Shown here piece after piece: positions 1-64,000 of a stretch of 64,000 nt of DNA. The stretch lies in assembly GCF_013283645.1 (NCBI RefSeq), contig NZ_JABEKV010000002.1, positions 379,798 to 443,797 of the forward strand. Reading direction: 5' to 3'. This stretch comes from Sinorhizobium psoraleae (lineage in GTDB: Bacteria; Pseudomonadota; Alphaproteobacteria; Rhizobiales; Rhizobiaceae). Under the pieces are notes generated by a model. It did not search any database, was not told the origin of the DNA, and saw only the letters and a list, made by a program, of their open reading frames with translations. The stretch's first letter is position 1. Each line of letters opens with the position of its first letter. The position numbers and the translations under genes were made by a program.

Positions 1-231
1 ACCGCCAGCAAGCACGAGCCGGGCATCATCCTTCGCTCCCGGCGCGGCGTGACAACTGACGCAGCCGCCGGCCCAGAAGACCTGCTCGCCATTGGCGAGA
101 TCCGGTTCGCCAAGTCCTTGCCAATGGGCTTCGTCCCACGGCGCAGGTTTCGTCAGCCACCAAAAAACGCCGGCGCCGGCAAGCGCCAGCACGACCAGAC
201 CGGATAGCAGTTTCGTTGTTCGCCGGCCCAT
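1..231 (-). CDS. c-type cytochrome, N-terminal part (runs off the window edge)
   Basis: The first 77 residues are visible: a short basic N-terminus, one hydrophobic segment (about residues 8-26) acting as signal or membrane anchor, then a single CxxCH heme c motif (CVSCH, residues 57-61). This predicts a periplasmic or membrane-anchored monoheme cytochrome that carries electrons in respiration. The rest lies beyond base 1. It sits downstream of another small cytochrome gene on the same strand, with an 11-bp hairpin between them. Two cytochromes in tandem suggest a shared electron-transfer role, but the partner enzyme is not visible. The start is the ATG at 231. Confidence 0.8.
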   Translation of the reverse strand, partial: MGRRTTKLLSGLVVLALAGAGVFWWLTKPAPWDEAHWQGLGEPDLANGEQVFWAGGCVSCHAAPGAKDDARLVLAGG

Positions 232-261
232 CAGGCCTCCCGATGCTGGAAAGACAGACAG

Positions 262-286
262 GATGCGCCGGCAGAGCCGGCGCATC
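262..286 (-). terminator. Perfect 11-bp hairpin between two cytochrome genes
   Basis: GATGCGCCGGC and its exact complement are separated by only three bases (AGA). There is no clean T-tract on the minus strand, so this may be a weak terminator, an attenuator or an mRNA-stabilising element between the cytochrome genes at 316-762 and 1-231. Confidence 0.5.
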
Positions 287-315
287 GCAACCGATCAGAA
301 TGAAGGAACGGCGTC

Positions 316-762
316 TCAGTCCTTTTTCAGCCGGTAGCTCTCATGACAGCTGGAACAGTCCTTGCCGAGGATGCCAAGGGCGGCGCCAACACCGGCCTGG
401 TCGGAAGGAAGCTGGGCAAGCAGCGTGCTCGCGTCAGTTCCAAGCTTGGCGGCCTTGGCCTTGAAATCATCCATGTTTTCCCAGATCTTCGGGCTGGCTT
501 CGGTTTCCAGACCGGTTTCCGAGCCCGCCGGGAAATGATTCGGGAAGACCTTCACGGTCTCGCTGATCGTCGTCAGCGATGCCTTTACGATTTCCGCATC
601 GTAGGGTTTTTCACCCTTGGCAATGCCGTTCAACGCACCGGCAGCTTGCCCTACCTTCTTCATCAGCTGCTGGCGCACTGCCTGCGGCTCGTCCGCCGCA
701 GTGACGGCAGTGACACCCAATCCCGCGAGGGCCGCAGCAAGCATAAGTGCTCGTATCTTCAT
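316..762 (-). CDS. Cytochrome c' / c-556 family protein
   Basis: A 148-residue secreted cytochrome. It has an N-terminal signal peptide (residues 1-22, ending near VTA-ADE), a predicted four-helix bundle, and a C-terminal heme site CSSCH about 12 residues from the end, the hallmark of the cytochrome c'/c-556 fold. Such proteins act in the periplasm in electron transfer or in binding NO and other gases. I chose the ATG at 762 rather than upstream in-frame starts because GGGAG sits at the right distance; the adjacent ATG at 765 is too close to it. Its neighbour downstream is another monoheme cytochrome. Confidence 0.88.
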   Translation of the reverse strand: MKIRALMLAAALAGLGVTAVTAADEPQAVRQQLMKKVGQAAGALNGIAKGEKPYDAEIVKASLTTISETVKVFPNHFPAGSETGLETEASPKIWENMDDFKAKAAKLGTDASTLLAQLPSDQAGVGAALGILGKDCSSCHESYRLKKD

Positions 763-984
763 CATGATCTCCCGGTCATTCGAACCCGCATCTGCGGCGT
801 CCTGTTGAGGCGCGGGCATGATGGCATTTTGGTCTTTCGACGGAAGTAACATTTTTTTGATGTTCTTGTCATTCCAGCATAATTTGGCTCCAACACCGCA
901 TTACCGCCGTCTGTCGCGTGCCGGAAGACAGCGTGAACACGACAGCCATGTTTTAATACTTGGGAGCGATCTGCCGCCGGCGTC

Positions 985-1623
985 CTACCGGGCACCTGCC
1001 CAACCCTGCCATACGGTCAAGACCGCAACTATGACCAGCACGACGCCGGCAGCCCGTCCGATCGCCACTGTTGCGCCCGGACTGCCGACAAGCAGGTCAC
1101 GGCCGCGCCCGGCGGCAAGGGCTAGCCCGCCATAGACGGCAAGCTGCGTAAACGCGATCATCAGCGCCATGACGGCCGCTTGCGACCAGACCGGACCGAA
1201 TTGCGGCTTCAGGAACTGCGGATAGACAGCCAGCATGAAGAGATAGGCCTTGGGATTCATCAGGCTTGTCAGCGCGCCCTGGCGAAAGCTCGCCCAGCGC
1301 GACAGGTGCACAGCCTTTTCGATGCCGCCGATCGTGATCGAACTGCGTAAAAGCGAGAAGCCGATCCAGGCGATGTAAAGGGCACCGGCGACAAGCAGTA
1401 CGTTGAAGAGCTGCGGCACCAGATGCAGGACGACGCTGACGCCGAGCGCGGCATAGAGCGTATGCAGCACGCCGCCGGCCATGATGCCGGCCGTTGCCGA
1501 CAGGCCGGACGCCCGTCCGCCGGTCAACGAATTGGCCAGGACGAAGACCATGTCCATGCCGGGCACGATGATGATGCCGAAGAGAAGGGTGAAGAAAAGC
1601 CAGAGGTTTTCCGTGTAGCTCAT
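985..1623 (-). CDS. LysE/RhtB family amino-acid exporter
   Basis: A 212-residue inner-membrane protein with about six hydrophobic segments and the early G(I/V)xxxPGMD-type motif seen in LysE/RhtB exporters (here IIVPGMD, near residue 20). The family exports amino acids or derivatives such as threonine, homoserine lactone and lysine; the substrate here cannot be read from sequence. The start is set at MSYTEN because the upstream codons lack a ribosome site. It is divergent from a YafY-type regulator 131 bp away, which is the likely controller. Confidence 0.85.
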   Translation of the reverse strand: MSYTENLWLFFTLLFGIIIVPGMDMVFVLANSLTGGRASGLSATAGIMAGGVLHTLYAALGVSVVLHLVPQLFNVLLVAGALYIAWIGFSLLRSSITIGGIEKAVHLSRWASFRQGALTSLMNPKAYLFMLAVYPQFLKPQFGPVWSQAAVMALMIAFTQLAVYGGLALAAGRGRDLLVGSPGATVAIGRAAGVVLVIVAVLTVWQGWAGAR

Positions 1624-1754
1624 GTCAGTTGTCCGTGAGATTTCCATGTGACGGGTGGGCGGATTGTCGATTCTTCAATCCGTTGACACGTGTTATACCG
1701 CCCTACAACTGACAGGGATTTGTCAGGAGGCTTTGAGGCGACGGAGGTTTTTTC

Positions 1755-2468
1755 GTGCGCAAGGCATCGCGCCTCTTTGAAATCATCCAGATCCTGCGGC
1801 TCGCCAGGAAGCCGGTGACGGCTGCGGAAATTGCCGAAGCGCTGGAGGTTACGCCCCGCTCGATCTACCGCGATATCGCGGCCCTTCAGGCAATGCGGGT
1901 GCCGATCGAGGGCGAACGCGGCATCGGCTATATCTTGAGGCCAGGCTTCGATCTGCCTCCTTTGATGTTCTCCATCGAAGAGACGGAGGCGATCGTGCTC
2001 GCGCTTGCGCTGCTGGCACGCACGGGCGACGAGGAACTGAAGGCCGCAGCGCGGCGCGTGAACCAGAAGATCACCGGCGCCGTTCCCGAGCCGCTCCGCC
2101 GAGCATTCCAGTCTCAGGCACTGCACGCCTGGGGTACCATAGCACCGCCACCGCCCGCCATCGATCTTGCCATAGTTCGCCGCGCGATCCGTGACGAGCA
2201 GAAGCTTGCGCTGGATTATCGCGATGAGCTCGGGCGAGCCACGGAACGCACAGTGCGCCCGCTGGCGCTGATCTATTATTCGGAGCACGCGATGATGGTC
2301 GCCTGGTGCGAACTGCGCCACGGCATCCGCAACTTCCGCGCCGACCGGGTGGAGCACTGCGAACCGGTGGACGATTTCTTCCACGACGAGGGCAACCGGC
2401 TGAGGCAAATGTGGATCGCCGGTTGGAAAGTGAATGCCGTTCCGTCGCTCGAGACGGGGGATGCGTAA
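1755..2468 (+). CDS. YafY-family transcriptional regulator (HTH_11 + WYL domain)
   Basis: A 237-residue regulator. Residues 1-60 form a DeoR-like winged helix-turn-helix (RKASRLFEIIQ...VTPRSIYRDIAAL). Residues 140-210 form a WYL-type ligand-sensing domain (LDYRDELGR...IYYSEHAMMVAWC). The start is a GTG with GGAGG eight bases upstream. It is divergently transcribed from the LysE exporter gene, so a role in controlling export in response to a small molecule is a fair inference. The ligand is unknown. Confidence 0.85.
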   Translation: MRKASRLFEIIQILRLARKPVTAAEIAEALEVTPRSIYRDIAALQAMRVPIEGERGIGYILRPGFDLPPLMFSIEETEAIVLALALLARTGDEELKAAARRVNQKITGAVPEPLRRAFQSQALHAWGTIAPPPPAIDLAIVRRAIRDEQKLALDYRDELGRATERTVRPLALIYYSEHAMMVAWCELRHGIRNFRADRVEHCEPVDDFFHDEGNRLRQMWIAGWKVNAVPSLETGDA

Positions 2469-2472
2469 GAAT

Positions 2473-2700
2473 TTGCCCCTCATCCGGCCTGCGGCCACCT
2501 TCTCCCCGCACGCGGGGCGAAGGAGACTCACGGCGGCGTTTCGGCACCAGTATCCCCTCTCCCCGCCTGCGGGGAGAGGGCTAGCGCATCGGCCCGAAAA
2601 TCGGACCCGATTTTCGGAAGGCACGATGCGTGGATTCAAAGAGTTACAGCGACCTTTGTGCGTCCTAAAGGACGCACGGCGCTGTAGGGTGAGGGGCAAA
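2473..2700. repeat. RIME-type intergenic mosaic repeat, split by a second repeat
   Basis: Two palindromic blocks (TTCTCCCCGC...GGGGCGAA and CCCTCTCCCC...GGGGAGAGGG) plus the end motif of a Rhizobium intergenic mosaic element. The terminal piece TAGGGTGAGGGGC lies at 2685-2700, separated from the body by 100 bp of unrelated repeat. Reading it as one RIME interrupted by an insertion explains both pieces. This fills most of the 302-bp gap between the YafY-type gene and sodB. Confidence 0.8.
2585..2684. repeat. 100-bp dispersed repeat inserted in the RIME, flanked by TAG/TAG
   Basis: A second copy of this element lies at 7376-7459. Shared blocks include the inverted repeat around CCGAAAATCGG...CCGATTTTCGG, the CACGATGCG/CACGTTGCG segment, TTCAAAGAG and CCTTTGTGCG. 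TAG occurs on both flanks (2582-2584 and 2685-2687), which looks like a 3-bp target duplication in GGGCTAGGGTGAGG. It contains internal palindromes and no coding sequence, so a MITE-like non-autonomous element is plausible. Confidence 0.65.
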
Positions 2701-2712
2701 CTGCAGGCCTCT

Positions 2713-2746
2713 CAAAAACGAAAAGACCCGGCGCAAGCGCCGGGCC
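2713..2746 (-). terminator. Rho-independent terminator of sodB
   Basis: On the minus strand GGCCCGGCGC and GCGCCGGGTC form a tight GC hairpin followed by TTTTCGTTTTTG. It lies 25-58 bases past the sodB stop codon. Confidence 0.9.
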
Positions 2747-2770
2747 GAACTCGCCGAAAGACGATGCCGC

Positions 2771-3373
2771 TTACTTCGCCGCAGCTTCGTACATTTCGAG
2801 CACGTAATCCCAGTTAATGAGATTGTCGACGAACGCCTCCAGGTACTTCGGGCGGGCGTTGCGATAATCGATGTAGTAGGAGTGCTCCCAGACATCGACG
2901 CCGAGGATCGGCGACGCGCCGTGAACGAGCGGGTTTTCGCCGTTCGGGGTCTTCGAGATTTCAAGCTTGCCGTTCTTGACCGAGAGCCATGCCCAGCCGG
3001 AGCCGAACTGGCCGGTGCCGGCGGCGATGAAATCGGCGCGGAACTTGTCGTAGCCGCCAAGGTCGGACTTGATGGCCGCGTCGAGCTTGCCCGGCAGGCT
3101 GGTGCCGCCGCCGCCCTTCTTCATCCACTTCCAGAAATGGATGTGGTTGTAGTGCTGGCCGGCATTGTTGAACAGCGGCTGATTCGTCCCATAGGACTTC
3201 TTGACGACTTCCTCGAGCGAAAGACCGGAAAGACCGGCTTCCTCGGCGAGCTTGTTGCCGTTCGTCACGTAAGCGAGGTGATGCTTGTCGTGATGATATT
3301 CGAGCGTTTCGCGCGACATGTAGGGGGCGAGCGCATCGTAGTCATAGGGAAGGTTCGGCAATTCGAAAGCCAT
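2771..3373 (-). CDS. sodB: Superoxide dismutase, Fe/Mn family
   Basis: A 200-residue enzyme that converts superoxide to hydrogen peroxide and oxygen in the cytoplasm. All four metal ligands are in place: His27 (EYHHDKHH), His77 (HYNHIHFW), Asp160 and His164 (DVWEHSYY). It is full length for the family. In S. meliloti the related enzyme works with either Fe or Mn, so the metal should not be assigned from sequence alone. The ATG at 3373 has AGGAG upstream and gives the standard MAFELPNLPY start; longer upstream frames are not protein-like. A strong terminator follows. Confidence 0.96.
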   Translation of the reverse strand: MAFELPNLPYDYDALAPYMSRETLEYHHDKHHLAYVTNGNKLAEEAGLSGLSLEEVVKKSYGTNQPLFNNAGQHYNHIHFWKWMKKGGGGTSLPGKLDAAIKSDLGGYDKFRADFIAAGTGQFGSGWAWLSVKNGKLEISKTPNGENPLVHGASPILGVDVWEHSYYIDYRNARPKYLEAFVDNLINWDYVLEMYEAAAK

Positions 3374-3734
3374 TGTGGCATCTCCTCTTGGTATGGATTT
3401 CGTCAAGGAAATCTGTGAGCGGGAACATAGGCACCGGCATAGACCGAGGCAACCGATGCGGTGCCAAAATTTCTCTGCCACACGCAAAATACTTTCGTTG
3501 CGTTTCCAGCGAACCCCTCTCCGTGGCAAATTCTCGTCAAGACCGGCACCTCGCAGCGAAACGGACTCGCCGATCATCAAGACGGTCGTGAGGCCACGCG
3601 CAGAGGCACGGTGAACGCCGTTCGCTCTTCCCTCTCCCGTTGATCCCGGAGGGGTCGCGTCGCCGCCACCCGCGCCAGACCTCCCATACGGCTGGCATAT
3701 CGACATCCCGCACGGGCGCCCTATGTCTTCGAAC

Positions 3735-3799
3735 GTCTAACTCTTGAAGCGACGCAATTCCGGACGGAAAACCGTTACACACTTTTCCTGGAATTGCTC
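3735..3799 (+). repeat. Dispersed approximately 65-bp repeat, copy 1
   Basis: The core GCAATTCCGGACGGAAAACC followed by GTTACACACTTTTCC and GGAATTGCTC recurs at 21851-21912, 25688-25784 and, inverted and diverged, 42695-42779. Its ends are complementary (GCAATTCC/GGAATTGC), so it can fold on itself. It lies in the 448-bp gap 3374-3821; apart from the sodB leader I see nothing else there. It ends 22 bases before the next gene's start codon. Confidence 0.8.
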
Positions 3800-3821
3800 C
3801 ATGCAGCAAGCGGAGGATCTT

Positions 3822-4238
3822 ATGGAATTTCACCAGGGCCGGTTGCTAGACCATGTGCATCTTCGCGCAAGAGACCTCGCTGCCAGCAAACGTTTCTATC
3901 GCGCTGTTCTCGCCGCTCTCTGCCACCAGCCGACCTTCGAGACCGAGCAGGCGATTGTATTCGACGAACTCTACATCGATCAGGCCGAAAGCTATCGCAG
4001 CCATGTTCACATCGCCTTCCAGGCGGTCGACCCGGTTGCGGTTCACCGTTTCTACGAAGCCGGCATTGCGAACGGCGGGAAAGACAATGGCGAGCCGGGT
4101 GAGCGACCTTACCATCCCGGCTATTTCGCCGCCTTTCTCCTCGACCCCGACGGCAACAACATCGAGGCGGTCTATCATGGGCCGACGACGCGCTCGTCCG
4201 CCGATGTCGTCATCCGTCCGCTGGAGACCGACGCATGA
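3822..4238 (+). CDS. VOC (glyoxalase/dioxygenase fold) family protein
   Basis: A 138-residue protein with the vicinal oxygen chelate fold. It has an N-terminal metal-binding-type segment (LLDHVHLRARDLAAS..FYRAVL, residues 7-30), a middle His in SHVHIAFQA, and a C-terminal block ending LLDPDGNNIEAVYHG. These proteins bind a divalent metal and act as glyoxalases, dioxygenases or antibiotic-binding proteins; the substrate is not assignable here. The ATG at 3822 has GGAGG five bases upstream. It overlaps the next gene by four bases (ATGA), so the two are translationally coupled. Confidence 0.85.
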   Translation: MEFHQGRLLDHVHLRARDLAASKRFYRAVLAALCHQPTFETEQAIVFDELYIDQAESYRSHVHIAFQAVDPVAVHRFYEAGIANGGKDNGEPGERPYHPGYFAAFLLDPDGNNIEAVYHGPTTRSSADVVIRPLETDA

Positions 4239-4492
4239 CGGCCGGCACGGCTGACCTCAGACGCGCGATCCAGCCGATGCCGGACGATATCTCCACGCGG
4301 CTACGCGACAGCGGGCTCGGAGCAGCCTATGCCGCGCGTCCAGCCTATCAGCGCAACGACTATCTCGGCTGGATCGCTCGCGCCAAGCGCGACGAAACCC
4401 GCGAGAAGCGCATCGCCCAGATGCTTGCGGAACTCAAGGCTGGAGACGCCTATATGCGCATGCCCTATCGCGTCCGGGGCGACGAGAAATAG
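4235..4492 (+). CDS. Small YdeI/OmpD-associated-like protein
   Basis: An 85-residue protein whose C-terminal two thirds (AARPAYQRNDYLGWIARAKRDETREKRIAQML) matches the helical module of the YdeI/OmpD-associated family, where a conserved W-I-x-x-A-K-R segment precedes an R-I-x-x-M/T-L helix. The full-length family also has an N-terminal domain that is absent, so this is a short form. Its role is unknown; family members have been linked to peptide or bacteriocin tolerance. It is coupled to the upstream VOC gene by a four-base overlap and probably expressed with it. Confidence 0.75.
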   Translation: MTAGTADLRRAIQPMPDDISTRLRDSGLGAAYAARPAYQRNDYLGWIARAKRDETREKRIAQMLAELKAGDAYMRMPYRVRGDEK

Positions 4493-4559
4493 CCATACCG
4501 GAGGCGGCCCATGCCGCCCACGGGAAACCCGGCGACAAGACAACCGCGTGTCCGCGCCG

Positions 4560-5441
4560 TCAAACGTCCTGACTCGAATGCGCCCAGTCCATGTAAAGGT
4601 CGCGCGCCTTGGCGGCGATCGGGCCGGCCTGGAGATCGCGGTCGTCAAGGCGGGTCACGGGCAGCACCTTGGAATAATTGCCGGTGGTGAAGACCTCGTC
4701 TGCCGCTTCGAAATCGGCCATGGTCATCGTGGTTTCCACCACTTCGAAGCCGGCCTCGCGCAAAAGCGTCATGACGCGGAAGCGGGTGATGCCGGCAAGA
4801 AAGGTCTTGTTGGCCGCCGGCGTGAACACGATACCGTCTTTCACCATGAAGATGTTGGATGATCCGGTCTCGGCGATATTGCCGAGCATGTCGCGCACAA
4901 GCGCGTTGTCGAAGCCGCGCGAGCGCGCTTCGTTGAGGATCCGGGCGTTGTTGGGATAGAGGCAGCCGGCCTTTGCATCCGTCGGCATGCACTCGATCGT
5001 CGGCCGGCGGAAGGGCGACAAGGTCAGCGATGAGCCACCGTGGGCGTTGCCCATCGGCGCCTCGAACAGGCAGAGCGCGAAACGCGTCGATTCCGGATCC
5101 ACCGCCACGACGCTCCAGGAGCCGTGCTCGCCCCAATACATCGGCTTCACGTAGATCGCCGTCTTGCCGTCGAACTTCTTCACGCCCTCCCACGTCAGCG
5201 CCTCGATCTCTTCGGCGGCCATCGTGGGTTTCAGCCCAAGCGATGTGGCCGAACGGTTGACGCGCTGGCAATGCAGGTCAAGGTCCGGCGCGATACCGTC
5301 AAACCAGCGGGCACCGTCGAAAACCGTGGATCCGAGCCACATCGCGTGCGAGGTCGGCCCGATCAGCGGAGGATTGCCGGAAAGCCATTCACCGTCGACA
5401 TAGGTCCAGGTGGTTGAGCGGGGGGATGTATCGACGGCCAT
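4560..5441 (-). CDS. Branched-chain amino acid aminotransferase (fold-type IV, PLP)
   Basis: A 293-residue PLP enzyme expected to transfer the amino group between leucine, isoleucine or valine and 2-oxoglutarate. The PLP lysine is Lys157 ([12 protein letters not shown]), with the cofactor-binding Glu in [11 protein letters not shown] and a typical N-terminal [11 protein letters not shown] segment. Length matches short bacterial IlvE/D-amino-acid-transaminase relatives, so an amine or D-amino acid substrate cannot be ruled out. It is convergent with the YdeI-like gene and divergent from the alcohol dehydrogenase gene. The start at 5441 is followed directly by conserved sequence. Confidence 0.87.
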
Positions 5442-5621
5442 CGGCGTCTCCTCTCGTTTATCGTCCGTTCGGAAATCGAATACGATTTAAGGAAACATGC
5501 AGTAGCCGAAAAAAACAGCACCGGGGTGAACGGGTACATAAAAAAATGTCATGGCATCCATTCTGGAACCGGCCGGACCGCCATGCCAAAATGGCCCCGA
5601 CAGCATGGAGTAAGACCAGTC

Positions 5622-6662
5622 ATGAAAGCGATGTATTACGACGCGTTCGAAAAGACGCCGGAGATCAAGGTTTTGCCGGATCCGAAGCCGAGTGAAAACG
5701 GGGTCGTCATCAAGGTCGAGGCGACCGGCCTTTGCCGCAGCGACTGGCACGGCTGGATGGGACACGACGCGGACATTCGCCTGCCGCATGTGCCGGGCCA
5801 CGAGCTCGCCGGAACGATTGCAGCCGCCGGACGCAGCGTCGTGCGCTACAAGGTCGGGGACCGCGTGACCGTTCCGTTCGTTTCCGGCTGCGGCCGTTGC
5901 GCGGAATGCCGCTCGGGCAACCAGCAGGTTTGCGAGGCGCAGTTCCAGCCGGGCTTCACCCATTGGGGTTCGTTTGCCGAATACGTGGCGATCGACTTTG
6001 CCGACCAGAACCTCGTGCACCTGCCGGAGAGCATGGATTTCGCGACCGCCGCAAGCCTCGGCTGCCGCTTCGCCACATCCTTCCGGGCGATCGCCGACCA
6101 GGCCCGCGTCGAGGGCGGTGAATGGGTGGCGGTGCACGGCTGCGGCGGCGTCGGCCTATCGGCGATCATGATCGCCGCGGCGCTCGGCGCCAACCCGATC
6201 GCGATCGACATTTCCGAGGAGAAACTCGCCTTCGCCCGCAAGCTCGGCGCCGTGGCAGCGATCAACGGCAAAGAGACGGGAGATGTCGCCGAGGCCGTGA
6301 GGGAAATCACCAAGGGCGGCGCCCATGTCTCGATCGACGCTCTCGGTTCGCCCGTCACCTGCTTCAATTCGATCAAGAACCTGCGCCGGCGCGGGCGCCA
6401 TGTGCAGGTGGGCCTGATGCTCGCGGAGCATGCGACCCCGCAGATCCCGATGGCGCAGGTGATCGGCCACGAACTCGAGATCTACGGCAGCCACGGCATG
6501 CAGGCCTGGCGCTACGACGCGATGCTTTCGATGATCACCGCCGGCAAGCTGAACCCAAAACAACTGATCGGCCGCGAGATCTCGCTGGAAGAGGCCGTGC
6601 CGGCGCTGGTGACGATGGACCGCGCCACCGATCTCGGCATCAGCGTGATTACGCGGTTTTGA
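5622..6662 (+). CDS. Zinc-dependent alcohol dehydrogenase (MDR family)
   Basis: A 346-residue medium-chain dehydrogenase. The catalytic zinc site is set by Cys in LCRSDWHGW and the GHE motif (VPGHELAG). The structural zinc site has four cysteines ([15 protein letters not shown]), and the nucleotide-binding Rossmann motif is HGCGGVGLS. It should oxidise an alcohol or reduce an aldehyde with NAD(P). The ATG at 5622 was preferred over upstream in-frame codons because it begins the conserved domain and has GGAG upstream. It is monocistronic as far as can be seen. Confidence 0.92.
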
Positions 6663-6732
6663 TCAGGGATTCCGATCGTCGCCGCGCGCTGTTATGGTTT
6701 TCGCGAGCAAGACGAATCAACGAGGTCCCGTC

Positions 6733-7284
6733 ATGGCGCTTGCGGCTCAAACCACCGAAGGTGAGCTTTACCGGCCTGTTCTCGGCAGCAATCCGGCGCA
6801 TCCGAATGGCTGGCCGGTTCGCCTGATCGTCACTTCGCAGACGGAGGCGCGTCACAATCGCCACCTTTGGGCGCCGACGCATCTCGTCTCGATCCGCGCG
6901 CCTGCAAGCCGCCTGCTCTCCATGATCGAACTGCCGCCCGAGCGGCATCTGGAGCTTTACTTTGGCGATGCCGCCGACCCGGACGCACCTGACGCCGCAC
7001 GCGCGGAGGCGATCGAGGCGACCTTTGCCTTTATCGACACGCTGCCCGCGGATGCGCATCTGCTGGTCCATTGCCTGAGGGGTATCGGCAGGTCGACCGC
7101 GCTCACGCTCGGCATTCTGGCGCGCTACATGGCGCCCGAGGAGGCGGCCGCAGCCCTTCACGCACTTCGCCCCGAAGCCAAACCGAACCGCCACGTCGTC
7201 GGGCTCTGTGATGCCATTCTCGGGCTCAAGGGGAAACTTGCGAAACAGGCGCTGCGTTTTCCGGCAAAAGTCTGGAAAGCTTAA
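6733..7284 (+). CDS. Tyrosine/dual-specificity phosphatase-like protein
   Basis: A 183-residue cytoplasmic protein with the phosphatase signature C-x5-R in VHCLRGIGRSTA (about residues 116-127) and an upstream segment (DAARAEAIEATFAFIDTLPADAHLLVHC) typical of the cysteine phosphatase fold. An aspartate in FGDAADPDAPD could be the general acid. Rhizobial homologues are generally annotated only as protein tyrosine phosphatase. The target is unknown. It follows the alcohol dehydrogenase by 70 bp on the same strand and may share its transcript. Confidence 0.78.
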   Translation: MALAAQTTEGELYRPVLGSNPAHPNGWPVRLIVTSQTEARHNRHLWAPTHLVSIRAPASRLLSMIELPPERHLELYFGDAADPDAPDAARAEAIEATFAFIDTLPADAHLLVHCLRGIGRSTALTLGILARYMAPEEAAAALHALRPEAKPNRHVVGLCDAILGLKGKLAKQALRFPAKVWKA

Positions 7285-7375
7285 TTAAATTCGTATTGCC
7301 ATGCATGATGGCATTGTGCGCCGCACAAAGTTTTGACATGATCCCCGGAAAGAACTGACGAAGCGTTGCGCCTAT

Positions 7376-7459
7376 CGCACCGGGCCCGAAATCGGAACCG
7401 ATTTTCAGCGAGCACGTTGCGTGATTTCAAAGAGATAAAGCGTCCTTTGTGCGCCGCTG
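7376..7459. repeat. Second copy of the element found at 2585-2684
   Basis: It shares CGCACCGGGCCCGAAATCGG/CCGATTTTC, GCACGTTGCGTGATTTCAAAGAG and CGTCCTTTGTGCG with the element inside the RIME at 2.6 kb, but lacks the extra GTCCTAAAGGAC palindrome. It lies between the phosphatase-like gene and the dehalogenase gene, ending 23 bases before the latter's start. Confidence 0.65.
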
Positions 7460-7482
7460 AATGGTCATGACGGGAGGGTTCG

Positions 7483-8145
7483 ATGTCTCTGGCGGCCTAT
7501 GTCTTCGATGCCTATGGCACGCTTTTCGATGTGCATGCGGCCGTGCGGCGCCATGCCGAGGCGATTGGTCCTGACGGCCAGGCCTTTTCCGAACTCTGGC
7601 GGGCCAAACAGCTCGAATATTCCTGGGTACGCTCGCTGATGGGCGCCTATGTCGACTTCTGGCAACTGACCGAGCAATCGCTCGACTACGCCTTTGCGCG
7701 CTTCCCCTCGGCCGATCCGAAATTAAAGAAACGGCTGCTCGATGCCTACTGGACGCTCGACTGCTATCCCGAGGTGCCGGCCGTGCTGAGAGGACTGAAG
7801 GAGCGCGGCGCCCGCATCGCCATCCTTTCCAACGGGTCGCCGGCCATGCTCGCATCGGCGGTGAAGAACGCCGCTCTCGACATTGTGATCGACGACGTGT
7901 TCTCGGTCGATGCGGTCAAGGCGTTCAAGACGGCGCCCGCCGTCTACGACTTGGTGACGACGCAATACCGGCTCTATCCGCACGCGGTTTCCTTCCAGTC
8001 GTCGAACCGCTGGGATATTGCGGGAGCGACAAAATTCGGCTTCCGTACCGTCTGGATCAACCGCTCCGACATGCCGGACGAATACAGGGACTATGGTCCT
8101 GCACTCATCCTCCCCTCGCTCGAGAGCCTGCAGTTCGGCATCTGA
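7483..8145 (+). CDS. Haloacid dehalogenase, type II (HAD superfamily)
   Basis: A 220-residue hydrolase matching L-2-haloacid dehalogenases. The nucleophile Asp9 lies in [10 protein letters not shown], motif II Ser in ILSNGSP, the lysine in KAFKTAP, and the type II signature [10 protein letters not shown] near the C-terminus (about residue 175). The reaction is expected to be hydrolytic removal of halide from short 2-haloacids to give the 2-hydroxyacid. GGGAGGG precedes the ATG. The tam gene starts 13 bases after its stop, so the two are probably co-transcribed. Confidence 0.9.
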
Positions 8146-8158
8146 AGAAAGTCGCCTC

Positions 8159-8932
8159 ATGGCCTGGTCGGCAGCGCAGTATGTGAAATTCGAAGACGAG
8201 CGGACACGGCCTGCGCGCGACCTCCTGGCGCAGGTGCCGGATCTCCCCGCCGGTCCGGCCTTCGACCTCGGCTGCGGGCCGGGCAACTCGACCGAGTTGA
8301 TCTTTGAGCGATTTCCGAATTCCGCTGTCGTCGGCGTCGATAGCGACGAGGACATGCTGGCGGCCGCGCGCGAGCGGCTTCCGGCTCTACGCTTCGAGAA
8401 GGCCGATCTAGCGACCTGGGTGCCGCCGGCGGAAACTGCGCTCTTCTTCGCTAACGCGGTGTTCCAGTGGCTGCCGGAGCACATCGAGATTTTCGATCGG
8501 CTGATCGAGGCGCTTGCGCCCGGCGGAACGCTTGCCGTGCAGATGCCGGATAATCTCGACGAGCCGACGCACAGGCTGATGCAGGAGACGGCGGAGGCCC
8601 CGCTCTTTGCGCAAGCGTATGGCGGCCGCAAGCTTCGGCGGGCGCCGCTGCCGCCGCCGTCGACCTATGTCGAACGGCTCGCAGCGAAAGCGGTGCGCGT
8701 CGATGTCTGGCACACGGCCTATCATCATCAGCTCGCCAGTGCCGAGGCGATCGTCGAATGGGTGAAGGGCACCGGCTTGCGGCCTTATCTCGACGCCCTG
8801 CCAGAGGATCGGCGCGCAGACTACCTTGCCGCCTACACGGAAAAGATCCGAAAGGCCTATCCGCCGATGGCCGACGGCCGGGTTCTGCTGCGTTTCCCGC
8901 GCTTTTTCATCACCGCAACCAAGGATCGGTAG
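8159..8932 (+). CDS. tam: Trans-aconitate 2-methyltransferase
   Basis: A 257-residue SAM-dependent methyltransferase. Motif I is [12 protein letters not shown] (residues 35-46), followed by the acidic end of strand 2 ([10 protein letters not shown]) and the post-motif [11 protein letters not shown]. Tam methylates trans-aconitate, an inhibitory by-product of the TCA cycle intermediate cis-aconitate. The [23 protein letters not shown] opening fits the family closely and fixes the start at 8159. It follows the dehalogenase gene by 13 bases. Confidence 0.9.
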
Positions 8933-8979
8933 ATGAGGCCGGCCACGTTCACGCAATGCAAGCGACACCGCTTCGCGTC

Positions 8980-9873
8980 CTAAATTCTTTCGACCAGGAA
9001 ATCGATGAAAGCGCGGATGCGGGCCGCAAGGTGCTCATGCCCGGCATAGACCGCGTGCACCCGTTCCATGTCTTCCGGATTGTAGTCTTCCAGCACCGGT
9101 ACCAGCCGGCCCGCATCGATATCCGGCTGTACGTGGAACTGCCCGACGCGGCCGAGGCCGAGACCCGAAAGGCAGAGATTGCGAACGATCGCGCCGCTGT
9201 TTGCCTGCATATTACCGGTGACCGGGCGCACATACACATTTGACGAGCCGGGATCGCGGAACGGCCAGCCGTCGAGGCTGCGGCGGAAATTGAAGGTGAA
9301 GCAATTGTGCTGGGCGAGGTCATCCGGCGTCCGCGGCACGCCATGAGCCTCAAGATAGCGCGGTGCGGCAACAATCACCTGCCGGCTATCGAGCAGCTTG
9401 CGTGCCATCAGGCTGGAATCGCGCATCGGACCAGACCGAATCGCGACGTCGGTCCGCTCCTCGATCAGATCGATGATATCGTCGTTCAAGGAGAGATCCA
9501 GTTGCACGTCGGGATAACGCGCGAGGAATTCGGCAGCAAGCGGCAGGATGTAGCGCTCGCCGAAGCCTACAGACGCGTTCACCCGTAGCGGACCACGCGG
9601 CAGCGCCCGACCGCCGCCGGCGACCACCTGTTCCGTCTCGGCAATCGCCGCCAGGATGCGCTGCGCGCGGTGGAGGTAGATTTCTCCCTCCGGCGTCAGT
9701 TGCAGCATGCGGGTGGAGCGCATGACGAGCCGCGTTCCAAGCCTGTCCTCGATACGGGAAACAAGCTTGCTGACGGCGGAGGGCGACAGTTTGAGCCGCC
9801 GACCAGCGGCGGAAAAGCTGCGCAGTTCGGCCGCTGCAACAAAGACTTCCATTTCGCCAGCGCGGTTGTCCAT
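8980..9873 (-). CDS. LysR-family transcriptional regulator
   Basis: A 297-residue LysR regulator with an N-terminal winged helix-turn-helix (FVAAAELRSFSAAGRRLKLSPSAVSKLVSRIEDRLG, residues 10-45) and a C-terminal periplasmic-binding-like effector domain. It is divergent from an MFS exporter gene with 157 bp between the two starts, the usual layout when a LysR protein controls its neighbour. Effector unknown. Confidence 0.92.
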   Translation of the reverse strand: MDNRAGEMEVFVAAAELRSFSAAGRRLKLSPSAVSKLVSRIEDRLGTRLVMRSTRMLQLTPEGEIYLHRAQRILAAIAETEQVVAGGGRALPRGPLRVNASVGFGERYILPLAAEFLARYPDVQLDLSLNDDIIDLIEERTDVAIRSGPMRDSSLMARKLLDSRQVIVAAPRYLEAHGVPRTPDDLAQHNCFTFNFRRSLDGWPFRDPGSSNVYVRPVTGNMQANSGAIVRNLCLSGLGLGRVGQFHVQPDIDAGRLVPVLEDYNPEDMERVHAVYAGHEHLAARIRAFIDFLVERI

Positions 9874-10030
9874 TTTGCATCACCTTTGAATTCAGTTCAC
9901 AGGCATTTATCCATTCCTGCGGATTATCGCGCAAGCCCGATCGATCCATATTCCCGGTCATCAATCAAGCAAACCGCGGCACGGCCGCAAAGTTCAGCCC
10001 GTGTCACATTCGGGCGGGGAAGGTATTTCT

Positions 10031-11212
10031 ATGCCCATTGCTCTCTTTGCCTTGACGATCGCGGCCTATGCGATCGGAACAACGGAATTCGTGATCGTCG
10101 GCCTCCTGCCGACGGTCGCCTCTGATCTTCACATCTCCCTGCCTCTCGCCGGCCTCATCGTCAGCGTTTATGCCCTCGGCGTCACGTTCGGCGCGCCTGT
10201 GCTGACCGCGCTTACCGGTCGGATCGAGCGCAAGCCCTTGCTCCTCGGCCTGATGGCCCTCTTCATCGTCGGGAATGCCGCCGCAGCACTTTCTCCAAGC
10301 TACGAATTGCTGCTCGCCGCTCGGGTCCTGTCGGCCTTCGCCCATGGGGTCTTTTTCTCCGTCGGCTCGACAATTGCCGCCGATCTCGTGCCCGAAGATC
10401 GCCGGGCGTCGGCGATCGCCATGATGTTCATGGGGCTGACGGTCGCAATCGTCACCGGCGTGCCGCTCGGTACCTATATCGGCCAGACCTTCGGCTGGCG
10501 CGCGACCTTCTGGGCCGTTACCGCGCTCGGCGCCATCGCCTTTATCGGCATCGCAGCCCTGCTGCCGAATACGCTGAGCAAGGCCGCCGCGGCACGCCTC
10601 GTCGATCAGGTTCGCGTGCTCGGATCCGGCCGCCTGCTGATCGTCTTTGCGATGACGGCGCTCGGCTATGGCGGCACCTTCGTCGCCTTCACGTTCCTCG
10701 CGCCGATCCTGCAGGAAATCACCGGTTTCTCCGAAGGCAGCGTCAGCCTAATTCTGGTGCTCTATGGCATCGCCATCGCGATCGGTAATGTTATCGGGGG
10801 AAAGATTGCCAACCGCGATCCGGTGAAGGCGCTGATCGGCCTCTTTGTCGCCCAGGCAGCCGTACTCGTACTCTTCACCTTCACGGCCCCTTCCCCGGTA
10901 CTGACGCTGGTCACTTTGGCGGCGCTCGGCTTCCTTTCCTTCGCCAACGTGCCCGGCCTGCAGCTCTACGTCGTCCAGCTTGCCAAGCAGTACCGTCCCG
11001 GCGCCGTCGACGTCGCCTCGGCCCTCAACATCGCCGCGTTCAATCTCGGCATTGCGGTCGGCGCCTGGCTCGGTGGCCTTGTGGTTTCCTCACCGCTGGG
11101 CCTCGCTTCGACGCCGTTCGTCGGAGCGATCCTGGTTGTCGCCGCCCTGATCCTGACGTTGTGGAGCGGCGTGCTCGACCGGCGCGCGGTTCCGGTCGGG
11201 CAGCCGGCTTGA
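10031..11212 (+). CDS. MFS transporter, DHA1/AraJ-like drug or sugar exporter
   Basis: A 393-residue, 12-helix inner-membrane transporter. The early segment AIGTTEFVIVGLLP and the loop 2-3 region with R-I-E-R-K-P match the DHA1 arabinose-efflux/multidrug subgroup (AraJ/YdhP-like). The ATG at 10031 has GGGGAAGG upstream; an in-frame GTG at 10001 lacks a ribosome site. It is probably controlled by the divergent LysR gene. Substrate not assignable. Confidence 0.88.
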   Translation: MPIALFALTIAAYAIGTTEFVIVGLLPTVASDLHISLPLAGLIVSVYALGVTFGAPVLTALTGRIERKPLLLGLMALFIVGNAAAALSPSYELLLAARVLSAFAHGVFFSVGSTIAADLVPEDRRASAIAMMFMGLTVAIVTGVPLGTYIGQTFGWRATFWAVTALGAIAFIGIAALLPNTLSKAAAARLVDQVRVLGSGRLLIVFAMTALGYGGTFVAFTFLAPILQEITGFSEGSVSLILVLYGIAIAIGNVIGGKIANRDPVKALIGLFVAQAAVLVLFTFTAPSPVLTLVTLAALGFLSFANVPGLQLYVVQLAKQYRPGAVDVASALNIAAFNLGIAVGAWLGGLVVSSPLGLASTPFVGAILVVAALILTLWSGVLDRRAVPVGQPA

Positions 11213-11251
11213 ACCTTCGTTCTGCCACCACAAGTATAGAATGTCGAATTC

Positions 11252-11270
11252 GCCCGGCATCTTGCCGGGC
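11252..11270. terminator. Short perfect hairpin between MFS and aldo/keto reductase genes
   Basis: GCCCGGCA and TGCCGGGC are separated by three bases. No T-tract follows, so it is more likely an attenuating or stabilising hairpin than a full terminator. It sits 24 bases before the reductase start codon. Confidence 0.5.
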
Positions 11271-11294
11271 CTCTCCAAACCAAGGAGCTTTTCC

Positions 11295-12128
11295 ATGCAC
11301 GCAGTCAATTCCAACGGCGCCAATATTCCCGCCCTCGGTTTCGGTACCTTCCGCATGCCAGGCGCCGATGTCCTTCGCATCCTGCCGGGAGCGCTGAAAC
11401 TCGGCTTCCACCATGTCGACACGGCGCAGATCTATGGCAACGAGGCCGAAGTCGGCGAGGCCATCCACCAATCGGGCGTTCGGCGCGCGGATATTTTTCT
11501 GACGACGAAGGTGTGGGTCGACAATTATCGCCATGACGCCTTCCTCACCTCCGTGGACGAGAGCCTGAAAAAGCTGAAGACAGACTACGTGGATCTTCTC
11601 CTCCTCCACTGGCCGGGCAGCGACGTGCCGATGGCCGAGCGCATCGGCGCGCTCAACGAGGTGCAGAAGGCCGGCAAGGTACGCCATATCGGCGTCAGCA
11701 ACTTCAACATCGCCCAGATGGAGGAAGCCGTCCTGTTGAGCGACGCGCCGATCGCGACCAATCAGGTGGAATATCACCCCTATCTCGACCAGACGAAGGT
11801 CCTGCAAGCCGCGCGCCGGCTAGGCATGTCACTGACAGCCTACTATGCCATGGCCAACGGCAAGATACCGTCCGATCCCCTACTCAAGGACATCGGCGCG
11901 CGCCACGGCAAGACAGCGGCACAGGTGGCCTTGCGCTGGCTCGTGCAGCAGAAGGATGTGGTCGCGCTGTCGAAGACGGCGACTGAGGCCCGGCTCAAGG
12001 AAAATTTCGCGATTTTCGATTTTGCACTGACGCCGGAGGAAATGGCGGAGATCCGCAAGCTTGCGCGTCCGGACGGTCGGATCGTCAGCCCCGCGGGTCT
12101 GGCCCCTGAATGGGACAGAGCGGCCTAA
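11295..12128 (+). CDS. Aldo/keto reductase
   Basis: A 277-residue NADPH-dependent reductase of the AKR fold (2,5-diketo-gluconate reductase-like). It has the family block GFHHVDTAQIYGNEAEVG carrying catalytic Asp and Tyr, the Lys in TTKVWVDNY, His in LLLLHWPG, and HIGVSNFNIAQ. It should reduce aldehydes or ketones, and may help detoxify reactive carbonyls. AAGGAG precedes the ATG at 11295. A bidirectional terminator follows. Confidence 0.92.
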   Translation: MHAVNSNGANIPALGFGTFRMPGADVLRILPGALKLGFHHVDTAQIYGNEAEVGEAIHQSGVRRADIFLTTKVWVDNYRHDAFLTSVDESLKKLKTDYVDLLLLHWPGSDVPMAERIGALNEVQKAGKVRHIGVSNFNIAQMEEAVLLSDAPIATNQVEYHPYLDQTKVLQAARRLGMSLTAYYAMANGKIPSDPLLKDIGARHGKTAAQVALRWLVQQKDVVALSKTATEARLKENFAIFDFALTPEEMAEIRKLARPDGRIVSPAGLAPEWDRAA

Positions 12129-12163
12129 GCGGCCGCATCGGTGGGGCTTACGACCAGGCAATA

Positions 12164-12199
12164 AAAAGCACCCGTCGGATCACTCCGGCGGGTGCTTCT
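12164..12199. terminator. Bidirectional rho-independent terminator
   Basis: AAGCACCCGTCGG pairs with CCGGCGGGTGCTT across a short loop, with A-rich (ATAAAA) sequence on one side. It separates the convergent aldo/keto reductase gene and the small gene at 12218-12610 and can serve both. Confidence 0.88.
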
Positions 12200-12217
12200 G
12201 TATGGAGACCATACCGA

Positions 12218-12610
12218 TCAGACGAACTGGCTGAGACCCGGAACGGAGGCGACGACCTCATCGACAACCTCGTCGCCGGCCTTTTCCTTGGCGAAGGCGA
12301 TCGTTTCCTTGGCGAGCGAGGTGATTTCGCCCATGCCGAGGCCCTCGCTCATCAACTGCTGGCCGAGCGCCATGACACCGCCGCCACCGATCGCAGACAT
12401 CAGGCCGCCGAGCAGACCGCCGCCGTTGCTGCCTTCGCCATTGTACTGGGCAACCAATTCCGGCGCGCCCGGGATCGCTTCGATCATCTTGGCAACCGGA
12501 CCTTCCGCCGCCTCGCGCTGCAGGAAGCCGAGAATCATGCCAACTGCCTTCTCGGCCGTTGCAGGCTCGATACCGACATTTTCCGCCACGCGGGTGACCA
12601 GTTCACTCAT
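12218..12610 (-). CDS. Small helical protein with glycine-rich linker (DUF2267/DUF2780-like)
   Basis: A 130-residue acidic protein. It has an N-terminal helical half (MSELVTRVAENVGIEPATAEKAVGMILGFLQREA), then a glycine-rich stretch (GGGLLGGLMSAIGGGG, residues 64-79), then a helical end. This resembles small uncharacterised families such as DUF2780 or DUF2267; I could not decide which. GAGGAG upstream fixes the ATG at 12610. The leader contains TTGACGTTGACGTCAA (12631-12646), which includes a perfect 10-base palindrome that could be a regulator site. Function unknown. Confidence 0.75.
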   Translation of the reverse strand: MSELVTRVAENVGIEPATAEKAVGMILGFLQREAAEGPVAKMIEAIPGAPELVAQYNGEGSNGGGLLGGLMSAIGGGGVMALGQQLMSEGLGMGEITSLAKETIAFAKEKAGDEVVDEVVASVPGLSQFV

Positions 12611-12794
12611 GGAAATCTCCTCGATTGTTTTTGACGTTGACGTCAAGGTAAATGATCGCCTCCGAAATAACAAGCGACGATGAACAACTCGTGACGAGGC
12701 TGCGGCCAGCGCCACAATGACCAGGGAGGCGCGGACCCAAGCGTATCGTTTCACGGACCGCCACCCTTGGCAACGCACTCGATCGAGCAACATG

Positions 12795-12823
12795 TTGCCG
12801 CGCCTGATAGCACCGCCTATAAC
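12795..12823 (+). promoter_or_regulatory. Candidate housekeeping promoter for the DUF853 ATPase gene
   Basis: TTGCCG and TATAAC are separated by exactly 17 bases and lie about 80 bases before the start codon at 12902. The fit to a sigma-70 promoter is good, but transcription has not been shown. Confidence 0.5.
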
Positions 12824-12901
12824 AGAAACGAGCGCTATTTCTGTGACGGTGCAGCGCGACGAAATGCCCGCTTTCACAGGTAAAACGGAGATCAGGCCCA
12901 C

Positions 12902-14464
12902 ATGCTGCAAGAAGGCAAGCTCTATATCGGAACCAGCCGCAAGCCGGACGATTCGATCAACAAGGGCGAATATCTGGAGCTGAAATTCGGCAACCGCCAC
13001 GGGCTGATCACCGGTGCGACCGGCACCGGCAAGACTGTGACGCTGCAGATCCTGGCGGAAGGATTTTCCAATGCCGGCGTTCCGGTCTTCTGCGCCGACG
13101 TCAAGGGCGATCTTTCCGGCATCGGCGCGATGGGCGAACCGAAGGATTTCCTTCTCAAGCGCGCCGAACAGATCGGCCTTTCGCCATACGACTTCCAGGA
13201 ATTTCCGGTGATCTTCTGGGATCTCTACGGCGAAAAAGGTCACAGGGTACGCACGACCATCTCCGAGATGGGACCGCTGCTCCTGTCTCGCTTGATGAAC
13301 GCCAGCGACGCTCAGGAAGGCGTGCTGAACATCGGCTTCAAGATCGCCGACGAAGGGGGGTTGCCGCTCCTTGACCTCAAGGACCTCCAGGCCCTGCTCA
13401 ACTACATGGGCGAGAATGCAGGCGAGCTTTCCAACCAGTTCGGCTTCATTTCCAAGTCGTCGGTCGGTTCGATCCAGCGCGAGTTGCTGATTCTCGAGCA
13501 GCAGGGCGCGGAGCATTTCTTCGGCGAGCCGGCGCTGAAAATCACCGACATCATGCGCACCACCAATGACGGGCGCGGCGCGATCTCGGTGCTTGCCGCC
13601 GACAAGCTGATGATGAACCCGAGGCTGTACGCGACCTTCCTGCTTTGGCTCCTCTCCGACCTTTTCGAGGAACTGCCGGAAGTCGGCGATCCGGACAAGC
13701 CGAAGCTGGTGTTTTTCTTCGACGAAGCGCATCTGCTCTTCAACGACGCGCCGAAGGTGCTCGTCGAGCGCGTCGAACAGGTTGTGCGCCTCATCCGTTC
13801 CAAGGGCGTCGGCGTCTATTTCGTGACGCAGAACCCGCTCGACGTACCGGAAACGGTGCTGGCGCAGCTCGGCAATCGTGTCCAGCATGCGTTGCGCGCC
13901 TATTCACCGCGCGAACAGAAGGCGGTGAAGACCGCGGCTGATACCTTCCGCCCCAACCCGGACTTCAACTGCGCCGAGGTGATCACCAATCTCGGCACCG
14001 GCGAAGCGCTCATTTCGACGCTCGAAGGCAAGGGCTCGCCGTCTATCGTCGAAAGGACCCTGGTTCGCCCGCCGGCATCACGCCTCGGTCCGCTGACGGA
14101 GGCTGAGCGGCAAAAGGTGATCGATGTCAGCCCGGTGCGCGGACTCTATGACGAGAATTTCGATCGGGAATCGGCTTACGAGCTGCTAGCCAAGCGCGCT
14201 GCGAAAGCCGCCGAGCAGGCCGAAGCTGCGCGGCAAGCGGAGGAACAATCTGCGGAAGAGACGTCCGGCGGCGGACGCTGGACCCTGCCCGGTTTCGGCG
14301 ACGACGAGCAAAAGGAGCCCTCCGGCAAGCAGGCACGGTCGCGCTCCTCCGGCTATCAGCGCGAAACGATCGTCGAGGCGGCGATGAAATCCGTTGCCCG
14401 CACGGTCGCGACACAGGTCGGCCGTGCCCTGGTGCGTGGCATTCTCGGCAGCCTGAAGCGATAG
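12902..14464 (+). CDS. HerA-like P-loop ATPase, DUF853 (YjgR) family
   Basis: A 520-residue cytoplasmic ATPase. Walker A is GATGTGKT (residues 38-45). Walker B is LVFFFDEAH (about 268-276), followed by the arginine-finger region and [27 protein letters not shown], all as in the YjgR branch of HerA/FtsK-like helicases. After residue 430 comes an Ala/Glu-rich, charged coiled segment and a basic C-terminal helix. The biological role of YjgR proteins is not settled; DNA translocation is the family expectation. It is followed within 85 bp by a small PhnA-like gene. Confidence 0.88.
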
Positions 14465-14545
14465 AGCGGCACGCCAACGATGCGCGCCCCCGCTCTCCCG
14501 ACGCATTGACCCAGGCCGCATCCTGCGGCCCAGAAAGGATTGACT

Positions 14546-14758
14546 GTGGAAGCCAAGGATTCGAACGGCGCCGTCCTCAAGGACGGCGACAATGTCACGC
14601 TGATCAAGGATCTGAAGGTGAAAGGAACCTCCACCACGCTGAAACGTGGCACGCTGGTGAAGGGCATCCGCCTGACCGGCGATCCCGACGAAGTGGAATG
14701 CCGGGTCGAAAAGATAAAGGGGCTGGTGCTGCGCACCGAATTCCTCAAGAAGGCTTGA
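14546..14758 (+). CDS. PhnA/YjdM-type small protein (C-terminal domain only)
   Basis: A 70-residue protein equivalent to the PhnA C-terminal SH3-like domain (VKDSNG..LKDGDNVTLIKDLKVKGTSTTLKRGTLVKGIRL). It lacks the N-terminal zinc ribbon found in longer PhnA proteins, as is common in rhizobia. Despite the old alkylphosphonate-uptake label, a phosphonate role is doubtful. I chose GTG at 14546 because AAAGG lies at proper spacing; the TTG two codons earlier is too close. A hairpin follows the stop. Confidence 0.82.
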   Translation: MEAKDSNGAVLKDGDNVTLIKDLKVKGTSTTLKRGTLVKGIRLTGDPDEVECRVEKIKGLVLRTEFLKKA

Positions 14759-14780
14759 GGCGGCCCCGCCGTCCGATATC

Positions 14781-14807
14781 TGAAGCCCGGAGTATCCCCG
14801 GGCTTCA
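14781..14807. terminator. Hairpin between convergent PhnA-like and ohr genes
   Basis: TGAAGCCCGG and CCGGGCTTCA form a perfect 10-bp stem with a seven-base loop, midway between the two stop codons. It lacks a strong T-tract on either side but is well placed as a shared terminator. Confidence 0.7.
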
Positions 14808-14834
14808 AGACGAGAACTGCAAGCGCGTTTCGCT

Positions 14835-15257
14835 TCAAGCCACCGTCAGCTTTACATCGATATTGCCTTTGGTCGCATGGCTGTAGGGGCATACTACGTG
14901 CGCCTTCTGGACCAGATCCTCGAGCACGGCCTTGTCGACGCCGGGCGAAGAAATTTCGAGCGCTGCATCAATGCCGAAACCTGTGCCGTCTTCACGCGGG
15001 CCGATTCCGACCGTACCCGTCACTTTCGTGTCTTCCGAAAGCTTTACCTTTTCCTTGCCGGCAACGAATTTCAACGCGCCGAGGAAGCAGGCGGAATAGC
15101 CTGCTGCAAAGAGCTGTTCCGGGTTGGTGCCACGGGCGCCGTCGCCGCCAAGCTCCTTCGGGACAGTGAGGGTAACGTCAAGGATACCGTCGGCGCTCTT
15201 GGCCTGGCCGGCGCGGCCGCCGGTTGCCGAGGCGGTGGTGCGATAGAGGATAGGCAT
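14835..15257 (-). CDS. ohr: Organic hydroperoxide resistance protein (OsmC/Ohr family)
   Basis: A 140-residue thiol peroxidase that reduces organic hydroperoxides. The two redox cysteines are Cys57 ([10 protein letters not shown]) and Cys123 (VVCPYSHAT), with Arg15 and Glu47 in the active-site positions of the family. It acts in the cytoplasm, normally re-reduced by lipoylated proteins. It is divergent from ohrR, and the shared 114-bp region contains a near-perfect 20-bp inverted repeat, the likely OhrR operator. The start at MPILYRT is standard. Confidence 0.96.
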
Positions 15258-15307
15258 GGCAGTCTCCTTCGTGTGGTCGTTGCTGATGGTCATTGCATAT
15301 CGTAAAA

Positions 15308-15327
15308 TTAAATTGCGCGCAAATTAA
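15308..15327. promoter_or_regulatory. Candidate OhrR operator between ohr and ohrR
   Basis: TTAAATTGCGCGCAAATTAA is a 20-base inverted repeat with only one mismatched pair (A/A at positions 5 and 16), centred on TTGCGCGCAA. It lies 51 bases before ohr and 45 before ohrR. A partial second copy, TTGCAAATTGCA, follows at 15329. OhrR proteins bind AT-rich palindromes of this size. Confidence 0.8.
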
Positions 15328-15371
15328 TTTTGCAAATTGCATTACCGCCTTGAATTTGCGACAATGCAATC

Positions 15372-15848
15372 ATGACCAGCAAGGCGGCAAAATTTGAGGC
15401 AATACCCGATGAGGCGCTGACGCTTGGCCAGCAGCTCTGCTTCGCAGTCTATTCGGCGGGGCATGCTTTCAACCGCACCTACAAGCCGCTGCTTGACCGT
15501 TTTGGCCTCACCTATCCGCAGTATCTCGTCCTGCTCGCTCTCTGGCAGCAGGACCGCATGACGGTGAAACGGATCGGCGAGGAAATGGGCCTCGATTCCG
15601 GCACGCTTTCGCCCTTGCTAAAGCGACTGGAGGCGGCCGGTTATGTAAGTCGGTTGCGCGATCCCGGCGACGAGCGACAGGTAATCGTCAGTCTCACCGA
15701 AAAGGGTCGGCGTCTGAAGGCCGAAGCCTTTGGCATACTCGCCGAGATCGGCAAGGCAAGCGGATGCACTTTGGAGGAGATCCGCGACCTGCGTGAGGCG
15801 CTGCATCGTCTGACCCAACGACTGGGCAGTAGCCAACAGGAAAGCTGA
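15372..15848 (+). CDS. ohrR: OhrR, MarR-family organic peroxide sensor-repressor
   Basis: A 158-residue winged-helix repressor. The reactive sensing cysteine is Cys23 (LGQQLCFAVYSAG), and a second cysteine in GKASGCTLEEI, about residue 133, fits the two-cysteine OhrR class in which disulfide formation releases the operator. The DNA-binding wing is LDSGTLSPLLKRLEAAGYVSR...DERQVIVSLT. It is divergent from ohr, with the candidate operator between them, so it should repress ohr and itself. Confidence 0.94.
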   Translation: MTSKAAKFEAIPDEALTLGQQLCFAVYSAGHAFNRTYKPLLDRFGLTYPQYLVLLALWQQDRMTVKRIGEEMGLDSGTLSPLLKRLEAAGYVSRLRDPGDERQVIVSLTEKGRRLKAEAFGILAEIGKASGCTLEEIRDLREALHRLTQRLGSSQQES

Positions 15849-15895
15849 CCGGGCTCGCGCCGTCGCCTCTTGAGCGAATGACGGACCCTCTGGCG

Positions 15896-16684
15896 CTAGA
15901 CGACGAGGATCGGGGCCTTGCCGCGGACGCGATCGTAGAGATCCATCACGTCCTGATTGAGCATGCGCACGCAGCCGGACGAAACGGCCTTACCGATCGA
16001 CTGCCACTCCGGCGTTCCGTGTACACGGTACAGGGTGTCCTGACCGTTCTGGAAGATATAGAGCGCGCGTGAGCCGAGAGGATTGTTCAAGCCCGGCGAC
16101 ATGCCGCCGGCGCTTTCCGAATAGCGCGCGAGCTCGGGCTGGCGTTCGATCATAGAACCCGGGGGCGTCCAGCGCGGCCACTTCTGCTTCCACTGAATGA
16201 CACCGCGTCCCGACCAGGCAAAACCCTCACGACCGAGGCCGACGCCGTAACGCATTGCCCTTCCGCCCGGCTGGACCAGATAGAGAAAGCGATCAGCGGT
16301 ATCGACCACGATCGTGCCCGGCTGCTCGCCAAATGGATCATCGACTTCCTGGCGATAGAATCGAGCGTCGATCTGCTGGTAAGGCACCGCCGGAACCTGG
16401 TAGCCGCCATCGTCTACCGCCGCGTAAATTGCCGAGTAGTAGGGGTCTTGCGGCGGCAGGCCGGTCGGCAGCGACCCCTCGTCAACAGGCCCTTCCAGGA
16501 ACGCTCCGGTACGTGGATCGATCCAGCGTCCCTCCAGCGCGGGATTGCGGAAAACCGGCGCGGTTTGTTGCCGAAAGCGGTCCGTGTTCATTGACGACGT
16601 GCAACTCGCAAGCCCGGCGGAGACGACTGCTAGTCCGGATGTGCGGAGAAACTGGCGGCGGGAAAAATTGGACAGCGTTGGCAT
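15896..16684 (-). CDS. L,D-transpeptidase (YkuD domain), exported lipoprotein-like
   Basis: A 262-residue envelope enzyme. The N-terminus carries a twin-arginine-like, lipobox-containing signal (RRQFLRT...AGLASC, residues 9-28). The YkuD catalytic region is near the C-terminus, with H-G-T-P (VHGTPEW) and S-S-G-C-V-R-M holding the nucleophilic cysteine. Such enzymes make 3-3 crosslinks in peptidoglycan or attach proteins to it; polar-growing Rhizobiales use many of them. It is convergent with ohrR. The upstream gap contains a long inverted repeat. Confidence 0.9.
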   Translation of the reverse strand: MPTLSNFSRRQFLRTSGLAVVSAGLASCTSSMNTDRFRQQTAPVFRNPALEGRWIDPRTGAFLEGPVDEGSLPTGLPPQDPYYSAIYAAVDDGGYQVPAVPYQQIDARFYRQEVDDPFGEQPGTIVVDTADRFLYLVQPGGRAMRYGVGLGREGFAWSGRGVIQWKQKWPRWTPPGSMIERQPELARYSESAGGMSPGLNNPLGSRALYIFQNGQDTLYRVHGTPEWQSIGKAVSSGCVRMLNQDVMDLYDRVRGKAPILVV

Positions 16685-16771
16685 CGAACTCTAACGGGTT
16701 TGAGTGCAGCAAGCGGAAGGGGACGGCGCGACCTCAAACGGCGATTCGCGCCACTCCGCTCTGGTCAGGAA

Positions 16772-16816
16772 GATCACGATGATTTCGCATTAAATCAATC
16801 CAAAATCATCGTGATC
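16772..16816. repeat. Perfect 14-bp inverted repeat (stem-loop)
   Basis: GATCACGATGATTT at 16772-16785 and its exact complement AAATCATCGTGATC at 16803-16816 are separated by 17 bases. It lies in the 286-bp gap between the GGDEF-EAL gene and the L,D-transpeptidase gene, both read leftward. It has no T-tract. It looks like a dispersed palindromic element or an operator rather than a terminator. I see no other copy in the window. Confidence 0.7.
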
Positions 16817-16970
16817 GATTCTCAAGTCGGGTTTCGAACTGAACGGTGTTAATGCTTGTCCTCGCCCTATCGAGTGGCGGGCTATGCATCTACGGCTGGA
16901 ACGAAGCTGATGTCAGCAAACTTCCTATCACAATCGTGGCACCGGCGCTCTGCAACCACCGGTGCACAGC

Positions 16971-19301
16971 TCAGAGGCCCTCAGCGTGGAGCCCGGACTG
17001 GCGGAGCAGTGCCTCGAAATCCCTGGCGACCAGCGGCGGACTGAAGAAATAGCCCTGGATCTCGTCGCAACCGCTTTGCCGCAGGAAATCGACCTGCGCC
17101 TCCGTTTCCACGCCTTCGGCGATGACCCGAAGACCGAGATTCTGCGCAAGCGAGATGATCGCCGAGGTGATCGCCTTGTCATCGACATCCGAAGGAATGT
17201 CCTCGACAAAGGAGCGGTCGATCTTCAGCCGTTGCACGGGGAATCGTTTAAGTGCGCTGAGGCTCGAATAGCCGGTTCCGAAGTCGTCGATAGCGAGATG
17301 TACGCCGATCGCCTCCAGTTCATGCATTGTCGTTATTGCGCCCGGCACGTCCTGCATGATCAGGCTCTCGGTCAGTTCGAGTTCAAGGTAACGCGCCTCC
17401 AATCCGGTTTCGGCGAGCACGGCCGCCACGCGGGCCGCCCAGTTGCGTTCGAGGAACTGCCGAGCGGAAACATTGACACTGACAATCAACGGCGGCAGGC
17501 CGGCTTCCTGCCAGGCCTTGCACTGACGGCATGCGGCTTTCAGCACCCAATCGCCAATCGGCACGATCAGGCCGGTCTCCTCCGCCAGCGGGATGAAGGC
17601 ACCGGGCGACATCACACCGTGCACCGGGTGCTGCCAGCGCAACAACGCCTCTGCGGCGAAGACACGGCCGGTCACAAGGTTCATCTGCGGCTGAAAATGC
17701 AGGAGGAATTCATTGCGGGCGATCGCTTCCCGCAGTTCCTCATGCCGCAAGAGCTTCTCGTGGGCCTTGGCGGCCATCTCTTCGGTAAAGACCTGGAGGT
17801 TGTTGCGACCGAGTTCCTTTGCGCGGTACATCGCCGCGTCGGCATTTGCAAGCAATTCGCTGACTGTCCGGCCCTGATTGGGAAAGCAGGCGACACCCAT
17901 GCTGCAGGTCACCTGCAGGCTGCGGCCGTTGAGTTGAACCGGCGCGGCAATGGCCGCCCGGATGTCCTCCAGACGGGACAAGACGATGTCGCGCTCGGTC
18001 GGCAGGCCGTTCAAGAGAAGAATGAACTCGTCGCCGCCGACCCGCACGACCATGTCCGACTTGCGCACGGCGGCGCGCATACGTTCGGCAACAGCCTTCA
18101 GCAGGTCGTCGCCGGCCGTATGCCCAAGACTGTCATTGATGAGCTTGAAATTGTCGAGATCCAGAAAGGCCAGCACGGCCCACTGATCGCGGCCGCGAAT
18201 TGCCTCGAGCACACCCGCCACCTGCGCCTCGAACAGAACGCGATTGGGAAGGCCCGTCAGCGCATCGTGGTGCGCCATGAAGCTTATTCTGTCTTCGGCT
18301 CGTTTGCGTTCGATCGCGATCCCGGCGAGATGCGTCGCCATGGCGATCAGTTCCTTCTGCTGCTCGCTCGGAACGCCGACCTCCTGGGAATAGAGCGCGA
18401 ACGTGCCAAGCACGTTGCTTTCGTGAGAATGAATCGGCGTCGACCAGCAGGAACGGAAGCCATGAGGCTTCACGAGATCTGCATAGCCCGCCCACAAGGA
18501 ATCAGAATACACGTCCGAGACGATCACCTGTTCACCACGCCACGCCGCCGTTCCGCACGAACCGACTGCTGGACCGATTTCGACGCCGTCGATCGTGGCG
18601 CAAAATACGTCCAGGCTTGGGGCAGCGCCATGCACAAGATGCCGACCGTCCTCGGAGAGGAGCAGGATGGAACCCTTGACGCCGGGCAACAGCAACTCGA
18701 TCAGCAGGATGAGATCGGTGAAGAACTGATCGAGCGGCTCGCTCTTCGCTATCATCTCCAGCAGTCGCGCCTGCCCCTCGAGCAAACGTTCCGCCGCTTT
18801 TCGGTCGGTGATATCGCGCGAAATGCCGACGATGCCGACGATCGTGCCGCCCTTGTTGCGTAGCGGTACCTTGGACGTCATCAACCAGCGATCGCGCCCC
18901 TTGGTAACCATGGCCCGCTCTTCGATGCCGAAAATCGGTTCGCCAGTCTCGATCACACGCTGTTCCACGTCAGCGAAAGCCTGGGCGAACTTCGTCGGGT
19001 GCAGGTCAAAATCGGTCTTGCCCACGAGATCCTGCAAGCTTTCAAGCCCGTTGTCGGCGACCGTCACCTCATTGGCAATAAGAAAGCGGCCTTTCGTGTC
19101 CTTGGCATAGATGTAGTCCGGGACATGATTGATCATCGTCTCCAGCCAATAATGACGATCGGCGATGTCCGGCTCGGACGGGAAAATGCGCGCCACCTCT
19201 TCCGCCAGCCGGTTGCTGGCGGCGATCAGCCGACGCGTCTCCGCGTTGTCGCCAGCATTGAGGGCGGCATAGCGAGTATTGCGAGACGTTTTCCTTGCCA
19301 A
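16971..19301 (-). CDS. PAS-GAF-GGDEF-EAL cyclic-di-GMP enzyme
   Basis: A 776-residue cytoplasmic protein. After a short helical start come a PAS domain (about 50-170, WLETMINHVPDYIYAKD), a GAF domain (175-335), GGDEF (345-505) and EAL (515-765). GGDEF is intact (RVGGDEF) and carries an RxxD inhibitory site (RKSD) five residues upstream. The EAL domain has AAEALLRW, DDFGTG, KIDRSF, AEGVE and QGY, so both synthesis and breakdown of c-di-GMP are possible. There are no membrane segments, so sensing is by the PAS and GAF domains. Monocistronic. Confidence 0.95.
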   Translation of the reverse strand: MARKTSRNTRYAALNAGDNAETRRLIAASNRLAEEVARIFPSEPDIADRHYWLETMINHVPDYIYAKDTKGRFLIANEVTVADNGLESLQDLVGKTDFDLHPTKFAQAFADVEQRVIETGEPIFGIEERAMVTKGRDRWLMTSKVPLRNKGGTIVGIVGISRDITDRKAAERLLEGQARLLEMIAKSEPLDQFFTDLILLIELLLPGVKGSILLLSEDGRHLVHGAAPSLDVFCATIDGVEIGPAVGSCGTAAWRGEQVIVSDVYSDSLWAGYADLVKPHGFRSCWSTPIHSHESNVLGTFALYSQEVGVPSEQQKELIAMATHLAGIAIERKRAEDRISFMAHHDALTGLPNRVLFEAQVAGVLEAIRGRDQWAVLAFLDLDNFKLINDSLGHTAGDDLLKAVAERMRAAVRKSDMVVRVGGDEFILLLNGLPTERDIVLSRLEDIRAAIAAPVQLNGRSLQVTCSMGVACFPNQGRTVSELLANADAAMYRAKELGRNNLQVFTEEMAAKAHEKLLRHEELREAIARNEFLLHFQPQMNLVTGRVFAAEALLRWQHPVHGVMSPGAFIPLAEETGLIVPIGDWVLKAACRQCKAWQEAGLPPLIVSVNVSARQFLERNWAARVAAVLAETGLEARYLELELTESLIMQDVPGAITTMHELEAIGVHLAIDDFGTGYSSLSALKRFPVQRLKIDRSFVEDIPSDVDDKAITSAIISLAQNLGLRVIAEGVETEAQVDFLRQSGCDEIQGYFFSPPLVARDFEALLRQSGLHAEGL

Positions 19302-19532
19302 GCAAAGCCTCCGGAAGAGCAGCGCAAATATCCGTTGGTCGTTCCAGCCTCAGCTCTAGTCAATAGAGGTTATACTTCTCTAAATGTTGCCGGAAAAAAT
19401 CGTCTAAAAGTTGCAGCGTGGATCAGGACGTTTCATCAAAACATTTCATGAGCAACATCAATTGGGGACGCTTCTGTCGCCGCCTGCGATCGCATATGAA
19501 GTTGCGCATCGAACAGGCGGAGGGGAGCCCGG

Positions 19533-20192
19533 ATGCTGACAATCTACGGAGTTTATCGTTCGCGCGCGTCGCGCAACTACTGGATGGCGCGCGAGCTTGG
19601 GATTCCCTTCACATCTGTTTCGGTGATCCAGGCGCGCCGCGTCGCCGATCCGCTGGCCGTGGATGCGCCGCTCAACACCAAGTCGCCGGGCTTTCTTTCC
19701 ATCAATCCGATGGGGCTCATTCCGGCGATCGACGATGACGGCCTTGTCCTGACGGAATCGCTCGCCAACAATCTCTATCTCGCCCGCAAATATGGCGGTC
19801 CTCTCGCGCCGGCCGATCTCGGCGAGGACGGACAAATGGGCAATTGGACGATGTGGGCGGCAACCGAGGTGGAGCCGCATGCGGTCAAGATCATTCTCGC
19901 CTACGACAATGGCATCGAGAATACGCCCGAAGGTCAGGCGCGCATCGCCGCCTGCGCCCAATCACTCGAGAAAGCCTTCAGCGTTCTCGAAACGCATCTC
20001 AAGGGCCACGACTATGTCGTCGGGAACCGCTTCACGGTCGCCGATCTCAACCTCGCCGAGGTCTTTCGCTACACCATGAGCCAGACGGCGTTGTTCGAAA
20101 GGCATCCGCACGTCAAGGCGTGGCTTGCGCGTTGCCAGTCGCGTCCTTGCTTCAAGGCGATGATGGAGGAGCGGCTGAAAGAACCGGAATAA
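19533..20192 (+). CDS. Glutathione S-transferase family protein
   Basis: A 219-residue protein with the N-terminal thioredoxin-like domain ([49 protein letters not shown], with the cis-Pro and Glu-Ser glutathione contacts) and a helical C-terminal domain ([14 protein letters not shown]). It probably conjugates or reduces an electrophile with glutathione; substrate unknown. GGAGGGGAG precedes the ATG. It is convergent with the following LysR gene, stops 15 bases apart. Confidence 0.9.
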
Positions 20193-20207
20193 GAGCGACG
20201 GGCGGAA

Positions 20208-21131
20208 TCACTTGCCGGAATATCCGGCAATCTTGCCGTCAAGCAGGCGCATTCCCTCTTCCACCTCATCGCGCACCCAGCGCTTGAAAGCCAGCGCGGC
20301 CTTGCTCTCGCGCCGGGATGGCGAGCGCACGAAATAGTGGCCGAAGCCGGTTTTTGCCCGGATGTCGAAGGGCGCAACCAGACTGCCCTCGGTTACGGCA
20401 AAGCCTGCGAGCGTCTGCCAGGCGAGCATGACCCCCTGCCCGGCAATTGCCGCGTCAAGCACGAGCGAGGCCTCGTTGAAGGTGTGGCGCACCGTCATCT
20501 GCGAACCCGAAAGGCCAGCCTCCTTGAACCACACTTCCCATGTGAACATCGAGTGACCGTCGATCACCGCCGGAAGCTTTAGAATATCTGCAGGCACACG
20601 CAGATCCGCGGCCATGCTCGGCGAGCAAACAGGGAAGATCTCCTGCTCCAGCAGGAGTTCGGCATGGACACCCGGCCAGTCACCGGCGCCGACGCGGATG
20701 CCGACATCGACGTCGGAAGTGTCCAGATTGACGAGCGTCGTCGTCGCGTCGATCCTCAGCCGGATATCCGGATGCCGCTCGGCAAAGCGGTTCAACCGAT
20801 AAACCAGCCACCGGGCCGCGAAGACCGGGGCCACGGAGATCGTCAACACCGATTCATCGCGTCGCCGCGCCGATGCCACCGCCTCGGCAAGCTCTCCGAA
20901 GGCGCTCGAAAGCCGTGCAAGGAACAGGCACCCGAAATCCGTTGCGACGAGCCCGCGGGCGGTACGCTCGAAAAGCATGCGGCCGAGTTGCGCTTCCGTC
21001 TTGGCAATCTGCTGGCTGACGGCGCCGACCGTGACGCCGAGTTCTGCCGCAGCGCTTGCGAGCGAGCCGAGGCGGCCAGCGGCTTCGACGGCACGCAGGC
21101 CGTTGAGGTGGACTGTGTTCAGTTCCTTCAT
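20208..21131 (-). CDS. LysR-family regulator (GcvA-like)
   Basis: A 307-residue regulator. The helix-turn-helix is in residues 6-40 (LNGLRAVEAAGRLGSLASAAAELGVTVGAVSQQIAKTEAQLG), with the GcvA-type pattern of V-S-Q-Q-I in the recognition helix, then a substrate-binding domain. It is convergent with the GST gene and divergent from two small genes, one of which may be its target. Effector unknown. Confidence 0.9.
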   Translation of the reverse strand: MKELNTVHLNGLRAVEAAGRLGSLASAAAELGVTVGAVSQQIAKTEAQLGRMLFERTARGLVATDFGCLFLARLSSAFGELAEAVASARRRDESVLTISVAPVFAARWLVYRLNRFAERHPDIRLRIDATTTLVNLDTSDVDVGIRVGAGDWPGVHAELLLEQEIFPVCSPSMAADLRVPADILKLPAVIDGHSMFTWEVWFKEAGLSGSQMTVRHTFNEASLVLDAAIAGQGVMLAWQTLAGFAVTEGSLVAPFDIRAKTGFGHYFVRSPSRRESKAALAFKRWVRDEVEEGMRLLDGKIAGYSGK

Positions 21132-21221
21132 GTAGTTTTTCTAAAACGAACAGCCGTCAATCTCAATTGAATTCCTGCCGTGACGAGCGGATGCTGGGTC
21201 CTATCGAAAGGGTGGTCCGCC

Positions 21222-21416
21222 ATGCTGAAGATTCTAACGATGCTCAAGCGTACTTCATTGGCCTACGGCGATCGTGCCGAAATGCCGCTCGCTTGGCAGC
21301 GCGATCCGTTGCAGCACCCGGATCTCGCTCGCATGGAAGAGCGGGAGCTTGCCGATCTGCCGTTTCCGGGATGGCCCTGGCCACGGGTCGCGCCCGATCA
21401 TTGCGATTGCGTCTGA
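21222..21416 (+). CDS. Small conserved-looking hypothetical protein
   Basis: A predicted 64-residue protein with a basic N-terminus and a Pro/Trp-rich C-terminus (LPFPGWPWPRVAPDHCDC). AAAGGGTGG upstream of the ATG at 21222 favours this start. No family is recognised. It is divergent from a LysR gene with 90 bp between starts. The coding call rests on codon pattern and the ribosome site only. Confidence 0.5.
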   Translation: MLKILTMLKRTSLAYGDRAEMPLAWQRDPLQHPDLARMEERELADLPFPGWPWPRVAPDHCDCV

Positions 21417-21474
21417 TCTGAGGATAGACTGTAGGACGCGACTTCTATGCGCTTCGCGCAAGCGATGGTGATGC

Positions 21475-21837
21475 ATGAGCGATGATCTCGAAGGTTCTTT
21501 CGAACGTGTGCGGCGGCTGGCGGAGGCGGCAGGCCTGCCGGAAACGGCGGTCGGCACGTCCTACGGGACGCCGGCCCTCCTCGTCAAAGGCAAGAGTTTC
21601 GTGCGGATGAAGGACGCAGAGACGCTGGTGGTGATGTGCGCGCTCGATGAGAAGGAGATGCTGATGGAACTCGACCCATCCCTGTTCTTCGAGACCGACC
21701 ACTACAAAGGCTGGCCGGCAATGCTGGTGAGGCTCGCTGCAATCGACGACGAAACACTGACGCAACGGCTGATCGCGGCCTGGCGCGAAAAAGCGCCGGA
21801 GCGCCTCGCACGTCGCTTCGGCTCCCCGGCTCGCTGA
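21475..21837 (+). CDS. MmcQ/YjbR-family protein
   Basis: A 120-residue protein matching MmcQ/YjbR (double-wing, DNA-binding-like fold). Key blocks are SYGTPALLVKGKSFVRMKD and ALDEKEMLMELDPSLFFETDHYKGWPAMLVRL near the middle. Function in the family is not established; a nucleic acid or small-molecule role is possible. It is followed by a dispersed repeat and then a GST gene on the other strand. Confidence 0.85.
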   Translation: MSDDLEGSFERVRRLAEAAGLPETAVGTSYGTPALLVKGKSFVRMKDAETLVVMCALDEKEMLMELDPSLFFETDHYKGWPAMLVRLAAIDDETLTQRLIAAWREKAPERLARRFGSPAR

Positions 21838-21850
21838 AACGCTGAAACGC

Positions 21851-21912
21851 TCCAACTCCTTGAAACGCAAATGCGGACGGAAAACCGCTACACAGTTTTC
21901 CTGGAATTGCTC
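21851..21912 (+). repeat. Dispersed approximately 65-bp repeat, copy 2
   Basis: It shares GGACGGAAAACCG, CTACACAGTTTTCCTGGAATTGCTC with the copies at 3735, 25688 and 42695. Its end overlaps by one base the stop codon of the minus-strand GST gene: TAG is read from TAGAGCAATTCC. The insertion may have set that gene's stop. Confidence 0.75.
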
Positions 21913-22532
21913 TACGCCTGGACCGCAGCCAGCACCTTGGCGACGGCCGGTCGTGCGACCATGCGGTTGCGGTGGTCGAGAACCTTCGGGAAACGTCCCG
22001 GATCGACGCCATCCGCCTCCAGCCAGTTGGCGATGGTGAAGAGATAAGGATCTGCGATCGTATAACCCTCTCCCATGACAAAAGGGCCGGCGAACATGTC
22101 GCGTTCGATGAGCGCGAAGCAGTCGCCCATGTTTGATGCCACCTTCGCCTTCATCGCTTCATGCGCCGCCGGATCGTCTGCCCATCTGGCACCGCGTCGC
22201 GCATGCGCGTGGGCCACGTGCACGGTGGAGCAGAGATAGCTCAGGAAGGATTGCAGCCGTGCGAACGCGAACGGATCGTCAAGCGGCGCAAGGCGGCGGT
22301 CTGGAAAGCTCTGGGCGATATAGGCCAGGATGGCCGGGGTTTCGGTGAGCACGCCGCGGTCCGTCACCAAAGCCGGAACTCGCCCTTTCGGATTGATCGC
22401 AAGATATTCCGGCGTGGTTTGTTCTGCTTTCGCGAAATCGACGCGTCGCGCCTCATAGGCGGCGCCCACTTCCTCGAGGGCGATATGCGAAGCGAGCGAG
22501 CAGGTCCCCGGGGCGTAAAACAGTTTCAGCAT
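21912..22532 (-). CDS. Glutathione S-transferase family protein (second)
   Basis: A 206-residue GST. The N-terminal domain starts MLKLFYAPGTCSLASHIALEE, the beta-class-like motif with Cys/Ser near the catalytic position; NPKGRVPALVTDRGVLTETPAIL supplies cis-Pro and glutathione contacts. The C-terminal helical domain includes YTIADPYLFTI. It resembles bacterial beta-class GSTs used against oxidants and xenobiotics. ATGATG starts sit behind GGGAGG; the second gives better spacing. Its stop codon abuts a dispersed repeat. Confidence 0.9.
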   Translation of the reverse strand: MLKLFYAPGTCSLASHIALEEVGAAYEARRVDFAKAEQTTPEYLAINPKGRVPALVTDRGVLTETPAILAYIAQSFPDRRLAPLDDPFAFARLQSFLSYLCSTVHVAHAHARRGARWADDPAAHEAMKAKVASNMGDCFALIERDMFAGPFVMGEGYTIADPYLFTIANWLEADGVDPGRFPKVLDHRNRMVARPAVAKVLAAVQA

Positions 22533-22616
22533 CATTCTGCCTCCCATGATGGTGCGGCGGCCACAAAATTCGCCAGCAGAAGAAATGAAATTGCCGCGGT
22601 TGACAAGGTCCGGAAC

Positions 22617-22643
22617 GGCCCGGCGTCTATGATCCGCCGGGCC
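22617..22643. terminator. Hairpin between DUF4406 and GST genes
   Basis: GGCCCGGCG pairs with CGCCGGGCC across nine bases. It lies just after the stop of the minus-strand gene at 22650-23021. The T-tract is poor on the minus strand. Confidence 0.6.
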
Positions 22644-22649
22644 TTTCGG

Positions 22650-23021
22650 TCACGCGGCTATCGTCCCTGCACAGCCCGGCACATCTTCGAGGCGGTCGTA
22701 GACCGGAATGCCGCGCTCGCGGGCGATGCGCACATCATTATCTGCGCCTTTGGACTCGCCCGGCAAGCGCAGGACGGCGTCGCAGAGCGCAAGCAGCCGG
22801 CCGGCAACGGGATGAAAGATCTCCTCATAAAGCTCGTCGCCCACCCGGCTTCCACCGGCCGCGTGCCACACGGGTAAGGCAACCCACTCCCCGATCATCG
22901 GCACATGCCCAGCCCTGAAGAGCGCATAGGACGGCTCCTCCAGACGCTTCAAGTTTTCCGCCATTTTCGATGGATCGTCCCCCGTCCCGGAGCGGTAGGG
23001 GCCGGCAATCAGAATTAGCAT
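22650..23021 (-). CDS. DUF4406-like protein (nucleoside 2-deoxyribosyltransferase fold)
   Basis: A 123-residue protein beginning MLILIAGPYRSGT, the phosphate-binding start typical of DUF4406 and nucleoside deoxyribosyltransferase-like proteins, with later HVPMIGEWVALPVW and CDAVLRLPGESKGADND segments that shape the nucleotide site. The reaction is unknown; hydrolysis or transfer of an N-glycosidic bond would fit the fold. The start at 23021 has GGAG at good spacing. It is divergent from a DeoR regulator with a 92-bp intergenic region containing a perfect palindrome. Confidence 0.75.
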   Translation of the reverse strand: MLILIAGPYRSGTGDDPSKMAENLKRLEEPSYALFRAGHVPMIGEWVALPVWHAAGGSRVGDELYEEIFHPVAGRLLALCDAVLRLPGESKGADNDVRIARERGIPVYDRLEDVPGCAGTIAA

Positions 23022-23050
23022 GACTTTCTCCATGATTTTTGCACGAAACT

Positions 23051-23066
23051 TCCAGATATTTCTGGA
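23051..23066. promoter_or_regulatory. Palindrome in the DUF4406/DeoR divergent region
   Basis: TCCAGATATTTCTGGA is an inverted repeat of six bases around TATT. The sequence that follows (ATCGCGAATATTCATGCAATATCGTGA) holds a second, imperfect inverted pair. Either could be the operator of the DeoR protein at 23114. Confidence 0.5.
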
Positions 23067-23113
23067 GTTATCGCGAATATTCATGCAATATCGTGAAGAA
23101 TCAAGGGGAATCG

Positions 23114-23866
23114 ATGCTGACAACACAGAGACGAGCGATGATTTCGACAAGGCTTGCCCGCGACGGGCAAGTCGTTGCCAAGGCGCTCGCCGACGAACTC
23201 GGGCTTTCGGAAGACACCATCCGTCGCGACCTCAGGGAAATGGCGGCCGAGGGCCTGTTGAAGCGGGTTCACGGCGGCGCCCTGCCGCTGACGCCGCCGC
23301 TTCCGGATTTCGCCGCCCGCCAGGCGATCGCCAGCGACCTCAAGTGCCGGCTCGGACGACGGGCGGCGGACCTCGTCAAGCCCGGGCAAACCGTCTTTCT
23401 CGACGGCGGCACGAGCAATGCGGAACTCGCTCGCGCCTTGCCGCGCGACTTGCGGTCGACCATCGTCACGCACAGTCCGACGATCGCCGCCGAACTCGAA
23501 AAACACGACGCCGAGGTGATCCTGATCGGCGGCAGGCTCTATAAACATTCCATGGTGGCGACGGGGGCGACGGCGGTCGCCGCAATCGAACAGATCCGCG
23601 TCGACATCTTCTTCCTCGGGGTTACCGCCATCCATCCGGCGCATGGGCTTTCGACCGGAGACTACGAAGAAGCGGCGATAAAACGGGCAATCGCCCGGCA
23701 GTCCGCAGAAACCTATGTGCTCGCGACGCCGGAGAAATTCGGCGCAGCCTCCCCTCACCGCATCATGAGCGTCAGCGAACTCGCCGGCCTCGTCGTGCCG
23801 GCGGACATGGCAGCCGAGCCCCTGTCACCCTATGGCGACGGCTCCACCGCACTGATCATGGCGTAG
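23114..23866 (+). CDS. DeoR-family transcriptional regulator
   Basis: A 250-residue regulator. The N-terminal helix-turn-helix (VVAKALADELGLSEDTIRRDLREMAAEGLLKRVHGGAL, about residues 20-57) is followed by a DeoR C-terminal sugar-phosphate-sensing domain (QTVFLDGGTSNAELARAL, VILIGGRLYKHSMVATG). Members repress sugar or nucleoside pathways and respond to phosphorylated intermediates. It is divergent from the DUF4406 gene, its most obvious target. Four bases separate its stop from that of the convergent asparaginase gene. Confidence 0.92.
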   Translation: MLTTQRRAMISTRLARDGQVVAKALADELGLSEDTIRRDLREMAAEGLLKRVHGGALPLTPPLPDFAARQAIASDLKCRLGRRAADLVKPGQTVFLDGGTSNAELARALPRDLRSTIVTHSPTIAAELEKHDAEVILIGGRLYKHSMVATGATAVAAIEQIRVDIFFLGVTAIHPAHGLSTGDYEEAAIKRAIARQSAETYVLATPEKFGAASPHRIMSVSELAGLVVPADMAAEPLSPYGDGSTALIMA

Positions 23867-23870
23867 AGGC

Positions 23871-24878
23871 TCACGCCCCAAACGCCTCCGTCACGCGCAC
23901 GTCGCCGACATGCATGCCGTTCCAGTTGCGCATCGGGTGGTTGGCTTGCGCCATCAGCGCCGTGTGGATCTGCGGTTCATCGGCGAAGAACCGCGCAAGC
24001 GTCGCGGCAACCATCGCCTCGGCGGCGCGGGTCGTGCCGTCCTCGCATTTGAGCGCAATGCCGACCCCCTTCTCTGGAATTGCCGCGCAGAAGACGCCTT
24101 CGGCACCGGTCTTGGCAAAGATGCGGCCCGGCGCGGCCCTCATCAGCCGCGTGCAGGCACGCTTGGTGCCGGCAACGTAGAAGGGTTCGGCCATGCAAGC
24201 CTCGACCAGACGCCTGGACGCGCGCGACCGTTCCGCCGCAAGCCCCACCCCTGTCGCCATTTTGGCGAAGCCGTGGGCGAGCCCCTTCAGGGGTACGGCA
24301 TAGGTGGGGATCGAGCAGCCATCGACCCCGCAATTGTCGCGCGCGAGGATTGCCCCCGTAAGACTTTCCATGACACCGCGGATTTCCTGCTGGATCGGAT
24401 GGTCGTAGCCGACATAGCCACGGACTTCCGTGCCGGAATGGCAGCAGGCGCAGACGAAGCCGGCGTGCTTGCCGGAGCAATTGTTGTGCAGGGCGCTCGG
24501 CGCCTCGATCGAACGCGCCTGCGCGATCAACGTCTTCTGGTCGAAGGACCAGTGGGCGCCGCATTCCAGCGCATCGACGTCACGGCCGGCTGCCGCCAGC
24601 ATTTCCGCCGCGAGCGCGACATGTTCCGGCTCACCGGAATGCGAGGCACAGGCGAGCGCCAGCGCTTTGGCGCCGAACCGGTAGGCGTCCGCCGCGCCGC
24701 TCTCGGCCAGCGGCAGGGCCTGCATGGCCTTGCAGGCCGAACGCGGGAAGACGGCAGCATCCGTATCGCCCAACGAAAACACGGTGTTGCCGTCGCCGTC
24801 GACAACGATCACCGTGCCGCGATGACGGCTTTCGACGAGATTTCCGCGGGTTACTTCGACCAGGACCGGATTAGACAT
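23871..24878 (-). CDS. Rhizobial-type (class 3) L-asparaginase
   Basis: A 335-residue enzyme unrelated to the E. coli asparaginases. Residues match the Rhizobium etli ReAV active site at an offset of one: Ser47-x-x-Lys50 (SACK), Ser79 (CASHSGE), and the zinc-ligand set Cys134, Lys137 (CSGKHAG) and Cys188 (VDGCSIP). A second catalytic lysine is probably in FAKTGAEG (residue 256). It hydrolyses L-asparagine to aspartate and ammonia. The start is MSNPVLVEV, with GAGGG upstream. It is convergent with the DeoR gene. Confidence 0.88.
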   Translation of the reverse strand: MSNPVLVEVTRGNLVESRHRGTVIVVDGDGNTVFSLGDTDAAVFPRSACKAMQALPLAESGAADAYRFGAKALALACASHSGEPEHVALAAEMLAAAGRDVDALECGAHWSFDQKTLIAQARSIEAPSALHNNCSGKHAGFVCACCHSGTEVRGYVGYDHPIQQEIRGVMESLTGAILARDNCGVDGCSIPTYAVPLKGLAHGFAKMATGVGLAAERSRASRRLVEACMAEPFYVAGTKRACTRLMRAAPGRIFAKTGAEGVFCAAIPEKGVGIALKCEDGTTRAAEAMVAATLARFFADEPQIHTALMAQANHPMRNWNGMHVGDVRVTEAFGA

Positions 24879-24949
24879 GCTTGCCCTCAAAATTCCTCTT
24901 TCGCCTCTGCATTTATCAGGAATCCGATCGCTGGGAACCGGGGTGTGCG

Positions 24950-25687
24950 ATGAAATTCATCCGCAGGCTGTTTGTCGCCTTTATGCTCATCTACCTGCTT
25001 CCGGCACTTGCCTCGGCCGGCTGGTGGTACATCAAGGACAGGCCGCAGAGCTGGCGGGAGGCAGATTGGTCATCTGCCGGTCTTCTCCCCAAACCGGCAG
25101 AAAGCCCGGAGGCGGCAGTCTATATCCTCTCGGCAACCACCGGCGGCATGAAGGGGGCCGTCGCCAGCCACGCGTGGATCGTCACCAAGGATGAAGGGGC
25201 CTTGGCCTATACCCGATACGAAAAGGTCGGCTGGGGCAAACCGGTCCGCAAGAATGCCTATCAGGCCGATGGCCGGTGGTATTCGAACGAGCCGCGCATC
25301 GTCGTCATGATCACGGGAGAGAAGGCGCAACGCCTGATTCCGAAGGTCGAGCGGGCGATTGCCGAATACCCCTACGCCTCGCCCGGCACCTACAGGCTAT
25401 GGCCCGGACCGAACTCGAACACCTTCGTCGCGCACGTGCTTCGTTCAGTGCCCGAGATTGGCGCGGTGCTACCGCCGAACGCTGTCGGCCGCGACTACTT
25501 GCCGGAGGGCAAGCTTTTCCACATCGATAGCGACGGCGGCGACCTGCACGCAACCCTCTACGGGCTGGCCGGCATTTCCGCCGGCTGGCGAAGTGGGCTG
25601 GAGCTGCACTTCATGGGATTGGTGGCGGGCGTTGATATTGCACGGCCCGGGGTAAAAATCCCCGCGCTCGGCCGCTTCGGGATTTAG
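24950..25687 (+). CDS. DUF3750-family exported protein
   Basis: A 245-residue protein with an N-terminal hydrophobic segment (residues 8-25, FVAFMLIYLLPALASAGWW) acting as signal anchor, then a globular domain with SHAWIVTKDEG, YRLWPGPNSNTFVAHVLR and GLAGISAGWRSGLELHFMGL. The N-T-F-V-x-H block with nearby His resembles lipid- or peptide-handling cysteine/serine hydrolase folds, but a nucleophile is not evident. Function unknown. The 71 bp between it and the divergent asparaginase gene must hold both promoters. Confidence 0.8.
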   Translation: MKFIRRLFVAFMLIYLLPALASAGWWYIKDRPQSWREADWSSAGLLPKPAESPEAAVYILSATTGGMKGAVASHAWIVTKDEGALAYTRYEKVGWGKPVRKNAYQADGRWYSNEPRIVVMITGEKAQRLIPKVERAIAEYPYASPGTYRLWPGPNSNTFVAHVLRSVPEIGAVLPPNAVGRDYLPEGKLFHIDSDGGDLHATLYGLAGISAGWRSGLELHFMGLVAGVDIARPGVKIPALGRFGI

Positions 25688-25784
25688 ATCAATTCATTGT
25701 TTCATTGAAGCAGTGAAATGATCTAACTCTTTGGAGCTGCGCAATTCCGGACGGAAAACCGTTACACACTTTCCTGAATTGCTC
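25688..25784 (+). repeat. Dispersed repeat, copy 3 (longest form)
   Basis: The core GCAATTCCGGACGGAAAACC and TTACACACTTTCC is preceded by an extra module containing GTGAAATGATCTAAC, which also occurs at 42764-42778. It directly follows the DUF3750 stop codon. Together with the small transcription unit at 25811-26024 it fills the 404-bp gap 25688-26091. Confidence 0.75.
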
Positions 25785-25810
25785 TGGACCGCTGCGCGAG
25801 AACTCTTTCA

Positions 25811-25840
25811 GAAAAGGAAAAGGGCCGCCCGAGGCGACCC
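25811..25840 (-). terminator. Intrinsic terminator of an orphan small transcript
   Basis: On the minus strand GGGTCGCC pairs with GGCGGCCC around a short loop, followed by TTTTCCTTTTC. Two further hairpins precede it (GGGCCT-GTG-AGGCCC and GGCC-n7-GGCC). This gives a structured 3' end typical of a small RNA or short mRNA. Confidence 0.8.
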
Positions 25841-25897
25841 TTCCATGAGTTCTGGCCTAATGACGGCCGGGCCTCACAGGCCCAAGGAAGGCGGCAA

Positions 25898-25969
25898 TCA
25901 AGCCGAGGGCTGCCTCGACTCCTTCACCTCTCCCATGCCTGTCACGAGGTTCGAAATCTCATTAGACAT
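25898..25969 (-). CDS. Candidate 23-residue small protein
   Basis: It reads MSNEISNLVTGMGEVKESRQPSA and is preceded by a very strong ribosome site (AAGGAAGGTGG, about six bases from the ATG at 25969). The downstream hairpins and T-rich terminator suggest a real transcript. No family is recognised. An 18-20-residue frame overlaps its start on the same strand, so translation may be coupled. It may equally be a regulatory RNA with incidental frames. Confidence 0.45.
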   Translation of the reverse strand: MSNEISNLVTGMGEVKESRQPSA

Positions 25970-26018
25970 TGGACCACCTTCCTTTCTGTTCGTTGACGAT
26001 GGCCCCAAGGTAGGTCAT
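25962..26018 (-). CDS. Candidate 18-residue leader peptide overlapping the next small frame
   Basis: It reads MTYLGAIVNEQKGRWSNV; an in-frame ATG two codons earlier at 26024 is an alternative start. Its TAA stop (25962-25964) lies inside the next frame's start region, an overlap of eight bases. Ribosome-site support is weaker (GGATGGG). The layout resembles coupled leader/small-ORF pairs, but homology evidence is lacking. Confidence 0.35.
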   Translation of the reverse strand: MTYLGAIVNEQKGRWSNV

Positions 26019-26091
26019 TCCCATCCGAATACAAGACCAACTATCGTCTTAGGGAGCGAAAGCACCGGTGAGATCACCTGCTTTGGCACTC

Positions 26092-27099
26092 TTAGGATCG
26101 GCCCATCGTCATCACGATCTTGCCGATATGATCGCCTTCTTCCATCAGGCGGTGACCGTCGGCGACCCTCTCGAAGGGTAAGACCGCGTGAATGACCGGT
26201 GCCACCGCGCGCCCTTCAAGCAGTGGCCAGACCTTTGCCGCAAGCCCGTCGCGGATCGCCCGTTTTTCAGCGGGCGTGCGTGGGCGAAGCGCCGATCCCA
26301 TGACATGCAGCCGCTTCGTCAGGATGGGTGCGATATTGGCGCTTTCCACGCGCGCCCCACCCAGGAAGGCGATGATCGACAGACGGCCGTCCTTTGCGAG
26401 CGAGCCGATATTGCGGTCGAAATAGCGCCCGCCGACCATGTCGAGAACGACGTCGACCCCTCGCCCGCCGGTCTCTTCGAGCACGACGGCCTTGAAGTCT
26501 TCCTCACGATAGTTGATCGCTCGCTTGGCCCCCAGCGCCTCGCAGGCCCTGCACTTCTCGGCGTTGCCGGCGGTCACGAAAACCTCGGCGCCGAACGCTT
26601 TGGCGAGCTGGATTGCGGTCGTCCCGATGCCGCTCGATCCGCCATGGACGAGGATCGTTTCACCTGTCTTGAGGCCCGCCATGTCGAAGACATTGGCCCA
26701 GACGGTGAAGAAAGTCTCCGGCAGGGCGGCGGCCTTTGTCGCATCATAGCCCTTCGGCCAATGGAGCGCCTGCGTCGCCGGCACCGCGCAATATTCCGCA
26801 TAGCCGCCGCCATTGGCGAGCGCGCAGACCTTGTCGCCGATCGAGAAACCGGTTGCCCCCTCGCCGAGAGCCACCACCTCGCCAGCCACCTCGAGACCGA
26901 GGATCGGGCTCGCGCCGGGCGGCGGCGGATAGTCGCCCTTGCGCTGCAGCACGTCGGGCCGGTTGATGCCGGACGCCTCGACGCGGATCAGGATATCGCC
27001 GGCTTTGACGTCCGGCAGCGGTCCGCGTGCCAGGACCATGTTTTCCGGTCCACCCGGGTCCGGCAGATCCACATAGGTCATTTCGGTCGGAAGGGTCAT
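26092..27099 (-). CDS. NAD(P)H quinone oxidoreductase, PIG3/zeta-crystallin type
   Basis: A 335-residue zinc-free medium-chain reductase. Characteristic are [37 protein letters not shown] near the N-terminus and the Rossmann stretch [29 protein letters not shown]. There are no zinc cysteine clusters, which separates it from alcohol dehydrogenases. It should use NADPH to reduce quinones or enals. A small hairpin (GGTGATCTCACC) follows the stop, then the orphan small transcript on the same strand. Confidence 0.9.
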
Positions 27100-27181
27100 G
27101 GCGGCGTCCTCGCAAAGGTGATTGCGCCTATACCTACCGCCCGCTCACAGTTCCGGAAACCCGATATCGGCAGGCGAATAA

Positions 27182-28981
27182 TCAATCGCCGTGGAGCAAC
27201 TCAAAAACGAGGCCACTTTCGCTTTCCTTAGCGCGTGCTTTGATTTCAGCAATCCGCGCGCTGACCGTCTGAGTGTCCGATAGAATGAAGCCCTGCGGAA
27301 GCACGAGAACGGCGATCGAACAACGCATCAGGGGAAAGTTCTTGCTTACTCCGTCGCGGCCATATCCGCTGATCCGTCCCTCGGACTGATGTTCCGCGGA
27401 ATAGAGCTGCCGGACATCCGAGCGGAAATCCTCGGCGAGGCGCGTAAGGACGGAGCGGATTTCCTGATCGGTCCAGCCGCTGACGCCGACGAAGAAATCA
27501 TCGCCGCCGACATGCCCCAGAAACTTCTCCTCGCCAATGAAGTGGCGTCTGAGCAGGGCGGCAAACAGCGTGATCGCCAGATCGCCCTTCTGAAAACCGT
27601 AGGTGTCGTTGAACGGCTTGAAGTCGTCGAAATCGCAATAGCAGAAGTAGCGCGTTTCGTCGCCGTCGAGGATCGCGTCCTGCACGTAGTCGCGGATCGC
27701 GCGGTTGCCCGGCAGGCCCGTCAGCGGGTTCTGCTCCTGCGCCATCTTCAACTGCTTCTCGTTGATGATCTTCAACAGCGACGAAGCGGAAAGAATACCG
27801 GCGTAGCGCATGTTTTCAGTCAGGATCACACAGTCGCTGCCGTCCATGCCGGCGAAGATTTTCAGCATCTCGTCGGCAGGCGTATCGAGATCGGCGATCG
27901 GCGCCGGGCTGACGAAATGCGAAATGCGGCGCTGGTAGATGCGGTTCTTCAGCAGGTCGCGGCCGAAGGGATGATAGATCATCTCCTTGACGTGATACTC
28001 GTGCAGGATGCCGCGCGGCTCACCGTTGGCGTTCAGCACCGGAAAGAAGGGCTGGCGCGGATTGACCCGAAAAAGATCAAAGGCGGATTCGAGTTCGTCG
28101 CTCTCCCTCACGGCCGGAAGTTGTTCGATCTGCTTCCTGATGAGGATGCTGTCGAGCGTCGCGGAGGAGCGCCGCGCGGCACCGCTTAATTCCAGATGAG
28201 GGTACGCCGGCTGCAGCTCGCTAAGATGGGTGGTCGGCCGGGCAATGAAATAGCCCTGCACCAGATCGCATCCGAGATCGCGACAGGCGAGGAACTCGGC
28301 CTCCGTCTCCACGCCCTCCGCAATCACCCGCGTTCCGAGCACGTGGGCCGTATTGACTGTATGGCGAACGAGATGACGTTTGCGCGGGTCCCGCTCAATG
28401 CCGGAGATGAAATGCCGATCGATCTTCACGTAGTCGACGGGCTGGTCGCATAGCAATTTCAGCCCGTTGAAGCCTGCGCCGAAATCGTCGATGGCGAGCT
28501 TGAAGCCGGCAAGCCGCAATTGCCGGACGAGCGCGGAAAAATCGGGCATCTTCCCACTGTCGAAGCGCTCCGAAAGCTCGAAGCAGAGGGAAGACGGCGC
28601 AATATTGGCGCGCTTCAGGTGGTTGACGAGGCGCTCGACGATATCGTCCTCGCCACCAACCAACCTCGAATCGAAATTCAGGAAAAGGGTCCGGGCCGAA
28701 AAATCGGGAATCGTCGCGAACGCGGCGACGGCGCGGCTGTTGATAAGATGTTCGAGTGCCAGAAGCTGGCCCACCTCCTCCGCCTTGTCCAGCAATTCGA
28801 GCGGCGAAGCAAAGCCCAGGCGCTGGAACCCGCGCATCAGCGATTCATAGCCGAAAACGGCACCGGTGGTCGCCTCGACGATCGGCTGGAAGGCGTTCTC
28901 GATGACAAGTTTGGCAAGCGTGACAATCTGGTCGTCGCCGAAGCGGCGAAGCGAGAGGATTTCGGCGGGGGCGACGGACAT
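27182..28981 (-). CDS. EAL-CBS-GGDEF protein (c-di-GMP turnover)
   Basis: A 599-residue cytoplasmic protein with the EAL domain first (about 20-260), then a CBS-pair sensor (275-415), then GGDEF (425-590). In EAL the signature is ESL (YESLMRG), but DDFGAG, KIDRHF, AEGVE and QGY are kept. The GGDEF motif reads GGDDF, still compatible with activity, and no RxxD inhibitory site precedes it. CBS pairs usually bind adenine nucleotides, so energy state may gate activity. The start is taken at MSVAPAEIL, with GGAG upstream. Confidence 0.92.
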   Translation of the reverse strand: MSVAPAEILSLRRFGDDQIVTLAKLVIENAFQPIVEATTGAVFGYESLMRGFQRLGFASPLELLDKAEEVGQLLALEHLINSRAVAAFATIPDFSARTLFLNFDSRLVGGEDDIVERLVNHLKRANIAPSSLCFELSERFDSGKMPDFSALVRQLRLAGFKLAIDDFGAGFNGLKLLCDQPVDYVKIDRHFISGIERDPRKRHLVRHTVNTAHVLGTRVIAEGVETEAEFLACRDLGCDLVQGYFIARPTTHLSELQPAYPHLELSGAARRSSATLDSILIRKQIEQLPAVRESDELESAFDLFRVNPRQPFFPVLNANGEPRGILHEYHVKEMIYHPFGRDLLKNRIYQRRISHFVSPAPIADLDTPADEMLKIFAGMDGSDCVILTENMRYAGILSASSLLKIINEKQLKMAQEQNPLTGLPGNRAIRDYVQDAILDGDETRYFCYCDFDDFKPFNDTYGFQKGDLAITLFAALLRRHFIGEEKFLGHVGGDDFFVGVSGWTDQEIRSVLTRLAEDFRSDVRQLYSAEHQSEGRISGYGRDGVSKNFPLMRCSIAVLVLPQGFILSDTQTVSARIAEIKARAKESESGLVFELLHGD

Positions 28982-29040
28982 GCCGGCTCCAGGAACATAC
29001 ACGAACAAAGGCCGCGCCAGCATCAAGGGTAAGCATCAAC

Positions 29041-29067
29041 GAAACCTTTCGCGAATGTGAAAGTTTC
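29041..29067. promoter_or_regulatory. Inverted repeat upstream of the EAL-CBS-GGDEF gene
   Basis: GAAACCTTTC and GAAAGTTTC face each other across eight bases, one insertion apart from perfect symmetry. It lies about 60 bases upstream of the start codon, where an operator would be expected. No known regulator is matched. Confidence 0.4.
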
Positions 29068-29146
29068 ATGAAGCTTGCATGACAAGAGTGGCGGCCGCCG
29101 TCGTGCACGCCTCAAGGCTGCAGAGCATTGAAAATGCGATGGATTC

Positions 29147-29695
29147 CTAACCCTTGGCGAGAACGCCGAAAGCGATCAGCGCAAGGCCCTGCATCACGAG
29201 ATCGACTGCGAGGAACAGCCCCAGAATCCACAGGCTGTTGACCGGCCATCCGGCAGCAATGACGAGGCCGGCAACCAGGGTGACGAGTCCGCCGATGACT
29301 ATCCAGCCCCAGCCAGCGAGCGGCCTGAGCTTGAAGCCGACCCACAGGCGGGAGCAGCCGGCAACGAGCAATGCTACGGCCATCAGGAAGGTCAGGACCG
29401 AGGAGGCAAGTACGGGGTTGATGAAAGCAAAGAGGCCAGCCGCCGCATAGCAGGCGCCACTCAAGACCCAATAGACGATGCTTTCCCAGCCTCTGACCTG
29501 AAACGCGTGCGCGAGGTTGAGCAGACCGCCGACGAGCATGATGGCGCCGACGTAATAGACCGAGGCGACTGTCGCCATGAACAGATTGCCGAAAGCGATG
29601 CCGCCGCACATGATCAACAGCACGCCGAGCGCGACGAACCACGCCCATTTTCCGGCGACAGCCTCTCTACCGGCGGGATCGAACGCGTGGACCAT
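29147..29695 (-). CDS. HdeD-family (DUF308) membrane protein
   Basis: A 182-residue inner-membrane protein with six hydrophobic segments in three pairs, the HdeD/DUF308 pattern (WAWFVALGVLLIMCGGIAFGN; AMLVGGLLNLAHAF; GVLAKG end). HdeD proteins are tied to acid and general stress in enterobacteria; the molecular role is not known. The ATG at 29695 has GGAGG at six bases. It is divergent from betI. Confidence 0.85.
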   Translation of the reverse strand: MVHAFDPAGREAVAGKWAWFVALGVLLIMCGGIAFGNLFMATVASVYYVGAIMLVGGLLNLAHAFQVRGWESIVYWVLSGACYAAAGLFAFINPVLASSVLTFLMAVALLVAGCSRLWVGFKLRPLAGWGWIVIGGLVTLVAGLVIAAGWPVNSLWILGLFLAVDLVMQGLALIAFGVLAKG

Positions 29696-29791
29696 TTTCA
29701 ACCTCCAGTCATATCGGCAAGCATGAACGCCACCTCGTGATTGAGCCGGATTTCTCAGTAAAAAGAAAGAGAAAAAGCGACAAAATTTTTA

Positions 29792-29811
29792 TTGATTGAT
29801 GAGTCAATCAA
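29792..29811. promoter_or_regulatory. Candidate BetI operator
   Basis: TTGATTGA and its exact complement TCAATCAA flank TGAG, 33 bases upstream of betI. The E. coli BetI site has the same TTGATTG...TCAA character. Repression here, relieved by choline, would control the bet operon. Confidence 0.8.
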
Positions 29812-29843
29812 AAATAAACTGAAGGCAGTCGAGGGAGTTTCGG

Positions 29844-30449
29844 ATGCCGAAAATCGGGATGGAGCCTGTGCGGCGAAAGGCACTGGTGGACGCGGCGCTG
29901 CGCGTGATCGGCGACCAGGGCACGCTCTCGGTCACTATGTCGGATATCGCCAGAACCGCCGGCGTCTCGCCGGCGCTCGCGCACCACTACTTCGGCAGCA
30001 AGGACCAATTGTTGATCGCAACGATCCGCAGTCTTTTAGCGCAGTTGCGCGACGACGCGGTCGCTGCGCTCCAGGCGGCGAAGACGCCGCGCGAAAGGCT
30101 GAGTGCGTTGATCCGCGTGAGCTTCAGGGCTGAGCAGTTCGCGCCCGAGACGATCGCCGCCTGGCTCGCCTTCTATTCGGAGGCGCAACGTTCCGAGGAT
30201 GTCCGCCGCCTCCTCGTCATCTATGCGCGCCGGCTGCGCTCCAATCTGCTGGCCAGCCTCAGGCCGCTCTCTACAGCCGATGACGCGGAGCGTATCGCCG
30301 AGGGCGCGGCTGCGATGATCGACGGGCTCTACATCCGGCAAAGTCTGAAATCGGCGCCGATCAGCATCGAAGCTTCGATCGCGCTCACGGAAGACTACGT
30401 GAATGCGCATTTGCGGGTGGGTGATGGTGAAAGCTACCCCTCACCCTAG
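29844..30449 (+). CDS. betI: BetI, TetR-family repressor of the choline/betaine operon
   Basis: A 201-residue repressor. The TetR helix-turn-helix lies in residues 9-55 (RRKALVDAALRVIGDQGTLSVTMSDIARTAGVSPALAHHYFGSKDQLL), nearly the BetI consensus, followed by an all-helical choline-sensing domain (ERLSALIRVSFRAEQFAPETIAAWLAFYSEA). It releases DNA when choline binds. It is first in betI-betC-betB-betA. The last codons and stop (..SYPSP) are read from a RIME repeat, so the C-terminal tail is repeat-derived. Confidence 0.95.
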   Translation: MPKIGMEPVRRKALVDAALRVIGDQGTLSVTMSDIARTAGVSPALAHHYFGSKDQLLIATIRSLLAQLRDDAVAALQAAKTPRERLSALIRVSFRAEQFAPETIAAWLAFYSEAQRSEDVRRLLVIYARRLRSNLLASLRPLSTADDAERIAEGAAAMIDGLYIRQSLKSAPISIEASIALTEDYVNAHLRVGDGESYPSP

Positions 30450-30537
30450 CCCTCTCCCTGCACGGGCGAGGAGACTTGGGCGCGCGCCATATCCTTCTCC
30501 CCGCGAGCGCGGAGAAGATGGCGGCGCCGGATGAGGC
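30437..30537 (+). repeat. RIME repeat between betI and betC
   Basis: CCCCTCACCCTAGCCCTCTCC, a central variable part, then CCTTCTCCCCGC...GCGGAGAAG and the GCGCCGGATGAGG end. Its first codons CCC TCA CCC TAG supply the end of betI. The palindromes could fold in the polycistronic mRNA. Confidence 0.85.
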
Positions 30538-30595
30538 GATCTCCGGTGTGACAACCGAAACAAACTGGAATTCAAACCTTCGAGGAACCGACGAC

Positions 30596-32134
30596 GTGAC
30601 TGCCGGAAAGCCGAATATCTTGATCATCATGGTCGACCAGCTGAACGGGAAGCTCTTTCCGGACGGCCCCGCCGACTTCCTGCACGCGCCAAACCTGAAG
30701 GCACTGGCCAAGCGCTCCGCCCGCTTCCGCAACAATTACACTTCGTCGCCGCTCTGCGCGCCGGCGCGCGCCTCGTTCATGGCCGGGCAGCTGCCGAGCC
30801 GCACCCGCGTCTATGACAACGCTGCCGAATACCAGTCTTCGATCCCGACCTATGCCCACCACCTGCGCCGGGCCGGCTATTACACCGCCCTTTCCGGCAA
30901 GATGCATTTCGTCGGGCCGGATCAGTTGCATGGCTTCGAAGAGCGCTTGACCACGGATATCTATCCGGCCGATTTCGGCTGGACGCCGGACTATCGCAAG
31001 CCCGGCGAGCGGATTGACTGGTGGTACCACAATCTCGGTTCCGTCACCGGCGCCGGGGTGGCGGAGATCACCAATCAGATGGAATATGACGACGAGGTGG
31101 CGTTTCTGGCGAACCAGAAGCTCTATCAGCTCTCCCGCGAGAACGACGACGAAAGCCGCCGCCCCTGGTGCCTCACCGTCTCCTTTACCCATCCTCACGA
31201 CCCCTATGTCGCACGGCGCAAATTCTGGGATCTTTACGAGAATTGCGAGCACCTGCTGCCGGAGATCGGCGCGCTTCCCTTCGATCGGCAGGATCCGCAT
31301 TCGCAGCGCATCATGCATTCCTGCGACTACGAGAACTTCGCGCTTACCGAGGAGAATGTCCGCCAGTCACGCCGCGCCTATTTCGCCAATATCTCCTATC
31401 TCGACGAAAAAGTGGGAGAGCTCATCGATACGCTGTCGCGGACGAGAATGCTCGACGATACAGTCATCCTCTTCTGTTCCGACCACGGCGACATGCTCGG
31501 TGAACGCGGCCTATGGTTCAAGATGAACTTCTTCGAAGGCTCCGCGCGCGTGCCGCTGATGATCGCCGGGCCGGGGGTTACACCCGGCCTGCATCTGGCG
31601 CCCACCTCCAACCTCGACGTGACGCCGACGCTTGCCGAACTCGCCGGCATCTCGCTGGAAGAGGTAAAGCCCTGGACGGACGGCATCAGCCTTCTGCCGA
31701 TGGTGGGCGGCACGGAGCGCACCGAGGCGGTGCTGATGGAATATGCGGCGGAAGCCTCCTACGCACCGCTCGTCTGCATTCGTGAAGGAAAGTGGAAATA
31801 CATCCACTGCACCCTCGATCCGGACCAGCTTTACGACCTCGAAAGCGACCCACTGGAACTCACCAACCTGGCGGAAAAACCGCGCAACTCTGTCGATGCG
31901 GCAACGCTCGCCGCCTTCCGCGACATGCGCGCCGCCCACTGGGACATGGACGCCTTCGATGCGGCCGTGCGCGAAAGCCAGGCCCGGCGCTGGGTGGTCT
32001 ACGAGGCGCTCAGGAACGGCGCCTACTATCCTTGGGACCATCAGCCGCTGCAGAAGGCATCCGAGCGCTACATGCGCAACCACATGAACCTCGACAATCT
32101 CGAGGAATCCAAACGCTACCCGCGAGGAGAATGA
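30596..32134 (+). CDS. betC: Choline-sulfatase
   Basis: A 512-residue type I sulfatase that hydrolyses choline-O-sulfate to choline plus sulfate. The maturation motif is C-A-P-A-R at Cys54 ([10 protein letters not shown]); that cysteine becomes formylglycine. The metal site is IIMVDQLN at the N-terminus, and [18 protein letters not shown] matches choline sulfatases. The GTG start at 30596 gives exactly the known S. meliloti length. It feeds choline into BetA, sulfate into cysHDN. The sulfatase-maturation enzyme is not in the window. Confidence 0.95.
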
Positions 32135-32135
32135 C

Positions 32136-33599
32136 ATGAGAGCCCAACCGAAAGCCTCGCACTTCATCGACGGGGAATATGTCGAGGACGCCGCCGGCTC
32201 GGTGATCGAGAGCATCTATCCAGCGACCGGCGAGGTGATCGCCCGGCTTCATGCCGCGACGCCCGCGATCGTCGAAAAGGCGATCGCCGCCGCGAAACGG
32301 GCACAGCCGGAATGGGCGGCGATGAGCCCGACGGCGCGCGGCCGCATCCTGAAACGCGCCGCGGAAATCATGCGCGAGCGCAACCGCGAGCTTTCCGAAC
32401 TGGAAACACTCGACACCGGCAAGCCGATCCAGGAGACGATCGTCGCCGACCCGACTTCCGGCGCCGACAGCTTCGAGTTCTTCGGCGGTGTCGCGGCGGC
32501 GGCGCTCAATGGCGACTATATCCCGCTTGGCGGCGACTTCGCCTACACCAAGCGGGTCCCGCTCGGCGTCTGCGTCGGCATCGGCGCCTGGAACTATCCG
32601 CAGCAGATCGCCTGTTGGAAGGGCGCACCGGCGCTCGCTGCCGGCAACGCCATGGTCTTCAAGCCTTCGGAAAACACGCCGCTTGGCGCGCTGAAGATCG
32701 CCGAAATCCTGGTCGAGGCCGGCCTGCCCAAAGGCCTCTACAATGTCATCCAGGGCGACCGGTCGACAGGTCCGCTGCTCGTCAACCACCCCGATGTCGC
32801 CAAGGTATCGCTGACCGGCTCTGTGCCGACGGGCCGCAAGGTCTATGAGGCAGCCGCAGCCGGGCTTCGCCATGTGACGATGGAACTCGGCGGCAAGTCG
32901 CCGTTGATCGTCTTCGACGATGCAGATCTCGAAAGCGCGATCGGCGGCGCCATGCTCGGCAATTTCTATTCGACCGGGCAGGTCTGCTCCAACGGCACCC
33001 GCGTGTTCGTGCAGCGGAAGGTCAAGGACGCCTTTCTGGCGCGGCTCAAGGAACGCACGGAGGCGATCGTCATCGGCGACCCCATGGAGGAGGCGACGCA
33101 GCTTGGCCCCATGGTTTCGAAAGCACAGCGCGACAAGGTCTTCTCCTACATCGAGAAGGGTAAGGCGGAAGGCGCGCGGCTCGTGACCGGCGGCGGCATT
33201 CCGAACGCCGTCAACACCGAGGGCACCTATATCCAGCCGACCGTATTTGCCGACGTCACCGACGAGATGACGATCGCGCGCGAGGAAATCTTCGGGCCGG
33301 TCATGTGCGTGCTCGATTTCGACGACGAAGCGGAGGTCGTCGCCCGCGCGAACGCCACCGAATTCGGCCTTTCCGCCGGCGTCTTCACCGCCGACATCAC
33401 CCGCGCTCACCGGGTGGTCGACCAGCTCGAGGCCGGCACGCTCTGGATCAACACCTACAATCTCTGCCCAGTCGAGATCCCCTTCGGCGGCTCGAAGCAA
33501 TCGGGCTTCGGGCGGGAAAATTCGGTCGCGGCGTTGAACCACTATACAGAGCTCAAGACCGTCTATGTCGGCATGGGGAAGGTCGAGGCGCCGTACTGA
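32136..33599 (+). CDS. betB: Betaine aldehyde dehydrogenase
   Basis: A 487-residue NAD(P)-dependent aldehyde dehydrogenase that oxidises betaine aldehyde to glycine betaine. The catalytic cysteine is in [12 protein letters not shown] and the base Glu in [13 protein letters not shown]; the cofactor loop is [19 protein letters not shown]. It starts one base after the betC stop, so translation is tightly coupled. Glycine betaine serves as osmoprotectant and, in rhizobia, also as carbon and nitrogen source. Confidence 0.96.
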
Positions 33600-33605
33600 C
33601 AACAT

Positions 33606-33757
33606 TTGCCCCTCACCCTAACCCTCTCCCCGCATGCGGGGAGAGGGACTGGGAGCGCCGTGAGCTTCCACGCAAGCGGCAGAGGAGGCTTGAGCGGGCG
33701 CCGCGAGTGCCTTCTCCCGCAAGCGGGGAGAAGGTGGCGGCAGCCGGATCAGGGGCA
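33606..33757 (+). repeat. RIME repeat between betB and betA
   Basis: A complete two-palindrome copy: TTGCCCCTCACCCTAACCC, CCCCGCATGCGGGG, a central part, CTTCTCCCGCAAGCGGGGAGAAGG, and the CCGGATCAGGGGC end. It lies entirely in the gap and ends 23 bases before betA. Confidence 0.9.
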
Positions 33758-33780
33758 TCCGAACAGAGAAAGTAGCGAGA

Positions 33781-35430
33781 ATGCAGGCAGATTTCGTCAT
33801 CATCGGTTCCGGCTCCGCAGGCTCGGCCATGGCCTATCGCCTGTCGGAAGACGGCAAGCATTCGGTCATCGTGCTGGAGTTCGGCGGCTCGGACGTGGGC
33901 CCCTTCATCCAGATGCCGGCGGCTCTTGCCTGGCCGATGAGCATGAATCGCTACAATTGGGGCTATCTGTCCGAGCCGGAACCGAACCTCAACAACCGGC
34001 GCATCACCGCGCCGCGCGGCAAGGTAATCGGCGGCTCTTCCTCGATCAACGGCATGGTCTATGTGCGCGGGCACGCGGAGGACTTCAACCGCTGGGAAGA
34101 ACTCGGCGCCCAAGGCTGGGCCTATGCCGACGTGCTTCCCTATTTCAAGCGGATGGAACATTCGCATGGCGGCGAAGACGGCTGGCGCGGCACCAACGGG
34201 CCGCTGCATGTGCAGCGTGGCAGCGTCCGGAACCCGCTCTTTCACGCCTTCATCCAAGCGGGAAAGCAGGCAGGGTTCGAACTCACCGACGACTATAACG
34301 GCTCGAAGCAGGAAGGCTTCGGCCTGATGGAGCAGACGACTTGGCAAGGCCGACGCTGGTCCGCCGCTTCCGCCTATCTGAAGCCGGCGTTGAAGCGCCC
34401 AAATGTCCAACTGATCCGCTGCCTTGCCCACAAGATCGTGATCGAGAACGGCCGCGCAACCGGTGTCGAGATCGAGCGCAACGGCCGGACCGAGGTTGTG
34501 AAGGCCAATCGCGAGGTGATCGTGTCCGCCTCCTCCTTCAACTCGCCGAAGCTGTTGATGCTCTCCGGCATCGGACCGGCGGCGCATCTGAAGGAGATGG
34601 GTATCGAGGTGAAGGTCGACCGCCCGGGCGTCGGCCAGAACCTTCAGGATCACATGGAGTTCTACTTCCAGCAGGTAAGCACCAAGCCGGTTTCGCTCTA
34701 TTCCTGGCTGCCGTGGTTCTGGCAGGGCGTCGCCGGCGCGCAATGGCTGCTCTTCAAGAGGGGCCTTGGTGTTTCCAACCAGTTCGAGGCCTGTGCCTTC
34801 CTGCGCTCGGCACCCGGAGTCAAGCAGCCCGACATCCAGTATCACTTCCTGCCGGTGGCGATCAGCTACGACGGCAAGGCAGCGGCCAACACGCATGGCT
34901 TCCAGGTCCATGTTGGCTACAATCTCTCGAAGTCGCGCGGCAGCGTCGCCCTTCGCTCGTCCGACCCGAAGGCCGATCCGGTGATCCGCTTCAACTATAT
35001 GAGCCATCCCGAAGACTGGGAGAAATTCCGCCACTGCGTGCGACTGACGCGCGAGATCTTCGGCCAGAAGGCGTTCGACCAATATCGCGGACCGGAAATC
35101 CAGCCGGGCGACAAGGTCCAGACGGACGACGAGATCGACGCCTTCCTGCGCGAGCATCTCGAAAGCGCCTACCATCCCTGCGGTACATGCAAGATGGGAG
35201 CCAAGGACGATCCGATGGCGGTGGTGGATCCGGAAACGCGAGTGATCGGCGTCGAGGGTTTGCGCGTCGCTGACTCCTCGATCTTCCCCCACGTCACGTA
35301 TGGCAACCTCAATGGTCCCTCGATCATGACCGGCGAGAAGGCGGCCGACCACATCCTCGGCAAGCAACCCCTCGCCCGCTCGAACCAGGAGCCGTGGATC
35401 AACCCGCGCTGGGCGATCAGCGACCGGTAG
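33781..35430 (+). CDS. betA: Choline dehydrogenase (GMC oxidoreductase)
   Basis: A 549-residue FAD enzyme that oxidises choline to betaine aldehyde, and can continue to betaine. The FAD-binding motif opens the protein ([20 protein letters not shown], residues 4-23). The GMC signatures [22 protein letters not shown] and [20 protein letters not shown] are present, and the C-terminal active-site region ends HPCGTCKMG and [19 protein letters not shown]. It is the last gene of the bet operon, separated from betB by a RIME. It is membrane-associated through the respiratory chain. Confidence 0.96.
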
Positions 35431-35516
35431 TCCGTGAACAGTGCCACACAGGCACCGCTCTCCCCGTCGGGAGGGCGGACTGCATGCTCGACCGACCTAA
35501 CGAAACACGCGGCGCG

Positions 35517-36005
35517 CTACTCCGAAAGGAAGCCGATCCAGCGGCCGGCAAGAACCGCTCCGGTCCAGACCGCCATGGAAAACAGTGCCGAAAGGCGGAT
35601 TCTCCAGGAGAGCGGTCCGCCTTTGACGGCGGCGCGCCATTGCGGCGTCAGATGCAACAGAACCGCGTTGACGACGCCGAGTGCGAGCAACGTGATCTTT
35701 GTCAGGAAGGCAGGGTTGCCGGCATATTCAAGGGGGCGGACGCTGAAGAGGCAGAAGCCCGTGACCATGGCGAGGACTATGCCGGTTGCCGCGGCGCGCG
35801 AAAGATACGGGCCGATCGCCGGGATCGGCACCTTGCCGAAGAACCCGATCAGGCGCAGGTCGAGCGGCAGGATCGCGCCGACGATTATCCCGATCGACAG
35901 GATATGGGCCGCGTTTACGAAGAGGTAGAGGAGCGCGGAGCGCCGTATCGCCACCGCGAAAGGCAGGGCGCCGATCCACTCCAACGCCTCCGCACCGCTC
36001 GTCAA
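35517..36005 (-). CDS. Four-helix membrane protein (DUF2214/DUF6644-like)
   Basis: A 162-residue protein with four hydrophobic segments (LFVNAAHILSIGIIVGAILPLDLRLIGF; GIVLAMVTGFCLF; LTKITLLALGVVNAVLLHL; LFSMAVWTGAVLAGRW). Histidines in helices 1 and 3 could bind heme or metal, as in CopD-like proteins. It overlaps by four bases with the exported protein upstream, forming a coupled two-gene unit. Function unknown; membrane and periplasmic partners of this kind are often linked to metal or redox handling. Confidence 0.75.
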   Translation of the reverse strand: MTSGAEALEWIGALPFAVAIRRSALLYLFVNAAHILSIGIIVGAILPLDLRLIGFFGKVPIPAIGPYLSRAAATGIVLAMVTGFCLFSVRPLEYAGNPAFLTKITLLALGVVNAVLLHLTPQWRAAVKGGPLSWRIRLSALFSMAVWTGAVLAGRWIGFLSE

Positions 36006-36388
36006 TTCGTCTGTATCCGTTCCGGATAGAGGTCGTAGGCCTTGCCGGCGACGGTGATCCGGACAGCCTTCATCCTCTTCTCATTGCGATCGAGCGAACG
36101 GTTGCCGAGGGCCACCACCGGATCGCCGACTTTCGCCACTCCGTCGACAAAGCCCGAGCGTTCTGTCTGGCGCGGGTTGGCGAGTTCGACCCGCCAGACG
36201 CCGTCATTCTCCGTCTCGACGTCTAGCGTTGGATGCGGCGGGGACATGGAAATCTCCCGGATCGTTCCGGAAAGCTCGATCTGATCGGCCTCCGCCCAGG
36301 ACCAGCCGTGGTGCGCGTAGGCGCCTGTGACGAGAAGCAATCCGAGGACACCTCCACCGAGCATGCGAGCGGAAAAGGACCTTGCCAT
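36002..36388 (-). CDS. Small exported protein (DUF6152-like)
   Basis: A 128-residue periplasmic protein with a cleavable signal (MARSFSARMLGGGVLGLLLVTGAYAHHGWSW). The HHGW segment right after cleavage, followed by SGTIREISMSPPHPTLDVE, is typical of the DUF6152 family. The histidines suggest metal binding. It overlaps by four bases with the membrane protein downstream. I chose the ATG at 36388 because GGAG is nine bases away; an ATG three codons earlier touches it. Confidence 0.78.
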   Translation of the reverse strand: MARSFSARMLGGGVLGLLLVTGAYAHHGWSWAEADQIELSGTIREISMSPPHPTLDVETENDGVWRVELANPRQTERSGFVDGVAKVGDPVVALGNRSLDRNEKRMKAVRITVAGKAYDLYPERIQTN

Positions 36389-36605
36389 TTCTGCCATCTC
36401 CTGTCTCCTTCGATGCGCCAAAACGATCAAGGTGAACGTGGAGCACCTGAAGCGAAAGGACAGGGCATTCAACAATTCTTGAATGGTAATGCCCTCGTTG
36501 TCGATGGCGGAGGGCTTGGACCGCCTGCAGCAAACGAAAGGGTATGCACGCTTGCCAGGGGGCGGAAATAATCCATCAAATTACTAGGTTTTCTTAGAAC
36601 TTTAT

Positions 36606-36632
36606 GGATCAGAGAGATATTTGCTCTGATCC
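36606..36632. promoter_or_regulatory. 9-bp inverted repeat in the cysH leader
   Basis: GGATCAGAG and CTCTGATCC form a perfect pair with a nine-base loop, 81 bases before cysH. It lies in the 324-bp gap 36389-36712, which is AT-richer than the coding sequence around it. It may be an operator for a sulfur regulator or an mRNA structure; no known motif is matched. Confidence 0.5.
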
Positions 36633-36712
36633 TTGAGCAATAGAAATCCGTTTTTCTGTCATTTGTCACAAACGGCTGCGATATTCCGTGAAAATTGCAA
36701 CGGGATTTAGCC

Positions 36713-37468
36713 ATGACCACGCAGACCCTCGAAGCCGAAGCGAAAGCCCTGAGCGAAGCGCTCGCAGGCCTGGATCTTGCCGGACGCCTGGCGCTGGTCG
36801 CCGATCTTGAAGGCAGAGCCGTCTTCACGACGTCGCTCGGCATCGAGGACCAGGTCATCACGGCCGCGATCGGCACGGATCAGCTCGATATCGACGTTGC
36901 GACACTGAAGACCGGCCGCCTCTTCAACGAGACCGTCGCGCTTATCGACAAGACCGAGGAAACCTACGGGATCCTGATCAAGCGTTTCTACCCCGAAAAG
37001 GCCGACATCGACGCCTATGTGGCTGAGTATGGCGTGAACGGCTTCTACGAAAGCGTGGAAGCCAGACATGCCTGTTGCGGCGTGCGCAAGCTGAAACCGC
37101 TTGCGCGTGCGCTCGAGGGTGCAAGCTACTGGATCACCGGCCTTCGCCGTGGTCAGTCAGGCAATCGCGCCACCACGCCCTTTGCCGAAGCGGACCTCGA
37201 ACGCCGCCTCATAAAGATCAATCCGCTGGCGGACTGGGATATCGAAACGATCCGCGCCCACGTCGCGGCCAATGCCATTCCCGTCAACCCGCTCCACGCC
37301 CGCGGCTATCCGTCGATCGGTTGCGAGCCCTGCACCCGTGCGATAAAGCCCGGCGAGCCCGAGCGCGCCGGACGCTGGTGGTGGGAGAACGACGAGAAGC
37401 GCGAATGCGGCCTGCACGTGCCGGAAGCGGCCTCCTCCATCATTCCCAGCGCCAGCAATGCTGCCTGA
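36713..37468 (+). CDS. cysH: Adenylyl-sulfate (APS) reductase, assimilatory
   Basis: A 251-residue reductase. The paired cysteine motifs [18 protein letters not shown] and [13 protein letters not shown] bind a [4Fe-4S] cluster and mark it as APS-type, not the cluster-free PAPS reductase of enterics. It reduces APS to sulfite with thioredoxin. The S. meliloti homologue is known to use APS. It is the first gene of cysH-cysD-cysN, 46 bases before cysD. Confidence 0.95.
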
Positions 37469-37514
37469 AAGCGGCCGGCGCACCGAGAGACACGTATCCT
37501 CCCCGGAGTTCGAA

Positions 37515-38468
37515 ATGCCCCACAACCATCCGGAAACGGAACTGCATAATCCGCAGAGCGCGAAGCCGCCGCTCGACCCGCATCTGAAGGCACTTGAAAA
37601 CGAAGCGATCCACATTTTCCGTGAGGTTGCCGCCGAATTCGAGCGTCCGGTCATGCTTTATTCGATCGGCAAGGATTCGTCCGTGCTCCTGCATCTGGCG
37701 CGCAAGGCCTTCTATCCCGGCCGCGTCCCCTTTCCGCTGCTTCATGTCGACACCGGCTGGAAGTTCCGGGAGATGATCGCGTTTCGCGACGAGATCGTCG
37801 AAAAATACGATCTCGATCTGGTCGTTCACACCAACCCGCGCGGGGCAGCAGAGAACGTAACTCCCTTCTCGCATGGCTCGGCGCTCTACACCGACATCAT
37901 GAAAACCGAAGCGCTGCGCCAGGCGCTTGACGCCGGCCAGTACGACGCGGCCTTCGGCGGCGCACGCCGCGACGAGGAAGCAAGCCGCGCCAAGGAACGC
38001 ATCTATTCGTTCCGCACGCCGGACCACCGCTGGGATCCGCGCAACCAGCGTCCCGAGCTCTGGAACATCTACAACGGCATGGTCCGCAAGGGCGAGAGCG
38101 TGCGCGCCTTTCCGCTCTCCAACTGGACCGAGGTCGACATCTGGCGCTACATCCAGGCGGAAGAGATCCCGATCGTGCCGCTCTATTTTGCCAAGAAGCG
38201 TCCGATCGTCGAGCGTGACGGCATGATGATCCTTGCCGAAGATCCGCGTCTCGAACTCCTTCCGGGCGAATTTAAGCGCGAGGAAGTGATCCGCTTCCGC
38301 ACGCTCGGCTGTTTCCCGCTGACGGGGGCCATCCGCTCCGGTGCCACCACGCTCGACGACATTATTTCCGAACTTGAAACCGCGACCGTCTCCGAACGGC
38401 AGGGCCGCGCCATCGACAGGGACCAGTCCGGCTCGATGGAAAAGAAAAAACGCGAGGGATATTTCTGA
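37515..38468 (+). CDS. cysD: Sulfate adenylyltransferase subunit 2
   Basis: A 317-residue ATP-pyrophosphatase-type subunit that forms APS from sulfate and ATP. The PP-loop is [13 protein letters not shown] (about residues 49-61), with [17 protein letters not shown] later on. It starts [14 protein letters not shown], standard for rhizobia. The cysN start codon overlaps its stop (TGATG), so the two subunits are coupled. It acts in the cytoplasm as a CysD-CysN complex. Confidence 0.97.
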
Positions 38469-39970
38469 TGACCGCACCCGCAATCGCGAACGCCGCCCTG
38501 GACGACACAACCGAAGTCGTCGCCCATCCGGCGCAGGAGCCGGTGCGCGCCACGCGCGATACCCGCCCGCTTCGCCTTATCACCTGCGGCAGCGTCGATG
38601 ACGGCAAATCGACGCTGATCGGCCGGTTGCTTTGGGACACGAAGGCGGTCAAGGAGGACCAAGCCGCCACGCTCGAGCGCGATTCCAGCGGCAAGCAGAA
38701 CGACCTTGGCCTGCCCGATTTCGCGCTGCTTCTGGACGGGCTGCAGGCCGAGCGCGAACAGGGCATCACCATCGACGTTGCCTACCGCTATTTCTCGACC
38801 GACAAGCGCTCCTTCATCGTTGCCGACACGCCCGGCCACGAACAATACACCCGCAACATGGCGACCGGCGCTTCGACTGCCGATCTCGCTGTGCTCTTGG
38901 TCGACGCCCGCGTCGGCCTCCTGGAGCAGACCCGGCGTCACGCAACGATCGCGACGCTGATGGGCATCCGCCAGTTCGTGCTCGCCGTCAACAAGATCGA
39001 CCTCACCGATTACGACCGCAGCCGCTTCGAGCAGATCTCGCACGAGTTCAAGGAACTCGCCTTGTCGCTCGGCGTCCGGCAGGTCACCGCGATCCCGGTT
39101 TCGGCACTCAAGGGCGAGAACGTCGTCTATGACGGCCGCGCCTCCATGCCTTGGTACGATGGCCCGACGCTGATCGAGGTCCTCGAACTCGCGACAACGC
39201 GCTCTGCACAGACGGTCGGCTTCCGCCTGCCGGTGCAGCGAGTCTCGCGCCCGGGCGAGAGCTTCCGCGGCTATCAGGGCACCGTCGCCGGTGGCTCGGT
39301 GAAGCCCGGCGATTCCGTCGTCATCCTGCCGTCCGGCATGGTTGCCAACGTCACGAAGATCGTCACCTTCGATCTCGTGCGCAATGCCGCCGTTGCCGGC
39401 GACGCGATCACGCTCGTGCTCGACCGCCAGGTGGACGTTTCCCGCGGCGACGTGATCGCCGCGATCGACAGCCAGCCGATGACCGGGCTCGCCTTCGACG
39501 CCCAGCTTGTCGCCCTCCAGCCGGAAGGCATCCAGCCCGGCAAGCGTTACTGGCTGAAATCCGGCAGCCGCCGCCAGCGCGTGCAGGTGCAGCCCGCAAG
39601 CCAGCTCGATCTCAAGACCGGCAAGTGGAACCAAACGCAAGAGCTGCCGATGAACGCGATCGGCAAGGTTCACCTGGCCTTCGACGAACAGGCGATCTTC
39701 GACGCTTATGAACAGAACCGTACCACCGGCGCCTTCATCCTGATCGACCCGGACACCAACAACACGGTCGCCGGCGGCATGATCACCGCCAAACGCGCGG
39801 CGCTCGGTGGCATTCATGCGGAGGAGAGCCGGGTTATCCTTTCGCTGCCGGCAGACCTCGCCGATCAACTGATGGCAACGGAACTCTTTGCCAGCCGGCG
39901 TGAAGACGCGGAAATCCGCCGCGTCAATGCCGGCAAGGCGGCGGAAATCATCGATTCGATCGACGGCTGA
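38468..39970 (+). CDS. cysN: Sulfate adenylyltransferase subunit 1 (GTPase)
   Basis: A 500-residue EF-Tu-like GTPase whose GTP hydrolysis drives APS formation by CysD. G1 is GSVDDGKST, G3 DTPGHEQY, G4 NKID. It ends soon after the beta-barrel domains (EIIDSIDG) with no APS-kinase (CysC) domain, unlike the fused NodQ/CysNC form. With an APS reductase upstream, a kinase is not needed for cysteine synthesis. A strong terminator follows. Confidence 0.97.
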   Translation: MTAPAIANAALDDTTEVVAHPAQEPVRATRDTRPLRLITCGSVDDGKSTLIGRLLWDTKAVKEDQAATLERDSSGKQNDLGLPDFALLLDGLQAEREQGITIDVAYRYFSTDKRSFIVADTPGHEQYTRNMATGASTADLAVLLVDARVGLLEQTRRHATIATLMGIRQFVLAVNKIDLTDYDRSRFEQISHEFKELALSLGVRQVTAIPVSALKGENVVYDGRASMPWYDGPTLIEVLELATTRSAQTVGFRLPVQRVSRPGESFRGYQGTVAGGSVKPGDSVVILPSGMVANVTKIVTFDLVRNAAVAGDAITLVLDRQVDVSRGDVIAAIDSQPMTGLAFDAQLVALQPEGIQPGKRYWLKSGSRRQRVQVQPASQLDLKTGKWNQTQELPMNAIGKVHLAFDEQAIFDAYEQNRTTGAFILIDPDTNNTVAGGMITAKRAALGGIHAEESRVILSLPADLADQLMATELFASRREDAEIRRVNAGKAAEIIDSIDG

Positions 39971-39991
39971 TCGGCAACTTGTCGAAGCTGG

Positions 39992-40016
39992 AAAAGGGGC
40001 CGCTCGGCCCCTTTTT
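39992..40016 (+). terminator. Rho-independent terminator of the cysHDN operon
   Basis: AAAAGGGGCCG, a short loop, CGGCCCCTTTTTC: a GC stem followed by a T-run, 22 bases after the cysN stop. Confidence 0.94.
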
Positions 40017-40121
40017 CATTGGTCCATGCCATTCGGCCGGCGGCCGTCTCGCTTCGCCTCACTCTTCCAAACCGACGCTCCCGCCCTAGCTTTTCGCCAA
40101 GCATAGCAAGGAGACGCAGCC

Positions 40122-40313
40122 ATGCTTGGCAACAATGGGAAGGAAAGGCCCGACGGAGGCTTCGACGGCCGCACTATGACGATCGAAGCATTTGCGCGGA
40201 AATACCGCCTGGACGAGGACGAAGCCAACCGCCTCGGAGACGAATTCGGCCCTGCCGCACCGGAAGTGGACCTGCTGAGAGCCGCAAGACGCAATGGACT
40301 TCCTGAGGAGTAA
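40122..40313 (+). CDS. Small hypothetical protein (63 residues)
   Basis: A hydrophilic protein with an acidic C-terminal helical region (TIEAFARKYRLDEDEANRLGDEFGPAAPEVDLLRAAR). The pattern of a short helix-turn-helix-like segment is suggestive, but no family is identified. AAGGAG precedes the ATG. It has its own promoter region between the cysN terminator and its start. Function unknown. Confidence 0.65.
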   Translation: MLGNNGKERPDGGFDGRTMTIEAFARKYRLDEDEANRLGDEFGPAAPEVDLLRAARRNGLPEE

Positions 40314-40338
40314 GGTAGCAGTCTGCGCCCGCAAATCG

Positions 40339-40482
40339 TCAGGCGGGCCGCTCGATTGGGGCAAGTTGCATCGTCAGCGGCGGCGGGTCGCCGTTGCGCC
40401 AAAGCTGGTAGCCGACGACGCTGCCGAGAATGGCGGACCAGATAACGATCTCGCGCAGTGTGAAAATTGGTTCCTTCAACAT
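40339..40482 (-). CDS. Small single-pass membrane protein (47 residues)
   Basis: It reads MLKEPIFTLREIVIWSAILGSVVGYQLW, then a short Pro-rich polar tail, predicting one transmembrane helix (residues 9-28) with a cytoplasmic N-terminus. GAGG lies six bases before the ATG at 40482. Small membrane proteins of this type often modulate partner complexes. It is convergent with the 63-residue gene. The call rests on hydropathy and ribosome site. Confidence 0.55.
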   Translation of the reverse strand: MLKEPIFTLREIVIWSAILGSVVGYQLWRNGDPPPLTMQLAPIERPA

Positions 40483-40891
40483 CACAGCCTCACCAGAATG
40501 CGTTTGTTGAAGGGATAATGGCGGCGATCGTTCACCCTGCAAAGACGGCATATGGTTAACAGACTATTTCAAGGTGAACAACGAAAGAAGCTACGCGCCT
40601 CGATTCAAGCCTGCCAAGGAAGCAGCCAAACTGCCCACGCCAAGATCGCGCAAAGCCAAGAGGCGATCAGTCCCGTCTCGCCCCTGAGAAATCAGGGCTT
40701 CAATTTCAATCGTCTAACCGTAAGGTGGCGTGTCGATCATGACGATCGATAGGACTGTTTCACCGTTTCAGAACGCCGTGAGACAGTCCGCCTCGGCAGG
40801 GCGCCGTCAGGCCGCGCCGCCCGAGAAGGTGCGATCCGTCGTTCGCTCGGCTCGTCGGCGGCAAAATAGCTCGATAAGTAATTGATTTGGC
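40483..40891. other. Non-coding gap before tRNA-Pro
   Basis: I see no convincing gene in these 409 bases. Short frames occur, but none has a supported ribosome site or recognisable sequence. Two short inverted pairs around 40738-40760 (GATCATGACGATCG...) and the probable downstream processing region of the tRNA are the only structure. Confidence 0.6.
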
Positions 40892-40968
40892 TGGTCGGAG
40901 TGGCGTGATTCGAACACGCGACCCCCACGTCCCGAACGTGGTGCGCTACCAGACTGCGCTACACTCCG
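40892..40968 (-). tRNA. tRNA-Pro (anticodon CGG)
   Basis: 77 bases including an encoded CCA end. The acceptor arm is CGGAGTG/CACTCCG. The anticodon stem-loop CCACG-TTCGGGA-CGTGG gives anticodon CGG, decoding CCG. The T-arm contains GTTCGAATC. Confidence 0.96.
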
Positions 40969-41257
40969 TGACCAGCGGCGCCTCTATAGAACAGCATTTT
41001 CGATTTCACAAGCGCCTATCTCAAAAAGAATGCAGCCTAGCGCGAAAAATTCAATCGGTGGAAACCCGTTGGCGCACCTCGCCTGGAGCGGCAATAGGGC
41101 GTTTCTGCAACGCTTTATATTTTCCTGAATCCCGGCGGCCAGGGCGGATTTTCTTTCGCGTCTTTTAGCGCTAGAGGCTCAGCGGAAAGCTAGGAAAGCC
41201 GGGGGATACGGGCTTCCGCGCCGCAGATTTCAGAACGAGACTCAAAGGGACAAAAAC

Positions 41258-41671
41258 ATGAACTTCCGCATGATGACGGTCGCCGGCCTTGTGCTGGCCC
41301 TTGCCGGCTGTACGACGACTTCAGGGGTGGCAAAAAACGCCGTCGAGACCCGGTGGCTGGGCAAGCCCGCTGGTATCTTCTTCGCCCGGTTCGGCCCGCC
41401 GATCGCCGACGTCGAATCCGGTGACGACACCGTCTACAGCTGGAAGGGCGGCTACAAGACCCGCAAGATCCCGGCCGAGTATGAAAAGACCGCCGACGGC
41501 AAACGCGGCAAGCGCATCTCCGCCGCCCGCACGGAATATCTGAGCTGTTCCGTCCAGCTCACCGTCTCTTCCGACTACGTCATCCGCTCGATCCGCCTCG
41601 TCGGCGACCGCAAGCGCGCCAACGGCCCAAGCTGGTGCGAGGAATTTCTGGGCGGGGCGAAGGCGGAGTGA
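41258..41671 (+). CDS. Small lipoprotein
   Basis: A 137-residue exported protein. The lipobox LALAGC (cysteine at residue 18) predicts lipid attachment after signal peptidase II. The mature part contains FFARFGPPIADVESGDDTVYSWKGGY and two further cysteines that could pair. It resembles conserved rhizobial lipoproteins of unknown function. A terminator follows. The 289-bp region between tRNA-Pro and this gene holds its promoter; no clear consensus was picked. Confidence 0.82.
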   Translation: MNFRMMTVAGLVLALAGCTTTSGVAKNAVETRWLGKPAGIFFARFGPPIADVESGDDTVYSWKGGYKTRKIPAEYEKTADGKRGKRISAARTEYLSCSVQLTVSSDYVIRSIRLVGDRKRANGPSWCEEFLGGAKAE

Positions 41672-41697
41672 GAACCCTCACCGTACACCGACTATGG

Positions 41698-41728
41698 AAC
41701 CCGTCCGCGAAAGCAGGCGGGTTTTTCG
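41698..41728 (+). terminator. Rho-independent terminator after the lipoprotein gene
   Basis: AACCCGTCCGC and GCAGGCGGGTT pair around GAAA, followed by a T-run (TTTTTCG). Confidence 0.88.
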
Positions 41729-41789
41729 TGTGGGCTGTAGCGATCCACAGTATGGCATCCAAGCAAGATGCCTCGGTGCTGGCAAACGG

Positions 41790-42302
41790 TCAGCCCGGAT
41801 GCTTGTGGATCGGATCCACCCAGTAGATCTCCTCCGGCTTCTCGACCGGATCGATATCGGTGATGTTAACGACGACGGCCTCGTTATCGGACCGTACCAG
41901 CACGCATTCGAGCGGATGTTCAGGATCCGCATTGATTTCCTGGTGCGGCACGTATGGCGGCACGTAGATGAAGTCCCCCGGGCCTGCCTCCGCGACATAT
42001 TCCAGCCTGTCGCCCCAGCGCATGCGCGCCTTGCCGCGGATGACGAAGATCACGCTTTCGAGCGGCCCGTGGTGATGCACGCCGGTCTTGGCATTGGGCT
42101 CGATCGCGACGGTTCCGGCCCAGATCTTTTGGGCGCCGACACGCGCATGATTGATGGCTGCCTGCCGGTACATGCCGGGCGTCTGGGCCGTGTTGCCGTC
42201 CAATTGATCACCTTTGATGACGCGGACACCGTTGTGTTTCCACCGTTCCTCGCCGTGCTTGTCGTCACGATCATGGTCGTGGTGATGGTGCTGGTCCGAC
42301 AT
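41790..42302 (-). CDS. Cupin-domain protein with His-rich N-terminus
   Basis: A 170-residue protein. The first 15 residues are rich in histidine and aspartate (SDQHHHHDHDRDDKHGEE), a likely metal-binding tail. The cupin motif 1 is GVHHHGPLESVIFVIRGKARMRWG and motif 2 PGDFIYVPPYVPHQEIN. Metal-binding cupins can be dioxygenases, isomerases or sensors; the reaction is not assignable. The C-terminus is IYWVDPIHKHPG. Confidence 0.85.
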   Translation of the reverse strand: MSDQHHHHDHDRDDKHGEERWKHNGVRVIKGDQLDGNTAQTPGMYRQAAINHARVGAQKIWAGTVAIEPNAKTGVHHHGPLESVIFVIRGKARMRWGDRLEYVAEAGPGDFIYVPPYVPHQEINADPEHPLECVLVRSDNEAVVVNITDIDPVEKPEEIYWVDPIHKHPG

Positions 42303-42694
42303 TCTCCGTCTCCATTCTTCCGGTATGGCTAGCGCAGGCGGCTCGGCACGAGATGATAGTTATGAGCAGATCCCGTGTCTGCCAGATGCGGCGAACACGC
42401 CGGGACCGGTCCGGCAGACATTAGCAACATGACCGTTGAGCACAACCTGCGACGACTCCCGCTCGGCCTCTTGAACTCTGCAGGCAGCGTGACAGGGTAA
42501 CCAGGGAACAACAACAGGCCGGCATTCCACTCATCCAGTCGCCCAACGCACCGTTTGGCCGATTTAACCACCATCGTCAAAAAAAGAGCCTGCCGTGGGA
42601 GGAGTTGCGACAGGCCTCGACCACGCGTCGGTACGGTAACCATGACCTCGATTTTGTCGGTCGCCACACTTACGCGGACGGGGGAATTGACTAG

Positions 42695-42779
42695 CGGCAA
42701 TTCCAGGAAAGAAAACTGTAAAGCGGTTTCCATCCAGAATTGCGTAGTTTCTGCGTAGCTCAAAGTGAAATGATCTAAC
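42695..42779 (-). repeat. Dispersed repeat, copy 4 (inverted, diverged)
   Basis: Read on the minus strand it matches the 3735/21851/25688 elements: CAATTCTGGATGGAAACCG, then TTTACAGTTTT...TTCCTGGAATTGCC. The adjoining module GTGAAATGATCTAAC is in plus orientation, so its order relative to the core differs from copy 3. It lies at the end of the 472-bp gap 42303-42774, in which I see no gene. Confidence 0.65.
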
Positions 42780-42975
42780 CTTGGCCGCCTTTTCGCCCCG
42801 GATCGTGGCTGTGGTGGCTGTCGTGCTCGCCTCCGCCGCCAGAGACCTTGCTGCGGGTACGCTTGTCAGGTTCGGCAGGTGGCTTCGGGATATCCAGCGG
42901 AGCTTTGGCATTTTCATGCGAAGCACCTGGGCCGCCTTGGCGAATGCTTGCCGGCGTCGTCTTGGAAGTGGACAT
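42775..42975 (-). CDS. Small hydrophilic, probably disordered protein
   Basis: A 66-residue protein rich in Lys, Pro, Gly, Ser and His (GGGGEHDSHHSHDPGRKGGQG tail), with no hydrophobic core, so probably disordered. AGGAG lies five bases before the ATG at 42975. It follows another such gene by eight bases, and both sit behind one EcfG-type promoter, pointing to a stress role. Function unknown. Confidence 0.7.
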   Translation of the reverse strand: MSTSKTTPASIRQGGPGASHENAKAPLDIPKPPAEPDKRTRSKVSGGGGEHDSHHSHDPGRKGGQG

Positions 42976-42983
42976 GATGCTCC

Positions 42984-43166
42984 TCATCGATCCTGTTGGT
43001 AGCCCTGATGGGTCGTGTTGATCTTGGTATTGCCTTGCTGCCCCTTCTTCTCTGGATCCGAGGGTGTCTCTCGCTTCTTGGATTCAACCGATGCGTTCGT
43101 TGCGGGCTCTCCAGTTCCCTTCCCGCTGCGATTTTCCGGAGGAATTGGGGGTGGCCGACTGCTCAT
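42984..43166 (-). CDS. Small hydrophilic, probably disordered protein, first gene of pair
   Basis: A 60-residue protein starting MSSRPPPIPPENRSGKG and ending in a Lys/Gln/Thr-rich tail. There are no hydrophobic segments. The ATG at 43166 has GGGAGAG upstream. It is led by an EcfG-type promoter (43225-43249) and followed after eight bases by a similar gene. Proteins of this composition are common in rhizobial general stress regulons. Confidence 0.65.
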   Translation of the reverse strand: MSSRPPPIPPENRSGKGTGEPATNASVESKKRETPSDPEKKGQQGNTKINTTHQGYQQDR

Positions 43167-43224
43167 ATAAAACTCTCCCGAAGTGTTTGGATTTTTCGCC
43201 AACGCACGCTGGCCTCGATTTTCC

Positions 43225-43249
43225 AACACGTCAGATCGGATGTTGTTCC
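43225..43249 (-). promoter_or_regulatory. EcfG/RpoE2-type promoter
   Basis: On the minus strand GGAAC, 16 bases, TGTT, ending 58 bases before the start at 43166. It fits the general stress consensus GGAAC-N16/17-nGTT. Confidence 0.75.
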
Positions 43250-43313
43250 CAGGATGTCACATTTGAGGGGCGTCACCATCGCCGCAACTACGAAGCTCGA
43301 TCTGCGATCCAGA

Positions 43314-43769
43314 TCAGCGCATCCGCGCATCGTGATGCAGGAAGGTGCCCAATGCCAGGCCTAGAGCCATGGCGACATAAGCCTTCGCGAAGTCCGTTTT
43401 CGGTAAGGCCAGTTCCCAGCCCGGAGTAAGGCGTCTCGGCACCAGACCGTAATCAACGAGGGCCGCGAGTACGGTCGTGCCTGCGGCCGCCGCCACCACA
43501 CGCGGCGAGCTCGCCGTATTTCTCCCCAGCAAGGCAGAAAACGGCAGCGCCCACCAGAGCGAGGCAAGCATGTGCGTCGCGAAACCGGTGAGCGTGTGAG
43601 AGAGGTCGAAGCGGGATACGGAGGCAGCGGCTTGGCCGTGCATCCAGTGGCTCGTCGCGTTGATCGGTCGCCAGTGACTTCGCCCTCGACGCGTGGCCGA
43701 CGCCATCAGCACCAAGACCATGGCCAGGCCGGCGCACGCTCCGCTCGCAGACACTACTCTGCCTGACAT
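43314..43769 (-). CDS. Four-helix membrane protein (YagU/DUF1440-like)
   Basis: A 151-residue inner-membrane protein with about four hydrophobic segments (ACAGLAMVLVLMASA; HMLASLWWALPFSALLG; VVAAAAGTTVLAALVDYGLVP; AYVAMALGLALGTFL). The spacing resembles YagU/DUF1440, but the match is loose. GGAGATATCG precedes the ATG. No EcfG motif is visible in front of it, unlike its neighbours. Function unknown. Confidence 0.65.
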   Translation of the reverse strand: MSGRVVSASGACAGLAMVLVLMASATRRGRSHWRPINATSHWMHGQAAASVSRFDLSHTLTGFATHMLASLWWALPFSALLGRNTASSPRVVAAAAGTTVLAALVDYGLVPRRLTPGWELALPKTDFAKAYVAMALGLALGTFLHHDARMR

Positions 43770-43900
43770 CGATATCTCCTAAGCGGCGTCGGGTTTCCGG
43801 GGCGGTCGTGACAGTCGAAGGAGGTACCGAACGAAGAGGCGGCTCAAAGGTCTTCCAGTGGCATGTTGACCGCTGAGCCAAACCGCTTGCCACATGGCAG

Positions 43901-44275
43901 CTACGTGCGAGTGCCGCCGACAGGCGAGCCCGCTTTCATCTCGGTGCGTACCGGTCCCTCGAACAGGCCCAGATCGTCCCGGCTGAACACAGCCAAGGTC
44001 CAATGGGCGGCACTTGCCCCGTCTGCGTTTTGAGGTTGGTAGACGAGCTTGTCCGGGCTGCCGATCCTGCGCATCGCCTCATGATCGACTACTCCGGACC
44101 GGACCGCTTCAGCCGCTCGGCCGCGGTCACCATCAAAGGCATCCTCGACGAGTTCATGCGTAAGTATAATTCCCTTGCGCGATCCGCCGCTGTCTTCGTT
44201 GCTGGTCAGCATCACAAGCGCAACGTCGAGTTCCTTAGAGGTTTTTTGGTCAGCCAGTATCTCGAACAACGCCAT
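43901..44275 (-). CDS. Hypothetical protein with EcfG promoter
   Basis: A 124-residue cytoplasmic protein with no recognised family (MALFEILADQKTSKELDVALVML...GIILTHELVEDAFDG...YQPQNADGASAAHWTLAVFSRDD). GGAGG lies six bases before the ATG at 44275, which I prefer to longer starts that lack a ribosome site. The promoter at 44331-44355 fits EcfG. A nucleoside- or kinase-like fold cannot be excluded, but no motif supports it. Confidence 0.7.
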   Translation of the reverse strand: MALFEILADQKTSKELDVALVMLTSNEDSGGSRKGIILTHELVEDAFDGDRGRAAEAVRSGVVDHEAMRRIGSPDKLVYQPQNADGASAAHWTLAVFSRDDLGLFEGPVRTEMKAGSPVGGTRT

Positions 44276-44330
44276 TGAATCCTCCGTCGACATGTTAGCC
44301 AGCAGCACCGACGATTCTCGATGATGGTCG

Positions 44331-44355
44331 AACCCGCGGGACGAACCGATGTTCC
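44331..44355 (-). promoter_or_regulatory. EcfG/RpoE2-type promoter
   Basis: Minus strand: GGAAC, 16 bases, GGTT, 55 bases before the start at 44275. It is one of two back-to-back EcfG promoters in the 396-bp gap 44276-44671. Confidence 0.75.
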
Positions 44356-44512
44356 CGCGTTGACCGCTTTGATCGAGGCGCAGCAATCGGAAATACGCGA
44401 GTGACGCCCCTCGCTCGACCGCGGTCGCGACAACATGGAGTTGGGGAGAACCTGCCTTCCGCACGGCGGATCGCTCGACTTCATGCGTCATACCTTGCCT
44501 TGGAGCGAGTTT

Positions 44513-44537
44513 GGAACCGATCAGTTCCTCGATCGTT
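44513..44537 (+). promoter_or_regulatory. EcfG/RpoE2-type promoter
   Basis: Plus strand: GGAAC at 44513-44517, 16 bases, CGTT at 44534-44537, an exact match. It faces the small gene at 44672. Confidence 0.82.
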
Positions 44538-44671
44538 CGGATCGGTATTCAACCGGTTGGCGGCGGGACCATGGCCCGATGAACTCCGGTCGGATGCAGC
44601 CGGCGGGCAAAGGTTTCCCGCATGTGCTGATCCAGGCGCGGAAGCCGGCACCAAAACCTATGGAGCATGAG

Positions 44672-44857
44672 ATGGCAAACAAATCAGACCGTCCCAAGAA
44701 CAAGGGAGAAAGCGGTACTGCCAAGAAAAACCAACCTGGTCACGTCGGAGGCGACCATGCGCGTAAGGCGCAACAGTGGGGTGGGGGTTCCAAGGCCTCG
44801 AAGGGTTCTGTCAGCGAAAGCGACAAGCACAATCCGAATTCAATCGCGAAGACCTGA
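44672..44857 (+). CDS. Small Lys/Gly/Gln-rich stress protein
   Basis: A 61-residue very hydrophilic protein (MANKSDRPKNKGESGTAKKNQPGHVGGDHARKAQQWGGG...) resembling hydrophilic KGG-type stress proteins in composition, though the exact motif is absent. GGAG lies seven bases before the ATG. It is preceded by an exact EcfG promoter. Probably disordered and made on entry to stationary phase or in osmotic or drying stress; this is inferred. Confidence 0.72.
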   Translation: MANKSDRPKNKGESGTAKKNQPGHVGGDHARKAQQWGGGSKASKGSVSESDKHNPNSIAKT

Positions 44858-44975
44858 TGCGAGTTTGTAGAGCATCGAGCACATAAGGCTGTCCCCAGAT
44901 CTGGAGCCGCGAGAACTACCAGACCTTCGTTCGGGTGAAGTGCTGCGCAGCGCCGAACATTCGTAAGGATGGACT

Positions 44976-46265
44976 ATGAGAGTGCTTGTGGTAGGCGCTT
45001 CCGGCCTGATCGGCTCAGCAGTATGCGCAAAGCTTTCCGAGCGCGGCATGACAATCGTGCGCGTGGTTCGGCCCGGCTCGACATTGGCTTCTGGAGGAGG
45101 CGGCGAAGTCGTCGAAATCGATCTCGCGCGGGCAGTCGAACCCGCAGACTGGCTGCCTCATTTATCGGGTGTTGCCACTGTCGTGAACTGCGCAGGCACA
45201 CTTCAAGACGGTCCCGGCGAAAGTACGTCCGGCGTTCATGCGCGTGGCCCGTCGGCACTATTCAAGGCTTGTGAACAGGCCGGCGTGCGCCGGGTTATCC
45301 ATTTCTCTGCGATGGGCGTGGAAAAGGAGCAGCCCTCGTCTTTTTCGCAAACGAAACTTGAAGGCGACAGGGCATTGATGGCTCGAGATCTCGATTGGGT
45401 CATTCTCCGCCCCTCTGTCGTACTCGGTCCCGGAGCCTTCGGAGCCAGTGCCCTCTTCAGGGGGTTGGCGGCTTTGCCGGTCCTGCCGCTCATGCCGAAG
45501 ACTGGCCCGCTCCAGGTCGTTCGCCTCGAAGACGTGGTGCGCACAGTCGAGATATTCGTCAGCCCGGATGCTCCCGAGCGGCTCGTGCTGGAGATCGCCG
45601 GGCCGGAGGTCCTGTCTTTTGAAGACGTTGTAGGCACCTACCGTCGCTGGCTTGGCTTTCGGGCTGCTCGAGTGATCAGGATACCTATCCTTCTGGCCGA
45701 TCTCATCTACAGGTTTAGCGATCTTGCCGGCGCAATGGGCTGGCGCCCGCCGACACGGAGCACCGCGCAAAAAGAGATCGCACGCGGCGCGGTTGGCGAT
45801 ATCCAGCCGTGGCTCGAGACCACGCAGATTCAACCATTGGCATTGTCCGAGGCACTCGCCAGAACGCCGGTTTCCGTCCAGGAACGCTGGTTCGCCAAGC
45901 TCTATCTCCTGAAGCCCGTTATTTTCATTATTCTGTCGCTGTTTTGGATCGGTACGGGCATTGTCTCGCTTACGTCCGGATACGGCATCGGCGTCGATCT
46001 GATGCAACGAGCCGGAGCCGATATTCTCGCAGGACCCAGCGTCGTCGCCGGAGCACTTGCAGACATTCTTGTCGGGCTCGCGATCGCAGTCCGTCGAACC
46101 AGCCGCATCGGACTCTACGGCGCGATCTGTCTGTCGCTCTTCTATGCACTCGCCGGAACGGTCCTGCTCCCAGAGCTATGGAGCGAACCGCTGGGGCCTC
46201 TCATGAAAATCTGGCCGATCCTCGCATTGCACCTCGTCGCGCTGGCGATTCTCAAGGAACGATGA
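44976..46265 (+). CDS. SDR (NAD-binding) domain fused to a DoxX-like membrane domain
   Basis: A 429-residue protein. Residues 1-300 are an atypical short-chain dehydrogenase of the NDUFA9/NmrA kind (VLVVGASGLIGSAVCAKL; ILRPSVVLGPGAFGAS). Residues 310-429 hold four hydrophobic segments resembling a DoxX-like domain (YLLKPVIFIILSLFWIGTGIVSL; AGALADILVGLAIAV; LYGAICLSLFYALAGTVLLPEL; IWPILALHLVALAIL). It overlaps by four bases with the DUF2269 gene, so the two are coupled. A membrane-tethered NAD(P)H-dependent redox role is a fair guess. Confidence 0.85.
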   Translation: MRVLVVGASGLIGSAVCAKLSERGMTIVRVVRPGSTLASGGGGEVVEIDLARAVEPADWLPHLSGVATVVNCAGTLQDGPGESTSGVHARGPSALFKACEQAGVRRVIHFSAMGVEKEQPSSFSQTKLEGDRALMARDLDWVILRPSVVLGPGAFGASALFRGLAALPVLPLMPKTGPLQVVRLEDVVRTVEIFVSPDAPERLVLEIAGPEVLSFEDVVGTYRRWLGFRAARVIRIPILLADLIYRFSDLAGAMGWRPPTRSTAQKEIARGAVGDIQPWLETTQIQPLALSEALARTPVSVQERWFAKLYLLKPVIFIILSLFWIGTGIVSLTSGYGIGVDLMQRAGADILAGPSVVAGALADILVGLAIAVRRTSRIGLYGAICLSLFYALAGTVLLPELWSEPLGPLMKIWPILALHLVALAILKER

Positions 46266-46738
46266 TGCTCTATTTCGTGCTCAAGTACCTGCATCTTATC
46301 GGCGCTTCAGTCCTGCTGGGCACGGGAGCCGGAATCGCGTTCTTCATGTTGCTCGCCCACCGCACCGGTCGCACAGATACGATTGCTGCCGTGGCGCGTA
46401 TCGTCGTCCTGGCCGACTTCCTTTTCACCGCAACCGCCGTCATCCTGCAGCCCGTCACCGGGATCGCCCTTGCTTGGCACGTCGGCTACTCATTGATGGA
46501 AGGCTGGATACTTCTTTCCCTGCTTCTGTACGCTGTTACGGGAGCGTTTTGGCTTCCGGTTGTCTGGATGCAGATGGAAATGCGCAGGCTCGCGGAAGTG
46601 GCGTGCAAAGACGTCGAGCCGCTGCCAAAACGCTACCATCAGCTCTTCCGTCTGTGGTTCGCCTTCGGCTTTCCGGCATTTGGTGCCGTTCTTGCGATTT
46701 TCTGGCTGATGATCACCCGACCGGCCATCGAGTGGTAG
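46262..46738 (+). CDS. DUF2269 integral membrane protein
   Basis: A 158-residue protein with four hydrophobic segments and conserved histidine-containing helix starts (LKYLHLIGASVLLGTGAGIAFFM; VAWHVGYSLMEGWILLSLLLYAVTGAFWLPVV). DUF2269 proteins are often found beside DoxX or SDR proteins; function unknown. Translation is coupled to the upstream fusion gene through ATGA. No terminator is obvious in the 258-bp gap to the convergent gene at 46997. Confidence 0.82.
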   Translation: MMLYFVLKYLHLIGASVLLGTGAGIAFFMLLAHRTGRTDTIAAVARIVVLADFLFTATAVILQPVTGIALAWHVGYSLMEGWILLSLLLYAVTGAFWLPVVWMQMEMRRLAEVACKDVEPLPKRYHQLFRLWFAFGFPAFGAVLAIFWLMITRPAIEW

Positions 46739-46996
46739 GGAGGTGGACTCGCGAGTGGACACAATGCTTGGGCGACGGCGCCGACCTTCCCACCAGAACG
46801 CTGGTCATGCTCGGCGTCCGTCGAGTTTTTCGGCGCACTCAGATGCCGCAGAGCGATCGGCGAGGCCTTAACTCCATGAACCCGGGTCTTGCCGTCCAGC
46901 AATGACCCCATAAACCGACCCACGGCTTCTTTCCGCCCAAAATCCCTCGACCGCTATGATCGCTTGGGTTTCGACGTACACCCGCGAGGCGCGGTT

Positions 46997-47968
46997 TCAT
47001 TCGCGGACCGATTCGCGCACTCGCTCCTTGGCGGCGTCGTGAGCTTCAAGCGCAGCATCACCCGCCTTGTCCAGGATCTCCTGCCCCGTTTCCAGCGCCT
47101 CGCCAACCGCCGCATTCGTTCTCGCCGCCAGGTTACCACGCACCTGGTCGGACGCCTCGCCCATGGCCTCATCCTCAGTCTCGGTATGCGGCAGCGCGGC
47201 GCCTATCGCTGCGCCGACCGCGAAGGCGAGCGCGCCGCCGACCAGGGGCTGGTCGCGGAAATGCTTGAGGATAGCCGCATTGAGCTGCGCACCCTCATCC
47301 TGCAGCGATCGGCCCGCGTCCTGTGCACGGCTCGCGAGAGACTTGCCGGCGTCAGCAATGGAGCCGGTCACGCGGCTTACCGTGGCACCCACCTCCCGCC
47401 ATGTTCTGGATGCCCAACCGGAGGCCTCGTCGAACAAGGCACCGGTCTCGTCGCGTATATCTTCGATCTGCTTTCCGGCCGCGTCGGCAAAACCGCGATA
47501 AACGCTGCCGCTCGGGTCGACGAAGTGGCCGGCCCGACGACCTTCTGGATCCGTCAGGGCCCTGAAGCGATTGCCGCTTTCATCCGTGAAGTGGCTATAC
47601 CGCTCGCCGAAGCTCGCCTCCACCGGTCCGATGCGCCTTACGGAACCCTTCACGGTCGCGAGCGGATATTCATCCACCTCGTCGTCTTCCCTTAATCCTG
47701 GAGCGCGGGATCCCGGATTGGCGAGCAACCAAGCGAGACTGACCCCCATCAATGCGACAGGGATCGGATTTGCCTTAAGTGCGACACCAAGATTGCTGAG
47801 ATATTCGGCTCCCCCGCTCGTCTTGGCATAGTCGAGCAGTTCGTCCATCAGCTGTCCTGGCGACATGCGCTCCTGAATAGCGTGGAGCTTTTCTTCGATC
47901 CGCTGGCGATCGGCCTCGATCTCTTGCTGCAACTCGGCAGCCGAATGCGTGTGGGAAGCATCGTTCAT
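46997..47968 (-). CDS. DUF3618-domain membrane protein
   Basis: A 323-residue protein. Residues 1-45 form the DUF3618 helix (SAAELQQEIEADRQRIEEKLHAIQERMSPGQLMDELL), then a hydrophobic segment (PVALMGVSLAWLLANP). The long middle has G-N-R-F-R and Gly-rich stretches, then amphipathic Ala-rich helices and a second hydrophobic segment (LVGGALAFAVGAAIGAAL). It is the last gene of a three-gene overlapping operon under an EcfG promoter. Its role may be envelope stress; unproven. Confidence 0.8.
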   Translation of the reverse strand: MNDASHTHSAAELQQEIEADRQRIEEKLHAIQERMSPGQLMDELLDYAKTSGGAEYLSNLGVALKANPIPVALMGVSLAWLLANPGSRAPGLREDDEVDEYPLATVKGSVRRIGPVEASFGERYSHFTDESGNRFRALTDPEGRRAGHFVDPSGSVYRGFADAAGKQIEDIRDETGALFDEASGWASRTWREVGATVSRVTGSIADAGKSLASRAQDAGRSLQDEGAQLNAAILKHFRDQPLVGGALAFAVGAAIGAALPHTETEDEAMGEASDQVRGNLAARTNAAVGEALETGQEILDKAGDAALEAHDAAKERVRESVRE

Positions 47969-48384
47969 CGCACTCTCTCCTTCACCACGTCCAGGTCGCG
48001 CTGCAGCGAGGTTGCTGTTCTATCGAGCTTGAGACTGCTGCCCTTCAGTGTCGACAGGCTGCGCGAAATCATTGCCCAGGCGAGCAATCCCACGACGACA
48101 CCCACAATAGCCGCTGACAATGCCTCGGCATTCGGTTCGGTTATGCCCCGGGTCACCAGAAACGCGGCCAGTCCCTGGACGACCGCGGCCAGGAGCACAC
48201 CGATGGCGCCGATTGCGAAGATCAAGCCGACAAGAAGCGTTTCGAGGCTGCCTACTGCCCGGTTCAATGTCTCGGATGCCTCTGTCTTTGCCAGGTCGAT
48301 TTCCTTGCGGAAAAGCCCGGATATATCCGCCACCAAACCGGTCATGAGTTCCGACAAGGGGCGGTCGTCCCGATGGTTAGCCAT
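47965..48384 (-). CDS. Phage holin-like membrane protein (DUF1469/YqjE-type)
   Basis: A 139-residue protein. It starts with an amphipathic helical part (LSELMTGLVADISGLFRKEIDLAKTEASETLNRAVG) and has two hydrophobic segments (LLVGLIFAIGAIGVLLAAVVQGLAAFLV; LSAAIVGVVVGLLAWAMI). This matches the YqjE/holin superfamily III pattern of stress-induced envelope proteins, not a functioning phage holin. It overlaps neighbouring genes by four and eight bases. Middle gene of the operon. Confidence 0.82.
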   Translation of the reverse strand: MANHRDDRPLSELMTGLVADISGLFRKEIDLAKTEASETLNRAVGSLETLLVGLIFAIGAIGVLLAAVVQGLAAFLVTRGITEPNAEALSAAIVGVVVGLLAWAMISRSLSTLKGSSLKLDRTATSLQRDLDVVKERVR

Positions 48385-48976
48385 TGCGCTGATCCTCCTC
48401 AAAATTCCACCCGCCTTCACTGGATCGGCCACTTGCCGACGGCGACGCGGAGGACGTTCGGGAAACATTCCGGCGAGTGCGACGCTGAGCCGAGGCGGTC
48501 AGAAACCGACTGGCGGCCAGGCCCGCGATCGCCGCCATTCCGAGAAAGGCGAGCGGCTGCTTTCGGCCGAAGTCTTCAGCCATTCCCGCAATTTCGCCGA
48601 AGTCGCGCCCTTCGACGTCGCGCGCGAAGTTCCCGAGCGACGTGCCGACCTGTTGGGCGTAGCGGCCGAGAGCCTGTTGATCCGACTGTTGGAGTTCGGA
48701 GCCGACTTTCTCAACGGCCATTGCGACGCCGCTCAACTGGCGCGCCACGACGTTCTTCTCGTGCTCGGCGGCGCGGCTTGCGGCTTCCTTGGTGCGCTCC
48801 GCCTGCTCGTCGGCGAACTCTCTGACGTCGTTCAGATCCTCCTGCACTGCCTGCTGCAAGTTGCGATCTGTCATGCCAGTTCCGCTGGTTTGCGCGCCAT
48901 GAATATCGTCGACACTTTGCGGGGCCATGGCGGGCGCTCCCAATGGGTCGCCGCGGTCATTTGGTTCATTGTTCAT
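48377..48976 (-). CDS. 'Nutrient deprivation-induced' type protein
   Basis: A 199-residue protein. Residues 35-160 form a long amphipathic helix rich in Ala, Glu and Gln (QQAVQEDLNDVREFADEQAERTKEAASRAAEHEKNVVARQLSG), then one hydrophobic helix (PLAFLGMAAIAGLAASRFLTAS) and a basic, Ser-rich tail. The helix is reminiscent of rhizobial proteins annotated as nutrient deprivation-induced or ElaB/YqjD-like. It is the first gene of the operon, 51 bases below an exact EcfG promoter. Confidence 0.75.
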   Translation of the reverse strand: MNNEPNDRGDPLGAPAMAPQSVDDIHGAQTSGTGMTDRNLQQAVQEDLNDVREFADEQAERTKEAASRAAEHEKNVVARQLSGVAMAVEKVGSELQQSDQQALGRYAQQVGTSLGNFARDVEGRDFGEIAGMAEDFGRKQPLAFLGMAAIAGLAASRFLTASAQRRTRRNVSRTSSASPSASGRSSEGGWNFEEDQRNG

Positions 48977-49026
48977 TTTCGGCTCCTCCCATCGCGTAAC
49001 GGGATCGATTCACGTGTGTGCAATCA

Positions 49027-49051
49027 AACGAGCCACTTGAAGCCTTGTTCC
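49027..49051 (-). promoter_or_regulatory. EcfG/RpoE2-type promoter of the 48976-46997 operon
   Basis: Minus strand: GGAAC, 16 bases, CGTT, an exact consensus match 50 bases before the start at 48976. The 174-bp gap up to the BrkB-type gene holds no other clear feature. Confidence 0.85.
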
Positions 49052-49150
49052 CTGCCAGGGCCGATTCCGGAATTATTGTCGATGTTTCAGACGCCTTGCG
49101 GGCAAACGGCCCCATCTCGCGGAGCCATTCGTGTCCCGTGAGTTCGCCCG

Positions 49151-50140
49151 TCAATCGGCCGCCTTCCCCAGCGTATCGGCCACGTAAGCACCGCGTTCGC
49201 CCATTGGCAGTGGCTCACCTGTTGTGGAGTCCGTCGCTGTCTGGTGCTCGAGTTCGGCATTGAGGAGCGCACCAACGATAAGAATGATTACCGAGATCCA
49301 GACCCACATCATGAGGCCAGCAAGTGCGCCGAGAGCACCATATGTGGCGTTGTAGTTGGCGAAGTGTTCCAGATAGAAGGAAAAAATCCACGAGGCGGCG
49401 AGCCAGAGCAATGTGCTGAATACCGCGCCCCAGTTCAGCCATCTGAGCTTCGCCCGTTCCCGGCTTGGCCCAAAACGATAGATGAGGACGGTGCCGATGG
49501 TGGCAAGAAGCAGAATGGCCGGCCACCTCGCCACCTTGGTCAAGACCTCCACCCACCGATCGAGCCACAAATAGGCGAGTACCGCCGGCACCACGCCAAT
49601 CGCCACGATCAGCACGACGGCGAACAACAGGGCCGCGAAGGTGAATGCGAGACACAAGAGGGTTCTCGACAGGAAGCCTCTCTTTTCCTTCTCACCATAG
49701 GCAACATTCATCGCGTCGAAGAGCGCCGCAATGCCATTGGCAGCGCTCCACAACGAGACCAGCAGGCTCACAAGGAAGCCGATACCGAGCGTGGTCGTCT
49801 TCTGCGTCGTGAGGTTCTGCAACTGATCCATGATGAGATCGTAGGATCCGGGTGGCAACACCGCTGCCAGCATGCTCATGTGTGTGCCGATCGCGGAAGG
49901 GTCCGAGACGAGTCCATAGATTGAAACCAGGGCAGCCAGCGCAGGAAACAGCGCCAGCAGAAGATAAAAGCTCACCCCCGCCGCGATCAGAACGATCCGC
50001 TCTTCGCCGATCTCCGATACGACTCGCCAGAATACGTCCCGCATCCCCTTCGCAGGTATGTCTCCCGGGGTGACGGCGTCCCTTCCTCGTCCCGGCTCCG
50101 TGGCCAGCCTTTCGGCAATATCGGCTTCTTTCGCACCCAT
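49151..50140 (-). CDS. YihY/virulence factor BrkB-family membrane protein
   Basis: A 329-residue inner-membrane protein with six hydrophobic segments and typical motifs (LIAAGVSFYLLLALFPALAALVS; GYGALGALAGLMMWVWISVIILIVGALLNAELE). Old names tie it to RNase BN or serum resistance; the present view is a transporter-like envelope protein. It is preceded by an EcfG promoter, which suggests stress induction. The last 25 residues are polar. Confidence 0.87.
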   Translation of the reverse strand: MGAKEADIAERLATEPGRGRDAVTPGDIPAKGMRDVFWRVVSEIGEERIVLIAAGVSFYLLLALFPALAALVSIYGLVSDPSAIGTHMSMLAAVLPPGSYDLIMDQLQNLTTQKTTTLGIGFLVSLLVSLWSAANGIAALFDAMNVAYGEKEKRGFLSRTLLCLAFTFAALLFAVVLIVAIGVVPAVLAYLWLDRWVEVLTKVARWPAILLLATIGTVLIYRFGPSRERAKLRWLNWGAVFSTLLWLAASWIFSFYLEHFANYNATYGALGALAGLMMWVWISVIILIVGALLNAELEHQTATDSTTGEPLPMGERGAYVADTLGKAAD

Positions 50141-50194
50141 GGATCGGCATCCGCTGATTGACGAGACCGGCCGCTTCTCGCCGCGTGCATTAGC

Positions 50195-50219
50195 AACTCC
50201 GGAGGAAATGCCTTGTTCC
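50195..50219 (-). promoter_or_regulatory. EcfG/RpoE2-type promoter of the BrkB-family gene
   Basis: Minus strand: GGAAC, 16 bases, AGTT, 55 bases before the start at 50140. Confidence 0.72.
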
Positions 50220-50346
50220 GACTCTTCGGGCTCTTGCGCGCTTTTGAGCAGGCGCCGTTATCCAGGAGGAAAGCCAAGTCCAGCCGGCTGTCCCGATCAT
50301 GCAGGTATCGAGATCGGGTGGCCGGCCAAAGCAGTTTCCCGCTTGT

Positions 50347-50835
50347 TCAAACGTCTTGGTCCGGAACCCGCGCATCGACCCCAGCAATGCGCAAATTGTT
50401 GCGGACGTGCCGAACCCCGTGGAAGGACAAGACGGCCAGCTCAATTTTACGAGCAATGGCGGCCGTCTCAACGGCGCCTTCGAGTATGATCGTGCCGCCA
50501 CGAGCATGGACATCGATACTGTTTATGTCCAAGTCTTCCATGCTCTCCAGATATTCTGTGACACGGACCTCAAGATCGTCGCTTTGCCGGATAGGCTCCT
50601 GCTTCGATGTAAGCTGGCTATCGGTGCCCACCTCCTCCTTTCCCTCGATGCTGAAGCCGGACTTTTGCTCTCTGTCGAAGTTAGCCTCAGGTTCACCGTA
50701 GGCTCGGTTCTTTGGCTTGTTGGGGGCAGCATCGGGTTGGTCCGAATACGGCCAGCCGTCGCGGATGTTCCGCTCCTCAAAATCCCGGTAGTCTTCCTCG
50801 CGCGGCAGCGAGGTATTTTGCTTTTTCGAAGGCAT
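50347..50835 (-). CDS. BON-domain protein
   Basis: A 162-residue soluble protein. The N-terminal 80 residues are charged and probably disordered (REEDYRDFEERNIRDGWPYSDQPDAA). Residues 90-155 form a BON domain (LEVRVTEYLESMEDLDINSIDVHARGGTIILEGAVETAAIARKIELAVLSFHGVRHVRNNL), a fold that often binds lipids or surfaces. There is no signal peptide, so it is cytoplasmic. AAGGAG precedes the ATG at 50835. A near-consensus EcfG promoter lies upstream. Confidence 0.87.
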   Translation of the reverse strand: MPSKKQNTSLPREEDYRDFEERNIRDGWPYSDQPDAAPNKPKNRAYGEPEANFDREQKSGFSIEGKEEVGTDSQLTSKQEPIRQSDDLEVRVTEYLESMEDLDINSIDVHARGGTIILEGAVETAAIARKIELAVLSFHGVRHVRNNLRIAGVDARVPDQDV

Positions 50836-50864
50836 CTCGAGCTCCTTGCTGCATGTCACCCCCC

Positions 50865-50889
50865 AACGCGCGGACGGGCGTTTTGTTCG
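50865..50889 (-). promoter_or_regulatory. EcfG/RpoE2-type promoter of the BON gene (one mismatch)
   Basis: Minus strand: CGAAC (consensus GGAAC), 16 bases, CGTT, 30 bases before the start at 50835. Confidence 0.65.
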
Positions 50890-51110
50890 CGAGCAATCGG
50901 CTTCGCCCGTGCGGTTGGGCCGGGCATTCATGAACACGGCTAATAGGCCCTATCAATTTTGAGGCACTATTCCGCGGCTGCCGGCGCGCTAACTCACTTG
51001 TGAACGCATGAACGGGATCGTTCTGCCGTTTGCGTTGTTTCGCCTTGGCGGCTCATCGGACAACTTTCACGCCGTCCTAGACCTTTCATCATCAAGACAT
51101 GGAGCTGGAT

Positions 51111-51746
51111 ATGCAAAGTCCTGGCGCACTCGAAATCTCGCGGCGCGACCTGCTGGTCGCTTCCGCCGCCACCGTTACAGTAGCGGGCGCACCCTCGCTC
51201 GGTCATTCTCAGACGAACATCCCTGAAGCATCGACAGGCACGAACGTCTCGTTCACCGTGAACGGTGAACGCCTCGAACTCGAGCTCGACAACCGGACGA
51301 CGCTTCTCGACGCGCTGCGCGAGCACCTCCATCTGACAGGCACCAAGAAGGGATGCGACCATGGTCAGTGCGGCGCATGCACCGTCCTCGTCGACGGACG
51401 CCGTATCAATGCCTGTCTGACCCTCGCCGTCATGCACGAAGGCGGCAGCATCACCACGATTGAAGGATTGGGACAGCCGGGCAATCTTCATCCGATGCAG
51501 GCTGCGTTTGTCGAGCACGATGGTTTCCAATGCGGCTATTGCACCCCCGGCCAGATCTGTTCCTCCGTCGCCATGCTGGAGGAGATCCGGGCCAATATTC
51601 CGAGCCATGTGACGGGTGACCTGACGGCGCCGGCCGAGATCACGGCGGCCGAAATCCGGGAACGCATGAGCGGTAACATCTGTCGCTGCGGCGCTTATTC
51701 AAACATCGTCGAAGCCATTACCGAAGTTGCGGGGAGGAAGACATGA
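51111..51746 (+). CDS. paoA: Aldehyde oxidoreductase, iron-sulfur subunit
   Basis: A 211-residue small subunit of a molybdenum hydroxylase. The N-terminus has a twin-arginine signal ([14 protein letters not shown]), so the folded complex is exported. The [2Fe-2S] ligands are [10 protein letters not shown] and a later Cys (first cluster), and [11 protein letters not shown] plus ICRCGAY (second). It resembles E. coli PaoA, which oxidises aldehydes in the periplasm. It overlaps paoB by four bases. I chose MQSPG, with GGAG upstream, over the ATG 12 bases earlier. Confidence 0.92.
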
Positions 51747-52693
51747 GAGCTTTCAGCTACGAGCGCGCCTCTTCGATCGAGGCGGCAGCAAAGGCCGCGG
51801 CCAGCACCGACGGCGCAAAATTCATCGCCGGCGGCACCAATCTGCTGGATTTGATGAAGCTTGAGATCGAGACGCCCACCCATCTCATCGACGTCAACGG
51901 CCTTGGGCTGGACAGGATCGAGCCGACGCCGGAAGGCGGCCTCAGGATCGGTGCCCTCGTCCGCAATACCGATCTTGCGGCCGACGAACGGATTCGCCGC
52001 GACTATGGACTTCTGTCACGCGCCCTGCTCGCCGGGGCGTCAGGACAGTTGCGCAACAGGGCGACGACGGCCGGCAACCTGCTTCAGCGCACGCGTTGTC
52101 CGTATTTCTACGACACCAATCAGCCCTGCAACAAACGGCAGCCCGGCAGCGGCTGTGCAGCGATTGCCGGCTTCAGCCGCCAGCTTGGCGTGGTCGGAGT
52201 GAGCGACGCCTGCATCGCGACGCACCCGGGCGACATGGCAGTCGCGATGCGGGCGCTCGACGCCGTCGTCGAGACCATCGGAGCGGACGGCACCACGCGC
52301 AGCATTCCGATCGCGGATTTCCATCGCCTTCCGGGCGAGACGCCAGAAATCGAGCATGTACTCGAGCGCGGCGAACTGATCACCGCGGTCGTCCTGCCGA
52401 AGCCGATGGGCGGCAAACATATCTACCGGAAGGTCCGTGATCGCGCGTCCTACGCCTTCGCGCTGGTCTCTGTCGGCGCCATCGTGCAGCCGGACGGAAC
52501 CGGCCGCATCGCCGTCGGCGGCATCGCACCCAAGCCTTGGCGCGACGAAGCTGCCGAAAAAGAGCTTCCGAGGGGAGCTAAGGCGGCCAGCACCAGGCTT
52601 CTCGCAGACGCCCGACCAACCGAACAGAACGCTTTCAAGATCACGCTCGTCGAACGCATGCTGAGCGCGGTTCTTGCCGAAGCGAGGGGATGA
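51743..52693 (+). CDS. paoB: Aldehyde oxidoreductase, FAD subunit
   Basis: A 316-residue FAD subunit. The FAD-binding loops are [16 protein letters not shown] and [16 protein letters not shown]. As in E. coli PaoB there are extra cysteines (RCPYFYD, PCNKR, GSGCAAI) that bind a [4Fe-4S] cluster unusual for this family. Electrons pass from the molybdenum site through the 2Fe-2S clusters to FAD and then to an acceptor. It overlaps paoA by four bases and is followed by paoC with a four-base gap. Confidence 0.92.
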
Positions 52694-52697
52694 GAAA

Positions 52698-54899
52698 ATG
52701 AGATTTGACACACCAGCAACGACGAACCCGATCGACCAGCTCAAGTTCGTCGGTCAGCCCATCCACCGCATCGACGGCCCGCTCAAGACCGCGGGCAAGG
52801 CGGTCTATGCCTATGAATGGCATGATCCGAACACGCCCTATGCCTACGGCTATATCGTTGGCTCGGCGATCGCCAAAGGCCGAATCAGGTCCATCGACGT
52901 CACCGCGGCAAAGAGCGCCCCTGGAGTGCTCGCGGTCGTCACCGCCGACGGCGTGGGGGAGTTGAAGAAGGGCAAATACAATACGGCCAAGCTCTTCGGT
53001 GGCGCGGAGGTACAGCACTATCACCAGGCTATTGCCGTCGTAGTCGCGGAAACCTTCGAAGAAGCCCGCGCCGCCGCTTCGCTCGTCAAGGTCGACTATG
53101 CGGAGGAGAAGGGTGTCTTCGACCTCGCGGCAGCCAGGGACACCGCCGTCAAGCCAGAGGATGGCGAACCGGACTCCGCCGCAGGCGATTTCCATGCTGC
53201 GTTCGAGACAGCACCGGTCAAGCTCGACCAGACCTACACCACGCCGGACCAGTCGCATGCCATGATGGAGCCGCATGCCTCCATCGCCGCCTGGAGCGGC
53301 GATGAACTGACTGTCTGGACGTCGAGCCAGATGATCGACTGGTGGCGGACCGATCTGGCGACGACCCTCGGGATCGACAAAGAGAAGGTGCACATCATGT
53401 CGCCGTTCATCGGCGGCGGGTTCGGCGTCAAGCTGTTCCTTCGTGCAGACGCGGTTCTTGCGGCCCTTGCTGCGCGCGAAGCAAAGCGTCCCGTAAAGGT
53501 AGCCCTCCCCCGCCCCTTCCTGATGAACAACACCACGCACCGCCCTGCTACGATCCAGCGAATCCGCATCGGCGCCGGGCGCGACGGCAGGATCACGGCG
53601 ATTGCCCATGAGAGCTGGTCCGGCGATCTTCCGGGCGGCGGCCCCGAAGTGGCCGTTCAGCAAACGCGCCTGCTTTATGCCGGCGAGAACCGGATGACAG
53701 CGATGCGCCTTGCGACGCTCGACCTGCCTGAAGGCAACGCCATGCGGGCACCGGGCGAAGCGCCGGGCATGATGGCCCTGGAGATCGCGATCGACGAGAT
53801 GGCGGAGAGGCTGGGGCTCGACCCCGTCGAGTTCCGGATCATCAACGATACGCAGGTCGATCCGGAGAAGCCCGAGCGGCCATTCTCGCACCGCGACCTC
53901 GTCGGCTGCCTGCGCACCGGGACCGAACGGTTTGGCTGGAAGGATCGCAGCAAGAGACCGGGAAGCCGCCGGGACGGAGACTGGCTCGTGGGCATGGGGG
54001 TGGCCTCGGCCTTCCGCAACAATCTTGTGGTCCCCTCTGGAGCGCGTGTCCGCCTCGACCGGGGAGGTGTCGTCACCGTCGAGACCGACATGACCGATAT
54101 CGGCACGGGGAGTTACACGATCATCGCCCAGACCGCCGCGGAGATGCTCGGTGTCCCGGTAGACAACGTTGCGGTCAGTCTCGGCGATTCCCGTTTTCCG
54201 GTGTCCTCGGGCTCCGGTGGACAGTTCGGAGGAAACAGCTCCACCGCGGGGGTTTACGCCGCTTGCGTCAAGCTGCGCGAGGCCGTGGCCCAAAAGCTCG
54301 GCTTCAACAACGCCGACGATGTGATCTTCGCAGATGGCGAGGTCCGGTCCGGCGACCGCCGAATAACGCTTGCTGAAGCCGCCGGCGACGAAGGACTCGC
54401 GGCCGAGGATCGCATTGAATTCGGCAAGCTCACGGAGACCCATCAACAGTCCACCTTCGGCGCGCATTTCGTGGAAGTCGGGGTGGACGTGGCGACCGGC
54501 GAGGCGCGGCTCAGGCGGATGCTGGCCGTCTGCGCTGCCGGTCGGATCCTCAATCCGATCACGGCACGCAGCCAGGTAATCGGTGCCATGACGATGGGCG
54601 TCGGCGCGGCCCTGTCCGAGGAACTCGTCGTCGACAAGGCGCGCGGCTTCTTCGTCAACCACGACCTGGCTGCCTATGAGGTGCCTGTGCATGCCGACAT
54701 CCCCCACCAGGAGGTCATCTTCCTCGACGAGACCGACCCGATGTCGTCGCCGATGAAGGCCAAGGGGATCGCCGAACTCGGCCTTTGCGGCGTCGCAGCG
54801 GCGGTGGCGAATGCCATCTACAACGCGACCGGCGTGAGGGTTCGCGACTACCCGATCACGCTCGACAAGTTGATCAATGGACTTCCGGAACTTAGCTGA
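52698..54899 (+). CDS. paoC: Aldehyde oxidoreductase, molybdenum-binding subunit
   Basis: A 733-residue subunit that binds molybdopterin cytosine dinucleotide and performs the aldehyde-to-acid oxidation. The N-terminus RIDGPLKTAGKAVYAYEW and SPFIGGGFGVKLFLRADAVLAALAA are family blocks. The catalytic glutamate is Glu693 (AKGIAELGLCG). Length is close to E. coli PaoC. The MoCo-maturation partner (PaoD/XdhC-like) is not in the window and must be elsewhere. A hairpin and tRNA-Gln follow. Confidence 0.94.
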   Translation: MRFDTPATTNPIDQLKFVGQPIHRIDGPLKTAGKAVYAYEWHDPNTPYAYGYIVGSAIAKGRIRSIDVTAAKSAPGVLAVVTADGVGELKKGKYNTAKLFGGAEVQHYHQAIAVVVAETFEEARAAASLVKVDYAEEKGVFDLAAARDTAVKPEDGEPDSAAGDFHAAFETAPVKLDQTYTTPDQSHAMMEPHASIAAWSGDELTVWTSSQMIDWWRTDLATTLGIDKEKVHIMSPFIGGGFGVKLFLRADAVLAALAAREAKRPVKVALPRPFLMNNTTHRPATIQRIRIGAGRDGRITAIAHESWSGDLPGGGPEVAVQQTRLLYAGENRMTAMRLATLDLPEGNAMRAPGEAPGMMALEIAIDEMAERLGLDPVEFRIINDTQVDPEKPERPFSHRDLVGCLRTGTERFGWKDRSKRPGSRRDGDWLVGMGVASAFRNNLVVPSGARVRLDRGGVVTVETDMTDIGTGSYTIIAQTAAEMLGVPVDNVAVSLGDSRFPVSSGSGGQFGGNSSTAGVYAACVKLREAVAQKLGFNNADDVIFADGEVRSGDRRITLAEAAGDEGLAAEDRIEFGKLTETHQQSTFGAHFVEVGVDVATGEARLRRMLAVCAAGRILNPITARSQVIGAMTMGVGAALSEELVVDKARGFFVNHDLAAYEVPVHADIPHQEVIFLDETDPMSSPMKAKGIAELGLCGVAAAVANAIYNATGVRVRDYPITLDKLINGLPELS

Positions 54900-54910
54900 G
54901 CCCAAACCGA

Positions 54911-54935
54911 CGGGTGGCGAATTCGTCGCCACCCG
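54911..54935 (+). terminator. Hairpin after paoC
   Basis: CGGGTGGCGA and TCGCCACCCG pair perfectly around a five-base loop, 12 bases past the paoC stop. No T-run follows, so termination may be inefficient or rho-assisted. Confidence 0.65.
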
Positions 54936-55010
54936 AGGCCATTGGAGGAGATGCTGGAGCACGGGAAGAAGTGCTGGAAAACGGCGATTCAGGACTTGAA
55001 AAGGGAGACT

Positions 55011-55085
55011 TGGCTGGGGCGCCTGGATTCGAACCAGGGAATGGCGGTACCAAAAACCGCTGCCTTACCGCTTGGCTACGCCCCA
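55011..55085 (-). tRNA. tRNA-Gln (anticodon UUG)
   Basis: 75 bases with encoded CCA. Acceptor arm TGGGGCG/CGCCCCA; anticodon loop TTTTGGT gives UUG for glutamine; the T-arm has GGTTCGAATCC. Confidence 0.95.
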
Positions 55086-55378
55086 ACTTAAGGCGGCGAG
55101 ATCACCTCGCCAAATCGTGCGCCTGATTAGCAAAGCTCGTGCGCCGTCACAATGCTTAACTTCGCTTCGCACGCAGATTTATTTCGCCGACCATAGAACG
55201 GTTCAATGCGAACAGCGACCGCCGTGTTTATAATTCCGGAGCGGGAAGCAGTTTCCTCCTATAACCCTTTGGCCTATTGTCGCGACGCGCCGGCGCAAGC
55301 GCGCAAGATGGCGAAGGCAGGCGCAAAGGCGATGGCCACTGCCGGGATCGGGTACAATTGAAAGCCAGGAAGAGACGC

Positions 55379-56302
55379 ATGCAGGGACCGGATTTCGATC
55401 TCGACTTCAACCCGGCCCACGGCGAAGCGGTAACGGTTGCCGATGGCGTACAGCGGATCACTGTCAACAACCCCGGCCCGTTCACCTTCCATGGAACGAA
55501 CACCTATATCGTCGGCAGGCGCTCTGTCGCGGTGATCGATCCGGGGCCGGAGGACGACTCGCATTTCCGCGCCCTTATGGCGGCGCTCGATGGTCGCGAA
55601 GTGACGCACATCGCCGTTAGTCATACGCATCGCGATCATTCCCCCCTCGCCCGACGGCTGAAGGCTGCGACCGGCGCCATAATCGTTGCCGAGGGCCCTC
55701 ACCGGGCAGCGCGCCCCTTGCACGCCGGCGAAACCAATCCGTTCGCCGAAAGCTCGGACATGGCTTTCGCGCCTGACATCGCGCTTACCGAGGGCGGACG
55801 GGTCGACGGCGACGGCTGGAGCCTGACTGCCGTGATGACGCCTGGCCACACAGCAAATCATGCCGTTTTCGCGCTTGACGGCACCGGCATTCTCTTTTCC
55901 GCCGATCATGTGATGGCCTGGGCAACGAGCATCGTCGCGCCGCCGGACGGCGCCATGGCCGACTACATGGCCTCGCTGGAGAAACTGTTGCAGCGAGACG
56001 ACCGGTTGTATCTGCCCGGCCATGGCGGTCCGGTTACCGAGCCTGGTTCGTTCCTCCGGGCGCTTCGGGCACATCGCAAGATGCGCGAGCGCTCGGTGCT
56101 TGAACGCATCCGCAGCGGCGACCAGAAGATTCCGGATATGGTCAAGGTGATCTATGCTTCTACCGATCCGCGGCTCCACGGTGCAGCGGCACTTTCGGTC
56201 CTGGCGCACCTCGAAGACCTCGTCGAACAGGGTCGCGTCGAAACCGATGGTCCGCCATCGCTCTTCGGCGACTATCGGCTGGTCCCCGGCGGCGCTGGAT
56301 AA
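55379..56302 (+). CDS. MBL-fold metallo-hydrolase (LACTB2-like)
   Basis: A 307-residue metallo-beta-lactamase-fold enzyme. Metal ligands are in VSHTHRDHSP (HxHxDH), GHTANHAVF and SADHVMAW. A C-terminal winged-helix-like part ends ...VLAHLEDLVEQGRVETDG, as in LACTB2-type hydrolases, which cut RNA or thioesters. The substrate here is unknown. AGGAAGAG precedes the ATG. The 293-bp gap up to tRNA-Gln holds nothing clear but its promoter region. Confidence 0.88.
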   Translation: MQGPDFDLDFNPAHGEAVTVADGVQRITVNNPGPFTFHGTNTYIVGRRSVAVIDPGPEDDSHFRALMAALDGREVTHIAVSHTHRDHSPLARRLKAATGAIIVAEGPHRAARPLHAGETNPFAESSDMAFAPDIALTEGGRVDGDGWSLTAVMTPGHTANHAVFALDGTGILFSADHVMAWATSIVAPPDGAMADYMASLEKLLQRDDRLYLPGHGGPVTEPGSFLRALRAHRKMRERSVLERIRSGDQKIPDMVKVIYASTDPRLHGAAALSVLAHLEDLVEQGRVETDGPPSLFGDYRLVPGGAG

Positions 56303-56317
56303 CCCGTTGGCGCCGCG

Positions 56318-57226
56318 TCAACCGCCGGCAATACCCAGGAGTTCGGCATCAAGCGCTCGCAGGAATTCTTCGGCAAAGGCGGCGCCCATGCCGAGGTCGT
56401 GCGCACCGTAGCGCGATGCCACGCGCAGGTCGACAAACGTCGTTTCCGCCTCTTCCCGTAGCCTGATCAGCACATCGAAGCGAAAGCCGACAATCAGCGT
56501 ACGCCATTCGCCCTGCAGCACGATGTCGCTGGAGAGCCGTCCGGGAAGCGCGCCGTCTGTATCAGGCGCGGGACGTGCGGCCGGAACCGGAATGACGTCC
56601 GGCTCACCGTTCGTGTCCACCCCGGCACCGGGGCGGACGGCCAGATCCTCGAAGTCCGCGCGGGCGTTCTCGACACCGAGCTCCGCCGTGGTGGCGATGC
56701 GCGTTTCGCCAACCACCTTGCGCACGCCCTGGAACACGCGGTCGAGCGCGCCGTCGTAGCGCCGTCCCGTCAATCCCGGATAGGCGACGATTTGCGCCTC
56801 CCGATCCTGCGGCGTGACTGTCGGGTTGCGCGCGAGCCAGCTCCTTTCGGCCGCCGGAACCCTGATCCATGGCGGCGGCGTCACCGCGTCGGTCGTGACG
56901 TCGTAGATCGTCGGCCGCCTCAGATATTGCACGGCACCGAAGCCGAGAAAGCCGAGCGGAGCAGCGGCGTAGACCAGCGCGGACAGCGACGCGATGCCGC
57001 CGACGGCCGCCACTTGCCACAAGCGCGCAAGCCCGATCGTCGCGAGCACCACGCCGACAAGCGCAAAGGCGCCCGACAGCAATGCCAGCGCCAGAAAATG
57101 CGGTGTGGTCAACGGGCCAAAACGATGCGCCAGCAGCGACAACGCGAAGATCGCGAATGCAATGCGGGCAAGCCGGCGCGCCCAGTGGGCGGCGTGCGAA
57201 TAGGGACGCTCGTAGCGGACAATCAT
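56318..57226 (-). CDS. DUF1499-family membrane-anchored protein
   Basis: A 302-residue protein with two to three N-terminal hydrophobic segments (IAFAIFALSLLAHRF; FLALALLSGAFALVGVVLATIGLARLW; SALVYAAAPLGFLGFGAVQYL) and a periplasmic or cytoplasmic DUF1499 domain (PTIYDVTTDAVTPPPW; VVGETRIATTAELG; DFEDLAVRPGAG; DIVLQGEWRTLIVGFRFDVLIRLR). The DUF1499 fold may bind lipids. It is convergent with the MBL gene. Confidence 0.82.
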   Translation of the reverse strand: MIVRYERPYSHAAHWARRLARIAFAIFALSLLAHRFGPLTTPHFLALALLSGAFALVGVVLATIGLARLWQVAAVGGIASLSALVYAAAPLGFLGFGAVQYLRRPTIYDVTTDAVTPPPWIRVPAAERSWLARNPTVTPQDREAQIVAYPGLTGRRYDGALDRVFQGVRKVVGETRIATTAELGVENARADFEDLAVRPGAGVDTNGEPDVIPVPAARPAPDTDGALPGRLSSDIVLQGEWRTLIVGFRFDVLIRLREEAETTFVDLRVASRYGAHDLGMGAAFAEEFLRALDAELLGIAGG

Positions 57227-57478
57227 CTAACGGAATCAATCCCCCAAGCGGAACAGACCACGGCCTTCTTAGACCATGGCTGCGGACGTGGGAACAGACA
57301 ATGCTCGCCCATCCCTCCGACAATGCCGCACTTGAAGCTTTGCCGCAAATTCGCCATTCTCGTTAATCACCTGTTTCAAATTCCCGCCAAACGTTCCGTG
57401 GCGGAAGGAGTTCAACTGGAGGCATCAGCCGGCGTCGGCGAATGGAACGAGCGCACGGCAACCAACGGAGAGGACATC

Positions 57479-57865
57479 ATGGTCGCATCGGAAACAACCG
57501 TGACGAAGCCTGCCCCCACCCCGCTGCCTCAGCCAGGCGACGCGGCCATCCCTATGGCCTTGCTTGAGCTGGAACTTTCTCTCGATGGATTTTCCGGGAC
57601 CAAGGAAGAATTTGCCGCCTTTGTGCGTACGGTGGCCGCCGATATCGGTGGCGAACTGCTTTTCACCCTGCCGGCGTCCGGTCTCCTCGAAGATTGTCTC
57701 ACGATCGCTGCCATTCGTTACAGCGATGCCGGAAAAATGCCTACAATCCTGTTCGTCTGCCTTGGCGGAGACGGAAGCGCGATCCGCGTCGAGCAGCCGA
57801 GCGAGAGAACCGCGGATCTGAAGAGCTTTGCCGAGGCCTTTGTCGGCGTGCTCGAGCGGATCTGA
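57479..57865 (+). CDS. Hypothetical soluble protein
   Basis: A 128-residue protein with an Ala/Pro-rich start, then LLELELSLDGFSGTKEEFAAFVRTVAADIGGELLFTLPASGLLEDCLTIAAIRYSDAGKMPTILFVCLGG. No family is recognised. GGAGAGG precedes the ATG. It has an isolated transcription unit in the 252-bp gap to the divergent DUF1499 gene. Function unknown. Confidence 0.72.
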   Translation: MVASETTVTKPAPTPLPQPGDAAIPMALLELELSLDGFSGTKEEFAAFVRTVAADIGGELLFTLPASGLLEDCLTIAAIRYSDAGKMPTILFVCLGGDGSAIRVEQPSERTADLKSFAEAFVGVLERI

Positions 57866-58172
57866 ACAGCGGCTCAGCGACCGTTGACCGGTCGCCGGCG
57901 GCGGGCGCATGATATTGTTGTTAAATGAATTGCGCCTTGCGGATCTACGTCATGCGTCACCCGTGCATGCCTATGGCCTCTACATACAGAGCCACGAAGC
58001 GCATTGCGCCTTTTCCCTCGTTCCACCGTGGACATGACACCCGCCTTGCGGCCGACCTCTGTTCCAACACGCCGGCACTGGCGGCCTTGACCGACGCCGC
58101 GCTGTATCGCTCGTGGCCCGTTGATCTTGTGCGGAAGCGTCGCGTGCCACTGGTGCCGATCAGGAGGCAATG
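57866..58172. other. Non-coding gap before a lipoprotein gene
   Basis: I see no supported gene in these 307 bases. A short plus-strand frame at 57925-58173 lacks a ribosome site and conserved features. The segment probably holds the promoter of the lipoprotein gene; no consensus was picked. Confidence 0.55.
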
Positions 58173-58442
58173 ATGAAACCCTTGAGACTGCTGACCCTCG
58201 CCGTGACCGGGCTATTGCTCGCCGCGTGCCAGACACCAGAGGAACGGCGGGCTGCCGACAGCAACACCTGCGCCTCCTACGGCTTCCGCCGCGGCACCGA
58301 TGCCTTCGCGACCTGCCTTCAGCGCATCGAACTCGACCGCCGCGCCGAGGCACGCAGCCTGCGCTACAGCAATGATCTGATGATGTGGGGCTGGAGCCGG
58401 CCGATAGTTGTCGAACGGCGGGTGGTCGTCAGGCCGAACTGA
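58173..58442 (+). CDS. Small lipoprotein
   Basis: An 89-residue exported lipoprotein. The lipobox LLAAC (Cys at residue 19) follows a clear signal (MKPLRLLTLAVTGLLL). The mature part is short and has a Cys pair (NTCASYGFRRGTDAFATCLQRI) that could form a disulfide. ATGATG lies behind AGGAGG; the second ATG gives better spacing. It is convergent with ppdK. Function unknown. Confidence 0.78.
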   Translation: MKPLRLLTLAVTGLLLAACQTPEERRAADSNTCASYGFRRGTDAFATCLQRIELDRRAEARSLRYSNDLMMWGWSRPIVVERRVVVRPN

Positions 58443-58493
58443 TGGTGGCCGGATATTCGAGGTTTCCACCGCCCGCCGGTCAAGCGCCAGCGA

Positions 58494-61187
<2,694 letters not shown>

Positions 61188-61369
61188 GCCTGCTCTCCAC
61201 CCGAAACAGCCTTTTATGACGATCTACAGTATATGCTTCGGCGTGAAAATGCACTCAGCGAAGAATTTTGCTGCAGTGCATCAAAATTGAAACGTGAAGC
61301 TGACGCACCCGTGCGGCGACGGCCGGTTCGACCTGTTCGAAGCCGCTGGAAATGCCAAGGGCGGACCGA

Positions 61370-64000
61370 TCAGACCACTTCCCGCATACGCTCTGCCGTC
61401 TGCAGATCGACGGAAACGAGCTGCGAGACACCCTGTTCGGCCATGGTGACGCCGAAGAGACGGTTCATGCGGGCCATGGTGATCGGGTTATGAGTGATGA
61501 TTATGAAGCGGGTCTCTGTCGAGGCCGCCATTTCGTCCATCAGGTTGCAATAGCGCTCGACATTGTGGTCGTCGAGCGGGGCGTCCACTTCGTCGAGCAC
61601 GCAAATCGGTGCCGGATTGGTGAGGAACACGGCAAAGATCAGCGCCATCGCCGTCAGCGCCTGCTCGCCGCCCGAGAGCAGCGTCATCGTCTGCGGCTTC
61701 TTGCCGGGCGGACGGGCAAGAATTTCGAGGCCGGCCTCCAGCGGGTCGTCACTCTCGACCAATTGGAGCTCCGCCGTGCCGCCGCCGAAGAGATGGGTGA
61801 ACAGCCGCTGGAACTGCCCGTTGACCACGTCGAACGCGGCGATCAGCCTCTCGCGCCCCTCGCGATTGAGGTTCTGGATGGCGCTGCGGAGCTTGCGGAT
61901 TGCCTCGATGACATCGTCGCGCTCCTTGAGGATCGCAGCCAGGCGATCGGAGAGTTCCTTCTGCTCTTCCTCGGCACGAAGATTGACAGCTCCGAGCCTT
62001 TCCCGCTCGATCTTCAGCCGCTCGAGTTCGCGCTCGACGCCGTGCATGCCGGGCAGCGCCTCATCGGCAGCCAGTCCCGTCAGGCGCATTACCTCATGCG
62101 GGGCGCAGGCAAGCCCTTCGTGAATGCGCGCCTCGATCTCGACGCGCCGCTCGCGGGCCGAGACCAGGCGCTCCTCCGCGCGACCACGCTTTTCACGCGC
62201 CTCCGCGAGGTCCGAAAGCGCAGCCGCGGCCACCCGATCGGTCTCCCGCTGGCGACCTTCCGCTTCGGCGAGAATATCGGCCGCTTCGCGGCGCGAAGCC
62301 TCCGCTTTCTGCAATTCACTCATCAGCGCGCGGCGCTTGTCCTCGAACTCGTCGGGCGCATCGATCAGTTCCTCGACTTCTTCCCGCGCTTCCGCCTCGC
62401 GATCGCGCAGCGTGCCGATATGTTCCTCCGCGCTCGCGGCCCTCGCTCGCCACGTCTCGCGCTCCGCGGCGATCGCCGAAAGTCGGCGCAGCCGCACCTC
62501 GTTTTCGCGGGCGAGGCCATCATGAGCGGCACGGGCTTCGGCGACCGCTGCGCGATCGGCGGCGACCACGGCCGCCTGGTTGCGGAGGCTAAGCTCGAGT
62601 TCGGAGAGATCGGGTGCTGCGGCAAGCGCGTCATTGGCCGCCTCGATCTGTTCCGCCGCCTCGTCGACCTGCCCCTCCACCTGAAGCTTGGTTTCGGTAA
62701 GCACGGCACGACGGCGGGCGAGATCGCCCGAGGCGCGCTCGGCCGTAGCCAAGGCTTCCCGCGCTTCGCCGAGTTGACGGGCGATCATGCGCTGGGCATC
62801 GCGCGCAAGCCGCAGCCGTTCATCCTCGGCACGGATGCGTGCACTGGCCGCGGTGAGGTCAGCCTCGGCCCGCCGCAACGCCTCAGTCGCATCCTCGGTC
62901 TCGCTCTCGAGCTCGATAAGCCGGTTTTTCTGCGCGAGCCGCAAGGCTGCGGCGCTCGGCGCCTCCGATCCCGTCACGTGACCGTCCCAGCGCCAGACCG
63001 CGCCTTCTTTCGTCACCAGGCGCTGGCCGGTCTTCAAAAGCGGCAGCAGGTGCTCCGCCTCCGCTTCGCTTTCGACGATACCGATCTGGCCAAGCACCCG
63101 CTTCAGCGCCTCCGGCCCGCGCACATAGCCGTCCAGCGGCACGGCACCAGCCGGCAAGGATGGATCGGCAGAATGGTCGCCGGGCATTCGCCAATGGGCG
63201 GGCGCCGCCTGATCCAAAGGCGAATCGAGATCGTCGCCGAGCGCTGCACCAAGTGCCGTCTCGAAACCACGCTCGACCTTGACCTCCTCGACGATCGCCG
63301 GATAGGCCCCGCCACCGACCGCCTCCAGCATCCGGCGGATCGTGCGTGCCTCGGCTTCGATGCCATTCAACGTTGCACGCGCCCGGTCGACCGGCGGGCG
63401 CGCAGCAGTTTCATCGGCGCGGGCGTCGGAAAGCGCCTCTTCGATGGCGATGACAGCGGTTTCGGCTTCTTCGAGCGCAGCTTCCGCGACCTCCACCTGC
63501 CCCTGCTTTTCATGCGGATCTGGAAGTGCCGCCATTTGGCGATCGAGATCATCGAGATCACGCGTCTGGTCGGAAAGCTGACGGGCGAGACGCGCCTGCC
63601 GCTCGGAGAGGTCGCGAAGCGTTCTCTCGATCTGATTGCGGGCAGCCTGGGCCTCGGCACGCTCAGCCGTCAGCCGTTGAAGTTCGGCCTCGCTGATCGA
63701 CAGCGTCCCGTCGGCCGCCTCCAGCCGTTCGCGCGCCTCGCCGGCGCGGTCATCCGCCTCCGCCAGGACGTCCTGGAGCTCCGCCTCCTCCTCGTCGAGG
63801 CGAGCGAGAATGCCGGCATTGTCCGCAACCAGCCGCTCCTCGCGCGCGATATCCTCAGCGAGCTGCGCCAGCCGACGCTGCAATTCATCGCGGCGCCTGA
63901 GGATCCGGCCTGCATCCTCCTCCAGTTGCGCGCGGGCGATCTGTAGGCGCTGCAGCGCCGCCGCGAGCTTCGCCTCGTTCTCGCGCAGCTCCGGCAGTTT
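61370..64000 (-). CDS. smc: Chromosome segregation protein SMC, C-terminal part (cut by the window edge)
   Basis: 877 codons are visible, so the N-terminal Walker A region lies past base 64000. Most of the visible part is coiled coil (ALQRLQIARAQLEEDAGRI and onward). The hinge is around the middle (VDRARATLNGIEAEARTIR..GGGAYPAIVEEVKVERGFETALGAALGDDL; GYVRGPEALKRVLG). The C-terminal ATPase lobe has the signature LLSGGEQALTAMALIFA and Walker B CVLDEVDAPLD. SMC organises and segregates the chromosome with ScpAB. It lies 182 bp upstream of ppdK on the same strand. Confidence 0.96.
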   Translation of the reverse strand, partial: KLPELRENEAKLAAALQRLQIARAQLEEDAGRILRRRDELQRRLAQLAEDIAREERLVADNAGILARLDEEEAELQDVLAEADDRAGEARERLEAADGTLSISEAELQRLTAERAEAQAARNQIERTLRDLSERQARLARQLSDQTRDLDDLDRQMAALPDPHEKQGQVEVAEAALEEAETAVIAIEEALSDARADETAARPPVDRARATLNGIEAEARTIRRMLEAVGGGAYPAIVEEVKVERGFETALGAALGDDLDSPLDQAAPAHWRMPGDHSADPSLPAGAVPLDGYVRGPEALKRVLGQIGIVESEAEAEHLLPLLKTGQRLVTKEGAVWRWDGHVTGSEAPSAAALRLAQKNRLIELESETEDATEALRRAEADLTAASARIRAEDERLRLARDAQRMIARQLGEAREALATAERASGDLARRRAVLTETKLQVEGQVDEAAEQIEAANDALAAAPDLSELELSLRNQAAVVAADRAAVAEARAAHDGLARENEVRLRRLSAIAAERETWRARAASAEEHIGTLRDREAEAREEVEELIDAPDEFEDKRRALMSELQKAEASRREAADILAEAEGRQRETDRVAAAALSDLAEAREKRGRAEERLVSARERRVEIEARIHEGLACAPHEVMRLTGLAADEALPGMHGVERELERLKIERERLGAVNLRAEEEQKELSDRLAAILKERDDVIEAIRKLRSAIQNLNREGRERLIAAFDVVNGQFQRLFTHLFGGGTAELQLVESDDPLEAGLEILARPPGKKPQTMTLLSGGEQALTAMALIFAVFLTNPAPICVLDEVDAPLDDHNVERYCNLMDEMAASTETRFIIITHNPITMARMNRLFGVTMAEQGVSQLVSVDLQTAERMREVV

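Follow-up and report, generated by a model that had tools for sequence, protein, structure and literature searches.

A 101-bp element inserted at a TA dinucleotide of a RIME in Sinorhizobium psoraleae, probably a MITE-like repeat moved by an IS630-family insertion sequence

A RIME of S. psoraleae is interrupted by a 101-bp element, which inserted as a unit, duplicated a TA found mostly in the context C-TA-R, and occupies a target in common with an insertion sequence (IS) of the IS630 family. It is likely that the element is non-autonomous and MITE-like, of the IS630/Tc1-mariner kind, and is moved in trans by a resident IS630-family IS; from these observations we infer the transposase that probably acts and its probable chemistry.

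The interrupted RIME and its empty counterparts

In the window, i.e. the whole stretch of 64,000 bp analysed (contig NZ_JABEKV010000002.1, positions 379,798 to 443,797), the RIME extends from 2472 to 2699 on the plus strand and is interrupted at the junction CTA/GGGTGAGGGG by the element at 2584–2684, consisting of a G and a 100-bp core. The element is flanked by a left TA (2582–2583) and a right TA (2685–2686), the two copies of the duplicated target, such that positions 2578–2696 read GGGC-TA-GCGCATCGG...GGCGCTG-TA-GGGTGAGGGG. The name RIME is taken over from the preliminary description of this DNA because no annotated copy of this S. meliloti repeat was at hand for comparison. Its 5′ portion, reaching to the insertion point GGGC (2472–2581), matches many RIME copies of the own genome and is unbroken in genome G005 (by inference S. 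chiapasense) and in all five own-genome copies that were read; its 3′ end, GGGTGAGGGGCAA (2687–2699), was recognised by comparison with own-genome RIMEs. The five intact RIMEs had an unbroken junction, GGGCTAGGGTGAGG in four and GGGTTAGGGTGAGG in one. The net insertion is 103 bp, and upon removal of 102 bp the joined flanks had one extra G relative to each of these five. These intact copies and the unsplit RIME of G005 confirmed that a RIME had been split by an inserted repeat. Two further RIME 3′ ends in the window, at 30452 and 33624 on the minus strand, had no insert at the same junction.

The own genome contains three copies of the element at E ≤ 1e-20, namely that in the window and two near-identical ones elsewhere (96% and 95% identity to it). 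An additional copy in the window, previously placed at 7376–7459, is real, as its best local alignment (7372–7461, plus strand) scored 101 and none of the other 1807 pieces (140 bp each) taken from the window exceeded 34 on either strand; but it is degenerate and truncated on the right, with most of the right hairpin missing.

The neighbours of the window locus are presumably a YafY-like/WYL regulator gene and a superoxide dismutase gene, and a flanking gene was present in all 33 genomes of the genus. Among the intergenic regions shorter than 500 bases at this locus, from 28 genus records and 19 named records, the element was found in the own genome only. G005 had a RIME without the insert between the same flanking genes, and the closest relative, G028, had a degenerate RIME without it, as judged by eye. 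A clean empty site with a single TA was found at 5 of the 13 loci examined, the window locus among them. In R. leguminosarum GLR17, the CTAA stop of kdpB had become CTA-G...TA-A; of the three relatives fetched, two had CTAA and one CTGA. Single-TA empty sites were also seen for an acyl-CoA dehydrogenase gene of R. leguminosarum (two relatives with TTAG and one with CTAA), for an MBL hydrolase gene of Rhizobium sp. BT04, and for a site occupied in G031/G032 and empty in G025 (TTAG).

The remaining loci gave other results. RidA relatives lacked the element and had TGA stops, and a bare TGA stop was present in 12 of the 30 genomes fetched for the gene end before what we take to be der (L315–L344); these two loci therefore do not demonstrate a TA. 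It was also noticed that the gene end before der carried different repeats in different genomes, each starting at the stop codon. At one of two further G031 sites, one relative had CA and another had an element of an older family at the same TA in reversed orientation; at the other G031 site, the relatives were divergent. Of two G032 sites, one had no usable relative and the relatives of the other also lacked a neighbouring repeat. At one TA (L252 and L217), G031/G032 had the window-type element and G010 a reversed member of the older family. At a TetR/MFS locus, the spans were near the query length in all 40 records listed out of 120. An ABC-transporter locus was rejected as an empty site, as its relatives contained a degraded relative of the element. 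The empty site in G005 and those at other loci substantiate the earlier suggestion that the insert had moved as a unit, whereas the search for empty sites in relatives that was proposed with it succeeded at 5 loci and not at the other 8.

Target sites at TA, RIMEs and stop codons

From 71 loci, representing the best-scoring matches in Sinorhizobium, 64 copies were retained after those with identical flanks had been dropped, and merging of similar flanks left 55 distinct sites, a step that also merged three different sites with a common neighbouring repeat. TA was present on both sides at 50 of the 55 sites, mostly as C-TA-R: the left TA followed a C at 47 of the 55, and the right TA preceded A or G at 54. 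At the 5 sites without two TAs, TA was missing on one side. The first base of the element was G at 50 sites and, at 24, this G was combined with an A after the right TA; therefore, the duplication is TA, and the G belongs to the element. The 3-bp TAG duplication previously proposed was rejected on the basis of these 24 sites and the CTAA of the kdpB relatives. The proposed survey of flanks for TAG or TA was thus decided in favour of TA, and duplication of TA upon insertion, as in IS630/Tc1-mariner elements, is seen both in these 50 sites and in the single TA of the empty ones. Of the view that the element is MITE-like with a preference for TAG, the MITE part is upheld by the flanks and the empty sites and the TAG part is not.

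Orientation was counted at 36 sites lying outside detected gene stops, all of them flanked by TA on either side, after six shared sites had been removed by hand. CTAA was found 17 times versus 3 times for TTAG (P = 0.003); some of the 36 could belong to short genes whose stops escaped the test. Hence the left and right ends of the element seem to differ in how they relate to the target.

A search of 33 genomes with the pattern CTSTAGGGTGAGGGG, which sees one RIME orientation, gave 13 matches in 10 genomes (2 with the reversed control), all 13 being RIMEs interrupted at the same place (a strict pattern for the RIME left half identified 7, and inspection by eye the other 6). The interrupter was the window element in one RIME, the older family in 9, a third small element in 2 and an IS630 in one. 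In two of the 9 RIMEs the older family lacked TA on the left, and among 15 of its copies parsed from 27 loci TA was kept at 7 left and 12 right ends. The third element, of about 100 bp, starts with CTAGAGCGGGATG or CTAGTGCGGGATG and ends with ATGCTCTA, and was seen in two RIMEs of G011 (L356 and L362). The IS630 was found in G032, flanked by TA on either side. A further copy of this IS is inserted in the loop CGTCC-TA-AAGG of one copy of the element; in another copy of the element, this loop contains a member of the older family, with TG instead of TA on its left. This shared RIME site is the strongest link between the element and IS630. The proposal that such an element would explain the dispersed palindromes applies in part, namely to the older family and the third element, which occupy this RIME site in genomes of the genus other than the own. 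A dispersed palindrome, GCAATTCCGGACGGAAAACCG...GGAATTGC, was also observed in the window at 3752–3804, 21865–21917 and 25739–25791, the third copy being 70% alike.

Gene stops were called only from the open frame (at least 80 codons) and third-position GC. By these calls, the left triplet was the exact stop of a long GC3-biased frame in 21 of the 64 copies (17 of the 55 sites), and an antisense gene stop at the right end was found in none of the 64. As background, in which only CTAG and CTAA were counted, 11 of 158 CTAR strand-sites located outside coding sequence within 149,106 background bases were gene stops (Fisher P = 3e-5); a further 77 CTAR sites were inside coding sequence. The left triplet of the gene-stop copies was TAG, except for TAA in L091 and TGA in L157. 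By a cruder count, an open frame of at least 100 codons ended at the stop triplet in 24 of the 64 copies, compared to 8 and 12 in the other frames. Five annotated genes ending on the element had been selected for look-up by the presence of a gene in the match table; one further locus had no gene. RIMEs and stop codons are favoured landing sites, and the excess at stops may result from selection against insertions at other sites. In L091, L183, L190 and L226, another repeat (TGCATGTCGCCCAAAAGTG...) directly followed the element, and in relatives of L226 this repeat came directly after the stop codon.

We propose, tentatively and with rather less than even confidence, that stop codons serving as safe landing places, the G rebuilding TAG, and older repeats including RIMEs serving as landing pads together gave rise to the mosaics of rhizobial repeats. 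C-TA-R would then be recognised with fixed polarity, the left end facing the C; a TAA stop would become TAG with the protein unchanged; and older repeats, e.g. RIMEs, would be used by related elements and by IS630s as well.

Structure, distribution and candidate transposases

The element consists of two hairpins joined by a linker, as judged from fold and sequence. The left arm (2584–2630, plus strand) is an inverted repeat, and the right arm (2644–2686, plus strand), TTACAGCG...CGCTGTA, has the loop CCTAAAGG, the one occupied by the IS630 and the older-family member in the two copies described above (both in G032). Single-strand folding of 2580–2686 gave z = −6.5 against 200 shuffles. In five of six aligned Rhizobium copies, a C-G pair of the right stem was changed to G-C on both sides; read inwards, the right end was TACAGCG in six aligned Sinorhizobium rows and one Rhizobium row, and TAGAGCG in five Rhizobium rows, which had a corresponding change on the opposite side of the stem. 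The linker contains GATTC (2633–2637), corresponding to GANTC with variable N in 57 of the 64 copies, a site type of a cell-cycle methyltransferase according to passages of PMC2229807. Since positions beside it are conserved about equally well, conservation of GANTC does not establish selection for it.

Apart from TA and GCGC, at an offset of 2 bp, the two ends have nothing in common, and long terminal inverted repeats are absent from the element. No Rfam match up to E 0.5 was obtained for window positions 1–12000, and a promoter/terminator scan revealed no promoter-like site and one terminator-like site, outside the element. With 101 bp, no transposase gene and multiple copies, the element has the size and coding status of a MITE.

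At E ≤ 1e-20, 25 of the 33 genus genomes had a match and 8 had none; seven had at least 27 each, among them G032, in which several copies at unlinked sites were each 96–97% identical to the window copy. The element was also present, at the same threshold, in 144 of 72,556 plasmid records, 131 of Rhizobium and 9 of Sinorhizobium. The older family is larger in the own genome and has its right half in common with the element. No replichore polarity of the copies was found by eye.

Transposases with PF13358 were detected in all six genomes searched. Scanning of 30 IS630 loci for ends gave 25 candidates, 16 of which begin with TA(G/A)AGC, several of these being copies of one IS. The right end of the element, TA(C/G)AGCG, agrees with this, and its left end, TAGCGCATC, only partly. 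The IS630 that interrupts the RIME starts with TAGAGTC, not TAGAGC; a DDE_3 domain was detected in one of its frames and weak HTH matches in the other, and the NCBI IS630 transposase model was matched by both, by the first above the cut-off. An autonomous IS with the two ends of the element was not found in G032 with the end patterns (26 and 43 matches), and IS630 ends had no match in the window and the earlier loci. Only one pair of such ends enclosed an IS630, at G032:C2 445080–446238; this candidate autonomous element was rejected, as the IS630 had inserted into a copy of the element. TA is duplicated by ISY100, a member of the IS630 family, as stated in a portion of PMC2170065.

Proposed mechanism, alternatives and known repeats

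We suggest that a resident IS630-family IS would supply its transposase in trans, that the transposase would move the element to a TA, mostly within C-TA-R, and that repair would duplicate this TA. The RIME holds one such site, GGGC-TA-GGG, and would therefore be struck repeatedly and become a mosaic. Stop codons TAA or TAG following a C would be another frequent landing place, where the first base of the element, G, would rebuild a TAG stop.

Transfer as single-stranded DNA by an IS200/IS605- or RAYT-type HUH (Y1) transposase is very unlikely. It would predict a hairpin close to each end, non-equivalent ends, and insertion on the 3′ side of CTA(G) with no true duplication. The two hairpin arms agree with it, as does the bias of CTAA over TTAG, which is unexpected with two equal DDE ends; but PF01797 was found in only one of the six genomes (G021) and neither in the own genome nor in G032 with its many copies, and the identical RIME site was used by an IS630 with TA on both sides. 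A Y1/REP mobiliser was rejected on the basis of this PF01797 distribution. Origin of the split RIME with no transposition, i.e. by recombination between repeats or by gene conversion reshuffling RIME and insert as modules, is very improbable: repeats in these genomes are mosaic, and the own RIME segment appeared by eye closer to that of G005 than to the degenerate one of G028, but the same unit, its ends fixed, is present at dozens of unrelated sites (flanked by TA on either side in 50 of 55), and empty sites occur in unrelated genes.

It is also unlikely, although less so, that the element serves mainly as a functional RNA or as a 3′-end signal selected at gene ends, its mobility being ancient. 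The strong fold, the two-sided stem change in Rhizobium, the excess at gene stops over background CTAR sites, and a copy upstream of der common to several species would fit such a role; the near-identity of unlinked G032 copies, the filled sites that are empty in relatives and the lack of an Rfam match in window 1–12000 speak against it. We favour trans-mobilisation by an IS630-family IS, under which the empty sites, the TA duplication and the target shared with IS630 provide a testable mechanism for small rhizobial repeats, described in part of PMC2573895 as intergenic sequences of unknown function. Repeated insertions would explain the mosaic look of RIMEs, and such elements can rewrite stop codons while leaving the gene undisrupted.

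A literature search, which left most subscription journals uncovered, turned up no publication on this insertion. According to a section of PMC2573895, the repeats named for S. meliloti are RIMEs, Sm-repeats and the AB and C motifs, and one of those listed (Sm, AB or C) may correspond to the insert or to the older family. Judging from excerpts of the respective papers, GTAG-tagged REPs (PMC3733652) and BOX (PMC3049150) provide the stop codon of neighbouring genes, as the element does, but differ from it in size and structure; REPs go with Y1 (RAYT) transposases (PMC2817692). Bru-RS of Brucella (PMC2267715) is likewise an intergenic repeat of nearly equal length (103–105 bp), palindromic by the title of the source, a likeness by size and title only. 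CIR, as summarised in part of PMC2229807 after Chen and Shapiro 2003, is alphaproteobacterial, about 110 bp long, and has two inverted-repeat arms, a linker and GANTC; the element resembles it, by description only, in size, in its two joined arms and in its conserved GANTC, but this is located at or in the terminal loop in CIR and in the linker of the element. The mobility of CIR needs more information, according to the same portion of that source. In the parts consulted of PMC2229807 and PMC3049150, RUP of pneumococcus is about 107 bp long, has TA as target and is proposed to be moved in trans by IS630-Spn1; it is like the element in being non-coding, in its size, in its target and in the IS630-family mover proposed, but RUP has terminal inverted repeats like those of its IS, whereas the ends of the element are short and unequal and its body consists of two separate hairpins.
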